A model generated the notes under the pieces. That model was given only the letters and a program-made list of their open reading frames with translations, was not told the DNA's origin and ran no database searches. Shown piece by piece: positions 1 through 64,000 of a DNA stretch of 64,000 nucleotides. Each line of letters opens with the position of its first letter. Position 1 is the first letter of the stretch. The stretch spans positions 16,268-80,267 of IMG/VR virus record IMGVR_UViG_3300017971_000261; one strand, 5' to 3'. The DNA is from a virus. Made by a program: the position numbers and the translations under genes.

Positions 1-140
1 ATGATGGTATCCGCCAACCACTTTGCTGATTTGAAGAACTTGATCTTATCACTATCCCCGTCGGGGAGAGCCTCTGCTAGTCTTAGTTGGTAATAACCGC
101 ACAGCTGAGATATGCCGTCAAAGCAGGATAGATTCCGAAA
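1..140 (+). other. Disrupted region upstream of the AAA ATPase
   Basis: No intact gene is seen. The frame that continues into the ATPase contains stops at about 27, 69, 75 and 129, yet between them it reads protein-like stretches such as FEELDLITIPVGESL. AAA ATPases of this type normally have an N-terminal segment before the Walker A strand, so this may be its decayed or frameshifted remnant. It could equally be the end of another gene cut by the window edge. Confidence 0.3.
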
Positions 141-860
141 TTGCTCTTGATAGTTGGCATGACCGGCCCGCCCGGTAACGGAAAGACCATGGCGATTCGA
201 CACATACGAACACTTTGCCGCAAGCACAGGCTCTCGTATGACAACATCACGGCTAGCCAACTTGATGGAGCCTACAAAGAAGGAACGCTCTCTGATATCT
301 TCAACAAGGCAAACGTCATCTTTTTCGACGACATAGATATCTCTTTCTTCATGCGGAAAAGAGACGGTGATGCTAGGATGTGCTGTTCAATATTGGCTGC
401 TATGGATGGCGTAAATGCTGGCAAGCATTCGGTGAGAATCTTCACTACCAATGAAGAAATCAAATGCATCGATGACGCTTTTCTCCGGCCCGGTAGAATC
501 GATCGCATTTTCGATGTCGGGCCTCCGAGCCGCGAAATGAGAGGCGAATTGATACGAACGCGATGGAGTGAAGAAATCCTTGCAAACGTAGCAGTTGACA
601 AAATGGTCGACAGGACTGAAGATTGGAGCTTTGCTCAACTGGAAGCACTTAAGGGTGCTCTCGTTATCAATTGTCTGCTGACGGATCTCGGTTGGGATTT
701 GGACGCCGCCATTAACGAAGTTAACTCACGTGACATTCCTTCTCAACAGAAGACAAAAGCCGGTTTTGCTGCAATTACTGAGAAAACAGTAGCAGCAAAC
801 GCACCCGTTCTAGTGAATGGGAAACGTCAGATCGGTTTCTCTTCAGAATGGGACGACTAA
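141..860 (+). CDS. AAA+ ATPase, N-terminally short
   Basis: This is a P-loop ATPase that probably remodels a protein or nucleic-acid complex; its substrate is unknown. Visible motifs are Walker A GPPGNGKT (residues 9-16), Walker B VIFFDDID (about 54-61), sensor-1-like FTTNE (about 100-104) and an arginine-finger stretch FLRPGRIDR (about 113-121), which is the classic AAA order. The start is TTG at 141, because an in-frame TAG lies at 129-131. The protein therefore begins only eight residues before Walker A, shorter than usual. The 3' end overlaps the convergent nrdJ gene by 4 bp. The family call is firm, while the start and integrity are uncertain. Confidence 0.8.
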   Translation: MLLIVGMTGPPGNGKTMAIRHIRTLCRKHRLSYDNITASQLDGAYKEGTLSDIFNKANVIFFDDIDISFFMRKRDGDARMCCSILAAMDGVNAGKHSVRIFTTNEEIKCIDDAFLRPGRIDRIFDVGPPSREMRGELIRTRWSEEILANVAVDKMVDRTEDWSFAQLEALKGALVINCLLTDLGWDLDAAINEVNSRDIPSQQKTKAGFAAITEKTVAANAPVLVNGKRQIGFSSEWDD

Positions 861-3211
861 CTACAACTGGACATCGCGCATCTCGGACAAACCAAACAAC
901 TGCCTCCCGGGACCATTTTGGTTACGATGTCTTCTTCCGCGCACTTGGGACACACCTTGTCACCTGATATCTCTTGGAGATCTTCTAGTGAGAGATACTT
1001 GGTTCTAAATATACGTCCAACAGCCTTACTGAAAGATGTGATGAACAGATTGGAAGCGTCTATCTGCTCTACAATAAATCTGGGATGGATGCCATGCCTC
1101 AACTCTAGGCTAAATCTACGGGTTTCGTAATTGATTCTGCGCCATGCTTCCTCAGTGGTTGGATCGACCTTTCCTTCGTCTTCAAGGATTCCCTCAATCT
1201 TGTCGGCCAAGATGTTGTCAACTATTGTGTTGCCATCCTTATCCTCTATTGAGTAGTGCCTGGAACGCCGTTTAACTACAACCCCTTCGTTTGGAAGTGC
1301 TGTCCTGCCGTTCATGGCGAAGACTTCGTATGGAACATCATTGACCTTGCCGATAATGATATGCCATTCGATTCCCTCTGCGGTAGACCTGAATATGTCG
1401 CAGTCCACTCGTTTTGGTCTTTTAAGAGCATTGTTCCAACCTAGATGTGTAACTTGTTTGCCCTTTGTCATCAAAACCTGTGTAGTCTTGCTTTCGTCCC
1501 GATAGATTGTGATTCCCTTACATCCTGACTTCCATGCGTACATGTAAGCATTGTAGACATCGTCCATCGTGGCTGAATTTGGCATGTTCACCGTCTTAGA
1601 AATACCAGAATCAACGAACTTTTGGAAAGCGGCTTGCATGTCAATGTGCTGTTGCCACGTTACCTCCCTCCCCTGTTTTTCAGGATCTACTGCACACCGG
1701 AAGTAACGCTTATCAGCCTTGGGATGCGGCATCTCATACTTGCCCGTATTATCATAGCGGTAGATGACGGGAGAGAAGATGGGCTCAATCGAGCTACTGC
1801 ATCCAGCCAAGAGACTAATAGAACCTGTTGGCGCGATAGTAAGAAGAGTTACGTTTCGTCTGTGATCAAGTTCGTCATGCTGGCATGATTTTGGTGTACC
1901 TTTCTCTTTAGCAAGTTGAACAGAGCATTTATGCGCTTCTGTATAGAAGAAGTCCATCAGACGCTGAGCAAGCTCAAGAGAGGTGTCGCTTCCGTAAGCG
2001 ATTCTCAAGGAAAGCAATAGATCGGCGAACCCCATAACACCCAGACCAATAGGACGATTGTCCTGGGCCCATGATGCGAAATCATCGGTTGGAAAGACGT
2101 TGGCGTCGATGATGTTGTCCAAGAACCGCACGGCCGTCCAAATGGCATCACGCAGGTTGTCCCAGTCCAGATCACGAGATGATGGGTTGTAGAACTTCGA
2201 CACATCAGTCGAACCGAGATCGCAACATGCCAGCTCAGGAAGGGGCATTTCACCGCATGGGTTGCAACAGTCTATCGTTTGTCCGCTGTATCTGTAAGGT
2301 GTCTTTTCGTTTATGCGATCTTTGAAAAGAAGACCGGGATCTCCGTTTCGCCATGCATTCTCAACGATGTGAGCAAACAGATCTTTCGCTTTGATAGTGT
2401 CGTAAACCTTTCCGTTGAAAACAAGATCGATTGTACCATCTTCTTCTACGGCTTGCATGAATTCGTCTGTTACCAGAACAGAAAGGTTGAAATTGTGCAT
2501 GAACTTATCAAGAATGACCTTTAGCTGGTCGCTTTGGTTGCTAAGAAAGTCATCATATTGCGAGAAGATGTCCTCACGTAGCATCGTCTTAAGAGCACGT
2601 TCTGACTGTTTGCACTGTATGAATTTGATGATGTCAGGATGATCGTGTCGCATCGTTGCAAGCATTGCCATTCCACGAAAGCCTGATTGGGTAATGCTCG
2701 TCATGACCTCAGAGATCATTCTCATATGCTCGATTGGGCCGCACGCTTTGGCATGCGTTGAACCGAATACAGGATCGCCTTCCGGTCGTATGTTGGATAT
2801 ATTGACTCCAGCACCGCCTCCTTGGCGTGCAATATCCCCAAAGGCCTCGATGTTCCTCACCATGGCTTTCCATGAATCTTCTGGGCTTTTGGCAACGAAG
2901 CAGGCTAGCAAACCGCGTGATTTGGTGTTGGTTCCAGAATTTACGAGACAAGGGCTGTTTGGCAAGAACTTCAATGAATGGATCAGGTCGAATGCCTTCT
3001 GTTTGTATTCCTTGGTGTCATCAGGGCATACATGATTAACCACCCTCCAACACATTTTGATCCAGTCTTCCGCTGGGTTCCCATCCGCGTCCTTCATGTA
3101 ATAACGTTTCTGACATATTGATTCCGCCATCTGGCTCAGGTGACCGTTGCTGCTTTCTTCCATCTCCATTCCCTTCTTGGTGTGTTTGATTTTCTTTTTG
3201 GCACGACTCAT
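857..3211 (-). CDS. nrdJ: Class II (adenosylcobalamin-dependent) ribonucleotide reductase
   Basis: It reduces ribonucleotides to deoxyribonucleotides for phage DNA synthesis using a B12-generated thiyl radical, so no small subunit gene is needed. The 784-residue length is normal for the family. Visible features are NSPCLVNSGT (about 85-94), a redox cysteine in LLACFV (C104), the active-site signature CCNPCGE (315-321; N317, C319, E321), the phosphate-binding APTGSIS near 470 and a C-terminal cysteine tail (CPKC...CPRC, about 752-778) of the kind that re-reduces the active site. It is transcribed leftward and alone. No B12-box riboswitch was recognised upstream. Confidence 0.95.
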   Translation of the reverse strand: MSRAKKKIKHTKKGMEMEESSNGHLSQMAESICQKRYYMKDADGNPAEDWIKMCWRVVNHVCPDDTKEYKQKAFDLIHSLKFLPNSPCLVNSGTNTKSRGLLACFVAKSPEDSWKAMVRNIEAFGDIARQGGGAGVNISNIRPEGDPVFGSTHAKACGPIEHMRMISEVMTSITQSGFRGMAMLATMRHDHPDIIKFIQCKQSERALKTMLREDIFSQYDDFLSNQSDQLKVILDKFMHNFNLSVLVTDEFMQAVEEDGTIDLVFNGKVYDTIKAKDLFAHIVENAWRNGDPGLLFKDRINEKTPYRYSGQTIDCCNPCGEMPLPELACCDLGSTDVSKFYNPSSRDLDWDNLRDAIWTAVRFLDNIIDANVFPTDDFASWAQDNRPIGLGVMGFADLLLSLRIAYGSDTSLELAQRLMDFFYTEAHKCSVQLAKEKGTPKSCQHDELDHRRNVTLLTIAPTGSISLLAGCSSSIEPIFSPVIYRYDNTGKYEMPHPKADKRYFRCAVDPEKQGREVTWQQHIDMQAAFQKFVDSGISKTVNMPNSATMDDVYNAYMYAWKSGCKGITIYRDESKTTQVLMTKGKQVTHLGWNNALKRPKRVDCDIFRSTAEGIEWHIIIGKVNDVPYEVFAMNGRTALPNEGVVVKRRSRHYSIEDKDGNTIVDNILADKIEGILEDEGKVDPTTEEAWRRINYETRRFSLELRHGIHPRFIVEQIDASNLFITSFSKAVGRIFRTKYLSLEDLQEISGDKVCPKCAEEDIVTKMVPGGSCLVCPRCAMSSCS

Positions 3212-3454
3212 CTATACGTCCCTTTCCTGACCGCATCTTCCAGTTTTTTGTCGAGCGAAATCAAATTTTGTTAGCCCTTACTACGACAAAAGATATGAGT
3301 TCGGCGATTTGGCATCGCGCCTTCTCGTCGTGAAACTCACTCATAAAGGTAGCGTTAACTAGCCTGCGGGAAGACCTCAAAGGGTCGGCTGGTAGGCTCT
3401 AGGAACTAACAAATAAGGCAACGGAATTATAGTGTGTGACGCATCGGAACCAGC
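3212..3454. other. Divergent intergenic region
   Basis: This non-coding stretch lies between leftward nrdJ and the rightward gene at 3467. It should hold both promoters, but neither matches the TTGACA-N17-TATAAT pattern used elsewhere in the window. A TATAGT sits at 3428-3433 without a recognisable -35 box. It contains the stem-loop listed at 3361-3398 and an imperfect inverted repeat near 3303-3322 (ggcgat/atcgcgcc). Confidence 0.5.
3361..3398. other. Stem-loop in the nrdJ divergent region
   Basis: AGCCTGC (3361-3367) pairs with GTAGGCT (3392-3398), with one G-U pair. Inside it GACC (3373-3376) pairs with GGTC (3383-3386). No T-run follows on either strand, so it is not a typical terminator. 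It could be an RNA leader structure or an operator for either divergent gene. Confidence 0.4.
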
Positions 3455-3466
3455 TTGGCATTCGGT

Positions 3467-3928
3467 ATGAATCAGGAGAAAATCTCAAACAAGGAACCGT
3501 GGCAAATGACACTAGATGAATACCTGTCATCGATGCCTGAAACAGCACGAAACCAAACTGTTTCAGCGCGACTTCTAGTGCCCATACGCAACCCAATAGG
3601 CCCCCCAAATTGTATCGAAGAAGACCGCAACCATCAGTTGGGACATATGCTGAGGCTGAATGATGCTAACGGTGTAGGTCGAGCAATCGTTGTGGTCAAA
3701 AACGGTTACATCATTTACGCAGAAGTAGATCCTAAATTAGAGGGATATGGTTTGATCCATGCGTTGACTAGTGCCTTTGAGTCTGCTGGTGCGACACATG
3801 CTTCCATTGGCACTATTGGGGGCGCGAAGGCTGCCCACCGATGGCAGGTTTACCTTGCTGCACGAAAAGGGAAACAAATCCCGAACCATGTTCTATTGGA
3901 TTATCCTGAGTTATTCAATCTCATCTAG
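3467..3928 (+). CDS. Hypothetical protein with H...GKxIPxxVLxxYPEL C-terminal motif
   Basis: A protein of about 153 residues with no recognised enzyme fold. The C-terminus (HRWQVYLAARKGKQIPNHVL followed by DYPEL) resembles a short helical motif often found at the ends of phage and plasmid proteins. The middle part (GRAIVVVKNGYIIYAEV) looks like beta strands. ATG at 3467 is chosen; TTG at 3455 is in frame and neither has a clear Shine-Dalgarno sequence. The end overlaps the convergent gene at 3911 by 18 bp. Confidence 0.65.
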   Translation: MNQEKISNKEPWQMTLDEYLSSMPETARNQTVSARLLVPIRNPIGPPNCIEEDRNHQLGHMLRLNDANGVGRAIVVVKNGYIIYAEVDPKLEGYGLIHALTSAFESAGATHASIGTIGGAKAAHRWQVYLAARKGKQIPNHVLLDYPELFNLI

Positions 3929-4903
3929 AAATTCAAGATCGTTTTCTAATTTGTCCCGTTGGATCATTATGACGTATTTGACTTTAGAAGCATCATCTTC
4001 CGTTATGATCTGCTCACGAATGCTGTCTGGAAAATCGAGCTGGATGAACTTCTCTACAGGATCGTAGCCTGTTACTATCAATTCGGTGCCTTCGGTGATC
4101 TGTCTACAGTCTGTGGACTTGAAGCAAGATGGTATCTTTTCGATGCATTCGTTGTAATAAGAACCGGGGTCGAAGTTAACTGGGCTCTTTGTTTTGACTC
4201 TTGGTTTTCTATCGGCATTCTGCTTCCTCCATTCTTGGATTCGTCGGTTTCGTTCCCTGTTAAGCTTTTCGAATGACTTTCCCCTCTCTTTGATCTCTCT
4301 TGGGTCTCTCTCGCCTTTTAGGTAGGCTATTTGCATTCCCAGAAGATATCGAACTCGTTTGTTCTCAAGTTCTTGGGCCTGTTGCGGGGATAGATCTAAG
4401 TTGTGTTTCTTGTTGAAGTTTTCGACATTTGTCTTGATTTGTGGCGGCGACATAGGCCCTTCAGACGAGTAGTCCTCGAACCACTTTGTTTCTCTTCCGG
4501 TGATCGCCATCTCTATCAACATGTCCACCGGATTCCAGTTAGGCTTTTGTGTTGTATCTGGCCCCACTTTAGTGTCTTCCATGTTTTGTCCTTTCATTTT
4601 GATTACACGATTGTGTCCGATTTCTGAGAGAATAGAGTTTGAGATTGATTGGATTTTCGGCAGCTCTCTTTCGAGAGCGTTTGATATACCTGTCCGCTCG
4701 TACTCACCAGCCAGAATCCAGAAGCACTCTGTTCCTAGTATCTCTTTGCCATCACACACAAAAACTGGCGTCTCGTGCTTGTACCCATCGAGATCTATTT
4801 CCCTGTATTCAAGGAACTCAGCATCTATAGACGTAGAACCAAAATCTCGTCTATAGACGATTTTGACAGAATCTCCGCTGTTTAGTCTCCTTCTCTTTGG
4901 CAT
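3911..4903 (-). CDS. Hypothetical protein, last gene of a minus-strand operon
   Basis: A 330-residue protein of unknown function. The N-terminus starts with basic KRRR and then a beta-rich segment (SVKIVYRRDF...). The centre, about residues 175-235, is strongly charged and helical (PQQAQELENKR, EKLNRERNRRIQEWRKQN) and could form a coiled coil. The C-terminus is again beta-rich (KVKYVIMIQRDKLENDLEFL). It lies 18 bp downstream of the phosphatase-like gene on the same strand and is probably co-transcribed with it. Confidence 0.75.
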   Translation of the reverse strand: MPKRRRLNSGDSVKIVYRRDFGSTSIDAEFLEYREIDLDGYKHETPVFVCDGKEILGTECFWILAGEYERTGISNALERELPKIQSISNSILSEIGHNRVIKMKGQNMEDTKVGPDTTQKPNWNPVDMLIEMAITGRETKWFEDYSSEGPMSPPQIKTNVENFNKKHNLDLSPQQAQELENKRVRYLLGMQIAYLKGERDPREIKERGKSFEKLNRERNRRIQEWRKQNADRKPRVKTKSPVNFDPGSYYNECIEKIPSCFKSTDCRQITEGTELIVTGYDPVEKFIQLDFPDSIREQIITEDDASKVKYVIMIQRDKLENDLEFLDEIE

Positions 4904-4921
4904 ATCGCTTTTGGATTATAG

Positions 4922-5755
4922 CTATGCGGCTGGTGTCCAGGCATCATCCTGATATGGATCTTCCACATCCAGTTGTTGTCGGATTTGTTCAATTCGTTCC
5001 TGTTCGGCAGGATTACCTTCGAAGTATGAACCTATAAGGGTTCTCTCTATATCGACTACTCTTGAGTGAGCCATGTGCCCTAATGTGTCTTCTAGTTTCT
5101 TGTTCGTCAATTCGCTTATCGCCCTTAGATAAACTGCTGGACCTCTATTCATACCATAGGAGCAATGAACATATATGAGACTTTGTTGGTCCGGAGGAAG
5201 TTGTGCTTGTGCTCTGATGGTCTCGGCCAACTTCCCCGCTGCCGCTGTATAGAGATTGTGATATTCGCGGCTAATCTCGTTCAATCGTTCGTCTCGGCTG
5301 TTGAAACCTAGACGAGGGGGTTCGGAAAGTGGGAAGTTATAGCGTTTTGTGACACCTTCAAGAGCTTCGTGGGATTGATCATCTGTCACATTGAACTCTA
5401 TAACCTCTGGTTTCCGGCCGTAGGTTTGTATGAACTTTTGCTTGGCGTCGTCCAGTTCGAGGTTATTTGCTCCCCCTACAAAGACAAACGGGAATTCCGG
5501 CGATTGGTATGCTGGGTTATAGATGTCTCCGTCATCTGCGATCTGAACCTGAGCACGTGGACGATCCCCTCTTGGGTCATAGAAGGTGTTTGTGCGCGGA
5601 TCGCTCCCTCTAATTCCCTGGTCTAGTTGATAAGCTAGTTTTCGTACCCAGTTTACGCGTCTTACTCGCACTTTTGCTCTGATCCGGTCTTTGAGTTTTC
5701 TTCTTTTTTGCTCGCCTTTTCCTTCTTTGGTATTCGGTGGCGGCATGTTCGACAT
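4922..5755 (-). CDS. Dual-specificity-phosphatase-like protein
   Basis: The segment IYVHCSYGMNRGPAVYLRAI (about 194-213) carries the cysteine phosphatase signature HC-x5-R: H197, nucleophile C198 and phosphate-binding R204, preceded by a beta strand and followed by a helix as in the DSP/PTP fold. An upstream segment (VFVGGANNLE, VIEFNVTDD) could provide the first strands of the fold. A general-acid Asp is plausible but not identified. The usual S/T after the arginine is replaced by G. The N-terminus is basic (KRRKLKDRIRAKVRVRR). Its substrate could be phosphoprotein, nucleotide or RNA 5' phosphates. The 5' end overlaps the preceding small cysteine-rich gene. Confidence 0.65.
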   Translation of the reverse strand: MSNMPPPNTKEGKGEQKRRKLKDRIRAKVRVRRVNWVRKLAYQLDQGIRGSDPRTNTFYDPRGDRPRAQVQIADDGDIYNPAYQSPEFPFVFVGGANNLELDDAKQKFIQTYGRKPEVIEFNVTDDQSHEALEGVTKRYNFPLSEPPRLGFNSRDERLNEISREYHNLYTAAAGKLAETIRAQAQLPPDQQSLIYVHCSYGMNRGPAVYLRAISELTNKKLEDTLGHMAHSRVVDIERTLIGSYFEGNPAEQERIEQIRQQLDVEDPYQDDAWTPAA

Positions 5756-5868
5756 GACACCGATTTCGACGTGGGGGATCGGCGTTCAAACAGATCGCAC
5801 ATGTGTTTGTCTGCTACGTCGATTCCTCGTATTTCGCAAGTGTTTTTGCATCGTTTGCTTGGCTTCAT
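5662..5868 (-). CDS. Small cysteine-rich basic protein
   Basis: A 68-residue protein with cysteines arranged as C-x3-C...C...C-x2-C (RCKNTCEIRG, HMCDLF, CRTCRHR), suggesting one zinc-binding site, followed by a Lys/Glu-rich tail. A good ribosome-binding site (GGAGAAAGGC directly before ATG) supports the start at 5868. It overlaps the first codons of the phosphatase-like gene by 94 bp in another frame, so it may be the first gene of that operon. Function unknown. Confidence 0.55.
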   Translation of the reverse strand: MKPSKRCKNTCEIRGIDVADKHMCDLFERRSPTSKSVSCRTCRHRIPKKEKASKKEENSKTGSEQKCE

Positions 5869-6153
5869 GCCTTTCTCCGATCAAACGATCTATAGGACAT
5901 CTTGTGTCCCTAAGAGTTTAGGGCCATTGTCGTCTTTCGGATCTCAGGACTTACCCTCTGATTTCTTATACCCAGCCACAGATGACGAACCCTTGCTCAT
6001 ATCCTGTTAGTCTTAGGAACATAAGTTAGCAAACATAAACAGATTACGAGCCCCAATGCTTCGAAGGATGACCCTCTGGCTTGACAAAGCGGGAAAAGTA
6101 GGGTACTTATATTCATGGCAGTTCGTCAGTACCTGTGAATGTGAGGCATTTCC
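5869..6153. other. Intergenic region between divergent operons
   Basis: It separates the leftward phosphatase operon from the rightward zinc-finger gene. A possible 18-codon leftward mini-ORF (5944-6000, beginning MSKGSSSVAG, preceded by AGGA) is present but too short to claim. A rightward promoter lies at 6081-6109. Nothing else was recognised. Confidence 0.4.
6081..6109 (+). promoter_or_regulatory. Sigma70-like promoter (weak -10)
   Basis: A perfect TTGACA at 6081-6086 is followed after exactly 17 bp by TACTTA at 6104-6109. The -10 box is poor, with TATATT at 6108-6113 as an alternative at 21 bp. The position 45 bp before the zinc-finger gene fits a real promoter. Confidence 0.5.
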
Positions 6154-6525
6154 ATGACCACCAAGGCAAGAGGAAAAATCTCAATCAAGGCAAAAAGATG
6201 TCCGGGTTGCGGCCGATTCTTCTCGAAGAGGCCGCATGAAGGACCTAAGCGGTTTCAGCAACGCACCTTCTGTAACCGTGAATGTCAACGTAGATTGATG
6301 GTCAGAGATCCAGAGAGAATCAAGAAATATCGCCGCACCATGCGTAACAAGCGTGCGGAGCCCCATGCTGTCACACCAGAGGAAGTTGAGAAAACGATTG
6401 CAGAAATCAGGGCGGAGAAGATCGCAGCCGGGCAGAAGACTATTATGGAGAAGATGAATGACGAACGTTGGCACGCCAGAGTGGTGTCAACCAGGTTCAT
6501 TCCAAGGTCATTTTTGTCCGGTTAA
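6154..6525 (+). CDS. Single FCS-type zinc-finger protein
   Basis: A 123-residue basic protein. Residues about 15-43 form CPGCGRFF...RTFCNREC, that is C-x2-C-x~21-C-x3-C with an aromatic residue after the first pair and FC before the last pair. This is the same module repeated nine times in the protein at 7074-8810 and present once at the C-terminus of the HNH protein at 20609. A charged helical region follows (EEVEKTIAEIRAEKIAAGQ). It probably binds nucleic acid. It is followed after 9 bp by the gene at 6535. Confidence 0.7.
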   Translation: MTTKARGKISIKAKRCPGCGRFFSKRPHEGPKRFQQRTFCNRECQRRLMVRDPERIKKYRRTMRNKRAEPHAVTPEEVEKTIAEIRAEKIAAGQKTIMEKMNDERWHARVVSTRFIPRSFLSG

Positions 6526-6534
6526 GGCACGCCC

Positions 6535-6966
6535 GTGGAAGCAAACGTCAAAGAGTTCGTACAAAAGCTATCAGAATTGATTGATCTTGCCGAGGCCACT
6601 GATGAAATCAAAGAATTCGATCGATTGATGGTTAAGCTCTGGCGTATGGTGCATAAGGTGTACGTTGCTTGTCTTCATTCGCCATCGGTTTATAACGATG
6701 TCAGCATCGAAGATCTTGACAAAATGATTGCTTTGCTGCAATCTCTTGAGAACAAGCTGAAGGTTAGGCCAGATAGCCTAAAAATGAGTAAGGAGAAGAA
6801 AGAGTATTACGACATGGTGATTGCATGCATAAAGATGAATCGCCTTCTGATTAGACGACGAAAACGTCGCATTCAGAAACTTCCCACAATGCCAATAGAT
6901 GACCCCAGAACGATAGGCCAGGAACCTGCTGAACCTGAGCCTGCTCCCAATCCAATCGGTCGGTAA
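6535..6966 (+). CDS. Hypothetical helical protein
   Basis: A 143-residue protein starting with GTG, 9 bp after the zinc-finger gene and probably in the same transcript. It is predicted mostly helical (VKEFVQKLSELIDLAEATDE, MIALLQSLENKLKV), has a basic stretch (LLIRRRKRRIQKL, about 113-125) and a Pro/Glu-rich tail (QEPAEPEPAPNPIGR). No known domain was recognised. Confidence 0.65.
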   Translation: MEANVKEFVQKLSELIDLAEATDEIKEFDRLMVKLWRMVHKVYVACLHSPSVYNDVSIEDLDKMIALLQSLENKLKVRPDSLKMSKEKKEYYDMVIACIKMNRLLIRRRKRRIQKLPTMPIDDPRTIGQEPAEPEPAPNPIGR

Positions 6967-6983
6967 AATTCAGCCTTATTGGT

Positions 6984-7012
6984 TTGACAAATCCGCTGCC
7001 CCGTTGTATACT
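6984..7012 (+). promoter_or_regulatory. Strong sigma70-like promoter
   Basis: TTGACA (6984-6989), 17 bp spacer, TATACT (7007-7012), preceded by a run of AT-rich sequence. It lies 61 bp before the nine-finger gene. The leader between them contains short direct repeats of GTCCACT and GTAGTCC at 7017-7068. Confidence 0.8.
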
Positions 7013-7073
7013 TGTCATCCGTAGTCCGTTGCTGTCTAACGATGTCCACTCGTGTCCACTGTAGTCCAAACGG

Positions 7074-8810
7074 ATGCGACTTGAACAAAGCAAAACGTCG
7101 GTCGAAGAATCGATTGGGCTCACCGCAAACCAGACGGTACCAACCTTAGGACATTCCGACGATATTTCAGACGACGGCAGGCTCTCGAAAGAATGCAGGG
7201 TCTGTAAATCCATATTCTACAAAAGGAGCAAGCGAACACTCAAAGAGTGGGAGACCACCAAATGCTGTTCTAGAAGATGCAGCGCGATCCACATGCATCG
7301 TGTACTTGCTGCCCGCCGCAGACTCGCCGAGAAGGAAACCAAAACATACTGCAAGGTCTGCAGAAAACTCATCAAACGACGCGAAAATGAACCGCTTGCA
7401 ACCTATCGCCAGCGCAAAGTCTGTAGTGATGCATGTAGGATTCTTAGCATCAAGAAACAGGCTCAACGCCGCACCCAGCTACGTTCGACTCCAAAGAAAT
7501 GCATTGCCTGCGGCAAACGCTTCAAAAGACGTGCAAACGAGCAAGTGTCCAAATTCGAGGAAAGGCAAACATGCGGTCGAAAATGCACGTGGAAGCTAAA
7601 GGTCGTTCGTCCAACCAAGACCTGCTTAGCATGCGGGAAAGAATTCGCCAAGAACAAGAGGGACTCATTGGAGCAGTGGTCTAACAGAAAGGTCTGCAGT
7701 AGGAAATGTGTCGCTAAATTGGCTAGGGCTAGATCCAAATACTCACACAGCAAGATAAGCAGCAAGAAAACATGCAGCCCTACCAAGCGGTGTCTTGTCT
7801 GTGGAAAGAAGTTCTCGAAACGGCGAAAAGAGAGCATTACCAACTTTACATCACGCAAAACGTGTGGTATGTTTTGTGCGGATGAGTTGAACTCTCTGCA
7901 CATGAAGGAACGCTACAAGAAAACAGCTGAACAACGAAGAAAACGGACCAAGCAGTGGAAGAAATGCCGCATTTGTGAATCAAGGTTCTACAGGAGAGAA
8001 AACGAAACGGACAAGGAATGGAAAAAGCACTCATATTGTTCCAGCACGGAGTGCCGTGACAGACTTTTCAAGCTTGCTTCTGCTCGTCTCAACGAAAAAC
8101 GCCGTCAACGACGCCAGAAAATCGAGACGAAGCAGTGTGTCATCTGTGGCAAGAAGATCGAACGACGATGGGGAAAGGAAAGCGCAAGACGATGGAAAGA
8201 GAGACAGTGTTGTGGGCGTGATTGTGCCCAAGAACTTGGGGCTCGAACCAGACGACGTCAAGGTCTAGAAATCAAACGCCAATGCGTAATCTGTGGGAGA
8301 GAGCTGCCTGCTGGTTACACAAAGCGAAAACTCTGTGGTAGATTAAGCTGTAAAAAACGCTTGAGACGCCTCAGGCTTGAGGAAAGAAAGAAGAATAGAC
8401 CCAAGAAAACATGTCAAACCTGCGGCCGAATCTATATGCGTCCCAGCAATCTGTCTGATGAACAATGGAAGAAACGGAGCGCATGTAGTAGCAAGTGTGT
8501 TTTACTACTGAAACAGCAGAAAAACATGGTGAAAACGAAGGATGTCATTCGCTCCGAGGCGACGCCAAAGGCCAATTACGCGTCCTTCGTGGGTAAAGAT
8601 GCTGGATATGTCAAGTTAGCCGCCGAACTGGTCGGCGAAGAAATGATAAGGCAGCTTCTTTTAGACCAAATATCTCTTGATTCGGTGCTGCCGAAATACC
8701 CCATTACACCAGGAGAACCGGAAACATGTCACGCCGAAGAAGAAAAAGGACACGAAGAGACAGAAGGACAGATGGACCGGCCTCAGGAAGCAACGTCAAT
8801 CGCAGTGTAA
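7074..8810 (+). CDS. Protein with nine tandem FCS-type zinc fingers
   Basis: A 578-residue, strongly basic protein. Between residues 41 and 475 I count nine copies of a C-x2-C ... C-x3(4)-C module about 23-31 residues long. The first cysteines are at about 41, 93, 143, 184, 240, 298, 355, 404 and 447. Each typically reads C-x-x-C-G-K-x-F-x-R-R...W-x-x-R-x-C-x-x-x-C. The linkers are Lys/Arg-rich. Modules 6 and 8 have four residues between the last cysteines, and module 8 is shortened. No nuclease or helicase motif is present; the last 100 residues are different (LAAELVGEEMIRQLLLDQIS). A zinc-dependent nucleic-acid-binding scaffold is the likely role. Its 3' end overlaps the next gene by 85 bp. 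Confidence 0.85.
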   Translation: MRLEQSKTSVEESIGLTANQTVPTLGHSDDISDDGRLSKECRVCKSIFYKRSKRTLKEWETTKCCSRRCSAIHMHRVLAARRRLAEKETKTYCKVCRKLIKRRENEPLATYRQRKVCSDACRILSIKKQAQRRTQLRSTPKKCIACGKRFKRRANEQVSKFEERQTCGRKCTWKLKVVRPTKTCLACGKEFAKNKRDSLEQWSNRKVCSRKCVAKLARARSKYSHSKISSKKTCSPTKRCLVCGKKFSKRRKESITNFTSRKTCGMFCADELNSLHMKERYKKTAEQRRKRTKQWKKCRICESRFYRRENETDKEWKKHSYCSSTECRDRLFKLASARLNEKRRQRRQKIETKQCVICGKKIERRWGKESARRWKERQCCGRDCAQELGARTRRRQGLEIKRQCVICGRELPAGYTKRKLCGRLSCKKRLRRLRLEERKKNRPKKTCQTCGRIYMRPSNLSDEQWKKRSACSSKCVLLLKQQKNMVKTKDVIRSEATPKANYASFVGKDAGYVKLAAELVGEEMIRQLLLDQISLDSVLPKYPITPGEPETCHAEEEKGHEETEGQMDRPQEATSIAV

Positions 8811-11590
8811 CCATTAAGCGGATGGGGTTAATTGCTCTGTCCGTGTCGTTATGCATTGGGATCGGCATTGCATGTGTTCACTCCGAAGGAGGCCGCTGGC
8901 GATCCGTTGACGAACAACTCAGGGCCGAGGCTGTGCAGCGTCTGATTGTTCCCACTGACTATCCAACGATACAAGCAGCAGTTAATGCCGCCGATAATAC
9001 TGATATCATTATCCTGGAGAATCGTGAGTTCACAGGAGAAGGGAACAGAGACATCGACCTCGGTGGCAAGTCTGTTACAATACAGTCTGTAAACCCAGAC
9101 ATGCCGACCATCATCCAGTCAACGATCATAGATTGCCAGGGTACTGAATCAGATCCTCATCGTGCCTTCATTCTGAATGAGGTAAATCAAGGCTATGCAA
9201 CAATCGAAGGCATAACCATCACAAATGGCACAGCATATGGTTCATCAAGTCCGGACGAAAGGGGTGGTGCTGTCCTTTGCCAGAATAGCAATGTCCATTT
9301 TAACTACTGCCGATTCATTGGCAATAAGGCCCAAAAGTACGGAGGGGTCATGATTGTTACTGGCAGTGGAGCACAGGTCATACGAAACTGCCTTTTTGAG
9401 AACAATCATGCCGGTAATGAAGGCGGATGTATTGATTCTGGTTCTACGACCATGATCATCGAGAACACCATATTCCGCAACAATCATGCATCCGGCGGTG
9501 ACAATACGATGGGTGGTGCTATTGCTTTCGGTGGGAATAGCTTGGAAATCCATAACAGTACCATCATCGATTGCTCTGTGGAAGGCAGGGGCGGTTCGAT
9601 TTCTACCTGGGGAACTGCTGCACTTAGCTTTCAGAATGTAAGCATTGTGGACAACAATGCAGGAAACAGAGGTGGCGGAATCTACCTGTCGCCGGATGCC
9701 AATCTGACTGCTGTTAACACGATCCTATGGGGAAACACAGATCAGGGCGGTTCGGATTGGAGTGCCCAGATCCACGATGGTAGACGCGGCACGTTTTCTT
9801 ACTCGTGTGTGCAAGGCTGGGACAGGGGAGGGGAAGCGAACATCAACACCGATCCTAAACTGACCGACTTCCATATTGCTGTTGATTCGCCCTGCAAGGA
9901 CGCCGGTGACGCGAGCCTTTCTTATGTCGAGCTTCAGAAAGACATTGACGGACAGATGCGTGTATCAGATGGACATGTGGATATTGGTGCTGATGAATAC
10001 GTCAGCCTCATCACGCGTCATGTTCCATCTGATCATACTACCATCCAAGAGGCAATTGATTCCTGCAATGATGGAGATACCGTCCTTGTCTCGGATGGGA
10101 CTTACAGTGGCCCGGGCAACCGAAGCATCTATCTGAGGGGCAAAGCTATCACTGTGGCGAGCGAGAATGGCCCATCTGCTTGCATCATCGATTGCGAAGG
10201 TCAAGCGAGAGGATTTTACCTACGCCAGGGAGAGAAAGACACAACAAAGATTAAAGGGTTTACAATCAAGAATGGTACTGCCTTCTACGGCGGCGGTGCC
10301 ATTTTCTGCTATACATCCAGCCCATGGATAGAAAACTGCGTCTTTGAGTCCAACACTGGCTCATGGGAAGGCGGAGCCATCCGATGTTCGACCAATTCTA
10401 GTCCGATCATCATGAACTGCAAGTTTGCACTCAACACCAGTACAAGCTGTGGCGGTGCTCTCGCGGCCAGGGGTGACTCCAGACCCACTGTGATGAACAG
10501 CCTTTTCGTGCTGAACAGTAGCGAGAAATTCGGCGGTGCGATCTACTGCGGTCGAGGCACAACCCTTACCGTTGTTGGTTGCACGATCTTGCGTAATGAT
10601 ACCAACCACATGGGCGGTGGTATTGCTTGTATCGGGGGCAACATCAATATCTTTGACACAATCATGAGAGAGAATACATGTGGAAACGTCAATCTGGCAA
10701 CGACACTTCCTGCCTATGGTATCTCTGGGCATGTTATGCACGAAGTGAACGGAACACCAATAAAGGATGTTGCCATCAACCCAGATCCCAACACAATGAA
10801 TGGTGCAACAACGGATGAATACGGATACTACGAAACCGCTGTCGCCGCGACCCTTACGCCTATCAACCAGGAGGAAACCACGGATGGGAAACAGCTGGCT
10901 CTGATAGGCGGCGGTGGCAGCGGCATCATGTTCCACTGCAATATCGAAGGCGGTATCGATGGTGTAGCGATTGATCCCAATTCGCCTCTCACACACCGGC
11001 CAGAGGCTACAACTGACGCTGATCCGCTATTTGTTGATTCAGATGGAGCAGATAACGACGCGAATACATGGCAAGATAATGACTACCATCTTACCGTTGG
11101 ATCACCTTGTATCGACGCCGGATATGAGGGCCTACTGCCGATATATGCTGGCTCAGTCGATCTGGACAATGAAACGAGAGTCCTTCAGGGGAAGGCCGAT
11201 CTTGGTGTCGATGAAGTCAATTACTTCAAGGTTGGAGGAAACGTTCCTATCGCCGCGTGTGAGATACAACCACCGCCTTACGTTACGAGCGGGGACGAAG
11301 TCGTAGCACGATACATGTCCGGTACGCAGCTTTCGATAGCAGTCACGGATCTTAAGGTTGCGGCACTGACTGAGGGATGGCTTGTCTGGGATGACCCTAA
11401 TCTCAGGGGAGACGCGAACTACGCCAGATCTTACATGGGTTCATCGCTCATTCTGGACGTAGACAGCGACAAACACATAGCCATCAAACTTCGCACCGGC
11501 CAGTGTGGGAAGGGCAATTTTGTTGCTATAGTAGGTGTTCTTCTCGTTCTCTCAATTGCCAGATTTTGTACCGGCAGAAGAGGACGATAG
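8726..11590 (+). CDS. Secreted parallel beta-helix repeat protein
   Basis: A 954-residue protein. A basic N-terminus is followed by a hydrophobic signal or anchor segment (MGLIALSVSLCIGIGIACV, residues 33-51). Two homologous halves follow, each opening with a PTxYPTIQAAV-like segment (residues about 75 and 433) and continuing as beta-helix rungs with repeated NGT, GGA and ENC/NSL patterns. The C-terminus has one hydrophobic segment (FVAIVGVLLVLSIARF) followed by RRGR, resembling C-terminal sorting signals. The style is that of cell-surface proteins of Planctomycetes and relatives. It could modify the host surface or bind a polysaccharide. A start at 8726 has AGGAG 10 bp upstream; ATG at 8822 would still keep the signal. 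Confidence 0.8.
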   Translation: MSRRRRKRTRRDRRTDGPASGSNVNRSVTIKRMGLIALSVSLCIGIGIACVHSEGGRWRSVDEQLRAEAVQRLIVPTDYPTIQAAVNAADNTDIIILENREFTGEGNRDIDLGGKSVTIQSVNPDMPTIIQSTIIDCQGTESDPHRAFILNEVNQGYATIEGITITNGTAYGSSSPDERGGAVLCQNSNVHFNYCRFIGNKAQKYGGVMIVTGSGAQVIRNCLFENNHAGNEGGCIDSGSTTMIIENTIFRNNHASGGDNTMGGAIAFGGNSLEIHNSTIIDCSVEGRGGSISTWGTAALSFQNVSIVDNNAGNRGGGIYLSPDANLTAVNTILWGNTDQGGSDWSAQIHDGRRGTFSYSCVQGWDRGGEANINTDPKLTDFHIAVDSPCKDAGDASLSYVELQKDIDGQMRVSDGHVDIGADEYVSLITRHVPSDHTTIQEAIDSCNDGDTVLVSDGTYSGPGNRSIYLRGKAITVASENGPSACIIDCEGQARGFYLRQGEKDTTKIKGFTIKNGTAFYGGGAIFCYTSSPWIENCVFESNTGSWEGGAIRCSTNSSPIIMNCKFALNTSTSCGGALAARGDSRPTVMNSLFVLNSSEKFGGAIYCGRGTTLTVVGCTILRNDTNHMGGGIACIGGNINIFDTIMRENTCGNVNLATTLPAYGISGHVMHEVNGTPIKDVAINPDPNTMNGATTDEYGYYETAVAATLTPINQEETTDGKQLALIGGGGSGIMFHCNIEGGIDGVAIDPNSPLTHRPEATTDADPLFVDSDGADNDANTWQDNDYHLTVGSPCIDAGYEGLLPIYAGSVDLDNETRVLQGKADLGVDEVNYFKVGGNVPIAACEIQPPPYVTSGDEVVARYMSGTQLSIAVTDLKVAALTEGWLVWDDPNLRGDANYARSYMGSSLILDVDSDKHIAIKLRTGQCGKGNFVAIVGVLLVLSIARFCTGRRGR

Positions 11591-11601
11591 AAGGCAGGGA
11601 T

Positions 11602-11614
11602 CATGTTTAACATG
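11602..11614. repeat. Perfect short inverted repeat CATGTT-T-AACATG
   Basis: A palindrome centred between the beta-helix gene and the grpE-like gene, 66 bp before the chosen grpE start. It could be a binding site for a dimeric regulator, though at this length chance is not excluded. Confidence 0.3.
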
Positions 11615-11679
11615 TTTGTAATCCTAAAGATGTGTCGTCCGGGGTCTACTCTCTCGGCACATACTCGTTGGAGGGTAGT

Positions 11680-12117
11680 ATGTGCAGTTCCGCGTCAAGC
11701 ACAGAGGATTTACAAGAGTTAGAAAGTCAAATCAGGTCTCAGGAAAGTCGGAGGGTTCGAACTGAATTCTCCAGGATGCTCCTTCCTTTAGCCGACATAT
11801 TACAGGAGATGCTTAACAAATGTCGTGATGGCGACGGCCATCTCGTCGTCAATTCTTTGACTGTGGGCACTCTTGTCGAGATGATGCAGGCCGTTCTTTG
11901 CGAGGAAGGCGTATGCAGATATGCTCCGTCATGCGGTGAGGAGTATAATCAAGAGATGCACGACGCCGTTGAGATAATACTGTCCGAGGAAGTATCCGAG
12001 GGACATGTCGTCACAACGGTTCAAGATGGTTATGAAATAGACCGGTCTTGCCTCCGAAAGGCAAGAGTCGTGATCTCGAACGGAGCCCAGATTGCACCTG
12101 AGAACACTGACGCATGA
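11680..12117 (+). CDS. GrpE-like nucleotide exchange factor
   Basis: GrpE releases ADP from DnaK during protein folding. This 145-residue protein has the expected arrangement: an N-terminal charged helix (about 8-35), the segment SRMLLPLADILQEMLNKCRD that matches the M-x-LLPVLDNLERAL region, and a C-terminal beta domain (HDAVEIILSEEV...GHVVTTVQDGYEID...LRKARVVISNG) resembling the GTVVEVLQKGY...LRPARVVVS part of GrpE. ATG at 11680 has GGAGGG four bases upstream and is preferred to the in-frame codon at 11632. No dnaK or dnaJ is in the window, so it would act on host DnaK or on one encoded elsewhere in the phage. Confidence 0.7.
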   Translation: MCSSASSTEDLQELESQIRSQESRRVRTEFSRMLLPLADILQEMLNKCRDGDGHLVVNSLTVGTLVEMMQAVLCEEGVCRYAPSCGEEYNQEMHDAVEIILSEEVSEGHVVTTVQDGYEIDRSCLRKARVVISNGAQIAPENTDA

Positions 12118-12373
12118 GGAAGCGGAGTATCTAGCCGCAGGACCACAAGAATCGTCCCTGTCCAATACTGCCGAGATCGAAGATCTCCAGGCAACAATAC
12201 CTGATGATCATTGTCGTGAATACTACCACGGCATGGTACGCGGCCTCCAGCTCTCCGAAGTTGTCTGGAGGTTGATGTCAGAAGAAGAACCAGAGATGTT
12301 TCCCTTCATCCTTGGCCTTCTGATTGCTAGATCAGCGAATCTCTTCCTTGACAGCAGCGAATCATACCTCTAG
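12092..12373 (+). CDS. Hypothetical acidic protein
   Basis: A 93-residue acidic protein overlapping the end of the grpE-like gene by 26 bp, using TTG as start. It reads as a helical protein (LTHEEAEYLAAG, GLQLSEVVWRLMSEEEPEMF) with a hydrophobic stretch near the end (FILGLLIARSANLFL). Translation is probably coupled to the upstream gene. No family recognised, and the start is uncertain. Confidence 0.55.
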   Translation: MHLRTLTHEEAEYLAAGPQESSLSNTAEIEDLQATIPDDHCREYYHGMVRGLQLSEVVWRLMSEEEPEMFPFILGLLIARSANLFLDSSESYL

Positions 12374-12433
12374 GCCCAGGACAGGGATACCCCTCCAGAG
12401 AATATCAAGGTATCGCAAACAAGGAGATGCGTC

Positions 12434-12799
12434 ATGCTTAAGATCAAAAGTGCTGCTGTGCCCAAGAAAGAGACAGAAACGGTCCGTATAACAGAGAAGG
12501 TTAAATCTCGTGCTAATGCCGCCTTGGCCCCCTTTTTGAGCGGTTCTCCGATGAGAGAAATTCCTTTGGGTGACATGTTTGCTACTCTTAAGAATCTTGG
12601 TATAGTAGTTGTACAAGAGGATAATACACCATGGTCAGGCATAATAAGTGCCCCAACAGAGCAAGATACAAGGATGACTTTCGATCTATCATGGCAAGAC
12701 GAGGTTAAGGGTTTGGTTCCAATTAGCAATTCACAATTAGTTCTTTCGATCTACAAGTTTGCTACTGGGACATATGAGGTTACCGGCTACGTCGCGTAA
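12434..12799 (+). CDS. Hypothetical protein
   Basis: A 121-residue protein with AAGGAG eight bases before ATG. The N-terminal half is basic and helical (VRITEKVKSRANAALAPFL); the C-terminal half is beta-rich (GLVPISNSQLVLSIYKFATG). It sits 5 bp before the lectin-fold gene and is probably co-transcribed. No family was recognised. Confidence 0.65.
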   Translation: MLKIKSAAVPKKETETVRITEKVKSRANAALAPFLSGSPMREIPLGDMFATLKNLGIVVVQEDNTPWSGIISAPTEQDTRMTFDLSWQDEVKGLVPISNSQLVLSIYKFATGTYEVTGYVA

Positions 12800-12804
12800 T
12801 ATCA

Positions 12805-13635
12805 ATGGACACTCCCTACAAATCCAGCCAGGTCGCTGCGGTCGATTGGTTCCGTTACAATACGGTGCCGGGCAATGTTACCCTTCCGGACGATTGGGAG
12901 AGCCCATCAGATCGATGGACCACGAACTCTGAGTTCGACGTCCGAACATACAGGGGCGGAGAGCTGATCTATATGGGAGAACTCAACGGAGATTTGACCG
13001 ATGCATCAGGTAGATCTAACTACTATGTGACTGTAGTTATCCAACCACGACGTAATCTTGCTTTTGAAATACGAGGTAGACGTTCTAACGCATCAAATTA
13101 TGTTGCATTTCGTGTAGACTTTGACAACGACCTGATCTCTCTTCTGGAATGTAACGCAGGGGCTCGATCTACCATCGCCACATCAAGCCATACGCTATTT
13201 ACGAATATAGAAAGAAAGTATATCGTCTCTTTCTACATGTATAGCTCTCGACTCATAGGCCAGATACATGGATATCCGATTATCGAGAAAAGGACATCAC
13301 ACAACATAGGCGTTGAGGGTGTTTCACTGAACGTGGATGACTTCACAGACGACCCGTATAACGACACAACGTTTCATAGTCTGCATTTCTTCTTGGTACG
13401 TGGCCTTTACAGACAACCGCCGATGGCTCTTGAGGGTGACCCAACACGTCTGGATGTTATCTTCCGTAAGCAAATGAAGGAATGGATAGAGAATCCATAC
13501 CTCGACTATAGGTCATTTGCCGATGCTTATAGGATCAATAGAATTTACAATCCTGAATCAGTCGATATACCATGGAGACAATTAGGCTATCCTATCCGAG
13601 AACCCAGTACAGAGCAATGGGTAGACGTACTTTAG
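12805..13635 (+). CDS. Probable LamG/concanavalin-like beta-sandwich protein
   Basis: A 276-residue protein. Residues about 20-195 show the alternating strand pattern of jelly-roll lectin domains: NYYVTVVIQPRRNLAFEIRG, then NYVAFRVDFDNDLISLLEC, KYIVSFYMYSSRLIGQIHG and a closing HSLHFFLVRGLY. The C-terminal 70 residues are a separate helical segment with many Tyr and Arg residues. This could be a virion or surface protein that recognises carbohydrate. The fold call rests on pattern only. Confidence 0.55.
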   Translation: MDTPYKSSQVAAVDWFRYNTVPGNVTLPDDWESPSDRWTTNSEFDVRTYRGGELIYMGELNGDLTDASGRSNYYVTVVIQPRRNLAFEIRGRRSNASNYVAFRVDFDNDLISLLECNAGARSTIATSSHTLFTNIERKYIVSFYMYSSRLIGQIHGYPIIEKRTSHNIGVEGVSLNVDDFTDDPYNDTTFHSLHFFLVRGLYRQPPMALEGDPTRLDVIFRKQMKEWIENPYLDYRSFADAYRINRIYNPESVDIPWRQLGYPIREPSTEQWVDVL

Positions 13636-13636
13636 T

Positions 13637-13665
13637 TTGCAAAACCCTGTGGCTTGTGGTATAAT
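13637..13665 (+). promoter_or_regulatory. Sigma70-like promoter, extended -10
   Basis: TTGCAA (13637-13642), 17 bp, TATAAT (13660-13665), with TGTGG just before the -10. It lies 24 bp before the ADP-ribosylglycohydrolase-family gene and shows that this gene must start at 13689, not at GTG 13671. Confidence 0.8.
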
Positions 13666-13688
13666 CCTAAGTGAACAAGGAGGCCCAC

Positions 13689-14690
13689 ATGCCTGCAGGG
13701 AAAGAAGTTGATCCTCACGTCGTCTCGCTAGCAGTCAAGGGAGCACTATTAGGTTATCTCGTTGGAGATTCAGTGGCCTATCCATACCGCGATATGACGG
13801 CTGAACAAATCGGAGATCTCAAAAAGATCGATCCAACCAAGACGCACGAGAGCCAAGAATCCCCGGGCGTTTTTACTAACCATGGCTCTACGATGCTCTG
13901 TTCGCTGGCCATGCTCAATGATTGTTCGGCGGCTGATGCTTCAGTGCTGCTCGAAAAATTCCAAGCCTGGCATGTCGGATCTTCATTTGCACCAGAAGTT
14001 GAGTCGGCTGAATGTGTCGAGATTGACATTGCCACCTCAGAAGCGATCAAGAACTTCAACGACTCTATCCCTGCCGAAAGCTGTACCAGTCAAGGTGACA
14101 GCGCGTTGTCGAATGCGTGTTTGTCAAGAGTTCTTCCTGTTGCATTGTATTACGGGCCACTATCAGTCGACGAGACCATTGAAAATGCCATTGCTGTCTG
14201 TCGTGTAACTCACCCATGTGTCACAAGCGAAACGGTCTCTGCCGCGTATGCCCTAGCCGTTCGCAATCTCATGCTCCGCAAGAAGGAAAAAATCTTCGAT
14301 CTTCTTAAGGACTATCTCTCGTTTCGCAATCTGGAGGAACACCGACAAGAGGCCGAAAGAATCGCATCTTCCTCACGAGAACGCATGGCATCTCAGAACG
14401 TTCTTGACTGTTTCTGGGTGGGCTGGCAGGCCTATGCTGCTTCGGGTCTGAACTTCGAACAAGCCATAATCTCTGCCATATCGATTGGTTCGGACACGTC
14501 CGCATCTGCGGCTCTTGCTGGCTCCCTTGTTGGTCTCTCTATTGGTGCTTACGAGATACCACAACGTTGGGTTGACGAACTCAAGCTGGACGCCGAGTCC
14601 AATGAGGAAATATCGGGCTTCGTCAAAACGGTAACGAAGCGTGCGGTCAAGGCAATCTCCAAACCACAGGGGGTGCAAACTGATGCTTAA
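13689..14690 (+). CDS. ADP-ribosylglycohydrolase (DraG) family protein, divergent active site
   Basis: This family removes ADP-ribose from proteins or nucleic acids using two metal ions. The 333-residue length and motif order fit: GALLGYLVGDSVAYP (18-32), GDSALSNACLSRVLPVAL (136-153, equivalent to GNGSLMRAAPLAL), VTHP (173-176) and GSDTSASAALAGSLVGLSIG (267-286), then IPQRWVDEL. Expected metal ligands are missing: the T-D-D of motif 1 is HGST (65-68), and the second Asp of GGDTDT is Ser271. It may bind ADP-ribose without hydrolysing it, or use other ligands. The start is set by AAGGAGG at 13677-13683 and the promoter at 13637-13665. It overlaps the bS21 gene by 8 bp. Confidence 0.8.
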   Translation: MPAGKEVDPHVVSLAVKGALLGYLVGDSVAYPYRDMTAEQIGDLKKIDPTKTHESQESPGVFTNHGSTMLCSLAMLNDCSAADASVLLEKFQAWHVGSSFAPEVESAECVEIDIATSEAIKNFNDSIPAESCTSQGDSALSNACLSRVLPVALYYGPLSVDETIENAIAVCRVTHPCVTSETVSAAYALAVRNLMLRKKEKIFDLLKDYLSFRNLEEHRQEAERIASSSRERMASQNVLDCFWVGWQAYAASGLNFEQAIISAISIGSDTSASAALAGSLVGLSIGAYEIPQRWVDELKLDAESNEEISGFVKTVTKRAVKAISKPQGVQTDA

Positions 14691-14931
14691 GGTCAAAGCG
14701 AAGGGCAATGAAGCTGCTGAACACATGTGGCGGCGTTTCCAGAAGATCTGCGAGAAAGAGGGCCTGATGCGCGACATTAAGCGTCGCATGTACTACGAGT
14801 CACCCTCTGAGGAACGCCGAAGGAAGAGGCTTAAAGCCAAACGCCGAAGAATCAAAGAAACCCAAAGAAACAAACAGAAGACGAAAAGACGTAAACCTTC
14901 GCGTGGAAGGATCGCATTCCGGTCTAACTAA
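14683..14931 (+). CDS. rpsU: Ribosomal protein bS21 homolog
   Basis: bS21 sits in the 30S subunit near the mRNA exit and the anti-Shine-Dalgarno region and assists initiation. The 82-residue protein matches the family: EAAEHMWRRFQKICEKEG, then DIKRRMYYESPSEERRRKRL, which corresponds to the RRFKRACEKAGIL...RREYYEKPSEKRKRK pattern, and an Arg/Lys-rich tail. ATG 14683 overlaps the end of the preceding gene, suggesting coupled translation. Phage-encoded bS21 is known from large phages and is thought to favour translation of phage messages on host ribosomes. The 3' end overlaps the convergent glycosyltransferase gene by 8 bp. Confidence 0.88.
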   Translation: MLKVKAKGNEAAEHMWRRFQKICEKEGLMRDIKRRMYYESPSEERRRKRLKAKRRRIKETQRNKQKTKRRKPSRGRIAFRSN

Positions 14932-15928
14932 ACCCATGCTCGGCTAGAAGTTTTGCATATTTTGCTACGCAGTGTCTTATGTGTAGGAATTTGTCAAAGT
15001 GTGCTTTGGTTGATTTGCGCAGGCGTCGCAGTACCGGACGTTTTCGGATTAGTCGCCGTATTTGTTTCTGCACATCCTCATAGGTCTTGAAATAGATTCC
15101 ATTCACTCCATTTTGGACGAGTTCATTTGTTCCGCCCTTGTCACGGCAGAGTATTGGGACACCAAGTGACAATGTCTCCAGCACTGCCATTGATGAGCCT
15201 TCCGAGATCATATTGTCGTAGAAATAGAGGTGGAGCGACGACAGAAGTGACATTTTCCAGTCCTGATCGTCTATAACGCCTAGGTATCTGACATTGTCCA
15301 TCTCGTTGTGATAAGGTTTGCCTATCATGTAGTGAACGTGCCCCTTTATACCGTTCAGATATTCGGTTGCCTTATCAGAGAACTTTCCTCCGCACAGACG
15401 ATGACAACGACCCGTTCTAAACTTATCCTGCTCCAAGACGGGACATCCGGGTTTTAGCCCAGATTCTGGCGGCTCCCAGTATTCCATACCATTAACGATG
15501 ATGACATGCTTTTTCTTACGTGGATATCTAGCAATGCCATCCAAAAATGCAGAAACAGAGACAAAGACATCAGCTTCCTGGAATCTACGTAGTTCTCCTG
15601 GACCCTGCACTGTGTGGTTGACAACGATATAGAATGGGTCAATATCTTCAAGACATGGAGCACCGAAAAGCCTATGCTGTATGACAACATCGTACTTTCG
15701 GGCAATCTTCTTCTTGAAATCCTTGTAGCGATGGTAGCCTGCCACGTTAAGACCACTAGTTTCGATGAGATTCTTATTGGTGGTCTCGTCATCACCACGT
15801 TTGTTCACAACAAGAAGATCGCCATCAATGTCATAATACTTCTTGAGGCCACGTATTATCTGACAAACAGATGTCGTCCCGCCATTCAAATTGGGGTGAG
15901 CGATGATGTGTGCAATTTTAGCAGGCAT
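14924..15928 (-). CDS. Glycosyltransferase, GT4-like (group 1)
   Basis: It probably transfers a sugar from a nucleotide donor to DNA, a virion protein or a host surface glycan. It has an N-terminal Rossmann start (KIAHIIAHPNLNGGTTSV, with a glycine-rich turn as in GT-B enzymes) and a C-terminal donor-binding signature, the E-x7-E motif EGSSMAVLE (near residue 247), followed by TLSLGVPILCRDKGGTNELV. Length (334) is close to family norms. It lies 10 bp downstream of the subtilisin gene on the same strand, so the two probably form an operon. Confidence 0.85.
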   Translation of the reverse strand: MPAKIAHIIAHPNLNGGTTSVCQIIRGLKKYYDIDGDLLVVNKRGDDETTNKNLIETSGLNVAGYHRYKDFKKKIARKYDVVIQHRLFGAPCLEDIDPFYIVVNHTVQGPGELRRFQEADVFVSVSAFLDGIARYPRKKKHVIIVNGMEYWEPPESGLKPGCPVLEQDKFRTGRCHRLCGGKFSDKATEYLNGIKGHVHYMIGKPYHNEMDNVRYLGVIDDQDWKMSLLSSLHLYFYDNMISEGSSMAVLETLSLGVPILCRDKGGTNELVQNGVNGIYFKTYEDVQKQIRRLIRKRPVLRRLRKSTKAHFDKFLHIRHCVAKYAKLLAEHGFS

Positions 15929-15938
15929 AAGCCCCTAA

Positions 15939-17039
15939 TTATACACCGTTTTCTTCCATGAGCTTCTTGACATCCACAAGTCCATAACCGGTTTTCTTGT
16001 CTTTTCCGGCCGAAGAAAGATCGATAGCGGTCTTTCTGAGATGCTCACGTATTTCTTCTACGGTATCGACAGGTGTAGCTCCGCCGAGTTTTCTGTGTTT
16101 CGCGATCATGAGTGCTACAACTCCGGCCACCCACGGTGTTGCCATGCTCGTTCCGCTCATAACTCCATATCTGTTCTTTGGCAGGGTGGACAGGACTTTA
16201 ACTCCTGGTGCAACGAAATCTAGATTAGGCCCAGTTTGGCTAAAACTCGCGCGACTCATATCTTTGGATACTGCACCTATGGAAATCGTTTCCTTCAGTC
16301 TGGCTGGATAATCTAGCTTGCCTATGTTCCCCGCATTGCCAGCCGCACATATGACAGGGACATTCTTGCTATATGCACGCTGGACAGCGGCACGCATGGC
16401 CTTATTGTTGTCCGGGCCACCGAGTGACATGCTGATCACATCAGCCCCCTTGGCTAAAGCGTAATCAATACCCGTCGCAATGTCTACGTATCTTCCGCAA
16501 CCGTTGTTGTCTAAGACTTTGATTGTGATTATTTTCGCATCCGGAGCCACTCCGACTACGCCGATGCTATTGTTGTTTGCAGTTACGATACCTGTGCAAT
16601 GTGTACCATGACCATCGCCATCATAAATTTTTGTTCTTATCTTCTTGATCTTCTTATTTACCGCACTAATCCTGCGCTGGTTTAGTCTGATGGATTTTCT
16701 CATTCTTTTCTTAGCACCTTTGCTCTTTGTTCGTCTGATTCGCTTCTTAAGTGTAGAAATTGATGATTTGTATCTTGACCTAGTCTTCAGAAGGTTTTTG
16801 ATACTACTATCTCCGCTGAAATTGTGTTTTGCACCAAATGAATTTTTGAGGTCTTTGTGTTTTGTGTCGCAACCGGTATCCAATATGGCAACAGTTACGC
16901 CCTCTCCTTTGGTTGTAGCCCAAATCTCTGGGATGTTGAATTTCGATATATGGTATCCGAGCCTTTGGGCACTGCTAGTCGAAATATCGTGTTTCACTAG
17001 ATCCGGCGGTAGTTCACATTCTGGTCTTTTTGCTGGCAT
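15939..17039 (-). CDS. Subtilisin-like serine protease with a basic insertion
   Basis: A peptidase S8 protein with the full triad: Asp in VAILDTGCD (D54), His in DGHGTHCTG (H144) and Ser in SGTSMATPW (S298), with the oxyanion Asn in AAGNAGN near 235. There is no signal peptide, so it is likely to act inside the cell or be packaged. Between Asp and His, residues about 82-138 form an unusual Lys/Arg-rich helical insert (STLKKRIRRTKSKGAKKRMR and onward) that could bind nucleic acid or act as an intrachain regulator. ATG 17039 is preceded by GGGGGG. It could cleave host or phage proteins; it is separate from the capsid protease at 53.6 kb. Confidence 0.92.
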   Translation of the reverse strand: MPAKRPECELPPDLVKHDISTSSAQRLGYHISKFNIPEIWATTKGEGVTVAILDTGCDTKHKDLKNSFGAKHNFSGDSSIKNLLKTRSRYKSSISTLKKRIRRTKSKGAKKRMRKSIRLNQRRISAVNKKIKKIRTKIYDGDGHGTHCTGIVTANNNSIGVVGVAPDAKIITIKVLDNNGCGRYVDIATGIDYALAKGADVISMSLGGPDNNKAMRAAVQRAYSKNVPVICAAGNAGNIGKLDYPARLKETISIGAVSKDMSRASFSQTGPNLDFVAPGVKVLSTLPKNRYGVMSGTSMATPWVAGVVALMIAKHRKLGGATPVDTVEEIREHLRKTAIDLSSAGKDKKTGYGLVDVKKLMEENGV

Positions 17040-17146
17040 GATTTCCCCCCTAAATACGTTTCTCCATGGAAAAGGCGCTATCCTTTACTTGCTCAAAGGG
17101 TCTATCTAAATAGATGGTGAAATCTATAGTAGACAGGAGGTTAGTT

Positions 17147-17521
17147 ATGAGAAGCTGGTTGTTAGCAACGTTGCTGATTGGTTTTCTTGCTCTTTCGTCC
17201 GGACAGGCATACGCCAGACCGCATCACGGAAGGCATCATGGACGTTCGTATACCACCTGCCGAAAACTTTGCCCTACGAAGTGCCACAAGCCACGGTTTT
17301 TGGCCTCTCATCATTGTTGGAAGGCACGATGTGAAGAACACAGACGCCTCACTGGTGGTTCTCTTGTTGTGGGTGGGCCCGGTGGATATCTGAGTATCCG
17401 AATCGGACGTGTATCACCAAGGCCAACTTGCGGCAATGGCAGATACTACTTCGAGCGAGACTATGGACATAGAGGCCCGTTCTATCACCAAGGTCTGGGC
17501 CGCATGCGAGGATGCAAGTAG
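17147..17521 (+). CDS. Small secreted His/Arg/Cys-rich protein
   Basis: A 124-residue protein. A signal peptide is clear: MRSWLLATLLIGFLALSSGQ then AYARP, with probable cleavage after AYA. The mature part is rich in His, Arg, Gly and Cys (HHGRHHGRSYTTCRKLCPTK) with seven cysteines, suggesting metal binding or disulfides outside the cytoplasm. AGGAGG at 17135-17140 fixes the start at 17147 rather than 17114. Function unknown. Confidence 0.75.
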   Translation: MRSWLLATLLIGFLALSSGQAYARPHHGRHHGRSYTTCRKLCPTKCHKPRFLASHHCWKARCEEHRRLTGGSLVVGGPGGYLSIRIGRVSPRPTCGNGRYYFERDYGHRGPFYHQGLGRMRGCK

Positions 17522-17538
17522 GCTACGTTAGATTCCGC

Positions 17539-17567
17539 TTGCAAACATCGCACGAATAGTGTATGAT
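17539..17567 (+). promoter_or_regulatory. Sigma70-like promoter
   Basis: TTGCAA (17539-17544), 17 bp, TATGAT (17562-17567). Transcription should begin near 17574, so the downstream gene must start at ATG 17594. Confidence 0.7.
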
Positions 17568-17593
17568 TGGGTTGTACGCGAGGCCAACCCAAG

Positions 17594-17956
17594 ATGGAAG
17601 TAAGTCGCTCCGACACACGATATGTTTGTGTGCTTCATTGCAACAGGGCCAAGAAGAATTTGGCCCACAGTCTAGCCAAAACTCCCTATCAATACGAAAT
17701 CGAGCAGATTCCTGATTGCCCAACTCAGTACAGGGAAATCTTCGTTCGTGCCACCCTCGCTCGGTTAGCAGGATCGTTTCGGAACGGTAAACCGTTTGAG
17801 GTCATTCTGGATCATATAATGTCTTTGGACAATGCTGTAATTGTCGTTTTTGGACATGAAGATCTTTTACCACTGATTCAGTCATGGGCAGAGCAAAATT
17901 CTTGTAAGTTTCGTTGCTGGAAAACTTGCCACAGCGTCGATCTTGTGGTATCCTAG
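17594..17956 (+). CDS. Hypothetical protein
   Basis: A 120-residue protein of mixed alpha/beta character (VCVLHCNRAKKNLAHSLAK, AVIVVFGHEDLLPLIQSWAE) that might be a small Rossmann-like fold; no motif identifies a function. The start is ATG 17594 because the in-frame TTG at 17567 lies in the promoter -10 box. Its last codons overlap the next promoter. Confidence 0.6.
   Translation: MEVSRSDTRYVCVLHCNRAKKNLAHSLAKTPYQYEIEQIPDCPTQYREIFVRATLARLAGSFRNGKPFEVILDHIMSLDNAVIVVFGHEDLLPLIQSWAEQNSCKFRCWKTCHSVDLVVS
17926..17954 (+). promoter_or_regulatory. Sigma70-like promoter, extended -10
   Basis: TTGCCA (17926-17931), 17 bp, TATCCT (17949-17954), with TTGTGG before the -10 as in the other members of this promoter family. 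It overlaps the end of the upstream gene and drives the 55-residue gene and the first tRNA. Confidence 0.6.
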
Positions 17957-17976
17957 GGTGTGCGGGAGCGTGAGCT

Positions 17977-18144
17977 ATGTCACACTCGAAGGGGAACAAG
18001 CATGCTGGCAAGCGAAATTACGTCCACCAGGGTTGGGTAGGATCAAAATGGTGGAAACAGGCTCGGTATGCTCGTTGGGATGACCACAGACAGAAGGATA
18101 GTGGCCTTCCTTTCAGGCGAAAAGACAAAAAGAAGAAACGTTAG
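17977..18144 (+). CDS. Small basic protein (55 residues)
   Basis: The protein begins MSHSKGNKHAGKRNYVHQGW and ends in a Lys/Arg-rich tail (FRRKDKKKKR). GGGAG at 17964-17968, eight bases before ATG, and a promoter at 17926-17954 support it. It is rich in Trp, Lys and His and probably binds nucleic acid, although function is unknown. Its TAG stop shares its final G with the first base of the interrupted tRNA-Leu. Confidence 0.6.
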   Translation: MSHSKGNKHAGKRNYVHQGWVGSKWWKQARYARWDDHRQKDSGLPFRRKDKKKKR

Positions 18145-18356
18145 GTCGGGTGGCGAAATTGGCAGACGCGCAGCGACAAGCATTGGCGACAACTGTACCA
18201 GGCGTTGCCGTGCTGTCGACTCTACAACACCTTGCCGCCATCGAGTGGCGTACGACGCCACTGGTACCGGCGAACAGCCATGGCGGATGCCGTAGGGTCT
18301 ACATTGAGGACGCTGTGTCCCATAGGGGCGTGCTGGTTCGAATCCAGCCCCGGCCT
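18144..18356 (+). tRNA. tRNA-Leu interrupted in the anticodon loop
   Basis: All arms of a class II tRNA are present. The acceptor GGTCGGG (18144-18150) pairs with CCCGGCC (18349-18355); the D-arm is GCG...CGC (18153-18169). The anticodon stem CAGCG (18171-18175) pairs with CGCTG (18311-18315), the variable arm is GTCCC/GGGGC and the T-arm is GCTGG-TTCGAAT-CCAGC. Between the two halves of the anticodon arm about 128 extra bases are inserted. Removing them leaves a 7-base loop; depending on the exact splice point the anticodon is GAG (or AAG), leucine in each case. Discriminator base is T instead of the A normal for bacterial tRNA-Leu. CCA is not encoded. Confidence 0.75.
18176..18303 (+). ncRNA. 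Structured 128-nt insertion in tRNA-Leu (putative small intron)
   Basis: It can form four helices: A, GTACCAG (18195-18201) with CTGGTAC (18261-18267); B, GACTCTAC (18218-18225) with GTAGGGTC (18292-18299); C, CCGCCAT (18235-18241) with ATGGCGG (18280-18286); and D, hairpin TGGCGT-ACG-ACGCCA (18246-18260) inside a 7-bp stem. Helix A crosses B and C, giving a pseudoknot. The topology recalls the P3/P7 core of group I introns, but the element is well below their usual size and lacks a recognisable P4-P6. Boundaries are uncertain by up to 3 nt. Confidence 0.55.
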
Positions 18357-18391
18357 TTACTTCGCCCATTTTTTGCCGACTGGAGACAGAC

Positions 18392-19474
18392 ATGATCACA
18401 TTCGAAGTTTCGGATGCACCGCAAGTGAGGGGTCCTGCAACGGGCATCAACCCCAAGCAGTTCATCGAGGAGGGGCTGCTCAATGGCCCCATCGAACAGT
18501 GTTGCGATTATCAGGCGACACTCAGGCATGTCCCTACATCGCATCCCTTGTTCGGTGCGGCCTATGCTGCGTTCTGTGAGCACAAACCGCTGGTTCTCTC
18601 GCCGGACATGATCTGGATCACGATCATGCAGGGGTTGGCGAACCATATCAACCTCGACCCGGAGAAGTACAGACACCAGTTCGTGGAGCACGAAGGCAAA
18701 GAAGAGATCAAGATTCGTCATGACGGTCTTGTCAAAGGCAGCCCGGAGAATCCGTGGCACGAAGTAATCGGCATGTTCTCCGCTCAGCTGAGACCACGGA
18801 TCTTGAACAATGTTCACGATTATGTGGTCTGTGACTTCAGCACAACCGATCTCGTCGAGCGTGTTTCCTCAATCATGGTCTTGATGGATGCCATGCAGGG
18901 ATACTTCGACTACAGGGTGATGACTATCTGTGGTATTCCGAAGGTTACATTGGAGGGGGAACCGTCTGACTGGCAGGCAATCGCTGAGAGAGTCCCGAAG
19001 CTGAATGATTACGGCCTCGATTGGTGGACGCAGCGACTCGGGCCGGTGTGCGACGAGTTTGTGAAGGCCTCGCTCGGCGATGTCGACGAGGAACACTGGA
19101 TGAACATCTTCCAGGAACAAAGCATGGGAAGCGGCGGTCCTAACTTGTTTGGGTGGCTGTTCTACTTCTTGCCTTACACGAAAGACCATCAAACCAACGC
19201 CCCGACAGTCGTGAACCGGATGTTGACACAGCCGGAACGCAGACTGAGAAAAGGAAGCCATCGTGCTGGGCCAGGAGCGTCACTTGACACTGACGACATC
19301 CCGATGTCCCTTTCTAAGGTTCCCTTCATATGGGAATATCACGGGAATGTGTCCAATTACGAGTTCCTGGCGGGCATCATCGGAGCTACTGAGTCTGAAG
19401 AGGATTGCTCAATCCGACCGAAAGTCGGTTGGGCCGTCCGTCCGAAGCCGGAGGAACAGGCAGAACAAGCGTGA
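18392..19474 (+). CDS. DUF4419-family protein
   Basis: A 360-residue protein that matches the DUF4419 pattern of unknown function: HPLFGAAYAAFCEHKPLVLS then PDMIWITIMQGLANHINLDP, FVEHEGKEEIKIRHD, DFSTTDLVERVSSIMVLMDA, YFDYRVMTICGIPKVTLEGE, DWWTQRLGPVCDEFVKASLG and GSGGPNLFGWLFYFLPY. It covers nearly the whole protein. GGAG lies eight bases before ATG. It follows the interrupted tRNA-Leu by 35 bp and may share its transcript. Family members occur in bacteria and fungi; a phage role is not known to me. Confidence 0.75.
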   Translation: MITFEVSDAPQVRGPATGINPKQFIEEGLLNGPIEQCCDYQATLRHVPTSHPLFGAAYAAFCEHKPLVLSPDMIWITIMQGLANHINLDPEKYRHQFVEHEGKEEIKIRHDGLVKGSPENPWHEVIGMFSAQLRPRILNNVHDYVVCDFSTTDLVERVSSIMVLMDAMQGYFDYRVMTICGIPKVTLEGEPSDWQAIAERVPKLNDYGLDWWTQRLGPVCDEFVKASLGDVDEEHWMNIFQEQSMGSGGPNLFGWLFYFLPYTKDHQTNAPTVVNRMLTQPERRLRKGSHRAGPGASLDTDDIPMSLSKVPFIWEYHGNVSNYEFLAGIIGATESEEDCSIRPKVGWAVRPKPEEQAEQA

Positions 19475-19554
19475 CTGACAGGTTCACGACTCGCAAGTAT
19501 CTACTGAAGGTGCGGCACAGGTGATGACAGGCTCTGCGGCCAGGAAACTTAGGA

Positions 19555-19974
19555 ATGCCGGATTGGGATCGTGTACATGACGTCATCCAGTCTCAACTGA
19601 AGATCGTTGCCGACGCTATTGTAGAACAGGGTAGCTCAGTCGACATCGAAATTCGGTTTGAGTCCGGGAAAACGAGCAGCGACTACTGTCATCTGCTGAC
19701 ATCTATCAAATTGATGCCACAGAGCCAAGATTGTATCGATCCAATCTTGTTGACCGTGAGCTTCGTGCCTGCTGGTGATGGCATGGTACAAGTGACAGGA
19801 GATGCTTCCGGAGAGAATCTGGGTGACATGATTGCCAGCTATGGCAGCATGGGTGCTGTACCGGACTTGGATGTATGGCTGCTATTCGCTGGCTGTCAGG
19901 TTGTAGGATACTTGGGGTCGCACATCAATGACATAACCAACGCATGCAGGGACCCCTCACGCACGAGCCCGTGA
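19555..19974 (+). CDS. Hypothetical protein
   Basis: A 139-residue acidic protein with alternating helices and strands (DVIQSQLKIVADAIVEQGSS, VDIEIRFESGK, PILLTVSFVPAGDGMVQVTG). No family recognised. It is 13 bp upstream of the next gene, so probably co-transcribed. Confidence 0.6.
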   Translation: MPDWDRVHDVIQSQLKIVADAIVEQGSSVDIEIRFESGKTSSDYCHLLTSIKLMPQSQDCIDPILLTVSFVPAGDGMVQVTGDASGENLGDMIASYGSMGAVPDLDVWLLFAGCQVVGYLGSHINDITNACRDPSRTSP

Positions 19975-19987
19975 CGAAAGGAATCAT

Positions 19988-20335
19988 ATGCGGGTTGAAC
20001 ATTGGAGAAGGAAAGTCTGCGAAGGTTTCGTAGATTACATTCACGGCGGTGGTTACATCATCGACGAGTTTGTAATACCTGATCTTCGATTGGTCGTCAA
20101 CAAAGAGGCCTTTTTCATACAAACGCCTGAGCAGTACACCCGTAAGGAAGAGGCAGAGAACGCCGAAGAATGGCAACCCAGGTTCGTTACGGCCGTAGAA
20201 GTCGAAGACGAGCAGGTCACCAACAACCTGAGAAGGCTCGCCGCATTCGCAGAGATGAAAGAGGAAGCGAAAAATGCTGAAACTCAAGTACTTACAGAAT
20301 TGAGTACCCGTTTCGGTGTGAATCTGTTGGATTAG
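19988..20335 (+). CDS. Hypothetical protein
   Basis: A 115-residue protein with AAGGA before ATG. The first half is mixed (VCEGFVDYIHGGGYIIDEFV) and the last third is a charged helix (LRRLAAFAEMKEEAKNAETQ). Its stop codon lies two bases before the second tRNA-Leu, so the tRNA is probably processed from this message. No family recognised. Confidence 0.6.
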   Translation: MRVEHWRRKVCEGFVDYIHGGGYIIDEFVIPDLRLVVNKEAFFIQTPEQYTRKEEAENAEEWQPRFVTAVEVEDEQVTNNLRRLAAFAEMKEEAKNAETQVLTELSTRFGVNLLD

Positions 20336-20337
20336 TA

Positions 20338-20421
20338 GTCCCGGTGGTGGAACTGGCAGACACGCGGGCCCGAGGAGCCCGTGCTCGAAAGAGCGTGAGG
20401 GTTCGAATCCCTCCCGGGACA
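20338..20421 (+). tRNA. tRNA-Leu(GAG) with C33
   Basis: Acceptor GTCCCGG (20338-20344) pairs with CCGGGAC (20414-20420), discriminator A. The D-arm is GTG...CAC, anticodon stem CGGGC/GCCCG (20365-20381), loop CCGAGGA with anticodon GAG at 20372-20374, long variable arm (GCTC/GAGC) and T-arm GAGGG-TTCGAAT-CCCTC. Position 33, nearly always U, is C here. CCA is not encoded. Confidence 0.93.
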
Positions 20422-20447
20422 TTCATGCCGCAGTTCAAACGAATCTC

Positions 20448-20476
20448 TTGACATGAGCAGGATCATGTGGTATACT
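20448..20476 (+). promoter_or_regulatory. Strong sigma70-like promoter, extended -10
   Basis: TTGACA (20448-20453), 17 bp, TATACT (20471-20476), preceded by ATGTGG. It drives the HNH gene at 20609 after a leader of about 125 bp. Confidence 0.8.
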
Positions 20477-20584
20477 AGAAGCACGGATGAAGGTTCGCGC
20501 TCTGAGGTAACGGTAGCGATATAATGAGATGACGAATAAGGCAGAGCTGTAAAAAGAAAGGTGCCTGCCTCTGCTGTTTCGAAT

Positions 20585-20608
20585 GTTAGTTTAACGGAGG
20601 AAACTAAC
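20585..20608 (+). promoter_or_regulatory. Hairpin presenting the Shine-Dalgarno of the HNH gene in its loop
   Basis: GTTAGTTT (20585-20592) pairs perfectly with AAACTAAC (20601-20608). The 8-base loop AACGGAGG contains the GGAGG ribosome-binding site and the stem ends at the base before ATG 20609. It may control initiation through protein or ligand binding, or by temperature. Confidence 0.6.
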
Positions 20609-21391
20609 ATGACAGCAAGAAGCCGCAGACGATACAGCGAAAGCCAATTTCGTGAAGCCGTAAGAGAGTCGCGTTCAGTTGCAGAAGCATTGAGGAAACT
20701 TGGTCTTTCACCCCATGGCGGTGGAGGATATGAGTCATTCTACTCATATTGCGAGGAGACCGGAACGGATTGGAGCCATTTCAAGGGCCAGGGTTGGTTG
20801 CGTGGCGGTTCATGTTCGTGGTCTCAGTTCAAAGCAAGACCTCTTGAGGAGATATTAGTAGAAGATTCTACTTATCTTTCTACTGCCAATCTGAAGCGCA
20901 GGCTTATCAAAGAGGGCGTGTTTGAGGACAAATGTTACGAATGTGGTCTTAAGGAATGGCGTGGGAGCAAATTGCCGACTGAGCTGCATCATAAGAACGG
21001 CAACAGACGTGACAATAGGCTGTCCAACCTAATAATACTTTGTCGGAATTGTCACGGTCTAACACAGAATTTTCGCCAGCGTAACGGGAGATCGTCCAAT
21101 GGCGTCCTGGGACAACGGAAACACAAACCAGGGCGAAACAGAACAGGACGAAAACGAGAGCTTAATGACAGAACGTGCCCTACTTGTCATAAAGAATTCA
21201 GGCCTCGCCGTAGGGAACAGAGATTCTGTTCGTATACCTGCAGTTCTCTGTCGAGGCGAAAACGAGATCGGCCGAATAAGGCCGTCCTTTTGCGGATGGT
21301 TAACGAATCTTCTGTCTGTGCTGTCGCCAGGGACATGGGAGTATCGGACAACACTATACGCAAATGGATCAAATTCGGAGAAGACTGTTAA
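20609..21391 (+). CDS. HNH endonuclease with zinc finger and helix-turn-helix tail
   Basis: A 260-residue homing-type nuclease. Its N-terminal helical module (QFREAVRESRSVAEALRKLG) resembles DNA-reading segments of phage HNH proteins. The HNH core spans CYECGLKEW...LPTELHHKNGNRRDNRL...ILCRNCHGL (about 110-155). A FCS-type finger (CPTCHKEFRPRRREQRFCSY, about 189-210) follows, and the C-terminus is a helix-turn-helix (SSVCAVARDMGVSDNTIRKW). GGAGG at 20596-20600 fixes ATG 20609. It sits between two tRNA-Leu genes, a common place for mobile nucleases, although its target is unknown. Confidence 0.88.
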   Translation: MTARSRRRYSESQFREAVRESRSVAEALRKLGLSPHGGGGYESFYSYCEETGTDWSHFKGQGWLRGGSCSWSQFKARPLEEILVEDSTYLSTANLKRRLIKEGVFEDKCYECGLKEWRGSKLPTELHHKNGNRRDNRLSNLIILCRNCHGLTQNFRQRNGRSSNGVLGQRKHKPGRNRTGRKRELNDRTCPTCHKEFRPRRREQRFCSYTCSSLSRRKRDRPNKAVLLRMVNESSVCAVARDMGVSDNTIRKWIKFGEDC

Positions 21392-21395
21392 ATTA

Positions 21396-21480
21396 GGCCC
21401 AGTGGCGAAACGGAAAACGCGGCACGCTCAAACCGTGTTGTCCCATCGTGGACTTGAAGGTTCGAATCCTTCCTGGGCTA
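21396..21480 (+). tRNA. tRNA-Leu(CAA)
   Basis: Acceptor GGCCCAG (21396-21402) pairs with CTGGGCT (21473-21479) with a G-U first pair, discriminator A. The D-arm is GCG...CGC, anticodon stem GCACG/CGTGT, loop CTCAAAC with anticodon CAA at 21429-21431, class II variable arm and T-arm GAAGG-TTCGAAT-CCTTC. It begins four bases after the stop of the HNH gene. CCA is not encoded. Confidence 0.93.
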
Positions 21481-21501
21481 TTAAATTCAACAGGTGTAGT
21501 T

Positions 21502-22269
21502 ATGTCGGCCACCAAGGAAATCTACTCGAACTGCAGACTACTGTCTCCGGACGGTGTTCTCATGTGCTACTGCGGCCACGACAAGGTCAAGTGGTACTTG
21601 GACAGAGGCGTTGCAGAGGTCGTAGAGATACGGCCGCATCTAACGGTGCGTCTACTGTTCGAGCCTGAGGGTCTTGGCAAGGCCGGAGACCCCTTCTACC
21701 TGCAGGTGCGTGAGAACAAGTGCTGTGTGTGTGGTAGCAAGGAAGACCTAACGAAGCACCACGTTATTCCTTTGTGCTACAGAAGGCACCTGAATGGATC
21801 GCGAAACACGCACCATGATGTTCTGCCGATCTGTAGAACCTGCCACAACAAGTATGAGCGTGACTACGCGATCGAAGTAAGACAAAACTTCGCGAAGCGT
21901 TACAAGGCACCGCTGGGTGGTCTCGTTGGTGACGTTGATGCTGCAGTATTTGCACGCGTCAGCCGTTGTGCAAGTGCTCTGGTTCGATACGGCGACCGTA
22001 TTCCGGCAAACCGTCGTAACGAACTTCGGGATGTGATCGATCAGTTTCTCGGTCGTCTCGCTACGTGGGACGAAATCTTGGAGCTGTCGGAGAACTACCG
22101 AGAGCGTGATGACTATCTCAGCCATCCGGAGATCGTCGCACAGAAGATCACGGACTTGGATACGTTCTACAAGATCTGGAGACGACACTTCGTTCACACG
22201 ATGCGACCGCGCTTCTTGCCGGAGCACTGGTCCATCAATCGAAGTATCGTAGAGGAAACCATGAGCTGA
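21502..22269 (+). CDS. HNH-domain protein
   Basis: A 255-residue protein. The central zinc-coordinating HNH motif is visible: CCVCGSKEDLTKHHVIPLCY, then N-T-H-H-D-V-L-P-I-C-R-T-C-H-N-K-Y-E (about residues 73-127), with two C-x2-C pairs and the HH catalytic pair. The N-terminal 70 residues form a mixed domain, and the C-terminal half is helical and acidic/basic. It may be a nuclease or a nuclease-derived binding protein. ATG 21502 has AGGTG six bases upstream; earlier in-frame codons fall inside tRNA-Leu(CAA). Confidence 0.8.
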   Translation: MSATKEIYSNCRLLSPDGVLMCYCGHDKVKWYLDRGVAEVVEIRPHLTVRLLFEPEGLGKAGDPFYLQVRENKCCVCGSKEDLTKHHVIPLCYRRHLNGSRNTHHDVLPICRTCHNKYERDYAIEVRQNFAKRYKAPLGGLVGDVDAAVFARVSRCASALVRYGDRIPANRRNELRDVIDQFLGRLATWDEILELSENYRERDDYLSHPEIVAQKITDLDTFYKIWRRHFVHTMRPRFLPEHWSINRSIVEETMS

Positions 22270-22568
22270 TGACGCATAGTGCTCACGATCCAATCAAGAT
22301 CGTCAAACTGCTAAGCCTGGGAGGGCCGTGCCCCACTCAGTGGGAAGCATGGGACGATCAGGGTCGTGAGTACTACATGCGTTATCGGTGGGGTCATCTG
22401 ACTTTCTGTCGTTGGGACGTGAGCCCTCCTGAATACTATCTGTCCGAGCAGATCGGAGACCAATATGATGGCATGTTAGACGATGACACCATGAAACAAC
22501 GTCTGATTGGCATCGTGGATTGGAGTGAATGCAAACAGGTCGACAACCGACCTGTTGATCCCTATTGA
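22269..22568 (+). CDS. Hypothetical protein
   Basis: A 99-residue protein whose ATG overlaps the stop of the HNH gene (TGATG), so translation is coupled. It is rich in Trp and Tyr (EAWDDQGREYYMRYRWGHLT) and probably beta-rich at the N-terminus. No family recognised. The stop codon ends at the base before tRNA-Leu(UAA). Confidence 0.65.
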   Translation: MTHSAHDPIKIVKLLSLGGPCPTQWEAWDDQGREYYMRYRWGHLTFCRWDVSPPEYYLSEQIGDQYDGMLDDDTMKQRLIGIVDWSECKQVDNRPVDPY

Positions 22569-22652
22569 GCCTCTGTGGCGGAACAGGCAGACGCGCGGAT
22601 TTTAAGAGTCCGTGTCCTTAGTGGCGTACAGGTTCGAGTCCTGTCAGGGGCA
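22569..22652 (+). tRNA. tRNA-Leu(UAA)
   Basis: Acceptor GCCTCTG (22569-22575) pairs with CAGGGGC (22645-22651) with one G-U pair, discriminator A. The D-arm is GCG...CGC, anticodon stem CGGAT/GTCCG, loop TTTAAGA with anticodon TAA at 22603-22605, long variable arm and T-arm ACAGG-TTCGAGT-CCTGT. CCA is not encoded. Its 3' acceptor strand provides AGGGG, the likely ribosome-binding site of the next gene. Confidence 0.93.
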
Positions 22653-22654
22653 GT

Positions 22655-22906
22655 ATGAAGGCGAGCGTACCATTGGCCCTTAAGGATGCAGCCGACTTGA
22701 TGTCTTCCTTTCGGGATTTTAAGAAGGTAACTTTTCGTCCACAGGATGAAATAATCTTTCAATGCCTTGACCCCGGCATAGGTTACACAAGATGGAGGGG
22801 ACGAATAGGTTTGCGTTCTTTATGTGTACAAGAGGTATGGACGGATCATGAGCCTGAGGGCGTAAAGACATGGTTGCTTGCGGTCGAGAGAAAGCGTGAA
22901 GATTGA
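22655..22906 (+). CDS. Hypothetical protein, tandem paralog A
   Basis: An 83-residue protein of unknown function. It resembles its neighbour at 22896 along the whole length: both begin with about 15 residues ending in AL(K/T)DAADL, and both have an R-G-R-containing strand and a final strand (TWLLAVERKRED versus TWILDVQKQAKSG). The ATG lies three bases after the tRNA, with the Shine-Dalgarno inside the tRNA acceptor stem. Confidence 0.6.
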   Translation: MKASVPLALKDAADLMSSFRDFKKVTFRPQDEIIFQCLDPGIGYTRWRGRIGLRSLCVQEVWTDHEPEGVKTWLLAVERKRED

Positions 22907-23159
22907 TTTCAAACAGGCATTAACAGACGCTGCTGATTTGTTTTGTGCCTACATGTACTTGAAAATGCGATACGTCAGGGAACCAGACAGCATCGTAACC
23001 GGCAACCTTAAGCCAGAGAAAGGAACAATCAGGTTTACTCGCGGGAGAATGCAACTGCTGATCAAAGTGAAGTATGCTTCTTTGGCAGCAGATGCGACCA
23101 CTGGACTCTTCCCGCATACTTGGATTTTGGATGTCCAAAAGCAAGCCAAATCCGGATGA
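22896..23159 (+). CDS. Hypothetical protein, tandem paralog B
   Basis: An 87-residue protein starting with GTG. This start makes its N-terminus (MKIDFKQALTDAADLF) align with paralog A without gaps; an upstream TTG at 22878 is also in frame. Its 5' end overlaps paralog A by 11 bp, and its 3' end overlaps the gyrB start by 29 bp. Likely a recent duplication followed by divergence. Function unknown. Confidence 0.6.
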   Translation: MKIDFKQALTDAADLFCAYMYLKMRYVREPDSIVTGNLKPEKGTIRFTRGRMQLLIKVKYASLAADATTGLFPHTWILDVQKQAKSG

Positions 23160-25122
23160 GTACAGTGAAAAGTCAATCAAGATCCTTGAGGGTCTGACTG
23201 CTGTACGCAAGCGTCCATCCATGTATATCGGCGATGTCGGTCATGCCGGTCTCCATCATCTCGTTCAAGAAATCATCGACAACAGTGTAGATGAAGCACT
23301 TGCTGGGCACTGCACTGCAATACAGGTTGTTCTACACAAGAACGGCTCTTGTACGATCTCAGACAATGGCCGTGGCATCCCAGTCTACAAAATGAAGCAC
23401 GAGAACCCAAAGATCAACGGCAAGCCAGCCGCCGAGATCTGCCTGACTACTCTTCATGCCGGTGGTAAGTTTGACCGATCGATCTACAAGGTTTCCGGTG
23501 GATTGCATGGCGTCGGTGTCAGTGTTGTCAACGCCTTAAGCAAGTGGCTATGGCTTGAAGTAAAACGCGATGGCAAGATGTGGCAGATGGAATTCGAACA
23601 AGGCAAAACCACCAAACCGATGAAGTCCAAGGGTGCAACGAATGCAACTGGAACGACCATTCAGTTTCAGCCGGACCCGAAAATCTTCAAGAAGGATCGG
23701 ACCTTCTCATATGAGCTGTTACGGGATCGCTTGCGTGAACTTGCCTTCCTGAATGATGGACTCAGCATATCTATCAAAGACGAGAGAACTGGGAAAAAAG
23801 ATCGTTTCAAATTCAGGGATGGACTGAAACAGTTTGTCAAGGCGGTTGCCAGTGGAAGTGAGCCTATCCATCCCGTGCTTCGTCTTTCCGGCCGGGAAAA
23901 GGAAACCGGTCTTCAGATGGATCTGGCACTCCAGTATACCGATGAGTATTCAGAAAATACTCTCGTGTTTGCCAACAACATCCGCAACATGGATGGTGGC
24001 ACACATCTTTCTGGTTTGCGGTCTGCCCTGACACGTACCATCAACACCTATGGTAGAACTGCCGGTATCTTCAAGGATGGTATGAACCCAACAGGAGATG
24101 ATATACGAGAGGGTCTTTGTGCCGTTCTTTCTGTCCGAGTCCCGGAGCCACAGTTTGAGGCACAAACCAAAGTTCGCCTGATGAATCCGGAGGTAGGAAC
24201 CTTCGTAGAACAGACTGTAAACCGTCTCCTGTCCCAGTGGTTGGACTCAAACCCACATGATGCTAAGAAGATCGCCCTGAAGGGCCTGAGGGCCGCTAGA
24301 GCACGAGAAGCAGCCAGGAAGGCCAGAGAGCTGTCACGGAAGGGTTCCCAGGCCAAGGATGACATGCCAGCAAAGCTCTGGGATTGCACGAGCAGACGTG
24401 TCAGGGAGCGTGAGATCTTTTTGGTTGAAGGCGATTCGGCCGCTGGCAGTGCGAAGAGCGGCAGGGATAGTAAATTTCAGGCCATCCTTCCCTTGCGTGG
24501 CAAGATACTGAACGTTGAAAAGGCCAGAATCGACAAGGTCCTGTCAAACGAGGCCCTACGTCAAATGGTGACGGCAATCGGCTGCGGCATTGGACGTCTG
24601 GATTTTGATCTGAATAAGCGTAGATACGACAAGATCATTATCATGACAGATGCCGACGTTGATGGAAGCCATATCAGGACCTTGATCTTGACCTTCTTAT
24701 TCAGACACATGAGGCCACTGATAGAAGGTGGGCATGTCTATGTCGCGTTACCGCCGCTGTTCGAGATCAGAAAGAAAGGTGGCCGCAAAAGCATCTATCT
24801 AAAAGACGAATCAGACCTCAATAGATGGGCCCAATCTGAGGAAGTAGACATCAAGGAGTCAAAGGATTACGTGATGAAGCGTTTCAAGGGTCTCGGCGAG
24901 ATGAACGCTGAGCAGCTTTGGGACACCACCATGAATCCTGAGAATCGTCAACTTCAGAAGGTTGTCATGTGCGACAGGACGGATGATGAAAGTAGCATGG
25001 AATACCAGATGGATGCACGTGAGGCGGATCGAATGTTCAAGGTTCTGATGGGCTCAAATGCAGAAATACGAAGGACATACATCGAGGAAAACGCCTTGCA
25101 TGTTGGCCAGCTGGATGTCTGA
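23131..25122 (+). CDS. gyrB: DNA gyrase / topoisomerase IV subunit B
   Basis: The ATPase subunit of a type IIA topoisomerase. The GHKL ATPase motifs are all visible: EIIDNSVDEAL, ISDNGRGIP, TTLHAGGKFD and SGGLHGVGVSVVNALS. In the Toprim domain EGDSAAGSAK and the metal motif TDADVDGSHIRTL are present, and the C-terminal GLGEMNAEQLWDTTMNP is conserved. At 663 residues it is the short form without the enterobacterial insert. No A subunit is in this window. It could pair with a phage or host GyrA/ParC. ATG 23131 is chosen; it overlaps the previous gene and has only a weak ribosome-binding site. Confidence 0.93.
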   Translation: MSKSKPNPDEYSEKSIKILEGLTAVRKRPSMYIGDVGHAGLHHLVQEIIDNSVDEALAGHCTAIQVVLHKNGSCTISDNGRGIPVYKMKHENPKINGKPAAEICLTTLHAGGKFDRSIYKVSGGLHGVGVSVVNALSKWLWLEVKRDGKMWQMEFEQGKTTKPMKSKGATNATGTTIQFQPDPKIFKKDRTFSYELLRDRLRELAFLNDGLSISIKDERTGKKDRFKFRDGLKQFVKAVASGSEPIHPVLRLSGREKETGLQMDLALQYTDEYSENTLVFANNIRNMDGGTHLSGLRSALTRTINTYGRTAGIFKDGMNPTGDDIREGLCAVLSVRVPEPQFEAQTKVRLMNPEVGTFVEQTVNRLLSQWLDSNPHDAKKIALKGLRAARAREAARKARELSRKGSQAKDDMPAKLWDCTSRRVREREIFLVEGDSAAGSAKSGRDSKFQAILPLRGKILNVEKARIDKVLSNEALRQMVTAIGCGIGRLDFDLNKRRYDKIIIMTDADVDGSHIRTLILTFLFRHMRPLIEGGHVYVALPPLFEIRKKGGRKSIYLKDESDLNRWAQSEEVDIKESKDYVMKRFKGLGEMNAEQLWDTTMNPENRQLQKVVMCDRTDDESSMEYQMDAREADRMFKVLMGSNAEIRRTYIEENALHVGQLDV

Positions 25123-25136
25123 TATGCAGGTTCCTT

Positions 25137-25165
25137 TTGACTTTCGGGCCAACGTGTGGTATAGT
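25137..25165 (+). promoter_or_regulatory. Strong sigma70-like promoter, extended -10
   Basis: TTGACT (25137-25142), 17 bp, TATAGT (25160-25165), preceded by GTGTGG. It lies 18 bp before the small membrane protein gene. Confidence 0.8.
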
Positions 25166-25182
25166 AGAGGTAGGAGAACGGA

Positions 25183-25398
25183 ATGTACATATTGCCGATC
25201 ATAATTGGCATATACATAGTGATCGGTGTGATCATCGTCATTGCGATGATGTTCGACCGTGATATGCTTGTTTTCTTCTTCAACCCATCTGAGGCGTCCT
25301 ACGAGCATTCCTTCAAGCTGATCTTCTCTACGTTCCTCGCACCTGTTGCGTTGTTCGTTGGTGTATTGAAGGTCTGTGCTTCTCGATTAAGCAGCTGA
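25183..25398 (+). CDS. Small membrane protein, two transmembrane segments
   Basis: A 71-residue protein. Residues 3-22 (ILPIIIGIYIVIGVIIVIAM) and about 45-64 (KLIFSTFLAPVALFVGVLKV) are hydrophobic helices, joined by a short loop containing charged residues. It has a clear ribosome-binding site (GGAGAA) and its own promoter. The small size and twin helices would suit a holin or membrane-modifying protein, but nothing proves that. It converges on the minus-strand gene ending at 25387. Confidence 0.75.
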   Translation: MYILPIIIGIYIVIGVIIVIAMMFDRDMLVFFFNPSEASYEHSFKLIFSTFLAPVALFVGVLKVCASRLSS

Positions 25399-25968
25399 TG
25401 CTGTATCCATCTCCCTGATGCGATCGATCAACTTCTCCAACCATAATCCAAGGGTTTGCAAAACTGATTCGGCCGAGGAAAGTGTAGATTTTGCAAGCTT
25501 AGACATGTAAGCAACATCATCATCGCTACGTTTAGGATCAGAAAGATCAACGATTTGAGGCATGAAGGTTTGCAGACTCAGATCTAGGATGGTTGTGTCT
25601 TTTGAAATGGACTCAACCAGACGTCGTATCGGCCAATGTTTCTCATATCCTGCTGATTCTATGTCCTGTTGAACTTTATCAAATGTTCCGCCGGACGAGA
25701 AGTGTTCGCCAAGAGCTTTCAGTATCGCATTTTTGATGTTACGGATTCTCCCCAATTCTTCCGATGTGATTCGCATCTTTTCTAGTAGCCCTTTGATGAT
25801 TTGAATCCCACGCTGCATTTCTAGGACGGACTGCCTACAGATCATCAGCTCGCCATTTCTGTAGCACATCTTATATAGCCCCTCCGCGAATCGATCGCGG
25901 GCCAGTTTTGACGAGATAATTTGTTTCATCACCACCCACCAAAACACTGTAACTTGATTCACTTTCAT
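25387..25968 (-). CDS. Hypothetical helical protein
   Basis: A protein of about 193 residues, largely helical and amphipathic (RGIQIIKGLLEKMRITSEEL, AESVLQTLGLWLEKLIDRIR), perhaps a coiled-coil protein. The start is uncertain: ATG at 25968 has AGGAGG 14 bases upstream and ATG at 25929 has GGTGGG. It is the only minus-strand gene between 17 and 64 kb, placed between gyrB's neighbour and the virion operon. Function unknown. Confidence 0.6.
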   Translation of the reverse strand: MKVNQVTVFWWVVMKQIISSKLARDRFAEGLYKMCYRNGELMICRQSVLEMQRGIQIIKGLLEKMRITSEELGRIRNIKNAILKALGEHFSSGGTFDKVQQDIESAGYEKHWPIRRLVESISKDTTILDLSLQTFMPQIVDLSDPKRSDDDVAYMSKLAKSTLSSAESVLQTLGLWLEKLIDRIREMDTASAA

Positions 25969-26048
25969 CCTTTGCTTCTGATCCTCCTGTATAATCAACA
26001 ACAGGGCATATCCGCCGAAAGGCCAATAAACTAGTAGAAGGAGACAGT

Positions 26049-28082
26049 TTGGATACCGTGCGCACCCAATCCATACCAGAAGTGAAAGGCTCTCTGAAAC
26101 AATGGCTTACGAAGCTCGCAGAGAATCCATACGCTGCGGCAGAGGACCCGTACGCTTGCGGAAACCCCCCACTCTGTTGGGCTGTCGAAATTGACGACAA
26201 CCTTCTACCAGATGCGTTGCATAACCTCACTGGTGAGAGGATCTTGTTTTGCTATAATGCAGATAATCCTGAGTCCTTATGGATTGCAAATTACTATGCA
26301 CGGTACCGATCGGTTCCATCAGACAACCTACTAGGTCTCACCGGGATCACTGTAGACCCTACTGCCGGGACCGGTGACCCGTGTTGGCCCGGAAGGACAA
26401 CCGAAGTTGTCATTGATGAGACGGAATTTGACATCCGGATACAGACTCCAATCTTGACCAAACTGATTGAGATGGATGTCGACCCATATTCTGTGTATCC
26501 TGCCATTTGGTGCATCATCACAGGATTCGATTTGCCACATGCTTACTATCCCGGCGACGACCCATATGCCCCACCAATCGGCATCACCAGCAGACTCAGC
26601 AGGGTCTATCACAGTGTAGATTACAAACATGCCAACCCTCTTTACAACAAGAAGGACACTTTCCGATTCTACAATGGCTCAGATGCCAATATCGCTTTGA
26701 TTACGTCTGTCATCGATGGACCAACGAGCTGCCATGCAAGACGAATCATAGATCGATCGACCGAGGTCAGCAGACAGAACGAGCTGACTGGAAAGATCTA
26801 TATTGATCCATACGGCAAGCGTGATACAGAAAACGAACTTGAGTACGAATCAGATATATTGGACTTCGTTACTAACGAACTTAGCAACTTAGGATTGACA
26901 AGTTTCACAACTTCAGTTGCCCAGTACTTCCTGCAGGACCCAACAATTCCAGAGCTAGACGGAGATAGCTTTTACTGGGGTTGGTATAGACCAAGATTCT
27001 CAAGCCAGCTTGTTGAAGCAACAAGCAATAAGAGATGCTTCTTGTACAATGCAGATGATGACTCGGCATCTGCGTTGAACGAACGTGTTGACACAAACGC
27101 CGGAAACAGGTGGTGCAACATCGCTATAGACACTGAGCCACCTTACGCGTCGACAGCAGGAGCGGTTTCAGCTCCTGGTTCTGATGCCCACCTCAGACCT
27201 AGGCCATTTTTCGAGGCTCTGCATCAGGGAGCATGTTTGGGTGAATGTTTTTTGTATGCTAGCCCATATGTTGATTGGAAAATCATACTGGTTGGCGACC
27301 CGTTGATGACGGCTAGATTCCCATCTGCTATTCCTGATGAGCAAGATCCTACTCATACAACCCTACACAACGACGAGCTTGTCGATCGAGCTAAACGTCG
27401 CATTGAACAATCTCTAGCATATGGCTATAGACAATGGCGTATTGCAGACCAGATTGTTCAACTGGTAGTCAACACAACCGAACTTGATGAGGAAATCAGG
27501 CTGTTAGAACCATCTGCTCTCTATCGCAGGTATCTAGATATAGCCAGGCAACGTGAAGGATTTGAGCTAGTGGTTGATTCATTTCTGAGATACATAAGCA
27601 GAACTACATTGAGAAGTTTTCAATACTGGCTAACATCAAACAACAAGCAGATTACGCCCCTTTTGTCGCAAGTAATCGAACGTCTTCCGCATGACAGTTC
27701 TATACCAGCTTCCTTGATATATAGCAGTGGCTACTGGGAATACATTTTCACATTCACTTATTATGGGGAAGATCGTCAGAACGTCCATTTTCAGATGCAG
27801 ATCGCATCTGACGACACGTTTGGCACTGTCATTTTTGACTTGGTGAGTTCCACTTCTCAAAGCGGATGGACGTATGAATCAGAGCTAAGAACCTTCGTGC
27901 AACTGCAATCAGCAGGTTTGCCATCCAATTTCAGCGGGCGACGAATCAAGTTCTCGGCCACATCCTCTGAGCATTTGTCAACTGGAGATCTGGTTTACGT
28001 TAGATGGCGAGTTACTGATGCTTCTGGTGTCCCTGCTTCAAGTTGGACTTCTGACACAGAGGGCATGATTGTCATAGCGTAG
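26049..28082 (+). CDS. TIGR03790-like protein with beta-sandwich C-terminus
   Basis: A 677-residue protein. The segment RILFCYNADNPESLWIANYY, then ARYRSVPSDNLLGL (about 64-97), matches the opening of the TIGR03790 family, known from Planctomycetes and related bacteria and of unproven, peptidase-like function. LVGDPLMTARFP near 416 matches its closing motif. Its C-terminal 130 residues look like a fibronectin/Ig-type domain (WEYIFTFTYYGEDRQNVHFQ, LVYVRWRVTDASG). No signal peptide is present. It opens the rightward virion operon upstream of terminase, so a structural role (for example adsorption) is plausible. TTG start is supported by AAGGAG five bases upstream. Confidence 0.6.
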   Translation: MDTVRTQSIPEVKGSLKQWLTKLAENPYAAAEDPYACGNPPLCWAVEIDDNLLPDALHNLTGERILFCYNADNPESLWIANYYARYRSVPSDNLLGLTGITVDPTAGTGDPCWPGRTTEVVIDETEFDIRIQTPILTKLIEMDVDPYSVYPAIWCIITGFDLPHAYYPGDDPYAPPIGITSRLSRVYHSVDYKHANPLYNKKDTFRFYNGSDANIALITSVIDGPTSCHARRIIDRSTEVSRQNELTGKIYIDPYGKRDTENELEYESDILDFVTNELSNLGLTSFTTSVAQYFLQDPTIPELDGDSFYWGWYRPRFSSQLVEATSNKRCFLYNADDDSASALNERVDTNAGNRWCNIAIDTEPPYASTAGAVSAPGSDAHLRPRPFFEALHQGACLGECFLYASPYVDWKIILVGDPLMTARFPSAIPDEQDPTHTTLHNDELVDRAKRRIEQSLAYGYRQWRIADQIVQLVVNTTELDEEIRLLEPSALYRRYLDIARQREGFELVVDSFLRYISRTTLRSFQYWLTSNNKQITPLLSQVIERLPHDSSIPASLIYSSGYWEYIFTFTYYGEDRQNVHFQMQIASDDTFGTVIFDLVSSTSQSGWTYESELRTFVQLQSAGLPSNFSGRRIKFSATSSEHLSTGDLVYVRWRVTDASGVPASSWTSDTEGMIVIA

Positions 28083-28101
28083 AACTAAACTATGGTGAAA
28101 T

Positions 28102-28485
28102 ATGACTGCAACAAAGATACATAGATACATGAATCTTATTGCTCTTTCTGTTCGTGCAGGCAACCGTAAGGCCGCAAGGATTGCGTCAGCGCGAACTGAC
28201 ATTGGCAATACTGATGTCTACAGCTTCCCGTCTGTTCGGGAAGCATATCGAGCAGTACAGCAATTTAGTGAAGACGCCTTTCGCACCTACAGTTCGTTTT
28301 CCAGTGCTGCTACAGAAGCCAATGGGCTTCGTTCTCTGGTTAAGGGATTATCTAAGTATATCATCGAAATCCTAGGAATGACTGTGGATTCATGGCTAAC
28401 TGCGAACGGTTTTCAGGTGCAAACGGAGTATGCGACATTGTCAAACTCATTGGGTTATCCTATTAGTTCGGCAAACATAGCATAA
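28102..28485 (+). CDS. Hypothetical protein upstream of terminase
   Basis: A 127-residue, mostly helical protein (YMNLIALSVRAGNRKAARIA, LVKGLSKYIIEILGMTVDSW) located 6 bp before terL. A small terminase subunit often sits here, but no helix-turn-helix is evident, so that role is only a possibility. Confidence 0.6.
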   Translation: MTATKIHRYMNLIALSVRAGNRKAARIASARTDIGNTDVYSFPSVREAYRAVQQFSEDAFRTYSSFSSAATEANGLRSLVKGLSKYIIEILGMTVDSWLTANGFQVQTEYATLSNSLGYPISSANIA

Positions 28486-28491
28486 GGAAAT

Positions 28492-30375
28492 ATGCCAAAG
28501 CGAACAGTAAATAGATCCTTTTCAGATGTTCTGGGAGAATTACGTTCGGATGTTTCTATGAATCGAACTGGAGGAATCCCAGACATCATTGAATTCACGT
28601 TCAGTCCACATTGGTTGAACGTTCGTGCCTCAGGAATCGCTAATCTTTACCCGGTCCAAACGATTATTCTCAAGTCCTTTTATAGAGGAAGCATTGGCAA
28701 TGAAAATCTCACGCTGACCGAAGAGGAATTAGACAAGCTTAAGAAACTAAAGCACGACAATATCATTGACAAATATCACGACCTTGGAAATTTCAGGGAA
28801 TTGGTGCTTGTGCTCGGTCGTCGTTCTGGCAAGAACCTCATGACATCGATCGTTGCATTGTATGAAGCCATGAAGCTGATCGAGATTCCAGGCGGATCTC
28901 CTTACGAATACTATGGAATTGCTCGCGGTGCTCCTGTTTACGTGCTAGGAATCGCGAGTGCTGCCGAGCAGGCACAGCTTCTGTTCTCCGAGATTCGTAC
29001 ACGCGCTCAATCATCTGATTACTTCAAACGGCATATGGTGCCCGGTGCTATTGGTTCACAGACAATCAGCCTTCTAACACCAGAAGACAGGGAAGTCAAT
29101 AGGCAACTAGATAGGGATGGCTTGCCAGAGGCCAAGACAAAAGGCAGTGTTGTCATCTACAGCGGCCACTCGAACAGCAATTCGCTCGTTGGAAAACGTT
29201 GCATCATGCTGGTCATGGATGAAGTGGCGTCTTACCCACAAACTAGCGGACCATCATCCGGTGATGCCCTATATCAACAGCTCGTGCCCATGACCGCCGA
29301 CTTCAAGCGTAAGGTTGGTCAAACTGAGGACGGAAAAGACCGATATAGGCTTGACTCTAAGATTATTGCTATTTCGTCACCAAGAGGCGAGGAAGGTCTT
29401 CTTTTCCGCCTATATAGCAACGCCAGAAGACGAAAAAGCCGATTGGCCTACAAGTTACCAACTTGGGATGTTAATATGGGTGTAACTAAGGAGATGCTTT
29501 TTGAAGAATATCCAGAGTTACGTCCTGTTGAGTTCAATATGCAGTTTGGTGCTGAGTTCTCAGGAACTTCAGGTGAGAAGTTCATACCAGACCGTTATGT
29601 GGATGATGCAATCGAACTGGGACGCGTAATGGGCGTGCTCAAAAGACCTCTCGGCGAACGGGGTTTGGTTTACTATGCTCATCTGGACCCTGCGTCAAGA
29701 AGCCACAACTTTGCTCTCGTTATTTTACACATTGAGGAATACATCAGAGAAAGGGTGAAAGCTGACGGACGAAAGGCTAAAGAAGTAACAAAGGTATTCG
29801 TTGTCGACCACCTGATGGTGTGGGAGCCGGGGGTCAAAGAATCAATCAACGTCAAGGAGGTTGAGGATTATATTGTTGGACTCAGCAAGAAATTCAAGTT
29901 TGCCACTGTCACTTATGATGCCTGGAATTCACCATCTAGCAAGGATGTTTTGCAGAGGCACGGGATACCTAATAGGGAAACAGCATTCCGAAAACATTAC
30001 AAGATGGGCATTTATGACCAGCTAGAAGACCTTTTAGTCAATAATCAGATAGCTTTACCAGCAGGCTCGCCAAGGTACAAGGAAGCAGAATTGCTTGAAC
30101 TGGAGCTGAAATCCCTGAAGCGGCAATATACTGCTAACGGTTTTCAGATAAAGCCTGACGAAAACGGCCTTGTACAGACAGATGACTTATGTGATGCACT
30201 TGCTGGTGCTGTAGGTTCTGCCATGGGCGGAATCTATGATGGATACCCAAAAGGGGCCGTTGCGTATATGCCTGCTTTCAGATCTGGTGGAGCAAACAGG
30301 CCATGGTTGATCGGAAGAGGCGTATTTAACAACCAAGAGATCAAAACGCTGGGTGGCCGGTTTGGTATGTTCTAG
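28492..30375 (+). CDS. terL: Terminase large subunit
   Basis: The packaging motor that drives DNA into proheads and cuts it. ATPase motifs: Walker A-like LVLGRRSGKN (106-115), Walker B CIMLVMDEVA (237-246) and coupling motif AISSPRG (293-299). The RNase H-like nuclease has Asp in YAHLDP (D399), TYDAW (D476) and DLCDALAG (D568). The 627-residue length is normal. It follows the small gene at 28102 by 6 bp. Confidence 0.95.
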   Translation: MPKRTVNRSFSDVLGELRSDVSMNRTGGIPDIIEFTFSPHWLNVRASGIANLYPVQTIILKSFYRGSIGNENLTLTEEELDKLKKLKHDNIIDKYHDLGNFRELVLVLGRRSGKNLMTSIVALYEAMKLIEIPGGSPYEYYGIARGAPVYVLGIASAAEQAQLLFSEIRTRAQSSDYFKRHMVPGAIGSQTISLLTPEDREVNRQLDRDGLPEAKTKGSVVIYSGHSNSNSLVGKRCIMLVMDEVASYPQTSGPSSGDALYQQLVPMTADFKRKVGQTEDGKDRYRLDSKIIAISSPRGEEGLLFRLYSNARRRKSRLAYKLPTWDVNMGVTKEMLFEEYPELRPVEFNMQFGAEFSGTSGEKFIPDRYVDDAIELGRVMGVLKRPLGERGLVYYAHLDPASRSHNFALVILHIEEYIRERVKADGRKAKEVTKVFVVDHLMVWEPGVKESINVKEVEDYIVGLSKKFKFATVTYDAWNSPSSKDVLQRHGIPNRETAFRKHYKMGIYDQLEDLLVNNQIALPAGSPRYKEAELLELELKSLKRQYTANGFQIKPDENGLVQTDDLCDALAGAVGSAMGGIYDGYPKGAVAYMPAFRSGGANRPWLIGRGVFNNQEIKTLGGRFGMF

Positions 30376-30461
30376 CCGGTATATGACAGGACTAGAGGTA
30401 CAGCGTAACTAAGTTATAGTATGTACGCGCCTTATGGCCAAAGGATAACCGAGGTGATCAA

Positions 30462-31175
30462 ATGACCTTCAATTTCAACGAGCACGTAAAGCAGGCTCAG
30501 GTAAAGCCTTACGAAAAGTATCTTCGAGATGACAGTGTCGAAGGAGAGGCTGACGACAAACAGCCCGTTGTTGAAAAAATGCTTCCGGATCGCGAAGGCG
30601 ACAAAGTCGAGGTCGCTGAACGTATGATCTCTGAGGTCCGAGAGGATGTAACTGATGACACTGAGACTCAGGAAAGGCGTCTGGATACGGCAGAATCTCA
30701 ATATGACAAGAAGCATAGGGATGACAGTGCATCCATCTCCGTTCCTCCGTTAGCTGTTGTAGTTGAGAAACTTCGACAAGAACGAATGGCAGACTGGAAG
30801 ACCGACAAGCAACCAAACTGGACTCTTGAATTCGATGACAAGAAACAGCTTGGCGACTTGCCACGGTTCCCGAAATCTCCCGGTCAGCATACGGAAATCG
30901 CTCTGGAAAACGATCCCAGACGATTTGAGTCGGGCGGAGATCTACGCAAACAAGAGAAAGCTGAGCCGAAACCCCTTTCTGGTGATTTCACTACAGCAGA
31001 TGTTGATAGAGTTACTGAGAGAATTAAGATCGGCAAAAGCAGGGATTTCGATGCTGCCATTGCTGCTGTTCTCTGTGAGGCAGAAGATCAGAGGCGTGAA
31101 CTGACCGAAGAAGAGAGACAAGCAATCGTACAACTTAAAATAGCCCGAACCGAAGCCATGGTTAAAGAAGGCTGA
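30462..31175 (+). CDS. Hypothetical charged protein of the head operon
   Basis: A 237-residue protein with very many Asp, Glu, Lys and Arg residues and few hydrophobic ones, so probably largely helical or disordered. It begins MTFNFNEHVKQAQ, similar to other head-operon proteins that start with an FNL-like peptide. The C-terminus (ELTEEERQAIVQLKIARTEA) is a helix. A scaffold or virion-internal role is possible. The preceding 86 bp contain TATAGT at 30415-30420 with no -35 match. Confidence 0.65.
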   Translation: MTFNFNEHVKQAQVKPYEKYLRDDSVEGEADDKQPVVEKMLPDREGDKVEVAERMISEVREDVTDDTETQERRLDTAESQYDKKHRDDSASISVPPLAVVVEKLRQERMADWKTDKQPNWTLEFDDKKQLGDLPRFPKSPGQHTEIALENDPRRFESGGDLRKQEKAEPKPLSGDFTTADVDRVTERIKIGKSRDFDAAIAAVLCEAEDQRRELTEEERQAIVQLKIARTEAMVKEG

Positions 31176-31190
31176 ATGAAGGTATAATTC

Positions 31191-31715
31191 ATGAGAACGG
31201 TGATCAGCAAAAAGGTTACCGCACTATGGAATCCGGATTGGGATCTTCTCACCGACTATGAAGACGAGAAGAGAAAGCAGATCGTTCGGGAGCGGGGCGG
31301 TCTACGTTCTGACCCGTTCAGGAAGAAAGACGAATACAACTTGCCGGACAAAACAAAGAACATCGGAGAATATGGCCAAGATCCCGGACTAGGCCAAAAC
31401 CGAAGAAAGCCACCTATAGGAGAACCTGGTATCTCAAGTTTGACGAGAGGCGAGGAACCAGAAGAAAGAAGCGGGACAGATGTGAGTTCAGGTCCCGCAT
31501 CGGATTCTATGCGATCGGAAGAGAATGAGACCAATCTTCGTCCGAATCGCATGAATCCTAATGATGTCTCCAGACAGTTTGCAAATGAGTCGGAGACGGT
31601 GCCGCCGGAACTAAAGACGCCCGGCTACACCAACCCCAGAGACATGTCGCCTAAGGATCGTGTCAGGTGGCATCTGGACAACATGAGGCAGAGGGGGCCT
31701 GTTCGTTACAGGTAA
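31191..31715 (+). CDS. Hypothetical disordered protein of the head operon
   Basis: A 174-residue, highly polar protein rich in Arg, Glu, Pro and Asn, predicted mostly disordered. The conserved-looking end is NPRDMSPKDRVRWHLDNMRQ. GAAGG lies nine bases before ATG. No family was recognised; it is likely a minor virion or assembly protein by context. Confidence 0.6.
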   Translation: MRTVISKKVTALWNPDWDLLTDYEDEKRKQIVRERGGLRSDPFRKKDEYNLPDKTKNIGEYGQDPGLGQNRRKPPIGEPGISSLTRGEEPEERSGTDVSSGPASDSMRSEENETNLRPNRMNPNDVSRQFANESETVPPELKTPGYTNPRDMSPKDRVRWHLDNMRQRGPVRYR

Positions 31716-31752
31716 TGGAAACGTGAAGTGAACTTGCTAAGGAGGTAAGTTA

Positions 31753-32544
31753 ATGTTCATCGTAGGCACAAAGAAGATTGGAAAAGGCATCCTGATGATT
31801 CCAAGTCTCAACTACAAGGTAAAGGCCGGTGGTAAATATCCTGTTTCAGACATGGATCTTAGGAATCCGGACGTTCGACGACCGCTTCAGGCAGGAAGCA
31901 TCAAGTTAGAGGGCGCTCCAGATGGTTTCAATCCCCTTTCCTTGGTCGAGTCAGACGACCTTGTCTTATGCAAGAATGTTCTGTGTAACTCTCTGGTCAT
32001 TGATGGCCATGACGGGGCCATACGTCGTGGTGCAGAATTCAAAGTCCATCGTTCAGCTCTCTCTGAACCCGGCCTCAAGAAACTGATCTCCAATCGACTA
32101 GTGGAGATCCTTGATGAGGGTGACGATCTTGATCTGGAGGAAGAAGCCGTTGTGGATCTTGGCCCAGATGAGCCAGCACTTGGTGCAGAGGCAAGTCCTG
32201 AACTAGAGACCAACGAAGAAATGGATATGCCAACAGATGTTCTTGAAGAACTACCACAAGAGGTCAAGTCGGTTCCTGACCCCAGAAAAAGTGCCGTGAT
32301 CTGGAATCCATCCGGAAACGAGCCAGTGGTCAAGAACAACCTGAAAGCCACTGTTTGGAGCAAAGGAAAGGCAGTACAAGCAGAACAGGGCCCGCCTCCA
32401 CAACAAACAGAAATTCTTTTCGTGGATCAGGAGCAGAGAGCCGAAGCAATCAAGAAGCATCCGGTTCTTAGCAAAAAAGCCGAGAAGAAAACAGATGAAC
32501 CCAACTTCGTATTAGAGGAAAATAACACCGAGGGGGAAGGATAG
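31753..32544 (+). CDS. Hypothetical protein of the head operon
   Basis: A 263-residue protein. The first 60 residues form a beta-rich segment (MFIVGTKKIGKGILMIPSLN), followed by an acidic region (EGDDLDLEEEAVVDLGPDEP) and a Lys-rich tail. A strong Shine-Dalgarno (AAGGAGGT) precedes ATG. No family recognised. Confidence 0.65.
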   Translation: MFIVGTKKIGKGILMIPSLNYKVKAGGKYPVSDMDLRNPDVRRPLQAGSIKLEGAPDGFNPLSLVESDDLVLCKNVLCNSLVIDGHDGAIRRGAEFKVHRSALSEPGLKKLISNRLVEILDEGDDLDLEEEAVVDLGPDEPALGAEASPELETNEEMDMPTDVLEELPQEVKSVPDPRKSAVIWNPSGNEPVVKNNLKATVWSKGKAVQAEQGPPPQQTEILFVDQEQRAEAIKKHPVLSKKAEKKTDEPNFVLEENNTEGEG

Positions 32545-32545
32545 G

Positions 32546-32728
32546 GTGGAGAAGGACAGCAGAGTCATCTCGCTCAGTCCGTCAGTTTGGACAACGATTT
32601 ACGCTAAATTATCGCCTAAGAACAAGAAATTCTTAAGGCGTTACTATAAGTCCATTTATCCGAGAGAGTACGTCAAAGTACTCGTTTCTGCATTGGAACA
32701 ATATGGATTCTCAGAGAGATACGCTTAA
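32546..32728 (+). CDS. Small hypothetical protein
   Basis: A 60-residue basic protein starting with GTG, one base after the previous stop, with GGGGGAAGG upstream. It reads as helices (VWTTIYAKLSPKNKKFLRRY, EYVKVLVSALEQYG). It overlaps the next gene by 26 bp. Function unknown. Confidence 0.55.
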   Translation: MEKDSRVISLSPSVWTTIYAKLSPKNKKFLRRYYKSIYPREYVKVLVSALEQYGFSERYA

Positions 32729-33473
32729 GGACCTTAGCCAAAAACAACTGCTTGAGGTTGAGATGCGCATCTTCGAAATTGGCGTAGATGATGGCAAGTA
32801 CTACACACATGCCGTTCGTGTCGGGGATGATTTTCGCGAAACCAATGACCTCAATGAGTGTGCTGGGCTTATCAAGAAATCGGTCGAAGAACTGAAGATG
32901 GAACTGTGGAAACAATGGGTCCACTTGGGCCATCTAGCAGATGAGCTGTCAAACAGTTATGGTTTCAACACAGGCTCTATAGAGAACCTTCTGTTCCTTC
33001 ACAACCTCAAAAAATGCTACATGCTTGCTGGCTTCTTCTCCTCGCTTGATGCCATACGAGACAAGGTGAGATCAATTTTCAACATAGATGTCGGAATAAG
33101 GGACCCTGATGTCATCGAGGAGTTCAACAATACAGCTCTGAGAATCCTGGTCCTGCACAGGTCCGTGATGCGGGAAACATATCGTGTCAAGTTGATCTCT
33201 GCATACAGCAGCTTAACAAAAACTGCCCAGATCTCTGGCCCATGGGCCAATCTTGATTTGCCTCTCAAAGAGCGTGTGTGGCAATGGGATGAGGAAGAAA
33301 GCAACCTGATGGAACGAGAGAAAGCACGCAAGAACCAGCTCCGGTATAACCCGGAGTATAACATTCAGGGCTTTTATTTCGTCTGGCAGGATCGTAATCG
33401 AGATCCATATCTGTTCGAGAAACGCCGGGAGGAGAGCCCATACCCACAACGAGAAAGGCTTCAGATACCATAG
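32703..33473 (+). CDS. Hypothetical helical protein of the head operon
   Basis: A 256-residue protein, predominantly helical (KDLSQKQLLEVEMRIFEIGV, KKSVEELKMELWKQWVHLGH), with a C-terminal segment rich in aromatic residues (YNIQGFYFVWQDRNRDPYLF). No family recognised. Context between terminase and portal suggests an assembly or minor head role. Confidence 0.6.
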   Translation: MDSQRDTLKDLSQKQLLEVEMRIFEIGVDDGKYYTHAVRVGDDFRETNDLNECAGLIKKSVEELKMELWKQWVHLGHLADELSNSYGFNTGSIENLLFLHNLKKCYMLAGFFSSLDAIRDKVRSIFNIDVGIRDPDVIEEFNNTALRILVLHRSVMRETYRVKLISAYSSLTKTAQISGPWANLDLPLKERVWQWDEEESNLMEREKARKNQLRYNPEYNIQGFYFVWQDRNRDPYLFEKRREESPYPQRERLQIP

Positions 33474-33481
33474 GAATCGGG

Positions 33482-34303
33482 ATGGACAGGGAAACGACAA
33501 AAGAGACAACCAAGAATTCAAACTCATCTGTCGATGCTGTCGTGGAATCCCTGTCTCGTTTTGCTGATCTGTTTGATTTGCCACATCTCTTTCTGATGGG
33601 CGGTTATCCTCGTCACCTATACTACGAAAAGCCCTGTACGGATAACCGGTTGGATGTCGTTTGCGCTTACGATGATCTTACAGAGGAGATGGCTAATCTG
33701 TTTGCATCAGAGATTCTTGGCCGTCTTCCGTCCTTCAAAGGCCACAGGGGCGATATCATCATCAAGACATCGGACGACGAGCCGAACATCGAGCTGCATT
33801 TCCAGTCTTACAGCCCAAACTCTCATCTCTACAACCCTGACTTGAAAAATCATTTGGCTGCTAGCGAGGCTGACACCATCCCCATTATGCACAATGCGTA
33901 TGGAAGAGATTTTACTGTAGATACACTTGCTTATGCTTTAGATGATGGTTATCTCTACGACCCAACAGGTCGTGCATCTAGGGATTTGAAAGACAAAAAG
34001 CTGGACAGCATGCTCTCTCCAGAAACCCTGTTCAAGTTCTGCCCAAAAGCAGCTTTTAGGGCACTGAATCTTGCACTTGATGAGGATCTCGACATTTCTC
34101 CGAGACTTGGTAAAGGCATACGATCTGCCATACCGAGGATCATGGCTGTCATACCAGAAAACGAACGCACCAGAAATGCAATCAGGACAATAGTTAAGCA
34201 CCGGGAGGATGGCCTCGATTTACTGAAGAAGTATAACCTTGACCGGTTCCTAATCAATGATAAGGTCAAGAACATACTGAAACAGGAGGCTAAAGGTGCA
34301 TGA
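33482..34303 (+). CDS. CCA-adding / poly(A) polymerase head-domain-like nucleotidyltransferase
   Basis: A 273-residue protein resembling the head domain of tRNA nucleotidyltransferases. FLMGGYPRHLYYEKP (37-51) corresponds to the GGxVRDxLLGRP motif and TDNRLDVV (53-60) to the catalytic D-x-D strand. RDFTVDTLAYALDDGYLYDP (142-161) corresponds to RRDFTINALA...DP-x-G, and FKFCPKAAFRALNLALDEDL to the FxxDPLRxLRA segment. Deviations: His for Asp in GGxxRD, and only one Asp in the expected D-x-D spacing, so activity is uncertain. Four phage tRNAs lacking CCA are encoded 11-15 kb upstream. The next gene overlaps by 8 bp. Confidence 0.65.
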   Translation: MDRETTKETTKNSNSSVDAVVESLSRFADLFDLPHLFLMGGYPRHLYYEKPCTDNRLDVVCAYDDLTEEMANLFASEILGRLPSFKGHRGDIIIKTSDDEPNIELHFQSYSPNSHLYNPDLKNHLAASEADTIPIMHNAYGRDFTVDTLAYALDDGYLYDPTGRASRDLKDKKLDSMLSPETLFKFCPKAAFRALNLALDEDLDISPRLGKGIRSAIPRIMAVIPENERTRNAIRTIVKHREDGLDLLKKYNLDRFLINDKVKNILKQEAKGA

Positions 34304-37028
34304 GTCCCAGTGCGTAATACCCGGGCTTAGAAACGTCCTGCCTTTCAGTGGCATTGTTGGTCGTTCTGCTCCCATCACTAACAAAGAAGCTCAGACCTTG
34401 ATGACTCTTTGGGAATCTGATAAGGACGAATATGGTGACCCGATTATACCGGATGGCGTAGACGACATTACGCTTGCTGGCCTCATCTCTAAAGGTTATC
34501 TATCCGGTCGCCACGCCATGGGCCATACAATGACACGTCCCAATACAACGCTTTCACTCACAGAGAAAGCGAAGATGGTCATCAGGAATATCGTTCTACA
34601 CGCAGAGAAATCGACGTTTGAGAAAGATGCGCAAGGCAATGTAGACTACGAAGCCATCTATGTTTCCATGCACAAACCGAAAGTGAAAACTTCCTGGGCC
34701 AAAAAGATCGCGCAAACATTGCCCGAAGATGGCGATGAAGACAAAGAAGATGAAATCTTCAATCTCATTGATATAGATCTTGAGTGGCTAGAAAGAAAGC
34801 TCAACGCCCTTAACAAGAGGGCACTTAAACTAGGTTTGAAGCCGCCTCCTGAATCCACAGAATGGTTGCCGGGCAAAGGTCAATTGAAACAGGTTGGTTA
34901 CGTTGTGCTTGGCCAGACACAAGTCAAAGACAAGGATAACCTTCGCGTCCATATCTTCAATCAAGTAAAAGTCTTCGGCGAACCACCAGTTCTGGCTGGC
35001 TGGAAATTCTTGGCTCGTCTCTATCCGGCCGAAGACCCAAACGTACCCGGCAATCTTATTAAGGCAGTCCCAGGTGTCGAATTACCTGAGAGATACCGTA
35101 CTGTACCACCAGATTGTGAGCACTGCCGCAAGAACCTAAGACGGTGTTCCACCTATGTTGTCCAGAACGTAGAAACCGGCGAGATGAGACAGGTTGGTAG
35201 CACCTGCTTGAAGGACTTCCTAGGCCATAAATCGCCAGAATCCTATGCCAGATATGCAGAAGGTCTGGCCGCACTGCTTGAAGAGATAGGTGCCAAAGAA
35301 GAAGAGGGGTTCGGTGGTGGAGGCGGTGGTGGAGATCGAGGATATTCTATTCAACCATTCGTTGAACTCGTTTGGGCTATGGTACGAAAATATGGATTCC
35401 TTGGCAGAGGAAAAGCATACGAATCAGGTCAGACTTCTACCGTTGACGCTGTTTTATCAATGATCTATGGGAAAGGTGAGGCGGACAAGCGTGCCCTAAA
35501 AGAATTGCGTGAATCCATTACAGCCGAAGATAGGGCTAACGCAGAACAGGCAATCATCTGGGCTCGTGGTCTGAAGGAAGGTGACGATGAATACATTAGC
35601 CAACTCAGTGACTACTTCTGGAATTTGTCCGTTGCGTGTTCATCTGAGGTTGTAACAGGCAAGACGGTTGGTATAGTTGGTTCACTTCCAACGGCTTACG
35701 AAAGAAACGTCCTACAACAAATCGGTGTACGACCAGAGGGTAGAGCAGGAGAAAAGGGAGAAGTCATAGCGGTCAAGGGAAAAGTTCGTGAGGAACTACC
35801 CCAGTATGACGAGGCCAACGACTTCTATGACATACTCACCGAACAAGGCACAATTGTACGATGTGCACTCCCAATGGAAACTTCTGTTGGTGAAGATGTT
35901 GCTTTAGAAGGTACCGTCGTTGGGTACGCAAGGCAGTTCCAAAACATTGTCACACTCTTGGCTAATATCAAAGTTTTGAATTCAGAAGAAGTCGCAGCAA
36001 GAACTCAAGAAATCCAACAAGAGAGAGAACAGGCACAACAAGGTGACGCACCGGAATATTCCACCGGTGAGAAGATTACCACTGATGTAACTGTTCTTAA
36101 GGCTGACGAGAGAGAAGGAAATTACGGACCTTATGTCCTCTATCAGATGGTTGATCCGTGGGGAACAAAACTCACCATCTTCTATAGTGGCAGCACATTC
36201 GATCTCGAAACAGGCGAACGTGCCAATATCTCTGCCAAAGTTAAGAAGGTTGGTGACTACAATGGTGAACCGAGTGTTGTACTAACGAACCCAAAGATTA
36301 ACAGCAGACTCATGTCCGAAGATGTGACAGATGTTAGGATGACCAACGCCCAAAGACGTGAAGCCAAAAAACAAGTCAAAACTCTTGAATCACAGAAACA
36401 AGGATTGATGGCCGGTTTCGAGACTCCAGACCAAGTGCAACAAACGGTGTACAACGCTTTGAATCCCATCTATTCTGTGTTCACTGGCGTTCGAGCCGAC
36501 AATTTTCTGACCACAGGAGTAGGAAATCCAGGAGACTATGGTCTTGAAGCGGAGTACAACTATCAACTCGGCGGTTATGCTGCGGTGCCATCGGCTCGGA
36601 TGGCAATGTTTCTCAATCCCGACGCTCTCCCTGAAATCTACGACCGTGCCCTCCAAGCAATACAAGAGGCCACCCAGAAAAACGAACAAAGACAACAAGA
36701 TCAACCAGATGACGATTACAACAACAGGGCACTGAGATCACAGCAAGAAATGCTTCAGGTTCTGCCACAAGTCAAGGACAGTATCATATCCGAGACACAA
36801 ACAGCCATCGCTCAGAGTCTGCCTGCTGTGCAGGAATTCCTACGCAACATACCGCAAAGAGAAGAGATAGATCGTCAAATAGAAGAAATACAGAAACGAA
36901 TTTCTGAAGCCGATCAACAGAAAAAGCAGTATGGACCACTGCCGGAACCAGAGAAAAAGACGCGTCGTAAGAAGATGCCAATGGCGCGAAGTTTTAGTTG
37001 GTTTAGGAAAATATCATGCAGATTATAG
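34296..37028 (+). CDS. Large multidomain protein with zinc site and OB-like folds
   Basis: A 910-residue protein. Residues about 273-315 hold a probable zinc module (DCEHCRKNLRRCSTYVVQNV, then VGSTCLKDFLG), a pattern found in several phage and plasmid DNA-associated proteins. A glycine-rich linker (EEGFGGGGGGGDRG) follows. Two segments look like OB folds: about 485-565 (GEVIAVKGKVRE, DVALEGTVVGYARQFQNIVT) and about 590-675 (EKITTDVTVLKADE, ANISAKVKKVGDYNGEPSVV). The C-terminal 200 residues are Gln-rich and coiled coil. The start is GTG with AGGAGG six bases upstream. Nucleic-acid binding is likely; the exact role is unknown. Confidence 0.65.
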   Translation: MHESQCVIPGLRNVLPFSGIVGRSAPITNKEAQTLMTLWESDKDEYGDPIIPDGVDDITLAGLISKGYLSGRHAMGHTMTRPNTTLSLTEKAKMVIRNIVLHAEKSTFEKDAQGNVDYEAIYVSMHKPKVKTSWAKKIAQTLPEDGDEDKEDEIFNLIDIDLEWLERKLNALNKRALKLGLKPPPESTEWLPGKGQLKQVGYVVLGQTQVKDKDNLRVHIFNQVKVFGEPPVLAGWKFLARLYPAEDPNVPGNLIKAVPGVELPERYRTVPPDCEHCRKNLRRCSTYVVQNVETGEMRQVGSTCLKDFLGHKSPESYARYAEGLAALLEEIGAKEEEGFGGGGGGGDRGYSIQPFVELVWAMVRKYGFLGRGKAYESGQTSTVDAVLSMIYGKGEADKRALKELRESITAEDRANAEQAIIWARGLKEGDDEYISQLSDYFWNLSVACSSEVVTGKTVGIVGSLPTAYERNVLQQIGVRPEGRAGEKGEVIAVKGKVREELPQYDEANDFYDILTEQGTIVRCALPMETSVGEDVALEGTVVGYARQFQNIVTLLANIKVLNSEEVAARTQEIQQEREQAQQGDAPEYSTGEKITTDVTVLKADEREGNYGPYVLYQMVDPWGTKLTIFYSGSTFDLETGERANISAKVKKVGDYNGEPSVVLTNPKINSRLMSEDVTDVRMTNAQRREAKKQVKTLESQKQGLMAGFETPDQVQQTVYNALNPIYSVFTGVRADNFLTTGVGNPGDYGLEAEYNYQLGGYAAVPSARMAMFLNPDALPEIYDRALQAIQEATQKNEQRQQDQPDDDYNNRALRSQQEMLQVLPQVKDSIISETQTAIAQSLPAVQEFLRNIPQREEIDRQIEEIQKRISEADQQKKQYGPLPEPEKKTRRKKMPMARSFSWFRKISCRL

Positions 37029-37420
37029 TAAGACCACACAATCGCAGAATCAAACAGAAGGTGGAGAAGGACTTGTACTGGTACAATCCGGACACTTCTG
37101 AAGTGGAACACTTCCGGGGCGGGAGTCTCAGCTTCAAATATGACCGATCTTTGGGACGCCAAGTTCCATATGTTGTTGATGACGAGTGTTTCGTATGGCA
37201 GAACTCATGGGATGAGATCAATTCGTGGATCAAGAAACATAACGGAACTCTTGCTATCAGCGAAATAGTACCAAGAGGCTATGCGGTCATTAAACTGAAT
37301 AGTGGTTTGTGGCCAAAACTGGAAAGAGAACTTAGACAACAAAACATTCTTTACGAGATCGAAAACGACGAAGACGAAGAGGAGGAGGCATTGGGTGCCA
37401 AATCAGGAAGCGCGGCTTAG
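37016..37420 (+). CDS. Hypothetical protein
   Basis: A 134-residue protein overlapping the previous gene by 13 bp. It starts with strands (MQIIVRPHNRRIKQKVEKDL), has a mixed centre (DECFVWQNSWDEINSWIKKH) and ends in an acidic run (ENDEDEEEEALG). No family recognised. Confidence 0.6.
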   Translation: MQIIVRPHNRRIKQKVEKDLYWYNPDTSEVEHFRGGSLSFKYDRSLGRQVPYVVDDECFVWQNSWDEINSWIKKHNGTLAISEIVPRGYAVIKLNSGLWPKLERELRQQNILYEIENDEDEEEEALGAKSGSAA

Positions 37421-38267
37421 GGTCGAAATTGCAGACACGCCAAGCAAACACGAAGAAGGACTTATGTTCCGGAAAGACCTTCCGGGCAATTCCGGCATGG
37501 CTTTCGTGTTTCCAAGTCCGCGCCAATTAAGTTTTTGGGGCCAAAACACATATCTTCCGCTTGACATAGCTTTCATTAGTCCAAATGGAACAATACACGA
37601 AATTGAACACATAGCTCCTCTCAGCTCAAGGCCGGTTCAAAGCTCTGAGGCCTGCACGATGGCTATAGAAGCCAATGCTGGCTGGTTTGATAGCATGGGT
37701 GTAGGTCCGGGCGATTCTGTTTTCATAGATCGAGATCTTCCAACCATCACAGGATTGGCACAAGCAATCTTCCATGCAGAACCGGAAGCACATGCAACAC
37801 AAAACATTACCAAAGAAGCTGCTTCGAGTGCAGACGACTATGCATTCCATGCTGATATCGCAGAACAAGACAGATACACAACTGACCGCATGGAATGTGA
37901 TGTCTGGTTGAAGGGAAGCAGATGGGGATATACCGTTTCTGTTCTGCTGACTCATACCCAGACGGGTTTGGCCAGCATGCCAGCATATTGGAAATATGGT
38001 AACAACGAAAAGGCAGCGGCTCAGAGAAGTTTTCGTGAATGCAAGAGTTTAGTTCAGGACTTTCTTCGAGAATACGAACAAGAACTCTATCCATTTGCGT
38101 TAGTCTCACCGAAGATAAGGGGTGTTTTCCAATTTCATGATACCGATCACCGAGATACGACCTTCATACCGCTCGTGAATTACAGCACCAACATCAAGCG
38201 CGAGACCGATTGGAGGCAAACGATCTACGGAAACAGATATCCAGAAAAGCCTCTCGGAATACCTTAA
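37395..38267 (+). CDS. DUF192 protein with an extra C-terminal domain
   Basis: A 290-residue protein. Residues about 6-105 match DUF192: RVEIADTPSKHEEGLMFRKD, GMAFVFPSPRQLSFWGQNTY, PLDIAFISPNGTIHEIEHIA and ANAGWFDSMGVGPGDSVFI. The family is widespread and its biochemical role is unproven. The remaining 160 residues are not recognised (CDVWLKGSRWGYTVSVLLTH). GTG 37395, preceded by GGAGGAGG, is preferred to in-frame codons upstream that lie deep in the previous gene; it overlaps that gene by 26 bp. Confidence 0.7.
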   Translation: MPNQEARLRVEIADTPSKHEEGLMFRKDLPGNSGMAFVFPSPRQLSFWGQNTYLPLDIAFISPNGTIHEIEHIAPLSSRPVQSSEACTMAIEANAGWFDSMGVGPGDSVFIDRDLPTITGLAQAIFHAEPEAHATQNITKEAASSADDYAFHADIAEQDRYTTDRMECDVWLKGSRWGYTVSVLLTHTQTGLASMPAYWKYGNNEKAAAQRSFRECKSLVQDFLREYEQELYPFALVSPKIRGVFQFHDTDHRDTTFIPLVNYSTNIKRETDWRQTIYGNRYPEKPLGIP

Positions 38268-38278
38268 GAGGACCACAG

Positions 38279-39013
38279 ATGTTGACTATAATCAGCCACA
38301 AGACCTCATTGGTCCTCAGAAAACAAGCACAAAAAAGCTCTGATGATTTGCTCAGACTTTTAGAGTCGAAGGGCTATACTAGGCACAGACGGCCGAGTCG
38401 GCAAGATGTGTGGAATGCCGTGGGCGAACTTAAACGCGACCAACCTGATATGTATGGACAATATCAAGATGCATCTTGGTCATCCATTGTAGAGAATGTT
38501 TATCAGTATTTCAGAACAGCCTGGTCCGTACCATATGGCATGGAAACCAAACCATATCCGGGACCTGTGACAAAGATCGACAAGGACAACTGGCAGGAAT
38601 ATAGCCCCGAAAATGATGATGTAGATGCCCAATGGGAACAGCAAGTAGAACCTACTGATGAACCTAGAGAGACCCCAATCGCAATCGATCAAAAGGAAGA
38701 TACCTCAGGTGTCATCCCTGAATTCAAAGAAATCCCCTACTACACGGCCGAAGAACTCATCGAAGACGCAGAAAGAGAAAGGGAATTGATTGGATTTTAC
38801 TATACTACAATTGAAGGTACTCCAGTAGGTTACAGAATTGTTGAGCCCCACTATACTTTTGTAGCGGCCACAACGGGAAACCACATTCTTGTTTCCTACG
38901 ATCGTGTCGTCGATGACATAAGGGCTTTCGTGATAGGACCATCGATGTACGGCGGCGTACGGTACAGTGGTGCAAAATTCCAGCCTAAACCCCAGATTAC
39001 GGCTGGAGACTAA
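38279..39013 (+). CDS. Hypothetical protein, possible WYL-like C-terminus
   Basis: A 244-residue protein. ATG 38279 is supported by AAGAGG six bases upstream. The N-terminus is basic, the centre acidic (DDVDAQWEQQVEPTDEPRE). The C-terminal 75 residues (GFYYTTIEGTPVGYRIVEPH, HILVSYDRVVDDIRAFVIGP) have the strand order and R...P...RAF spacing of WYL domains, but similarity is weak. It is followed after 16 bp by the next gene. Confidence 0.55.
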   Translation: MLTIISHKTSLVLRKQAQKSSDDLLRLLESKGYTRHRRPSRQDVWNAVGELKRDQPDMYGQYQDASWSSIVENVYQYFRTAWSVPYGMETKPYPGPVTKIDKDNWQEYSPENDDVDAQWEQQVEPTDEPRETPIAIDQKEDTSGVIPEFKEIPYYTAEELIEDAERERELIGFYYTTIEGTPVGYRIVEPHYTFVAATTGNHILVSYDRVVDDIRAFVIGPSMYGGVRYSGAKFQPKPQITAGD

Positions 39014-39029
39014 GGAACGGAGAGGCGAT

Positions 39030-40865
39030 ATGGACGACGTGACATCCCATCTGGTCAATCTCTCAAATGCTCTTGACAAAGAGGGAGCAAAAGAAGTTGC
39101 TGACTTGGTCGACAATCTGCTTATCAGCACTGGCTCTCTACAAAAGACCGCTCAATATGTCGGTGTGATTGGTTATGTGCTGCGGCAGAATCGTGCTATG
39201 GCCAATTGTATCCGCAAAAAGCGTCGAGACATCGAAGGACCAATGCAAGATGTCGTACTTGGATGTCTCAAAGAGTATCAAACTTCTACACACTACCAGG
39301 ACAATGAGTGGGTTAGTAAATATGCTCAAACGATCGAGGCCCTACCGTTAGAGTTCGACGATGTCCTGCTCGCCTTCACAAACTCAGTAGCAGAACACAA
39401 TGATATACCTGAACATTTCGACAATGTATGGCGTGTTGCATCAGCATTGTCAGATCTGAGACGTCCGGACCCAGAGATTGACAAGGTTATTGCGTCAGTG
39501 AGAACACTTCATGCTAGCCTGGAGTCCGAGTCGACGACATTGGTCAAACAGGCTAAAAAAAAAATAGCCCAGCAGGGGCCTGAACAAAGAGTGCAAGAAA
39601 GGTGGTGGCGACGCCCCTTTCGCTCGATAACTAACAGGCCTCTTACCGAACGCGGTCGACATCAGCGAAGAACTAACGAGTTCGAGAACCTAGCAGCAAC
39701 AGCAAGACTCATTTCGCAATCTGCCAACGCAGCCATCAATAGCCTCAATCAATACGGACGCCTCATAGAGGGTATAAGATCTGAAGTGTCCGCTATGGCT
39801 GCTCGTCGCAGATATGGGCCGGTCATCCAAGGCATAGTAGATGTTCTGCAAAACCTCGATAGCTACAATGCGTCCTCCAATATGGCCAATATGCAGCGGT
39901 ACCGCAACCATATAGGCCGTCTAACCAGTGCAGAGGGTGCTCAGGCATCTGACTTAGCTCAGAGGGCGATTGATGCTTCGCAACAAATGCTTCAAAATGT
40001 TGGCTCTCAGATGTCGGATGACACATCTGGCACCGAGGGCCGTCTTGATACGCTTCTTGATGAACTCTATCAGCGGGACGCTGGGATCAAGCGTCTTTTG
40101 AGTGCTGTGCCTAACCCACAGATAGAATCAGTTCGACGTTATATCTCAAATCTCAAGAATCAAAGAATTCAATTGTCTAGGGACATGTTCAATCCTCAGC
40201 TTTGGCTGTCTATTGCAAATCAAGCCGATCAAATTGGCGAAGCTGCTACGGCAGAAGCAGAGGCATCGCCCGAACAACCAGCAACACCGCCACGAGGTTC
40301 TTATATGCCAAGCCCAGGTGAAGAGCCGGTCGGCGAACGTGAACGAGAATATCCTACACCCAGAAGACGAGAAGACAGTTCTGAAGGTGGTTCTCTCGAA
40401 CCCGCTGATCACCAAGCTAGAGTGAATTCCATTCTTTCGTCCATGGGAGCTTTAGTCCCACAAACACCCCCTAATCCACCAGAAGAGAGACCCGAGATTG
40501 CCAGAGCGGTTCTACGCGGTCTAACAATTGGGGATGTGAATTTGCTTAGCGTACTTTCTTCTGCCATGACAGGCACTCCCACAGAAGCCATAATTAACGA
40601 TGTACTCAATGAGTTACAGCGAATTGCATCTTCATCTACTACGACAGAGCCTGCCACAGAACCAGAGACAGCACCAACTGATGCAACCATCTCTAGCCGC
40701 CTTGACATGCTTGTAAAACTAGCCAATGCACTAGATCCGATTGATAGAGAGATTGCAGATCTCATTGATTCATACATTTACAAGGCGAAAGAGGCAAAAG
40801 GCGAACTCCCTGAATTGCCTGAATTTTCAGTACTTGTAAAGGAGAGGGAAGCCAAAGCGCAGTAA
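39030..40865 (+). CDS. Hypothetical structural or assembly protein with ADLID motifs
   Basis: A 611-residue protein. Both ends carry related helical motifs: LVNLSNALDKEGAKEVADLV (about 6-25) and LVKLANALDPIDREIADLID (about 561-580). A similar motif ends the protein at 50003-53623. The middle is helical with Pro-rich linkers (PEQPATPPRGSYMPSPGEEP). A run of ten A residues at 39555-39564 encodes KKK at 176-178. The start at 39030 has GGAGAGG upstream; the in-frame codon at 38967 lies inside the preceding gene. Function unknown, virion-related by context. Confidence 0.65.
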   Translation: MDDVTSHLVNLSNALDKEGAKEVADLVDNLLISTGSLQKTAQYVGVIGYVLRQNRAMANCIRKKRRDIEGPMQDVVLGCLKEYQTSTHYQDNEWVSKYAQTIEALPLEFDDVLLAFTNSVAEHNDIPEHFDNVWRVASALSDLRRPDPEIDKVIASVRTLHASLESESTTLVKQAKKKIAQQGPEQRVQERWWRRPFRSITNRPLTERGRHQRRTNEFENLAATARLISQSANAAINSLNQYGRLIEGIRSEVSAMAARRRYGPVIQGIVDVLQNLDSYNASSNMANMQRYRNHIGRLTSAEGAQASDLAQRAIDASQQMLQNVGSQMSDDTSGTEGRLDTLLDELYQRDAGIKRLLSAVPNPQIESVRRYISNLKNQRIQLSRDMFNPQLWLSIANQADQIGEAATAEAEASPEQPATPPRGSYMPSPGEEPVGEREREYPTPRRREDSSEGGSLEPADHQARVNSILSSMGALVPQTPPNPPEERPEIARAVLRGLTIGDVNLLSVLSSAMTGTPTEAIINDVLNELQRIASSSTTTEPATEPETAPTDATISSRLDMLVKLANALDPIDREIADLIDSYIYKAKEAKGELPELPEFSVLVKEREAKAQ

Positions 40866-40959
40866 GCAATATAGTTTAGAGTGTCCGTACGAAGGGGCCG
40901 TGTAGCCTCGGAGGGATACCATAACCCTGCCTAGGGTCAGATAAAGGAGAGGTGAAACG
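40866..40959 (+). promoter_or_regulatory. Leader of the acidic head protein gene
   Basis: This short gap contains a hairpin ACCCT-GCCT-AGGGT (40924-40937) directly before the ribosome-binding site AAAGGAG. No promoter boxes were recognised. The hairpin may be a processing site or translational control element. Confidence 0.35.
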
Positions 40960-41613
40960 ATGCGACTTTTCAGCTCGAAGATTGCGAATCCGGTAAGCGG
41001 AGGAACTACTTGGGACGAGTTTGTTGCCAAGACACTGTCAGCAATGAACAAGACCGAGGAAGAGACAAAGACCGCTGAGACGGAAGAGCAACCACAGAAG
41101 CAGGAAGAGGAAACCCAGGAAGAGGACGAGAAGACCGCTGCCAAGATCATCAAAGAAGACGGGGAAGAGGAAGTCAACGTCAACAACGAAGGCACCCCCG
41201 AGATGACAAATGATGATTACGAGAAGGACATCACAAAGCATCGCGAGAGCGAAGCTGAGTCCACAGAAGAAGTCAAAGAGGCAGAAACCGAAGAGACAAC
41301 CGAAAAGCAAGCTGAGACCAAAGAAGAGGAAACTGAAAAAACAGAAGACGAAGAGCCTGCGAAGGAAGAAGCCAAGAGCACCAAGGCTAGTATGCAGGAT
41401 AGTTTCCGTAAGATTGCTTCACTGGGACGACGAGAGAAGCTTATGACATTGGCAGCTCTTGCGGCCGACAAGAATAACCCGATTGAATACTGCGAAGCGA
41501 TGGTTGGAATCAAGTTGGCAGACATGACCGACGAGGAAAGACGTTGGTTTGCCGATTATATGTCCATCATCTATCCGCAGAAGTTCGTCGAGGAATTGGT
41601 CGCTAAGCGCTAA
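40960..41613 (+). CDS. Acidic scaffold-like head protein
   Basis: A 217-residue protein. Residues 30-145 are almost only Glu, Lys, Thr, Asp and Ala (EETKTAETEEQPQKQEEETQ and similar), a low-complexity acidic helix typical of scaffold or internal head proteins. The last 70 residues form a compact helical domain (DSFRKIASLGRREKLMTLAA, MTDEERRWFADYMSIIYPQK). AAAGGAGAGG precedes ATG. Role inferred from composition and context. Confidence 0.65.
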   Translation: MRLFSSKIANPVSGGTTWDEFVAKTLSAMNKTEEETKTAETEEQPQKQEEETQEEDEKTAAKIIKEDGEEEVNVNNEGTPEMTNDDYEKDITKHRESEAESTEEVKEAETEETTEKQAETKEEETEKTEDEEPAKEEAKSTKASMQDSFRKIASLGRREKLMTLAALAADKNNPIEYCEAMVGIKLADMTDEERRWFADYMSIIYPQKFVEELVAKR

Positions 41614-41655
41614 TCTTCTGGTTCCCTCGTCTTCGCTCGAAAGGAGTGTGGCCAG

Positions 41656-42318
41656 ATGATTGTGCCCGTAGGGTCTGTCAAGAAAGCGGTGGCACAGGCG
41701 GATTTTAAGAACGCCTCTGTCTTCGGCAGCGACCTCTTTCAGAAGTTCGCTTTCAGGGCTTCAGAAGAGGACATGGATGGTGTTTCGCAAGTTCAACCTG
41801 CTCCTGATGAACAGCAGCAAGTAATGGAGGAGGCACTGGGACCGGGCTCACAGAGTCCGTCCATAAGCGAACCTTTTCGCCAACAGGACCAAAACCAGTA
41901 TAATGTAGCCAAGATGTACGGCGTCGAATTCGACCAGGGCTTGGCTCAGCAGGTTGGTCAAGGTTTGGGCCAAGGTGTTCCTCTAAAACAGATGATCAAT
42001 GAATTCGTTGTAAAGAGCCTGCAGGACAAGTTCCCTGGGCTCAACGGCATCAACGTGCGTGTAGATACAAGCAACGTCAGTGGTGTTGAAGTTTACATGA
42101 ACGCTTTGCCGGGACAAACACCAGAAAACTTAGACGGTGGCCTCGTAGCAGAGGCAGCCGCTTTCTTTTTGGCCACGAATGGCGTCATTCAAGGGCCAAT
42201 GGAATTTGGCAGTACTACCGAACAGTCTGAGGCCCTTTTTGAAGCGTACGTCAAAGCAGGAAAGTCAGAAGAAGATGTTGGGCCCGAAGTAAAGAAACCA
42301 GGCAAAGGGAGTAAATAA
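41656..42318 (+). CDS. Hypothetical head-operon protein
   Basis: A 220-residue protein with AAGGAGTG before ATG. The N-terminus (MIVPVGSVKKAVAQADFKNA) is followed by a Gln-rich linker and a C-terminal folded part (VRVDTSNVSGVEVYMNALPG, GGLVAEAAAFFLATNGVIQG). Its stop overlaps the next ATG by one base, suggesting coupled translation. No family recognised. Confidence 0.6.
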   Translation: MIVPVGSVKKAVAQADFKNASVFGSDLFQKFAFRASEEDMDGVSQVQPAPDEQQQVMEEALGPGSQSPSISEPFRQQDQNQYNVAKMYGVEFDQGLAQQVGQGLGQGVPLKQMINEFVVKSLQDKFPGLNGINVRVDTSNVSGVEVYMNALPGQTPENLDGGLVAEAAAFFLATNGVIQGPMEFGSTTEQSEALFEAYVKAGKSEEDVGPEVKKPGKGSK

Positions 42319-43274
42319 TGACCCTCTCCAAAAACTCATCGGATAACGAAACAGTCGACGAACTTCTCGGACAACTCATTGACAAAGTAGAGGAAAAAAC
42401 GGCTGAATCAAGCATAGGAAGTCCCAGCGAACAGTCTGAGACTTTCTTCCAGTCATTCACAGAAGGTGATATGACCGGCGTGCGCCGTGAGTTCCTTAAT
42501 GATGTCGGCAAGGAACTATTGTACGCCGCGAATAGGGCCGGTGTCAATATCTCGGAAACAGATCTTGCTAAGTTTGCCACTGATGCATGGAATAACAACA
42601 CCAGAGGTCGAAATCTGGAACTCCAAGCCCGTGGCTACTGCAGAAAACTAGCAGATATTGAGGCCAACCCAAAGCCAGGGACAACAAGAGTTGCTGGCAA
42701 TTCTGAGACAGACCGTTTCAATCCTCACCGGATTACCTCTGGCAGCTTTGTGCCTAACGAGAATCGACAGGGATACATCGGGATGTCTAAAAGCCCTAAC
42801 TCCATCTGGGACTCTGAGGCCATCATTCGCCTCGCTCAGGAAAAGGGCGGTGACGAGAAGATCAAGGAAAGCCATCAAGCACGCCAAGATTACAAAGAGG
42901 CCCAGAAGTTCAAAGAACGGTTCCAGCGAGAAAACAAAGAGGCCCCGATGGACACCGGTGTACAGCGTTCTGCATCCGCTTTGGATGGTATGAATGAACG
43001 TAACGATCCGCCCGTATCCGGTCTCAGAATTCTTAGCGAGGATCGAGATTTCAACAATGTGCCTGATCTAACAGAAGGTGAGAAGATCAAAGCACGCAGG
43101 CGCGACGAGAAAGTTGCGAAGGCCAAGAAAGAACTCGAAATACTCAAAGGCACGACCAAGGTTGATAACTCGGCCAGCTCACTATTTGGGATCAACGAGC
43201 CGTCAGATGGAATGTCCTCAATTGAACGCAAAGGCATGGACAATCTTTTCGGCGGTGGTGAAGAAACCAAGTAA
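42318..43274 (+). CDS. Hypothetical head-operon protein
   Basis: A 318-residue, polar protein. It starts MTLSKNSSDNETVDELLGQL, very like the start of the protein at 50003 (MAFNLSKNSSDK). The segment FGINEPSDGMSSIERKGMDN lies near the C-terminus. A coiled-coil stretch is likely at about 265-290 (RRRDEKVAKAKKELEILKG). Assembly role inferred from context only. Confidence 0.6.
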   Translation: MTLSKNSSDNETVDELLGQLIDKVEEKTAESSIGSPSEQSETFFQSFTEGDMTGVRREFLNDVGKELLYAANRAGVNISETDLAKFATDAWNNNTRGRNLELQARGYCRKLADIEANPKPGTTRVAGNSETDRFNPHRITSGSFVPNENRQGYIGMSKSPNSIWDSEAIIRLAQEKGGDEKIKESHQARQDYKEAQKFKERFQRENKEAPMDTGVQRSASALDGMNERNDPPVSGLRILSEDRDFNNVPDLTEGEKIKARRRDEKVAKAKKELEILKGTTKVDNSASSLFGINEPSDGMSSIERKGMDNLFGGGEETK

Positions 43275-43288
43275 CGAAGGGAACGCTC

Positions 43289-44794
43289 GTGTTCAATCTG
43301 ACCAAGTTTAGCCAAGAAGAAGGCGAGGGGCCTCCCACCGAAACAGAGTTCAGTACAGATGTCGAACAAGAGGCCACAGATATAGGTCAGGAATCCGAGG
43401 AGCCGACAGAACCAACAGAAACCCTAACTGGGACTAGGTTGTTCAATGCACTTCTGGTCGGAAAGCTCCAGGATTACTACGACCCGGGCGTATTCCAGGC
43501 TCTCATGGCGGGCGTCTCCCCTCCGCACAATGTAGACGCGATCGAAGGCGATGTCCGTCGTCTTCCTGAAATCCAGAATACCAATCCAGAATACTTTCAA
43601 TGGGACCAAAACGCAAACCGAGCGTTTCAGCAGGTTAAGGCAATTCTTGATTCGGGTGGCACACCAGTTGTCCCACTTCGAGCAGCCAGCTCTGATGAAA
43701 TCGTCAAGGAAGGCCAAATAACACCAGAACCACAAGAAAACCAAGGACCTATGGCATCAGAGGACGCATTTGTTGCTACGTATTTGGCACCCCTAACAGG
43801 GTATGACCACGAGAAAAATGCGACCATAGAGACTTCAGAATCCGCACGGGCCCAGATACTTGAGAACATTTGTCCAATTGGCGAAGAGGAAGCCAATAGC
43901 GAACTCGAAGAAATACAAAGGCTAGACCCAAAACTGAATTCGCAGGAAGCAGATCAACAAATGCGGAAGTTTTATCAAAGGTGGATTCCGCCTGCACTTA
44001 GGCGAGCCCCCCAAATGGAGCAGACAGTCATGAGCGAAAATACGCCGGAAGGCATCATCAAACATAACCTCTGCAAGTTCTGCTCACAGTCAGACGATTG
44101 TGGGAAGAAAGGCATGAAGAAGGAAGCCTCCGTTGCGTTCTATGGGCAACCTTACTTACTCTATGGCCCAACAGAGAAACGAAAGTGTCCCAAGATGAGC
44201 GGCAAGAATATGGGAGACTTCGTATCGGAATACATCTGCCGACACCACTGTCTAGACGGCATTGTCATTGATGATAACAAAACGGTTTGTGGTGAAGCGC
44301 TATGGCGTGCGAACGTTATGGACAAGTACAGCCGTGACTATGTTGATGCGGATGGCAACTTGGTAGGCGGTTATATCAACAAGCGGTTTGAGGTGAATTA
44401 CAATGTCCCGGAAGACAATAACATTAGACTTAAACCTGGTGAAGTCCGCAAACCGTCAGAACGGTTCTGGAACTACGAAGCCAGGATGCAGCACATGCGG
44501 GAGACAGAGGGGAAAAAGAGGGGATACCGCCCGACCACAGACACCTCCCCGCCTTTTAACTGGTCTAGAGATGTGGAACAAAACAACGTAGAGGCCTCGC
44601 AAGAAGAGAGAGATCGCCGAGAAGAAGCCAGCGGCCATCAGACCGTACAGTACACCAACAGGGATCAGGGTGAGAATCAACCCAAGAAAGCGTTCAATCT
44701 CAACGCATTCAAGGAAGTTACAGCAAGCACAGACGAAACAACGATCATTACGACCAGTGCCGTCGATACGGAAGATCCAAAAAAAAAAGACTAG
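43289..44794 (+). CDS. Cysteine-containing head-operon protein, possible slippage product
   Basis: A 501-residue protein starting with GTG (MFNLTKFSQEEGEG). Residues about 255-345 contain several cysteines (NLCKFCSQSDDCGKKG, RKCPKMSG, YICRHHCLDG, KTVCGE) that could bind metal or a cofactor cluster. The N- and C-terminal thirds are acidic and disordered. The end reads DPKKKD-stop, encoded across ten consecutive A residues (44779-44788). A -1 shift at this run would read on for 111 more codons to 45123. Function unknown. Confidence 0.65.
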   Translation: MFNLTKFSQEEGEGPPTETEFSTDVEQEATDIGQESEEPTEPTETLTGTRLFNALLVGKLQDYYDPGVFQALMAGVSPPHNVDAIEGDVRRLPEIQNTNPEYFQWDQNANRAFQQVKAILDSGGTPVVPLRAASSDEIVKEGQITPEPQENQGPMASEDAFVATYLAPLTGYDHEKNATIETSESARAQILENICPIGEEEANSELEEIQRLDPKLNSQEADQQMRKFYQRWIPPALRRAPQMEQTVMSENTPEGIIKHNLCKFCSQSDDCGKKGMKKEASVAFYGQPYLLYGPTEKRKCPKMSGKNMGDFVSEYICRHHCLDGIVIDDNKTVCGEALWRANVMDKYSRDYVDADGNLVGGYINKRFEVNYNVPEDNNIRLKPGEVRKPSERFWNYEARMQHMRETEGKKRGYRPTTDTSPPFNWSRDVEQNNVEASQEERDRREEASGHQTVQYTNRDQGENQPKKAFNLNAFKEVTASTDETTIITTSAVDTEDPKKKD

Positions 44795-45123
44795 CTAGTA
44801 CCCTCCAGAAGCACGGCCCGACGGAGGCGATTTCGCCGTCGGGCTCTTCTTGTTTCAACCTGAGCAAACAACCACAGGTAGCAGACCCGATTCTAGAGGT
44901 TGACGCCAAAGTTTGTGTCACTCCAGAATTCCTTCAGCAATTCATAGATGAAGATGGCGATTTTGATGAAGAGCAGTTTGATCTCTTTATTGATTCCCTA
45001 AGCGACTCTGAGAAGTCTATAATGGAACAAAACCTGAACAATATCGGTGAACTGCTTCGACTTAAGGCTTTGGTTGATTCAGATCATGAAGAGTCCGCCA
45101 AAGACCTTGAGATGGATGGGTAG
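44788..45123 (+). CDS. Start-less open frame, probable -1 extension of the 43289 gene
   Basis: This frame is open from inside the A10 run to TAG at 45121-45123 (111 codons) and has no ATG, GTG or TTG until a Met codon about 70 codons in. Its content looks coding: CFNLSKQPQVADPILEVDAK and then an acidic helical part (FIDEDGDFDEEQFDLFIDSL). The FNLSK peptide matches the N-termini of other head proteins. It could be made by ribosomal or polymerase slippage on A10, or be a gene whose start was lost. It spans the hairpin at 44816-44844. Confidence 0.5.
   Translation, partial: RLASTLQKHGPTEAISPSGSSCFNLSKQPQVADPILEVDAKVCVTPEFLQQFIDEDGDFDEEQFDLFIDSLSDSEKSIMEQNLNNIGELLRLKALVDSDHEESAKDLEMDG
44816..44855 (+). 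terminator. Hairpin with T-rich tail, possible Rho-independent terminator
   Basis: GCCCGACGG (44816-44824) pairs perfectly with CCGTCGGGC (44836-44844), followed by TCTTCTTGTTT. The tail is not a pure T-run, so termination may be partial. It lies within the start-less open frame, so it may instead regulate read-through to the portal gene. Confidence 0.6.
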
Positions 45124-45143
45124 TCCGCCGGTGAGGTGACCTT

Positions 45144-48100
45144 ATGTCAAAACTAATACTGCCTGATGATCCTGAGTTCCACCAGCCCACAGTGTGGGGT
45201 GATGCAATCGCCAAGGGGCTTACGCCAAAGTCGGCATCCGATAAAATCGTCAAGCAAGCTTCACAAGAAGCAGCCAACCAAGTTCGTTATGCCCAGACCA
45301 TGCTTACGCCAACCCAAGAATGGTGGTACAAGCAAGCCCAAATGGCTAGTCCCGGCATCAACAACATGGTGACGAGCCCCATGTGGTTCTCTCCGATACA
45401 TACACCAATGAATTGGCAAATTGCCTCAAAACGGAGAGAGATATATAATTGGTGCAGGTTCTTTTATACCAATGAAGCTAAAGTTGCTGCTGCTATAGAT
45501 TTCTATTGTTTCGATCCCACCATGCAAGTGCTGCTCGCAGATGGTAGACAAAAAGCTATCTCATCTGTTCAGCCTGGCGATCTCGTACGTTCACATGATG
45601 GCTCGTCTAATGTTGTCAAAAACAAGTTCGTGCGCCGCACCAGAGAAACAATGTTGAGCGTCGCTGTTTCTGGAATATGCGGTGGAAAAACAATGAGGGT
45701 AACAACTGGCCACGAAATACTTACCGAACGTGACGGAGAGATCACGTTCGTTAAAGCTGGCGAACTTCGAAAAGGTGATTATCTTCTTACCCCTATTCTT
45801 TACGATAGTATACCGGACTGCGAGACAATAAATAAAGATCTAGCATGGCTGCTCGGCGTTTACGCTGCCGAAGGTTGTGGAATACCCTATGAAAAAGAAC
45901 TTTCAGATGGCTCGGTCCACAAGAGATTCAAGGGTGTCTATTTTACTATTAGCATTGATGAAAGAGATTTCGCTGATCGTATACGTTCTGCGGTACACCG
46001 AGTATACGGGGAAAATAAAGTAACTATTACAGAAATACCGGAGAAAGGCAAAATAAGGATATCAGCATATGGTTTGCAGATAGCTGACGACCTGATAGGC
46101 CTTTGTCCTGGTATGAGTAGAACAGGAACGAAACGATTTGCACCGGTCGTCATGGGATTTGGCAAAAAAACTCTACTGTCCATCCTGTGCGGCTTCCTGG
46201 ATGGTGATGGATGTTTCAATGCTGCCAACGGTTTCCAGGGTGTTGGTGTTTCCAAAACTCTGTGCGAGCAGATAGCTAATATTTGTGACATACTAGGACT
46301 TGAGTACAGCTTCACAAGCACGCGGATCTCTAAGGGAAATCGTCAGACGTGTTACAACATAAGAATCTCACGTCGAAGTTGTGACCTGTTGTCTGACGCC
46401 TGTTATAAGATTTACGAACATCAAATAGATGAAAGCAAAATACGCAACACACCTTATTTTGCAAAGGGAAAATACATATACCGTAAGATTAGATTTATCA
46501 AAGAGTACGAATATGAAGGAAATGTTTATGATCTTGAAATAGAAAACTCCCATTCCTATGTTGTAAACAGGGTTGCTGTACACAACAGCGGCTTTCCGCT
46601 TAACGGGTTTGATCTGGCCTGCAAAGACAATAACGTTCTCAAGTTTTTCGAGCATAAGATAGTAAGAAAGCTTGATCTACTCAATATTCTAAGGCAAGTT
46701 GCGTCCGAGTACTATATGCTAGGTGATGTCTTTGTCCACACCGACATCGAATGTCCGCACTGTGGTGGTACGGCCAGAGACCCGAAGACCGGACGCATGT
46801 GCAATCACCCGGACGGGATGATCAGCAAGCTTCGGATACTGAATCCGGACTGGATCGAGGTGCACCAGCCGGTCATATCTGATGAGCCGTACATCGTACT
46901 CATACCGGACGAAGAACTCACTACGATTGTGATGCGACGTCGACCGAGACAGATCTATGATAGCTTGCCGGACTACATCAAACAGTACGTCGCGGCCCAC
47001 CAGCCGATCCCGCTCTCGAACCGCGTAACGTCACACCTTAAGCATATGCCCGTTCCATACGGAACCTACGGAACAAGCCTCATTCGTAGGCTTTTCCAGA
47101 CGTTGGCATACAAGACAAAAATCATGACTGCGAACTGGATTGTCGCAGAGAGACTAATCGTTCCGGTACGTATCGTCAAGATCGGTAGCGACCAGCGTCC
47201 AGCATCGTCTGCCGACATCTCTGATGTCCAAATGCAGTTAGCTGCAACGGCTAATGATCCTAATCTGACCATAGTGACCCACCACAATTTCGAACTCGAA
47301 TGGTATGGTGCCTGTTTTCCGCAAACCAATGATATACAAGTACTTACGCCAGAAGGATGGAAAACATACGAAGAAATCAATGACGATGATCTTGTCGGAA
47401 CATTTAACAAGGAATCTGGTATTCTAGAGTTCCAGCAATTCACACAAAGACATGAATACGAATATGATTCATCACTATACGGGCCGCTTTATTCATTTGG
47501 TGATAAATTGATGGATATACCAGTTACGCCGAACCACCGCATGCTAGTAAGGAAAGGAAGATGGACTGATCGCTATGACACTGTAATGTCTCAGGATGTA
47601 AAAAGACACCATAAAATCCCGTGCCGAGTTGGCTGGAATGGCAAACTTCCCCCATCTTTGCCTTATCGGTCTTGCTCGGCTTTGTCGAATATGTCGCTCC
47701 ATGATTTCTTGCGTTTTGCTGGTTACTATGTCTCTGAGGGGCACGTACAAAAGTGGTTCAAGAGCAGGGTATCGACTGAAAAGGTTCCACAATCTATAGG
47801 AATAAGCCAGAATGTTGACCAGCCAGCCTACGAAAAGATAAAGTCGCTTATGTACGGTATCTCAGATCGTGCGTATATACACAAAGACGAGCGTCGTGAG
47901 GTAGCAACCCATACAGTAAAAATTTCCGATGTTCGTTTGGCTGATTATATGGTACAAGAGTTTGGTGCCGGGTCTTCAGAAAAACTGGTGCCACGTTGGA
48001 TTCTGGATCTGCCTAAAGCTGAACTCCGTATTTTCCTTAATGCAGCTATGGAAGGAGACGGGCAGACAAGAGAAATGAAAACCGGCCGCAGATTTCGATA

Positions 48101-49574
48101 TTCTACAGTCTCTAAGCATCTGGCTGATGACATTTTCGAAATCGTTCTAAAGCTTGGATATACTCCATATGTTACCGTAGAATCTGTGAAATCTTTACAT
48201 AGATCTGATATCTACCGTGTATCATGGAGCAACCTAAATAGAACGAAGGAACGTCAGGTCCAAGATATATCACGCCGTGACTACAAGGGAAAAGTGTGGT
48301 GTTTGACCGTGCCCAACGAATACCTTGTTGTTCGTTTTTCGGGTAGATGTTTTATAGTTGGCAACTCTGGTAAAATCCTCCAAGTCACGTCCGAGATGGA
48401 GTATGTCGGCAAGGAAATTTTAGACGGCTTTATGCTGAATCAAGCACTCCTAAATGGTGAGATGGCGTCCTACAGTTCCGCCCAAGTAGGTGTTGAAACT
48501 CTTATTCGTCGTATTGAATCATTCCGCTACATCTTGGCCGAATGGGTTCAAGAGAACATTTTCCGGCCGGTTGCTGAAATGCAGGGATTTGTTGACGAAG
48601 CCGAGAGCGAGAAGATCGGTGAAAAGGTTTATCTGTATCCAAAGCTCAAGTGGTTTGACCTTAATATTCGTGACAAGACACAGTATCATCAGATTCTTCT
48701 GCAGTTGCATGACAAGCAGATCATCTCGACCCAGACGCTGTGTGAGGAACTGGACATCGACTACGATCAGGAAGTGGCACGTCTGCGTTACGAGCAGATA
48801 CAGGGCGGTGGAGCAGCGATGATGGCTGGTGGAGCACCGGGTGCTGGTGGAATGGGACCCATGCCGGGTGGAGGCGGTCCGGCGGGTGGTCCACTTGGGC
48901 CCGCTGCCGGTCCCGGTGGTGAAATGGCTCCAGGCGGTGACATGGGAGGGGCCGGGGGTATGCCCGGTGGCGATCTTGGAGGCCCAATGGCACCGGCCGC
49001 TGGCGTTCAGAAGGTAACCAAGAAGGGGAAAGGTGGTCAGCAAGAGGATGTTGCACCGGCGACACCACCCACGGTCAGGCTGACGAGCCTTGAACAGAAG
49101 ATGGCTCAGATGCTGTTCCGATCTGTGGATGCTCAGGGTATTCACCGAGATCAAGTCAGGGCCCAGTTCCCAGTTGAGAACCCACATGGCGGCAAGCCAT
49201 ATTCTCTCGATTTCGCCCTGCCAAAGCTTAAATTGGCCATCGAGGTGGATGGCGAGGTGTGGCACAACAGCCCGAAAAAGATCGCATCTGACAAAGAACG
49301 CGATTATTTGTTAGCACAAAGAGGATGGACCGTTCTTCGGTACGATGATAGCACCATCGAGGAAGCTCCTAAGGCAGTTGAGCAGTCCGTCTTTGAGTAC
49401 ATCAAGAACATGGCTGACAAATACCGTTCCGGGTTGAAGACTGCGTCCATCGACGAAGGAGCAGGCATCAATCTTTACCAATTAAAGAAAGGCAAGTTAT
49501 CGAACCTTGATGATGATTGGGGCCGTTACGTGCGTCCTACACACAAAACCAAAATAGGGGATCTCTCGCGGTAA
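45144..49574 (+). CDS. Portal protein with two inteins and a C-terminal DUF559-type nuclease domain
   Basis: A 1476-residue precursor; after removal of two inteins (residues 122-481 and 724-1074) the product has 765 residues. The exteins read as a phage portal, the dodecameric DNA gate of the head (NWCRFFYTNEAKVAAAIDFY, VASEYYMLGDVFVHTDIECP, VTSEMEYVGKEILDGFMLNQ). A Gly/Pro/Met-rich linker (about 1220-1290) leads to a C-terminal domain (about 1313-1426) resembling DUF559/Vsr-like PD-(D/E)xK nucleases: LDFALPKLKLAIEVDGEVWH then KERDYLLAQRGWTVLRYDD. An attached nuclease is unusual for a portal. Confidence 0.85.
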   Translation: MSKLILPDDPEFHQPTVWGDAIAKGLTPKSASDKIVKQASQEAANQVRYAQTMLTPTQEWWYKQAQMASPGINNMVTSPMWFSPIHTPMNWQIASKRREIYNWCRFFYTNEAKVAAAIDFYCFDPTMQVLLADGRQKAISSVQPGDLVRSHDGSSNVVKNKFVRRTRETMLSVAVSGICGGKTMRVTTGHEILTERDGEITFVKAGELRKGDYLLTPILYDSIPDCETINKDLAWLLGVYAAEGCGIPYEKELSDGSVHKRFKGVYFTISIDERDFADRIRSAVHRVYGENKVTITEIPEKGKIRISAYGLQIADDLIGLCPGMSRTGTKRFAPVVMGFGKKTLLSILCGFLDGDGCFNAANGFQGVGVSKTLCEQIANICDILGLEYSFTSTRISKGNRQTCYNIRISRRSCDLLSDACYKIYEHQIDESKIRNTPYFAKGKYIYRKIRFIKEYEYEGNVYDLEIENSHSYVVNRVAVHNSGFPLNGFDLACKDNNVLKFFEHKIVRKLDLLNILRQVASEYYMLGDVFVHTDIECPHCGGTARDPKTGRMCNHPDGMISKLRILNPDWIEVHQPVISDEPYIVLIPDEELTTIVMRRRPRQIYDSLPDYIKQYVAAHQPIPLSNRVTSHLKHMPVPYGTYGTSLIRRLFQTLAYKTKIMTANWIVAERLIVPVRIVKIGSDQRPASSADISDVQMQLAATANDPNLTIVTHHNFELEWYGACFPQTNDIQVLTPEGWKTYEEINDDDLVGTFNKESGILEFQQFTQRHEYEYDSSLYGPLYSFGDKLMDIPVTPNHRMLVRKGRWTDRYDTVMSQDVKRHHKIPCRVGWNGKLPPSLPYRSCSALSNMSLHDFLRFAGYYVSEGHVQKWFKSRVSTEKVPQSIGISQNVDQPAYEKIKSLMYGISDRAYIHKDERREVATHTVKISDVRLADYMVQEFGAGSSEKLVPRWILDLPKAELRIFLNAAMEGDGQTREMKTGRRFRYSTVSKHLADDIFEIVLKLGYTPYVTVESVKSLHRSDIYRVSWSNLNRTKERQVQDISRRDYKGKVWCLTVPNEYLVVRFSGRCFIVGNSGKILQVTSEMEYVGKEILDGFMLNQALLNGEMASYSSAQVGVETLIRRIESFRYILAEWVQENIFRPVAEMQGFVDEAESEKIGEKVYLYPKLKWFDLNIRDKTQYHQILLQLHDKQIISTQTLCEELDIDYDQEVARLRYEQIQGGGAAMMAGGAPGAGGMGPMPGGGGPAGGPLGPAAGPGGEMAPGGDMGGAGGMPGGDLGGPMAPAAGVQKVTKKGKGGQQEDVAPATPPTVRLTSLEQKMAQMLFRSVDAQGIHRDQVRAQFPVENPHGGKPYSLDFALPKLKLAIEVDGEVWHNSPKKIASDKERDYLLAQRGWTVLRYDDSTIEEAPKAVEQSVFEYIKNMADKYRSGLKTASIDEGAGINLYQLKKGKLSNLDDDWGRYVRPTHKTKIGDLSR
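45507..46586 (+). mobile_element. Intein 1 in portal (LAGLIDADG type)
   Basis: It has 360 residues, from Cys122 to Asn481. Splicing blocks: N-terminal CFDPTMQVLLADG, block B TTGHEIL, block F YDLEIENSHSYVV and C-terminal VAVHN followed by Ser482. A homing endonuclease lies inside, with two LAGLIDADG-type helices (LAWLLGVYAAEG and LSILCGFLDGDG). The insertion splits AAIDFY from SGFPLNGFDL. Confidence 0.9.
47313..48365 (+). mobile_element. Intein 2 in portal (LAGLIDADG type)
   Basis: It has 351 residues, from Cys724 to Asn1074. Blocks: CFPQTNDIQVLTPEG at the N-terminus, block B VTPNHRML, block F VWCLTVPNEYLVV and C-terminal RCFIVGN before Ser1075. Endonuclease helices are FLRFAGYYVSEG and LRIFLNAAMEGDG. 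It penultimately uses Gly-Asn rather than His-Asn. The insertion splits ELEWYGA from SGKILQVTSE. Confidence 0.88.
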
Positions 49575-49594
49575 CGCAGCATCACGAGGAAGCT

Positions 49595-49999
49595 ATGCTC
49601 ATCACGACAGCAGCCAAGAGAATACGGGATAGAGGGATTAGATGGAAGGAAGTTTACCGCGAGAGGTCCCTCGAAGCCAAGAAGAAGTTCGAGAAAATAC
49701 TTCCCGGATCTTACTTCAGGTGGGAGGGAATGGATTACACCAGTGGACGTCCCTACTACGTCGTAATTGCTCCCTCCGTTTCACGCCGGTTTGGCAAAGC
49801 ATTCTTTGCTGGGGTCAAGAAAATGCCACGAGACCCCAAGAAGAAGGCCTATGCACCTACCGGCAAATACTTTGCCACATTAGCTGCTGCATTACGACAC
49901 GCAAAAGAAATGTGGGGAACGCCTTGGCCGGATGATGCGGCCCAGTACAACAAGCAAGACTTGATGGCAGTAGAGATCCCTAGACACATCAAGGTATAG
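49595..49999 (+). CDS. Hypothetical basic protein
   Basis: A 134-residue protein. ATG 49595 with GAGGA upstream is preferred over in-frame codons inside the portal gene. It has a basic helical N-terminus (AAKRIRDRGIRWKEVYRERS), then a strand-rich part (YYVVIAPSVSRRFGKAFFAG) and a stretch FATLAAALRHAKEMWG typical of a helix. No family recognised. It lies between portal and the large protein at 50003, so is probably virion-related. Confidence 0.6.
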   Translation: MLITTAAKRIRDRGIRWKEVYRERSLEAKKKFEKILPGSYFRWEGMDYTSGRPYYVVIAPSVSRRFGKAFFAGVKKMPRDPKKKAYAPTGKYFATLAAALRHAKEMWGTPWPDDAAQYNKQDLMAVEIPRHIKV

Positions 50000-50002
50000 A
50001 GA

Positions 50003-53000
50003 ATGGCATTCAACCTGTCAAAGAATAGTTCTGACAAGATACGAATCGAACCGTTAGAGAAACAGTCCGCGCTTTCCAAATCGGCCATGTCTTTCAATAC
50101 CGGGCAGAAGAATCTGCTCAATTCACAAGACAATACGACATGGGCATGGGCTGGAGACTTGAGCCAAAGAATTCAAGCGGTCCAACAGGACATCGAACGA
50201 CGATTCGCGGCCTACTTTCATGTCTATGCACGAAATACTGCCAACAGACGAAAGGCGATGAGCTTTGATCCAGGTGTCTACAAAGAGGTAGCTGCACAAG
50301 AACAGGAAGAAGCGGAGCGCGGGACCGACGTTGAGATCGAAACTAAGGAAGAGACAGAATCCGGCGGTCCCCTTGCTCATATCTGTTTCAGATTGAACTA
50401 CATTAGAGACATCATGCCATCCCAGAATAGCGACAGCTGGGATCGTGCCAATTCTGCAGTTGAGATGCTCAACACATATATGGCCGCACGAGGTGCTCCT
50501 TTTGATGAGTTCATGAATGATGTCATGTCAAACAATGTTCCTCTTGTCTATTACTTTGACAACCTTGAAGCAAGCGGGTCCAGGGGTCAAACCAGCCCAG
50601 AAACAAGAGCAGATTATGTCGCTGCAGAGAGAGAAAGAAGCCAAAGAGGAATGCACCGCATGCCGGGTGGCGAGCCTGTTCTAGGCAGCGAGGATTACTT
50701 CGCTTATCATTCAGAGTTTCTTGATAAGTTTGGAAAGATACCGACGACCTACAATCAAAAAGAGGGCTTGCGAACGAAATACAAGTCCCGCGAAGAGGAA
50801 TGGCAACGCCCAACCTTACACGAGCCACGCAAAGCATATCGAGTTTTCCAACCCGGGTATCTGAATGCTGCAATCGATCATGCTATTTCTCAGGGTTCCA
50901 AACTAGACCAGGAAGCACTTGAAAAAGAGATCAACGGCTTTCTTCAAAGAGACCTGCTGGCCAAAAAGGGATTCGACATCAAAATGTTCCCGGCAGGTGT
51001 TCTCGATATGAAGTCAGTTCCCAAGGAACTTCAAAATCAGGCAGAGGCTCAGATTGTCTTCTATAAGAAGACCGTACAACGTATCATTGAGGACTTCAAC
51101 CGTAGATCCGGGCAAAAGGCAGCTGCCAAATCAGAGGAAAATGGTTTGACAGCCTTTGAGTCCCAGTGTCTTCTCTACAACCTTTCCAGTCCTCGTGGGT
51201 TCTTCATTATTCCTGGTTTCAAACATAGGATCAGGGCCAACGGATTTGATAAGCTTCGTGGCAATTACCGTAAGAAAATGCCGCCCGGTTCCCCTATGCC
51301 AATCATGCCTCTACTTCGCAGTGTCCCTGCCCCTGGCGGTCGCGATATGGCCGTTCCGAACAGAGATGACGGAAATGGCGGAAGAAGGCAGCTTACAAAA
51401 AACTGGATTTCCAAGGATGGTACAGGTTTGGCGTCGCTTATGTCTCGTTACGGATCGACATGTGATGCTTGGTTCAAAATGCTTCTCGACGAGGGATTCC
51501 ATGCAGAGATGAAACGCCAAATTACAGGTCGTGGCAACGATTTTCAACCTGCCCAGATCATTTTGGACACCATCAATTGTGTTTTAAGGAACAGAACTAA
51601 CGCGGATGCTTTGCTTGATGCTCTTCAGGCCTACCCTACGTACGAAGAATTCGAGCAGAAACATCTACGTAAGGGATTCGTTTCGGCAGCACAACTTACC
51701 AATGATCTGCGTCAATCAGGTGGACGTGACAAACTCCCAGTCAGACCGAAAGGCATGGCTCCGGAGGGTGGAGACGCATATGAGGAACTTCGGGCGATAA
51801 CGCCCGACAAGGCCACGCACCAGTTTGACAAGGCTGTGGAACTCGCTAGTACCATCGGTGATGCAATCAGAGATGTGGTCATAACACAACGCGCGAGTGC
51901 TGGTAAGACAAATCAAGAAACAATACAAGCCCTCGAAGCCGAGAAAGAAGAACTCTTATCTGACGTCAATCTGTCGATGCAGTACAAAGCGAATGTCCTT
52001 CGTACGAAAAACGAGAGAATTTATGCACTCCAAATGGCTGATCGTCTTGGAAACGCAGAGGCGATGAATGTGTTTCGTACGAGGCTTTATGATATAGCAA
52101 AGTATCTTTATTCGCTATACGAAAACATCCAATCAGCCGGTTACGACGATGACATCCGAAGATGGAACAAGCTGACTGACGCCCTTCTTTCTCTAAGCCA
52201 CGCTGACCGATCGGCCACTGCGGGTATGACCAAACCTGAAAAGAAGAAAGCCGCATGGACTCCGGTACAGACCACAAGCAAGACCGATGAAGAAACCATG
52301 ATGAGAAAGGACGATTTCGAACTACTTAAGTCATATGGCTATCAGACAGCGAAAATGATGGACTTTCTTTCTGCTCTTATGATCCGTTCCTGCCGCAGCG
52401 GACCGCCCGGTGCCGAACTGCATGGTGGAGATTATTCATCTACGATCGGAAAGAGCGAGAAAGGACAGATATACTTCGGTGTCAAGTATGCCTATAGGTT
52501 GCATGGTTACAAGCCATATGTCCAGGGCGAACTTCAAACCGGGCCATTTGAAGGGCAGGCAGTCCAACAGATGAATCGTGACGTCACTAAATCTATAGGA
52601 AGTAAGGTCATCGAAAATAGACGTCTCAGATCGACGCCTGAGATGGCCCTATTACCTGCAACCCGTCATCTACGTGAAGACCAGGAACAACAAGGCAAGG
52701 GTGATGTGCGTCAGGAGAGACCATTTAGTAGCGGCGATTTGGAGCGGCTCCAAACTGTTACAGGCCAGGATTGGCCACGAGGATGTCAGACTGTCGTTGA
52801 GAACATTACATATATGGTAGGTGGAACAACTTCGCCAAGCCAATTTCTGAACACAAGAATGGAAAGCGCCTCACATCGCGATGTGCTTGACTATTTCTAT
52901 CGCACCTATGGCGACGTCATGAGCGACCTAGGTATGTTTATCGATCCGCTCGCTGCAAACCTTGAGCGTCTAGAAGTTGCGACACGGGCAGCTATTTCGG

Positions 53001-53623
53001 CCGCTTTCGACAAGGCTATGGAAACCCTTAGGGCAGATAGAAACTTCGTTGGTTTCTTGCCGCCGATGGACTGTGTCATAGAAGACGAAACTTTAGGAAG
53101 CCATGAGGTACTTAATAGTGGCGTTCTGAATACGTCGCTTGCAGAGTCGTCATACGAAGCAGATTCACAGCTTTCCAACCTATTGCCGCAGGAGAAGACT
53201 GTTGAGGTCGGAGATGATGACCAGAGCCAGGCACCATTCATAGCAATCCAAGACACCATGGCAGGTGTTGGTCTCGCTGCTATGCCGGAACAAGAAGATC
53301 AACCCGCACAACAACCTCAGCCTGGCAGATTCAATATGGAAGAGTATATGCGTCAGCAAGAACCAACACAGATACCCGGCTATGACCCAGGAACTTGGGG
53401 AACTATACCGGAAGGTGCAGAAGAGACGCAGACAGAAGAAGATATAGATGAGGAAGAAGAAAGAAGACGAAGAGAAAACCAAGCTCCAGGCACTGAGACC
53501 GAATATCTGGCAGAAAAGTCGCTTCAGGAGCTTATACGTCTAGCAGACGCCTATGATAAGAAAAACCTCAAAAGCGTCGCTGACAAGATAGACCGCGTTA
53601 TAATGGGTATCATAAATGCCTGA
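50003..53623 (+). CDS. Large hypothetical virion-assembly protein
   Basis: A 1206-residue protein. It begins MAFNLSKNSSDKIRIEP (FNLSK peptide shared in this operon) and ends with LQELIRLADAYDKKNLKSVA then DKIDRVIMGI, the motif also found twice in the protein at 39030. The interior is helical with many charged segments and an acidic Gln/Glu-rich region before the end (TQTEEDIDEEEERRRREN). No enzyme motif found. It overlaps the protease gene by 8 bp. A head-internal or scaffold-associated role is inferred. Confidence 0.65.
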   Translation: MAFNLSKNSSDKIRIEPLEKQSALSKSAMSFNTGQKNLLNSQDNTTWAWAGDLSQRIQAVQQDIERRFAAYFHVYARNTANRRKAMSFDPGVYKEVAAQEQEEAERGTDVEIETKEETESGGPLAHICFRLNYIRDIMPSQNSDSWDRANSAVEMLNTYMAARGAPFDEFMNDVMSNNVPLVYYFDNLEASGSRGQTSPETRADYVAAERERSQRGMHRMPGGEPVLGSEDYFAYHSEFLDKFGKIPTTYNQKEGLRTKYKSREEEWQRPTLHEPRKAYRVFQPGYLNAAIDHAISQGSKLDQEALEKEINGFLQRDLLAKKGFDIKMFPAGVLDMKSVPKELQNQAEAQIVFYKKTVQRIIEDFNRRSGQKAAAKSEENGLTAFESQCLLYNLSSPRGFFIIPGFKHRIRANGFDKLRGNYRKKMPPGSPMPIMPLLRSVPAPGGRDMAVPNRDDGNGGRRQLTKNWISKDGTGLASLMSRYGSTCDAWFKMLLDEGFHAEMKRQITGRGNDFQPAQIILDTINCVLRNRTNADALLDALQAYPTYEEFEQKHLRKGFVSAAQLTNDLRQSGGRDKLPVRPKGMAPEGGDAYEELRAITPDKATHQFDKAVELASTIGDAIRDVVITQRASAGKTNQETIQALEAEKEELLSDVNLSMQYKANVLRTKNERIYALQMADRLGNAEAMNVFRTRLYDIAKYLYSLYENIQSAGYDDDIRRWNKLTDALLSLSHADRSATAGMTKPEKKKAAWTPVQTTSKTDEETMMRKDDFELLKSYGYQTAKMMDFLSALMIRSCRSGPPGAELHGGDYSSTIGKSEKGQIYFGVKYAYRLHGYKPYVQGELQTGPFEGQAVQQMNRDVTKSIGSKVIENRRLRSTPEMALLPATRHLREDQEQQGKGDVRQERPFSSGDLERLQTVTGQDWPRGCQTVVENITYMVGGTTSPSQFLNTRMESASHRDVLDYFYRTYGDVMSDLGMFIDPLAANLERLEVATRAAISAAFDKAMETLRADRNFVGFLPPMDCVIEDETLGSHEVLNSGVLNTSLAESSYEADSQLSNLLPQEKTVEVGDDDQSQAPFIAIQDTMAGVGLAAMPEQEDQPAQQPQPGRFNMEEYMRQQEPTQIPGYDPGTWGTIPEGAEETQTEEDIDEEEERRRRENQAPGTETEYLAEKSLQELIRLADAYDKKNLKSVADKIDRVIMGIINA

Positions 53624-55028
53624 CATGGACAGAAACCCGGAAAGAGGCTTCTTCAAGATAGCCAAGCAGTTCATCACTCCGTCTGAAATAGAAGCTCTCA
53701 ATCGCCCGGACTTGAGTGACTCTGTTTTCAAGGATGTAGGTCTTTCTGTTCGTGCCAATGTTGTTGAGGATACAGCAAACGAAATCAAACAACATGAGGA
53801 ACACTTGGCCGAAAGCGATTTCAATCTTGAGGCCGAAGTCCGCGATCATCCCACCAGTCTGTACATCAAATGTTTCGCCATCAAAGCAAACGAAATGAAC
53901 GATAATGGCGACTGGTTTTCTAGGGATGAACTAAAGAAAGCCTATAGAACCTTTATCGGCTGTCCGGTCTTTACAAACCACCAAAATACCGACGTTGACA
54001 ACACTCGCGGCAAAGTTCTCCATTCATGGTATGACGATGACAAAGACGGCATCATGATCATTGCCCGCGTGGATGCAGAAGCCTATCCACAGCTTGCTCG
54101 TGGCATTAAAGAGAAGTATGTCATTGGAACAAGCATGGGTTGCCAGGTTCAGTATTCAGTTTGCTCTATTTGTCATAATTATGCTGAATCACAAGACCAA
54201 TATTGCGAACATATCAAAGAACGCAAGACACGACAAGTTGTCGCTAAGAAACAGAAATGCATGTATCACAAGCATGGCACAGAGGATCGGTGCCCTGTTT
54301 GTGGTTCACACAAGAAAAAGCCCAAGATCTTTGATGTTGAAGACAAGGCTTACGAAAGAAACTATGGGCTCAGGTTCATAGAGAATTCATTTGTTGTAAA
54401 TCCGGCATGTCATGATTGTGGTATCACGGACATCATTGATACCCAGATCTTCTTGAAGAAGGTTGCGGAGATCAGTAGCCGTCTTCCTGGTCTGTTAAAG
54501 GTGGCATCGCAAACGGACATCATGTGCGATGATCGATCATGTGTAAAACTAGCCGGTCAGAAAGAATTAGATGATCTTGGTCAGGCCCTTGAGCTTATCA
54601 CCGGCGTTTCCAAGACAATGCTAGACCAGAAGAATCAAATCGACTTGGAGTTCTTGAGCGATCTCGTGAAAGTTCTCGCAGACCTACAACAGGTTACTGA
54701 CGAACTAACCCAGCAAGGTTTCGGTAGACTGGAATCCCCAGGAGCCGGTGCCGTAGAAGAAGGCACCCCTCAACCAGCCGAAGGAACGTTACCCACTGAA
54801 CAGCCAGCACTTGAGCCGGTTGCACCTACTCCTGGTGGCGGCTCAAAAGTGATGAGCGGACCTGCTGGAAACGTCGGAACAGTGACCATGCCGAATGCAT
54901 CTGCAAGGTTCGATCTGTCGAAGGTGGCCAACATTTTCAAAGGTGCTGAAGCGAAACGCCGTATCAGCATCGCACATAGGTTGGCCAAACGATCCACGAT
55001 CGATCATAAGTTCAGATTTAGCAAATAG
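53616..55028 (+). CDS. Prohead maturation protease, T4 gp21-like type
   Basis: It processes scaffold and capsid proteins during head maturation. The N-terminal 290 residues match this family: SLYIKCFAIKANEMNDNGDW then FSRDELKKAYRTFIGCPVFT-NH (H122), RGKVLHSWYDDDKDGIMIIA, ARGIKEKYVIGTSMGCQVQY (S173), then CSICHNYAESQDQYCEHI and ENSFVVNPACHDCG. H122 and S173 are the likely catalytic pair. Several cysteines suggest an added zinc site. The C-terminal 170 residues are Pro/Gly-rich then basic (ARFDLSKVANIFKGAEAKRR) and may be a scaffold-like part. Confidence 0.8.
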   Translation: MPDMDRNPERGFFKIAKQFITPSEIEALNRPDLSDSVFKDVGLSVRANVVEDTANEIKQHEEHLAESDFNLEAEVRDHPTSLYIKCFAIKANEMNDNGDWFSRDELKKAYRTFIGCPVFTNHQNTDVDNTRGKVLHSWYDDDKDGIMIIARVDAEAYPQLARGIKEKYVIGTSMGCQVQYSVCSICHNYAESQDQYCEHIKERKTRQVVAKKQKCMYHKHGTEDRCPVCGSHKKKPKIFDVEDKAYERNYGLRFIENSFVVNPACHDCGITDIIDTQIFLKKVAEISSRLPGLLKVASQTDIMCDDRSCVKLAGQKELDDLGQALELITGVSKTMLDQKNQIDLEFLSDLVKVLADLQQVTDELTQQGFGRLESPGAGAVEEGTPQPAEGTLPTEQPALEPVAPTPGGGSKVMSGPAGNVGTVTMPNASARFDLSKVANIFKGAEAKRRISIAHRLAKRSTIDHKFRFSK

Positions 55029-55158
55029 GTGAAGCCGATTTTTTTGGTGAAATACGGAGGGGGAGGAAACCTCCTCTACGAATGGTCAAGTTAACGACTT
55101 GTACCAGGACCGCCTAATTTCAGGCTTCTTGTGTACTTAGACAGATAGGGAGAGTAAA
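55029..55158 (+). promoter_or_regulatory. Structured leader of the giant scaffold gene
   Basis: Three small hairpins are visible: GGAGG-AAA-CCTCC (55062-55074), CAAGT-TAACG-ACTTG (about 55087-55101) and GCCT-AATTTC-AGGC (about 55112-55125), followed by TTCTTGTG. A T7 run at 55040-55045 has no preceding stem. No promoter boxes were recognised. The leader ends with GGGAGAG before ATG 55159. It may adjust expression of the scaffold and capsid genes. Confidence 0.4.
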
Positions 55159-58100
55159 ATGGACCCTAAGTCTCGCGATGGATTGATCGAAAAACTGTCG
55201 ACTACAGCACGCCGTGCTTCTACGAAAGTATCCACTGAAGTGAAGGCTTCACGTGGAGACTATCAGGTCGTAATTGGTACGGACAGCATTGATCATTTCT
55301 ACCGAGGAACACCAGTAGGGAGTATTAAGGTCGCAGAGCTGGATAATGAGGTAATCGAGGCTTGCAATGAAGATCCCAGTGACTTCGCAGGGGAGTATCT
55401 GGGACATTTTATTTCTAGCTTTGATGCCGACGCCTGGACGCGTGAGGCAGCTCATGCTACGCAGAGCGAAGAAACGCTCAAGGTTGTAACAGAGAAACAG
55501 CTCGCCAACCAGAAGATTGATTACCACCCGCGACCTGGCGCAGCCTATGACAACATCACCGAAAAGCAGCTTCCTGAAAATGATGAACGTCATGGCACCT
55601 ACGATCAGATCACCGAAGGCCAGCTTCGAGACGAGGACACAACCTTCAAGGATGAGCCAATGGCTCATGACCGACAGGATGAGTCCCGAAACACAGTCAC
55701 GGAGCGTCAACTCGAAAATGCTTCAGAATACAGTGAGCATCAGCAGACCGAACGCGGTCAAACTGGTTCACAGTTTGACGGTGGCATGGATGCCCAACAG
55801 CGTATGATCGGCGAAAAGCAGCTCATCGAACTTCTAAAGCACCACGAGTGGACTGAGCCCAAGACAATCACCGAAGGTGATGATCAGCTTGGTCAGCAGG
55901 ACGGAGAATTGAGTCGCCTTGATCCTGAATGGGTTGAGGAAATCATCCAGAAGGCAACAACCGCCCTCGGAAGAACCGTTCTTGCCAGTGGTACTGTCCC
56001 ATCTGATTTGGCCCTTATGGTCAGACGCCTTGTCTCCCACGAAAGCAAGTATCCCGTTCTTGCAGACACCATCAAGAAGTATGCCGGATCGAAGGTCAAC
56101 GATGTTGATTCGAAGATCAAGTGGATGCGTCACTGGAAGTCTGCAAGCGGAGTAAGCCCGATGTCGGTCAACGACACAGCGAGCGTACTCATGAGGGAAC
56201 TGTCTCAGATAGAAGCGGACCCAAGACATCTTGTTTACAGTCTAGTTGGTCTGGCATCTCAGGGCGATTTGCTTTCTGAGCGAATCGATAAGGCCTCACA
56301 AGATGTCCTTGCGGGCATCGAGCCAGAGATTGAGAAGACCCCGACTGCTGTTGATGTATTCAAGTCTGTCGCTGCTGGTGAGCACAAAAAGCCCATCGTC
56401 GAAGGCAGCGCAGAAGACGATGGCATGTACGAGTACGTTGGGCATGTCTCTGAGGTCGATGCGGACATCAATGACAAGGAAGCATTCAGTGATGCGGCTA
56501 TCAAAGTCGCTTCCGCTGAGATTCATAAGAACGTCGGCGAGAAAATTGATCTTGTCAAGGTTTGCGTGAGCGTAGACGGCGACAAGAGCGAATTTCGTGC
56601 CGTCATGAAGGATGCCAAGAAGGCTAAGGATGAAGACGAAGACGACGAAGAGCTTAAGGCCAGGGCTGAAAAACGCCAAACGATGGCCAAAGAGGCATCC
56701 GTCAAGGAAGCACAGGTTCCGCCCGGTGGCGACATGACGCCTCCTGGTGCTGGTGGGGCCCCAATGATGAATCCCGAGATGCCGGGTGGAGATCCCGGTG
56801 CAGCAGCACCTCCGGGTGAAGCTCTCGGAACCCCGCCGCCCGCCATGGACGAAGGTGAACCCGGTGAAGGCGAGCCAAAGCCGCCCGGAACCATTTGCCC
56901 GTCTTGTGCCAGCACGGACGTCGATGTGGACAACGGCGAGTTCAGATGTAATACCTGTGGTGCCGAAGGCAACATGAGTGTTCGTCTTGAGCTTACTAAG
57001 TGGCCTGAGACGCTGCACGAGACTGAAACAGAGGAAGAGGAAGGCCTACCGGCCGAAGAGGGCCTGGAACCAGGCGCACCAATGCCTGCTCCTGAGGAAG
57101 AGGCAGGTACCACCATGCCAAGCGTACCAGTTGGTGCCTCAATCCATCTGACACCTCTTTATCTTGAGAAGGTTGCGGAAGGCTTCGCGGTCGACAAGAA
57201 GGGTAACAAACACGAAATCAAGATGGGATCGCGATGTCCGCGTTGCGGCAGCCACGACACCTATCTGCACAAAGCAGCTAAAAGAGCAGGTTATGACGGC
57301 GTTTGCTGGTCCTGCTTCAATGAATACAACTTTAAGGTCAAGGCCAGCAAGGACAAGAAGAATGAGGTCTATGCTGAGTGGATCTGGCTACCGAAGGAAG
57401 CAGAAGATTGCGAAGACTGTAACAAGCTCAAGACAGCCTTCAAGAAGTCTTTGGCTAACTACGGCGTCAAGTGGGACGACTTCGTTGCTCTCAACGATAC
57501 CAGAAAGCAGGCTGACACGATCCTCAAGATGGCAAAATCAGGTTCGCTTGAGATCTCCGATGCGATGGCACAACCACTTGACCTAATCAAGGTTGCAGCA
57601 AGCCCACGCTGGACAGGTTATGAGAACGTCGACAAGTTCCCATCAGCAAGTTGCCGTGAGATGCTATCACGCAGATTCGGTGAGAACGCTACCGCGATGG
57701 CCGGACCTTGCCAGGGTGAAAAGTTGGCAGACTGTGTCTGTGGACAACTGGAAACCCTTGGAATTTACACTGACGGATTGGCTGCGAAGGTCGCAGCTTC
57801 TCTGGCAGACAAAGATCCCGAAGAGCACAGTCCGACCGAATCCTGCGTCGAGATGCTTGTTCGTGCAAACTACTCGATCGACGATGCCTGCATTGCGTGT
57901 GACGGTCTAAGAGCGGCCATTGCAGGCTATGAGGATCTCGTGATTGAGAATATCGGACGCGTCAAGCCAGAAAAAACTGCTCAGCTTGCTCTGGAAGCCC
58001 CGGAGACGGATGTTCTGAGCGATGAGGTTCCTTCTGAGGGACCCGAACTTGACGATGCCCCAATAGAGGATGAGGTTCCCGTCACTGACGAGGTTCCTGA

Positions 58101-60024
58101 GGGAGGCATGGGCGACATGGTAGAAGTTGAATTCGCACCGGGCCCGTCTGAACTCGAACCGGAACTCGGTGAGGGCGGCATCAGCGTCAAGCTCGATAGC
58201 CTCTTCGACCAGATTTCAGAGTTGGTTGATGTCCTTAAGCGTGCAATCAATGCAGATCTTGGAGAAGGTGAATTCGAGGATCTTGGTGCAGAACCAGATC
58301 TTGGTGTCGAAGAGATTACAGATGATACGGTGGGCGACGAAGGCGAATCCGAGATTATCGAGATCGATGAGGGCGGAGAGGAATCAGAATCCTTGCCTCC
58401 TGAGGCCGAAGAGGAAGAGTCTGGCCCGCCAGACTTGGAAGACGAAGTAGAGGAAGACAAAGAATGCGGCATGGCTCCGGCGGAGTCCAAAGAATGCGAG
58501 GATAAGCCAATGGAGAGCGATAATAGCGATAGCAAGGAATGTTCTGACTCCAAACCTATGGAAGAGAGCAAGTCCGATGAAAAAGACAAAACCTGTCCAA
58601 CATGCGGCCAGACAGTATGTGCATGCACTACTCCGGCCAGTGCGGAGCAACAAGAGAAGATTGCTGCCCAACTTGATCAGGAACTGATGAGGATGAAGCA
58701 GGGCACAATCACAACTGAAAATGCTGGTACGAGTCGTCTTTTCGACGCCCTGATGAAGAGTGCAAAGGTTGAGGGTGATGGCGAGAAAGAGTTCAAGTAC
58801 ATCCCCCTCAAAGAGAAAAAGCCGCCTGTCAAGCCAGCACAAGACGCAGAAGATGTTGGTAAGGTTAAGGATGGCAAGACCATTGGCGATGAAGATAAGT
58901 TCACTGATGGCGTAGAGGACGGCTTTGATGCCCCTCGTGCCCAGGCCACGATTGGCCGTGAGGATGCGTCCAATACCGTGAGCGAAGAGCCTCCTAGCGT
59001 TCCACAGGGTTCTTCTAAGCTGGATGGAGAGAAGGACTACGATGCCGGTGCTGCAGTTCTTGACGGTAATCAAGGCGGTGGCGTTCAAGTGACTGCCGAG
59101 GAGAAAGAAGAAGTCAAGACTGCCGAGACGGAAGAGGAAGAGACCAAAACTGTCGAGGCCAAGACATATACCGTCGGCCCGGACCACAGCTTGTATCCAC
59201 GCCTAATTGAGAAGACCGCTTCCGGTCAGGATTCGGTCAACCTCAAAGATGGCTACACATACAACATCGACGTTGCAGAGAATAAGACTGTAACTCTGAC
59301 ACGTACAGCAAAGGCAGAAAAAACAGAAAGTCTTGAGAAGGAAGCCGATATGGCTACAGTGAAAAGAACTAAGGAAGTAGAAGACCTTCCCAATATCGAT
59401 AACACGAGCGGAAACGAGACGCACCCACGAGCAGTGACAGAAGAAAAGCCGAGGGCAGGTCTAGCAGACCCGGAAGTACCCACCGCACCTGACGACGGAC
59501 GTCTTTCGAAAGAAGAGACGTCGGAGACCCCAAAGGATCTCCCTGATGTGCCAGTAGGTGGCGGGATGCATCCGGATTACGATAAGAACAAGAAGAACAC
59601 TCCCGAGTTGCAAGAAGACATCACGGGAGTCGACAAGGCAACAACCCTTGCATCCACTAAAGATCGAAAAAAGGCAGCCCAGGTTGCTGGCCTCATGCTG
59701 AAAGCCGGTCGAATCGAAACAGAAGACCTAGAGACCAAGATCGAAGAACTGGCCAAACTGGAACCGGGCACACTAGCCGCTATTGAGGACTCGCTGAAAG
59801 AGGCATCCAATGCCGACAATAAAGGATTGCAGAAAGAAGCAAGTGGTGTCGCAGAGACTGGCCTCCCGGTAGTGCAGGCGAGTGCCAAGTCCGAAAGTGG
59901 CAGTGGTTCGGCGGAGAACCTTATAGAAGCCACACAAAGCTTGTTCACGCTTTCCGAAAGGAATAGTGAACACGAGGCAATGCAGAAAGATCTTGATGAC
60001 TTTGGGATCTTTCGTCACAAGTAA
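55159..60024 (+). CDS. Giant scaffold-like head protein with TEKQL repeats and zinc ribbons
   Basis: A 1621-residue acidic protein between protease and capsid genes, the usual place for scaffold. Residues about 110-240 contain repeated (I/V)TE(K/G/R)QL motifs. A folded segment (about 245-400) follows. Two zinc-ribbon-like units are CPSC...CNTCG (about 581-602) and CPRCGSHDTYLHKA...CWSC (about 694-720), and a third cysteine cluster is CPTCGQTVCAC (about 1146). Between them are long Glu/Pro/Gly-rich linkers. It ends in LFTLSERNSEHEAMQKDLDD. The prohead protease may cut it at several places. The role is inferred from position and composition. Confidence 0.65.
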   Translation: MDPKSRDGLIEKLSTTARRASTKVSTEVKASRGDYQVVIGTDSIDHFYRGTPVGSIKVAELDNEVIEACNEDPSDFAGEYLGHFISSFDADAWTREAAHATQSEETLKVVTEKQLANQKIDYHPRPGAAYDNITEKQLPENDERHGTYDQITEGQLRDEDTTFKDEPMAHDRQDESRNTVTERQLENASEYSEHQQTERGQTGSQFDGGMDAQQRMIGEKQLIELLKHHEWTEPKTITEGDDQLGQQDGELSRLDPEWVEEIIQKATTALGRTVLASGTVPSDLALMVRRLVSHESKYPVLADTIKKYAGSKVNDVDSKIKWMRHWKSASGVSPMSVNDTASVLMRELSQIEADPRHLVYSLVGLASQGDLLSERIDKASQDVLAGIEPEIEKTPTAVDVFKSVAAGEHKKPIVEGSAEDDGMYEYVGHVSEVDADINDKEAFSDAAIKVASAEIHKNVGEKIDLVKVCVSVDGDKSEFRAVMKDAKKAKDEDEDDEELKARAEKRQTMAKEASVKEAQVPPGGDMTPPGAGGAPMMNPEMPGGDPGAAAPPGEALGTPPPAMDEGEPGEGEPKPPGTICPSCASTDVDVDNGEFRCNTCGAEGNMSVRLELTKWPETLHETETEEEEGLPAEEGLEPGAPMPAPEEEAGTTMPSVPVGASIHLTPLYLEKVAEGFAVDKKGNKHEIKMGSRCPRCGSHDTYLHKAAKRAGYDGVCWSCFNEYNFKVKASKDKKNEVYAEWIWLPKEAEDCEDCNKLKTAFKKSLANYGVKWDDFVALNDTRKQADTILKMAKSGSLEISDAMAQPLDLIKVAASPRWTGYENVDKFPSASCREMLSRRFGENATAMAGPCQGEKLADCVCGQLETLGIYTDGLAAKVAASLADKDPEEHSPTESCVEMLVRANYSIDDACIACDGLRAAIAGYEDLVIENIGRVKPEKTAQLALEAPETDVLSDEVPSEGPELDDAPIEDEVPVTDEVPEGGMGDMVEVEFAPGPSELEPELGEGGISVKLDSLFDQISELVDVLKRAINADLGEGEFEDLGAEPDLGVEEITDDTVGDEGESEIIEIDEGGEESESLPPEAEEEESGPPDLEDEVEEDKECGMAPAESKECEDKPMESDNSDSKECSDSKPMEESKSDEKDKTCPTCGQTVCACTTPASAEQQEKIAAQLDQELMRMKQGTITTENAGTSRLFDALMKSAKVEGDGEKEFKYIPLKEKKPPVKPAQDAEDVGKVKDGKTIGDEDKFTDGVEDGFDAPRAQATIGREDASNTVSEEPPSVPQGSSKLDGEKDYDAGAAVLDGNQGGGVQVTAEEKEEVKTAETEEEETKTVEAKTYTVGPDHSLYPRLIEKTASGQDSVNLKDGYTYNIDVAENKTVTLTRTAKAEKTESLEKEADMATVKRTKEVEDLPNIDNTSGNETHPRAVTEEKPRAGLADPEVPTAPDDGRLSKEETSETPKDLPDVPVGGGMHPDYDKNKKNTPELQEDITGVDKATTLASTKDRKKAAQVAGLMLKAGRIETEDLETKIEELAKLEPGTLAAIEDSLKEASNADNKGLQKEASGVAETGLPVVQASAKSESGSGSAENLIEATQSLFTLSERNSEHEAMQKDLDDFGIFRHK

Positions 60025-60040
60025 TAGGAGTTAGTCACAG

Positions 60041-60727
60041 ATGGCTCTTATCGAAGTCTTTCACGTAGTCGCCGGTCAGTATCAGCTGAACCCGGATGAT
60101 ACTCCAGATACAGCCTTTGACATTCCTCAGGGAAGCGTCATTGGTCTGGATGCCAATGGGTTCTGCGTTTTGGCCAACGACAACAACACGATTACCCCGC
60201 TAGCTGTCGCTGGTGACTCCAGGTCTTGGGGCACTACGTCCTACACGCCTGAATCTGGTTCGGCTCTCAGTCGAGATCCGACAACCACGATGACGGGTGC
60301 GTTGGTCACAGGTGGCTGGGGACGCGGACAGCGTTTTACGCAAAACCGCGTGCCTGACAACTATGACGAGACCCTGGCTTCCCAGAAAATGACGGCTTAT
60401 GTCCATGGTGTATTCTGGACTGATCAGTATGAAACCATCGACATCAGCGGAAACGTGTGTGCGTTCACTCCTGGTGATCCGCTCTATGCCTCTCCGCAGC
60501 AAGGTGCTCAGGTTGGTGCTGGTGGCGTCGTAGACGTCGCGAGCAACGGCGGAAAGTTTACCTGCACGGATGATGGCGGAACGAGAAGCCGTGTCGTCGC
60601 TTATGTTCTAACCGACGAGACGGACTATCCGAGTGGTGTTCCCGGAACAACGACTGCAATGTTGGCTTTGCCTGAAGGCGGAAACAGCCTGTCCTGGGGT
60701 ACGTTCATCCAGGTTCAGCTCGTCTAA
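60041..60727 (+). CDS. Probable capsid decoration protein
   Basis: A 228-residue, beta-rich protein with little charge (MALIEVFHVVAGQYQLNPDD, GSVIGLDANGFCVLANDNNT, AMLALPEGGNSLSWGTFIQV). Position directly upstream of the major capsid gene, start right after scaffold and a small Gly/Thr-rich beta fold are typical for head decoration proteins. No specific family motif was recognised. Confidence 0.6.
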   Translation: MALIEVFHVVAGQYQLNPDDTPDTAFDIPQGSVIGLDANGFCVLANDNNTITPLAVAGDSRSWGTTSYTPESGSALSRDPTTTMTGALVTGGWGRGQRFTQNRVPDNYDETLASQKMTAYVHGVFWTDQYETIDISGNVCAFTPGDPLYASPQQGAQVGAGGVVDVASNGGKFTCTDDGGTRSRVVAYVLTDETDYPSGVPGTTTAMLALPEGGNSLSWGTFIQVQLV

Positions 60728-60804
60728 GGCGATTTCAATAAGGCAGTGAAACAAAGGAGCTGATATTCCAGGCCACCTGGGATTTAGCAAGGAGCAAACA
60801 AACA

Positions 60805-61680
60805 ATGGCAATCGAAAAGTCGCAACTGACTGAGGCCGAGAAGCAGGTCGTCATTGCTCAGGCTTTGGATACGGATGAGGGTCGTGTAGCCTTGGCTCAG
60901 GCCATGGTTGAGCCCATCCGAAGAAGCCTTGAGTATCAGGCCGTGGGCAGGAAACTTCTGCTCATCGACCAGCTACCGCAAGGCGCTCTACCAAGGTACG
61001 AGCGAGACGTCGCTGCAATCGCCCATGTCCTTCCTCGTCGTGGTGCTGTACCTGATCAGATTCAGGAAGGTGAGGAAATCCTGGTGCCCACATTTGAGAT
61101 CGCGGCCAACCCGCAGATCAGAATGTCTGAGATCCGTGCAAGGCGATTCTACATCGTCGACCGTGCACAGATCAAAGCCAAAGAGGCTATTCAAAAGGAA
61201 GAGGATGCATGTATCTTCCGTAGCCTCATTGCGGCGGTCACCAACAACGGAACCCAGATCGTTCAGAACGGTCCAGCGGCCCTGGCCCCTGGTTCACTGA
61301 ACGAAGCCTTCAGAATGATCGAGCAGCATGACCTGGTCGCGTCCAAGGTTATTGTCCACGCGAATATCTACGCCAATATTCGTTTCTTCGGACAGAACTT
61401 CTACGACCCGGCCACCACGCGTGAGATCATCACTTCCGGACTATTCGGACATATCTGGACCGCTGACATCCATGTCTCGTCCAAGATGGACCCGGATACG
61501 GTTCTGGTGGTTTCGAGCCCTGATACAGTCGGAGTTTTCCCGATTAGGCAGGATATTACTGTTCTTCCTGCAGATGACCCGAAAAAGCTAAGACTCGGTT
61601 GGGTGATATACGAAGAGGTCGGAATTGTCATCATCAACGACTATGCTGCAAGCATGGTCGAGATGACTACAACCTCCTAG
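60805..61680 (+). CDS. Major capsid protein, HK97 fold
   Basis: A 291-residue protein in the capsid position. The pattern of the HK97 fold is present: an N-terminal helix (VEPIRRSLEYQAVGRKLLLI), the extended E-loop segment (GALPRYERDVAAIAHVLPRR), the spine (IRARRFYIVDRAQIKAKEAI, EEDACIFRSLIAAV) and A-domain strands (VIVHANIYANIRFFGQNFYD, DTVLVVSSPDTVGVFPIRQD). AAGGAG precedes ATG. A strong terminator follows within 30 bp, in line with high expression. Confidence 0.85.
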   Translation: MAIEKSQLTEAEKQVVIAQALDTDEGRVALAQAMVEPIRRSLEYQAVGRKLLLIDQLPQGALPRYERDVAAIAHVLPRRGAVPDQIQEGEEILVPTFEIAANPQIRMSEIRARRFYIVDRAQIKAKEAIQKEEDACIFRSLIAAVTNNGTQIVQNGPAALAPGSLNEAFRMIEQHDLVASKVIVHANIYANIRFFGQNFYDPATTREIITSGLFGHIWTADIHVSSKMDPDTVLVVSSPDTVGVFPIRQDITVLPADDPKKLRLGWVIYEEVGIVIINDYAASMVEMTTTS

Positions 61681-61709
61681 TATACAAGAAGTTAAGGTAA
61701 AACCTTCGA

Positions 61710-61742
61710 AGAGAGGGCTTCTCTGAACCCTCTCTTTTTTTT
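61710..61742 (+). terminator. Rho-independent terminator after the capsid gene
   Basis: AGAGAGGG (61710-61717) pairs perfectly with CCCTCTCT (61728-61735) around a 10-base loop, followed by eight T residues (61735-61742). This is the clearest terminator in the window and ends the head operon. Confidence 0.92.
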
Positions 61743-61849
61743 GTTGTTGTCACAGTATTGTTGCGACAGTTTTGTATATACAAAAGGAGGCCGTCCTTTA
61801 CGTTTTCTTGTATAATCTAGCATTGGCTTCAGTTTGGAGAACGGATAAG

Positions 61850-63748
61850 ATGGTCACAAGACACAATGACGAAGTCCACTTAGACACAAGCAATACGATT
61901 AGCAGTGAAAGCACAAATGTATATACAACAGAAGATGCCGATTTTGCATATCTGCTCGGTGTTTATTTTGGCGACGGCCATATCTATTATGTTCCAGGAA
62001 GCTACCAGTTAACAATCGTATCTTCTGACCGGCAGCTTTGTGAAATATCATCATCAATTTGTAGTAGAATATGTGGCAATTCTGGAACTATATCTCCTGT
62101 CCGGAACTACTTTAAGCTTGTCGTTTGTTCTCAATCTTTGTGTGACAGCATCCTTGGCCGCATGTCAATCAACAAGGATTACATATCTGCAAACAAATAT
62201 GAGAAAAAGTCTGTGCTGGGTAGTCCTGATAGTCATATTAAGGATTTTTTGATTGGACTGATGGATTCAGATGGATGGATTAGTCGTAGGAGGAACGGAT
62301 CATACTTCAAGTACGAAGTCGGATTCAAGAACACATCACACCTCTCAGAGGAAATATACAAGCTGATGCTTTTACACGGACTGAAATGCAGCAAATTAGA
62401 CCATAGAAACCAAACACGGAATGGCAAAGAATGCAAGAAGTGCTGGTGCTGGACTATTAACCCCAAAAGCTATTCTGACCTGATGTCGTTTAGGCTGACA
62501 CGAAAACAGCAACTTTTGGAGCAATACAAGATCGAACGATCAGAAAAAAGGCTCAAAAAGGGAAACAACATAATACTTAGAGTATCGGACCAAGAAAAAT
62601 CGGCTCTCCGTCTTAAGAGCGAGATTTGCGGTCTAAAACTTTCAAAACTGATACGCAGTGCTGCTTTTGATTATTGGCCTGAGACCAATTTAGATTCTGA
62701 CGCTTTGCTATCAATTTATAGAAATGGAGATTACAAAAGAAAGCGTGATGTTGTTGAGGTGATCTTTCGTTACCTAAGAATTTCCGGCTATCCTCATAGG
62801 AAATTGTCATCGTCTGACCTTTCTGGGGCCATGCTTCGTCTTTCGAGGACCAAGCACCCTTTACTGGACGACAATCATCTGCAGGTCAATACCACGGGGT
62901 TAGAGTTAGCAAACTACTTTCACCCACATATGATGTCTGTAAGGTGCCGAAACGGACGATTGAGCCCACAGGAATGTTTTGATGATGATGACAGTCTTAG
63001 GGATGCAATAAATAGATGGCTGGAACTCGGTAACAAACCGTCCTTTTCTGGCCTTAGAAGAATATTGCGTATAAGAGATGGAGTTAGAAGTGTTGTCAAT
63101 TTCAAGCCTGCTATTGCGAAGTACTTCTATGACACCTATTGCAATAAAGGAGCGCAAGTTCTGGACCCTTGTATGGGGTTTGGAGGACGCCTGTCCGGGC
63201 TTATATCTTCCAACAAATGCCTTCGCTACGTTGGAATAGACCCATGGGGTGATATTGTAGAAGGAAATTCAAAAATGGCGTCTTTCTTTTCGTCTTTGAC
63301 CTCAGACAGCATTGAGGGCAAAGAGCAAGTTTGGCAATTCCAGTTTACTGCTCATCTTGGCGCATGCGAAGATATAATGCCTGATATGGAGGATCAATTC
63401 GACTTCATATTTACTTCGCCCCCTTTCTTTAACGTAGAAAAGTACGATGCTGGTTCTCTGTCTCAATCTCATAAACGCTATCCGCGTTACAGTGATTGGA
63501 AACTGTATTTTCTTACGTCTTTGATTAGTGAATCAGAGAGAATCCTAGCCTCCGACGGACGTTTTGCTCTGAATGTTAAGAACTACAGTTTTGCGCCGAT
63601 TGCAGATGACGCAGTCGAGATTGCGTCAAAGAGCGGGCTGATACTTGAGAAAACGTACCATATGAGACTTGCAAACTCTGAATATGGAAGAAGTGAAGCT
63701 GGCCCAAAGTTTCACACAGAGCCGGTATTCCTTTTTCGATGCAGATGA
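61850..63748 (+). CDS. LAGLIDADG endonuclease - ribbon-helix-helix - DNA methyltransferase fusion
   Basis: A 632-residue protein. Residues 35-43 (LLGVYFGDG) and 133-143 (FLIGLMDSDGW) are the two LAGLIDADG helices of a homing endonuclease. Residues about 240-275 (NNIILRVSDQEKSALRLKSE, then LSKLIRSAAF) resemble a ribbon-helix-helix DNA-binding motif. The C-terminus is a methyltransferase of a phage type: VLDPCMGFGGRLSG (437-450, SAM site), YVGIDPWG, FIFTSPPFFNVEKY (519-532, TSPPY-like catalytic motif, so N4-cytosine or N6-adenine) and FALNVKNY. No intein splicing blocks were found. ATG 61850 has GGAGA nine bases upstream; a TATAAT lies at 61811-61816. Confidence 0.85.
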   Translation: MVTRHNDEVHLDTSNTISSESTNVYTTEDADFAYLLGVYFGDGHIYYVPGSYQLTIVSSDRQLCEISSSICSRICGNSGTISPVRNYFKLVVCSQSLCDSILGRMSINKDYISANKYEKKSVLGSPDSHIKDFLIGLMDSDGWISRRRNGSYFKYEVGFKNTSHLSEEIYKLMLLHGLKCSKLDHRNQTRNGKECKKCWCWTINPKSYSDLMSFRLTRKQQLLEQYKIERSEKRLKKGNNIILRVSDQEKSALRLKSEICGLKLSKLIRSAAFDYWPETNLDSDALLSIYRNGDYKRKRDVVEVIFRYLRISGYPHRKLSSSDLSGAMLRLSRTKHPLLDDNHLQVNTTGLELANYFHPHMMSVRCRNGRLSPQECFDDDDSLRDAINRWLELGNKPSFSGLRRILRIRDGVRSVVNFKPAIAKYFYDTYCNKGAQVLDPCMGFGGRLSGLISSNKCLRYVGIDPWGDIVEGNSKMASFFSSLTSDSIEGKEQVWQFQFTAHLGACEDIMPDMEDQFDFIFTSPPFFNVEKYDAGSLSQSHKRYPRYSDWKLYFLTSLISESERILASDGRFALNVKNYSFAPIADDAVEIASKSGLILEKTYHMRLANSEYGRSEAGPKFHTEPVFLFRCR

Positions 63749-63750
63749 AC

Positions 63751-63779
63751 TTGCAAAAGCCACATGATGACCGTATAAT
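63751..63779 (+). promoter_or_regulatory. Sigma70-like promoter
   Basis: TTGCAA (63751-63756), 17 bp, TATAAT (63774-63779), directly after the methyltransferase stop. It starts a leader of about 150 bp. Confidence 0.8.
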
Positions 63780-63934
63780 AGGCTATCGCACTGGGTCAAG
63801 ACTGGCCGTGTGCCCTGTTTTAGGGCATCTGAGAAGGGTAAGCCACGATTTCTTCCGGAACACATCAATGCGATTAGAAGGCAAGCAAAATCGGACACGA
63901 TTCAGGTAACGATTTAAGAAAAGGAAAAGGAGCA
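63780..63934 (+). other. Structured leader before the next gene
   Basis: A hairpin TGCCCT-GTTTT-AGGGCA lies at about 63811-63827, and GGCT (63781-63784) can pair with AGCC (about 63840-63843), so the first 65 transcribed bases could form a branched structure. No T-run follows it. No known riboswitch family was recognised. Confidence 0.35.
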
Positions 63935-64000
63935 TTGCAGGCAAGACGAATCAAACAAGAGTTTATTCGAGAGTCGAGCGAAAACCCCTACGTCTTTAGC
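63935..64000 (+). CDS. Partial gene at window end
   Basis: An open frame from TTG 63935, preceded by AAAAGGAG with very short spacing, encodes a 22-residue fragment (QARRIKQEFIRESSENPYVF) and runs off the window. A second frame is also open to the end, so reading frame and start are uncertain. The promoter at 63751 supports some gene here. Confidence 0.35.
   Translation, partial: MQARRIKQEFIRESSENPYVFS

Follow-up and report, generated by a model that had tools for sequence, protein, structure and literature searches.

A class II tRNA-Leu gene carried by a fragment of a virus genome is divided by 128 nucleotides lying in its anticodon loop, and this insert is given here about an even chance of being an anticodon-loop intron, belonging to no known class, of a phage tRNA-Leu-type gene. 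The locus is best read as carrying an intron-like insert because removal restores the anticodon arm bluntly and exactly, the insert has a strong predicted fold, and comparable precise inserts are found in phage tRNAs.

The split tRNA-Leu gene and its insert

The stretch analysed (the window) covers 64 kb of an 80,267-base IMG/VR virus record. The major capsid protein of the record shares 60-83% identity with those from 80 other IMG/VR contigs, some of them 330-550 kb long, so that the record represents part of the genome of a huge-phage relative. The tRNA-Leu genes of the window lie at 18144 (split), 20338 (GAG), 21396 (CAA) and 22569 (UAA), and HNH-type free-standing genes sit between the last three. 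The window also holds a Poly(A) polymerase/CCA-adding head domain (33482-34303), while its tRNA genes do not encode CCA, and a long portal-like ORF (45144-49574) with, apparently, two inteins, as judged by eye from the translation. The parts of the split gene, and its unsplit counterpart, are the following:

18144-18356, + strand: body of the split class II tRNA-Leu, anticodon GAG, with the insert in the anticodon loop
18144-18175, + strand: 5' tRNA part, with the acceptor 5' strand (18144-18150) and the D arm (18153-18169)
18171-18175, + strand: anticodon-stem 5' strand CAGCG, within the 5' tRNA part
18176-18303 (cut at 31/32) or 18177-18304 (cut at 32/33), + strand: insert, the proposed intron, placed by ARAGORN, exact restoration and fold
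18304-18356, + strand: 3' tRNA part, with the loop UUGAGGA (18304-18310) and its anticodon GAG (18306-18308)
18311-18348, + strand: stem CGCUG (18311-18315), variable arm (18316-18331) and T arm (18332-18348) of the 3' part
18349-18356, + strand: acceptor 3' strand (18349-18355) and discriminator U (18356)
20338-20421, + strand: second tRNA-Leu(GAG), unsplit, with C33 instead of the near-universal U33

When introns are allowed, ARAGORN calls a tRNA-Leu(gag) at 18143-18357 in which a 128-nt insert separates CAGCG from TTGAG; the gene is missed by the same program without the intron option and also by Rfam. An independent scan of the window for a T arm, a 7/7 acceptor stem, a D arm and an over-long middle returned the split gene as its sole match. 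Every arm is paired (acceptor 7/7, D 3/3, anticodon 5/5, the variable arm, T 5/5), and removal of the insert yields CAGCG-UUGAGGA-CGCUG, a canonical GAG arm with a 5/5 stem, a 7-nt loop, U33 and G37; among shuffled middles of the gene, 3.3% also restore the stem, the 7-nt loop and U33 exactly. The coordinates, the ARAGORN call and the exact restoration thus bear out the first-pass annotation, which had described intact, fully paired tRNA arms and some 128 nt in the anticodon arm whose loss leaves a 7-nt leucine loop. A point that it had missed is the discriminator. As a class II tRNA-Leu, the gene after removal has every arm paired and a Leu anticodon with U33; position 73 is U and not the expected A73, which is present in 34/34 scored class II Leu tRNAs of the same phages, and this argues that the putative spliced product would not be a normal tRNA-Leu.

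The cut falls at 31/32 (G/ACAAG...CUACA/U) or, with A32 kept in the 5' exon, at 32/33 (A/CAAG...ACAU/U). The minimum-energy fold of the insert has two hairpins; these, and a possible crossing pair, are the following:

18179-18214, + strand: hairpin 1, 5 + 6 bp, whose loop carries GUACCAG (18195-18201)
18218-18299, + strand: hairpin 2, pairing 18218-18225 with 18292-18299 and 18235-18241 with 18280-18286
18244-18279, + strand: inner helices of hairpin 2, 18244-18251 with 18255-18262 and 18269-18271 with 18277-18279
18261-18267, + strand: CUGGUAC, exact complement of GUACCAG at 18195-18201, a possible kissing or pseudoknot pair

Folded alone, the insert reaches -57.1 kcal/mol (z -3.8), a stability equalled by 1 of 200 shuffles, and compared with 200 other 128-nt stretches sampled from the window it has the lowest energy and the third-lowest z. 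The nested two-hairpin fold is therefore well supported as a prediction. Four helices, one of them crossing the others, had been proposed at first pass: all of them exist and the nested ones hold up, whereas the crossing one, a perfect 7-bp helix that shares 2 nt with the hairpin at 18244-18262, brings no gain once a 7 kcal/mol pseudoknot penalty is applied, so that a pseudoknot in the insert is possible rather than favoured in energy. Because 15% of shuffled inserts likewise keep the acceptor and D stems in the predicted fold, folding of the insert independently of the tRNA is weak evidence for an intron.

Over-long tRNA genes of related phages

Relatives of the insert itself were sought by several routes. 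Blastn against phages and against 50 phage records related by their major capsid protein gave only short chance or tRNA-arm matches, and gapped tRNA-Leu patterns run over all of IMG/VR revealed no further tRNA-Leu with an insert of 100-135 nt at this site, the matches being tandem or partial tRNAs or non-tRNA DNA. A pattern of the insert core was run on viral and bacterial contigs; its best loci (L125 and L126) were dropped, the match in L126 being protein-coding. Neighbouring genes (DUF4419, GyrB, subtilase, HNH) led to no close relative at a syntenic locus. The covariance search put forward at first pass as a check was run with a single-sequence model of the insert (R1) and found no credible match in about 50 related records or in the extra loci; as none of these searches gave a homolog, the window insert has no covariation to support it and appears to be an orphan.

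The gene was also set among the tRNA arrays of its kin, in a sample of 728 kb of tRNA-rich DNA that comes from this phage and other huge ones and contains 384 ordinary tRNAs. A T arm, a perfect acceptor stem, a D arm and an over-long middle were found together in 30 cases, and in none when the acceptor was reversed; 27 of the 30 are at least 100 nt long and 3 are under 100 nt. An exact cut that gives back a perfectly paired anticodon stem with a 7-nt loop and U33 exists in 10/27, against 0.27 expected from shuffled middles, and these ten include the window gene and a group I-like case of 257 nt. The restorable genes with short inserts (8, among them two homologous pairs between phages) all accept a cut at 28/29, as in L138 3569 (CG/insert/ACC-AUUUGGA-GGUCG, Gln UUG), L143 5201 (UU/insert/CGU-CUGCAAA-ACGAA, Cys GCA) and L101 5393 (CG/insert/GGU-CUCUUAA-ACCCG, Lys CUU). 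Five over-long insert-bearing genes of the relatives score above the cut-off of the Rfam tRNA model. The other 17/27 have no exact intron solution; some of them may be artefacts, RNAs that stay unspliced, or genes interrupted elsewhere.

Among the ARAGORN intron calls in the relatives, several look artefactual; a pair in L120, for instance, resembles a duplicated tRNA 5' half. Further observations are tandem over-long or broken tRNA-Leu-like genes with the common acceptor AGTCAGG (L098/L099, about 9095-9476 in L099; L183 14362-14803), tRNAs of 73-77 nt with Leu anticodons and short variable loops (L102 17146 and 17598; L114 11917 and 15117; L117 15236 and 15436), and a partial tmRNA gene of a huge phage (L143 1-353, - strand, 88 bits).

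Two families of inserts recur at 28/29. Both lie in tRNA genes. Family alpha, from phages G055 and G062, is about 50 nt long, with a 6-bp hairpin followed by CWGCAAU; family beta, from G040, G041 and G043, reads UAAAACAYC, a hairpin, then GGYCGAAYGGAANAAGGUUAAC. Their copies are located as follows:

L143 2773-2896 and 5201-5316: alpha
L145 7011-7127 and 6513-6639 (-): alpha
L146 14970-15021 (-): alpha
L144 17525-17573 (-): alpha
L101 5079-5197 and 5393-5519: alpha
L103 3075-3196 (-): beta
L140 12579-12700: beta
L111 19390-19529 (-): beta
L138 3569-3696: beta
L112 679-802 (-): beta

An exact cut at 28/29 restores the anticodon arm in 4/8 alpha copies and in 4/5 beta copies. The alpha hairpin covaries (7 double-change cells; 0/500 shuffles), and more copies were recovered with a model of this family, two of which lie in tRNA genes whose acceptor stem is fully paired. 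Against known phages both families give short tRNA-arm matches only. The window insert shares with them the kind of virus, the gene context and the exact restoration of the anticodon arm; unlike them, it is longer, fits only 31/32 or 32/33 and is without their conserved motifs, and the 28/29 family model (R2) does not match it. For proof, the 28/29 families are a better handle than the window insert.

Alternative readings and known intron classes

A first alternative, which we consider rather improbable, is that the locus is a decaying tRNA, a redundant tRNA-Leu recently entered by structured DNA such as a hairpin-type mobile element or recombination debris. U73 and the second tRNA-Leu(GAG) weigh against a working tRNA-Leu and speak for decay, as does the failure to find homologs of the insert; the HNH genes lying among the adjacent tRNAs indicate an active mobile-DNA setting. 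On the other hand, direct reading of the junctions shows every exon base retained and neither a target duplication nor terminal inverted repeats; moreover, the paired arms are all intact, and an accidental insertion would seldom fall exactly at the border of stem and loop.

A second alternative, to which only a modest chance is given, keeps the RNA unspliced, as a stable processed tRNA-like scaffold in which the insert is a permanent domain of the anticodon arm; a role outside translation, as regulator, anticodon-nuclease decoy or other, is proposed for it. Besides agreeing with U73 and the spare GAG gene, this reading draws on the lowest-energy structure predicted for the unspliced RNA, which keeps the acceptor, D, T and variable arms alongside both hairpins of the insert and forms the anticodon stem with a shift of one pair. 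The 17 over-long genes of the relatives without an exact solution fit it too, and a precedent exists in the non-translational pseudo-tRNA tRNA-Other of Bacillus cereus which, as described in PMC3399842, is tRNA-shaped with features against translation, like the split gene. Removal of the insert nevertheless restores exactly the canonical loop UUGAGGA, for which a scaffold would have no need.

To our knowledge, the introns of bacterial tRNA genes are of group I and only in rare cases of group II, and all group I introns known are well above 128 nt. Bacterial group I introns in tRNA genes, for example tRNA-Leu(UAA) of cyanobacteria and others, likewise lie in the anticodon loop and restore the tRNA when removed; the window insert differs from them in its size and in the absence of a core match, of the splice-site U and of the terminal G. 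In fact, neither the group I core (RF00028, Intron_gpI) at E values up to 10 nor any other Rfam family, even at E 10, matches the insert, and direct reading finds a 5' exon without final U, no terminal G of the insert at either junction, and candidate P3 and P7 strands only about 10 nt apart, which leaves no room for P4-P6. The first-pass proposal of an extreme group I derivative is therefore not supported, and it is highly improbable that the insert is a group I intron in degenerate or extreme form, even though GACUC/GGGUC could mimic P7 and a 257-nt insert in a phage tRNA-Leu(UAA) (L101 3173-3511), which Intron_gpI matches weakly (17.7 bits, below cut-off, E 0.039), also fits 31/32. For group II, there are neither GUGYG...AY ends, by reading, nor a domain V, and no Rfam match.

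The protein-spliced introns of archaeal and eukaryotic tRNAs are, like the window insert, small inserts of the anticodon region, sometimes at unusual positions. They are cut at a bulge-helix-bulge (BHB; two 3-nt bulges around a 4-bp helix), whereas no BHB can be drawn for the window insert, since at 31/32 and at 32/33 alike the ends of exon and intron cannot form a 4-bp helix. A tRNA-splicing endonuclease domain (tRNA_int_endo) was found neither in the record nor in 17 relatives, the phage records being fragments, and neither RtcB nor another RNA ligase turned up in the 80-kb fragment.

Proposed removal of the insert and its meaning

If the insert is an intron of no known class, its site would most likely lie between nucleotides 31 and 32, and the phage would remove 128 nt from the transcript, leaving a canonical GAG anticodon arm. 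Self-splicing, an option raised at first pass, is not supported. As a guess at the route, held tentatively and with rather low confidence, the RNA would be cut and then joined by an RNA ligase of the RtcB or Rnl type; this is preferred to autocatalysis, as such ligases are encoded by some of the huge-phage relatives whose tRNA inserts are small and precise. RtcB or other RNA ligases are present in several insert-bearing phages, and in G055 an insert-bearing tRNA gene is followed after about 210 nt by an RtcB gene (G055:C1:198526-199671); in the 334 kb of G043, which carries inserts, no ligase was found.

A wider claim is possible, though we judge it somewhat doubtful, namely that huge phages carry undescribed tRNA introns outside groups I and II and the BHB type, comprising the short 28/29 families and this 128-nt insert at 31/32, which would be removed by cut-and-ligate enzymes of phage or host or by a small ribozyme. 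A 2014 report described phage tRNA genes as intron-free (PMC3984707), and literature searches found no published reports of such phage tRNA introns. If true, the unclassed 128-nt insert, together with the short inserts that recur at one fixed position, would represent an unrecognised route of tRNA splicing in phages, and the short-insert families are conserved enough for it to be tested directly.
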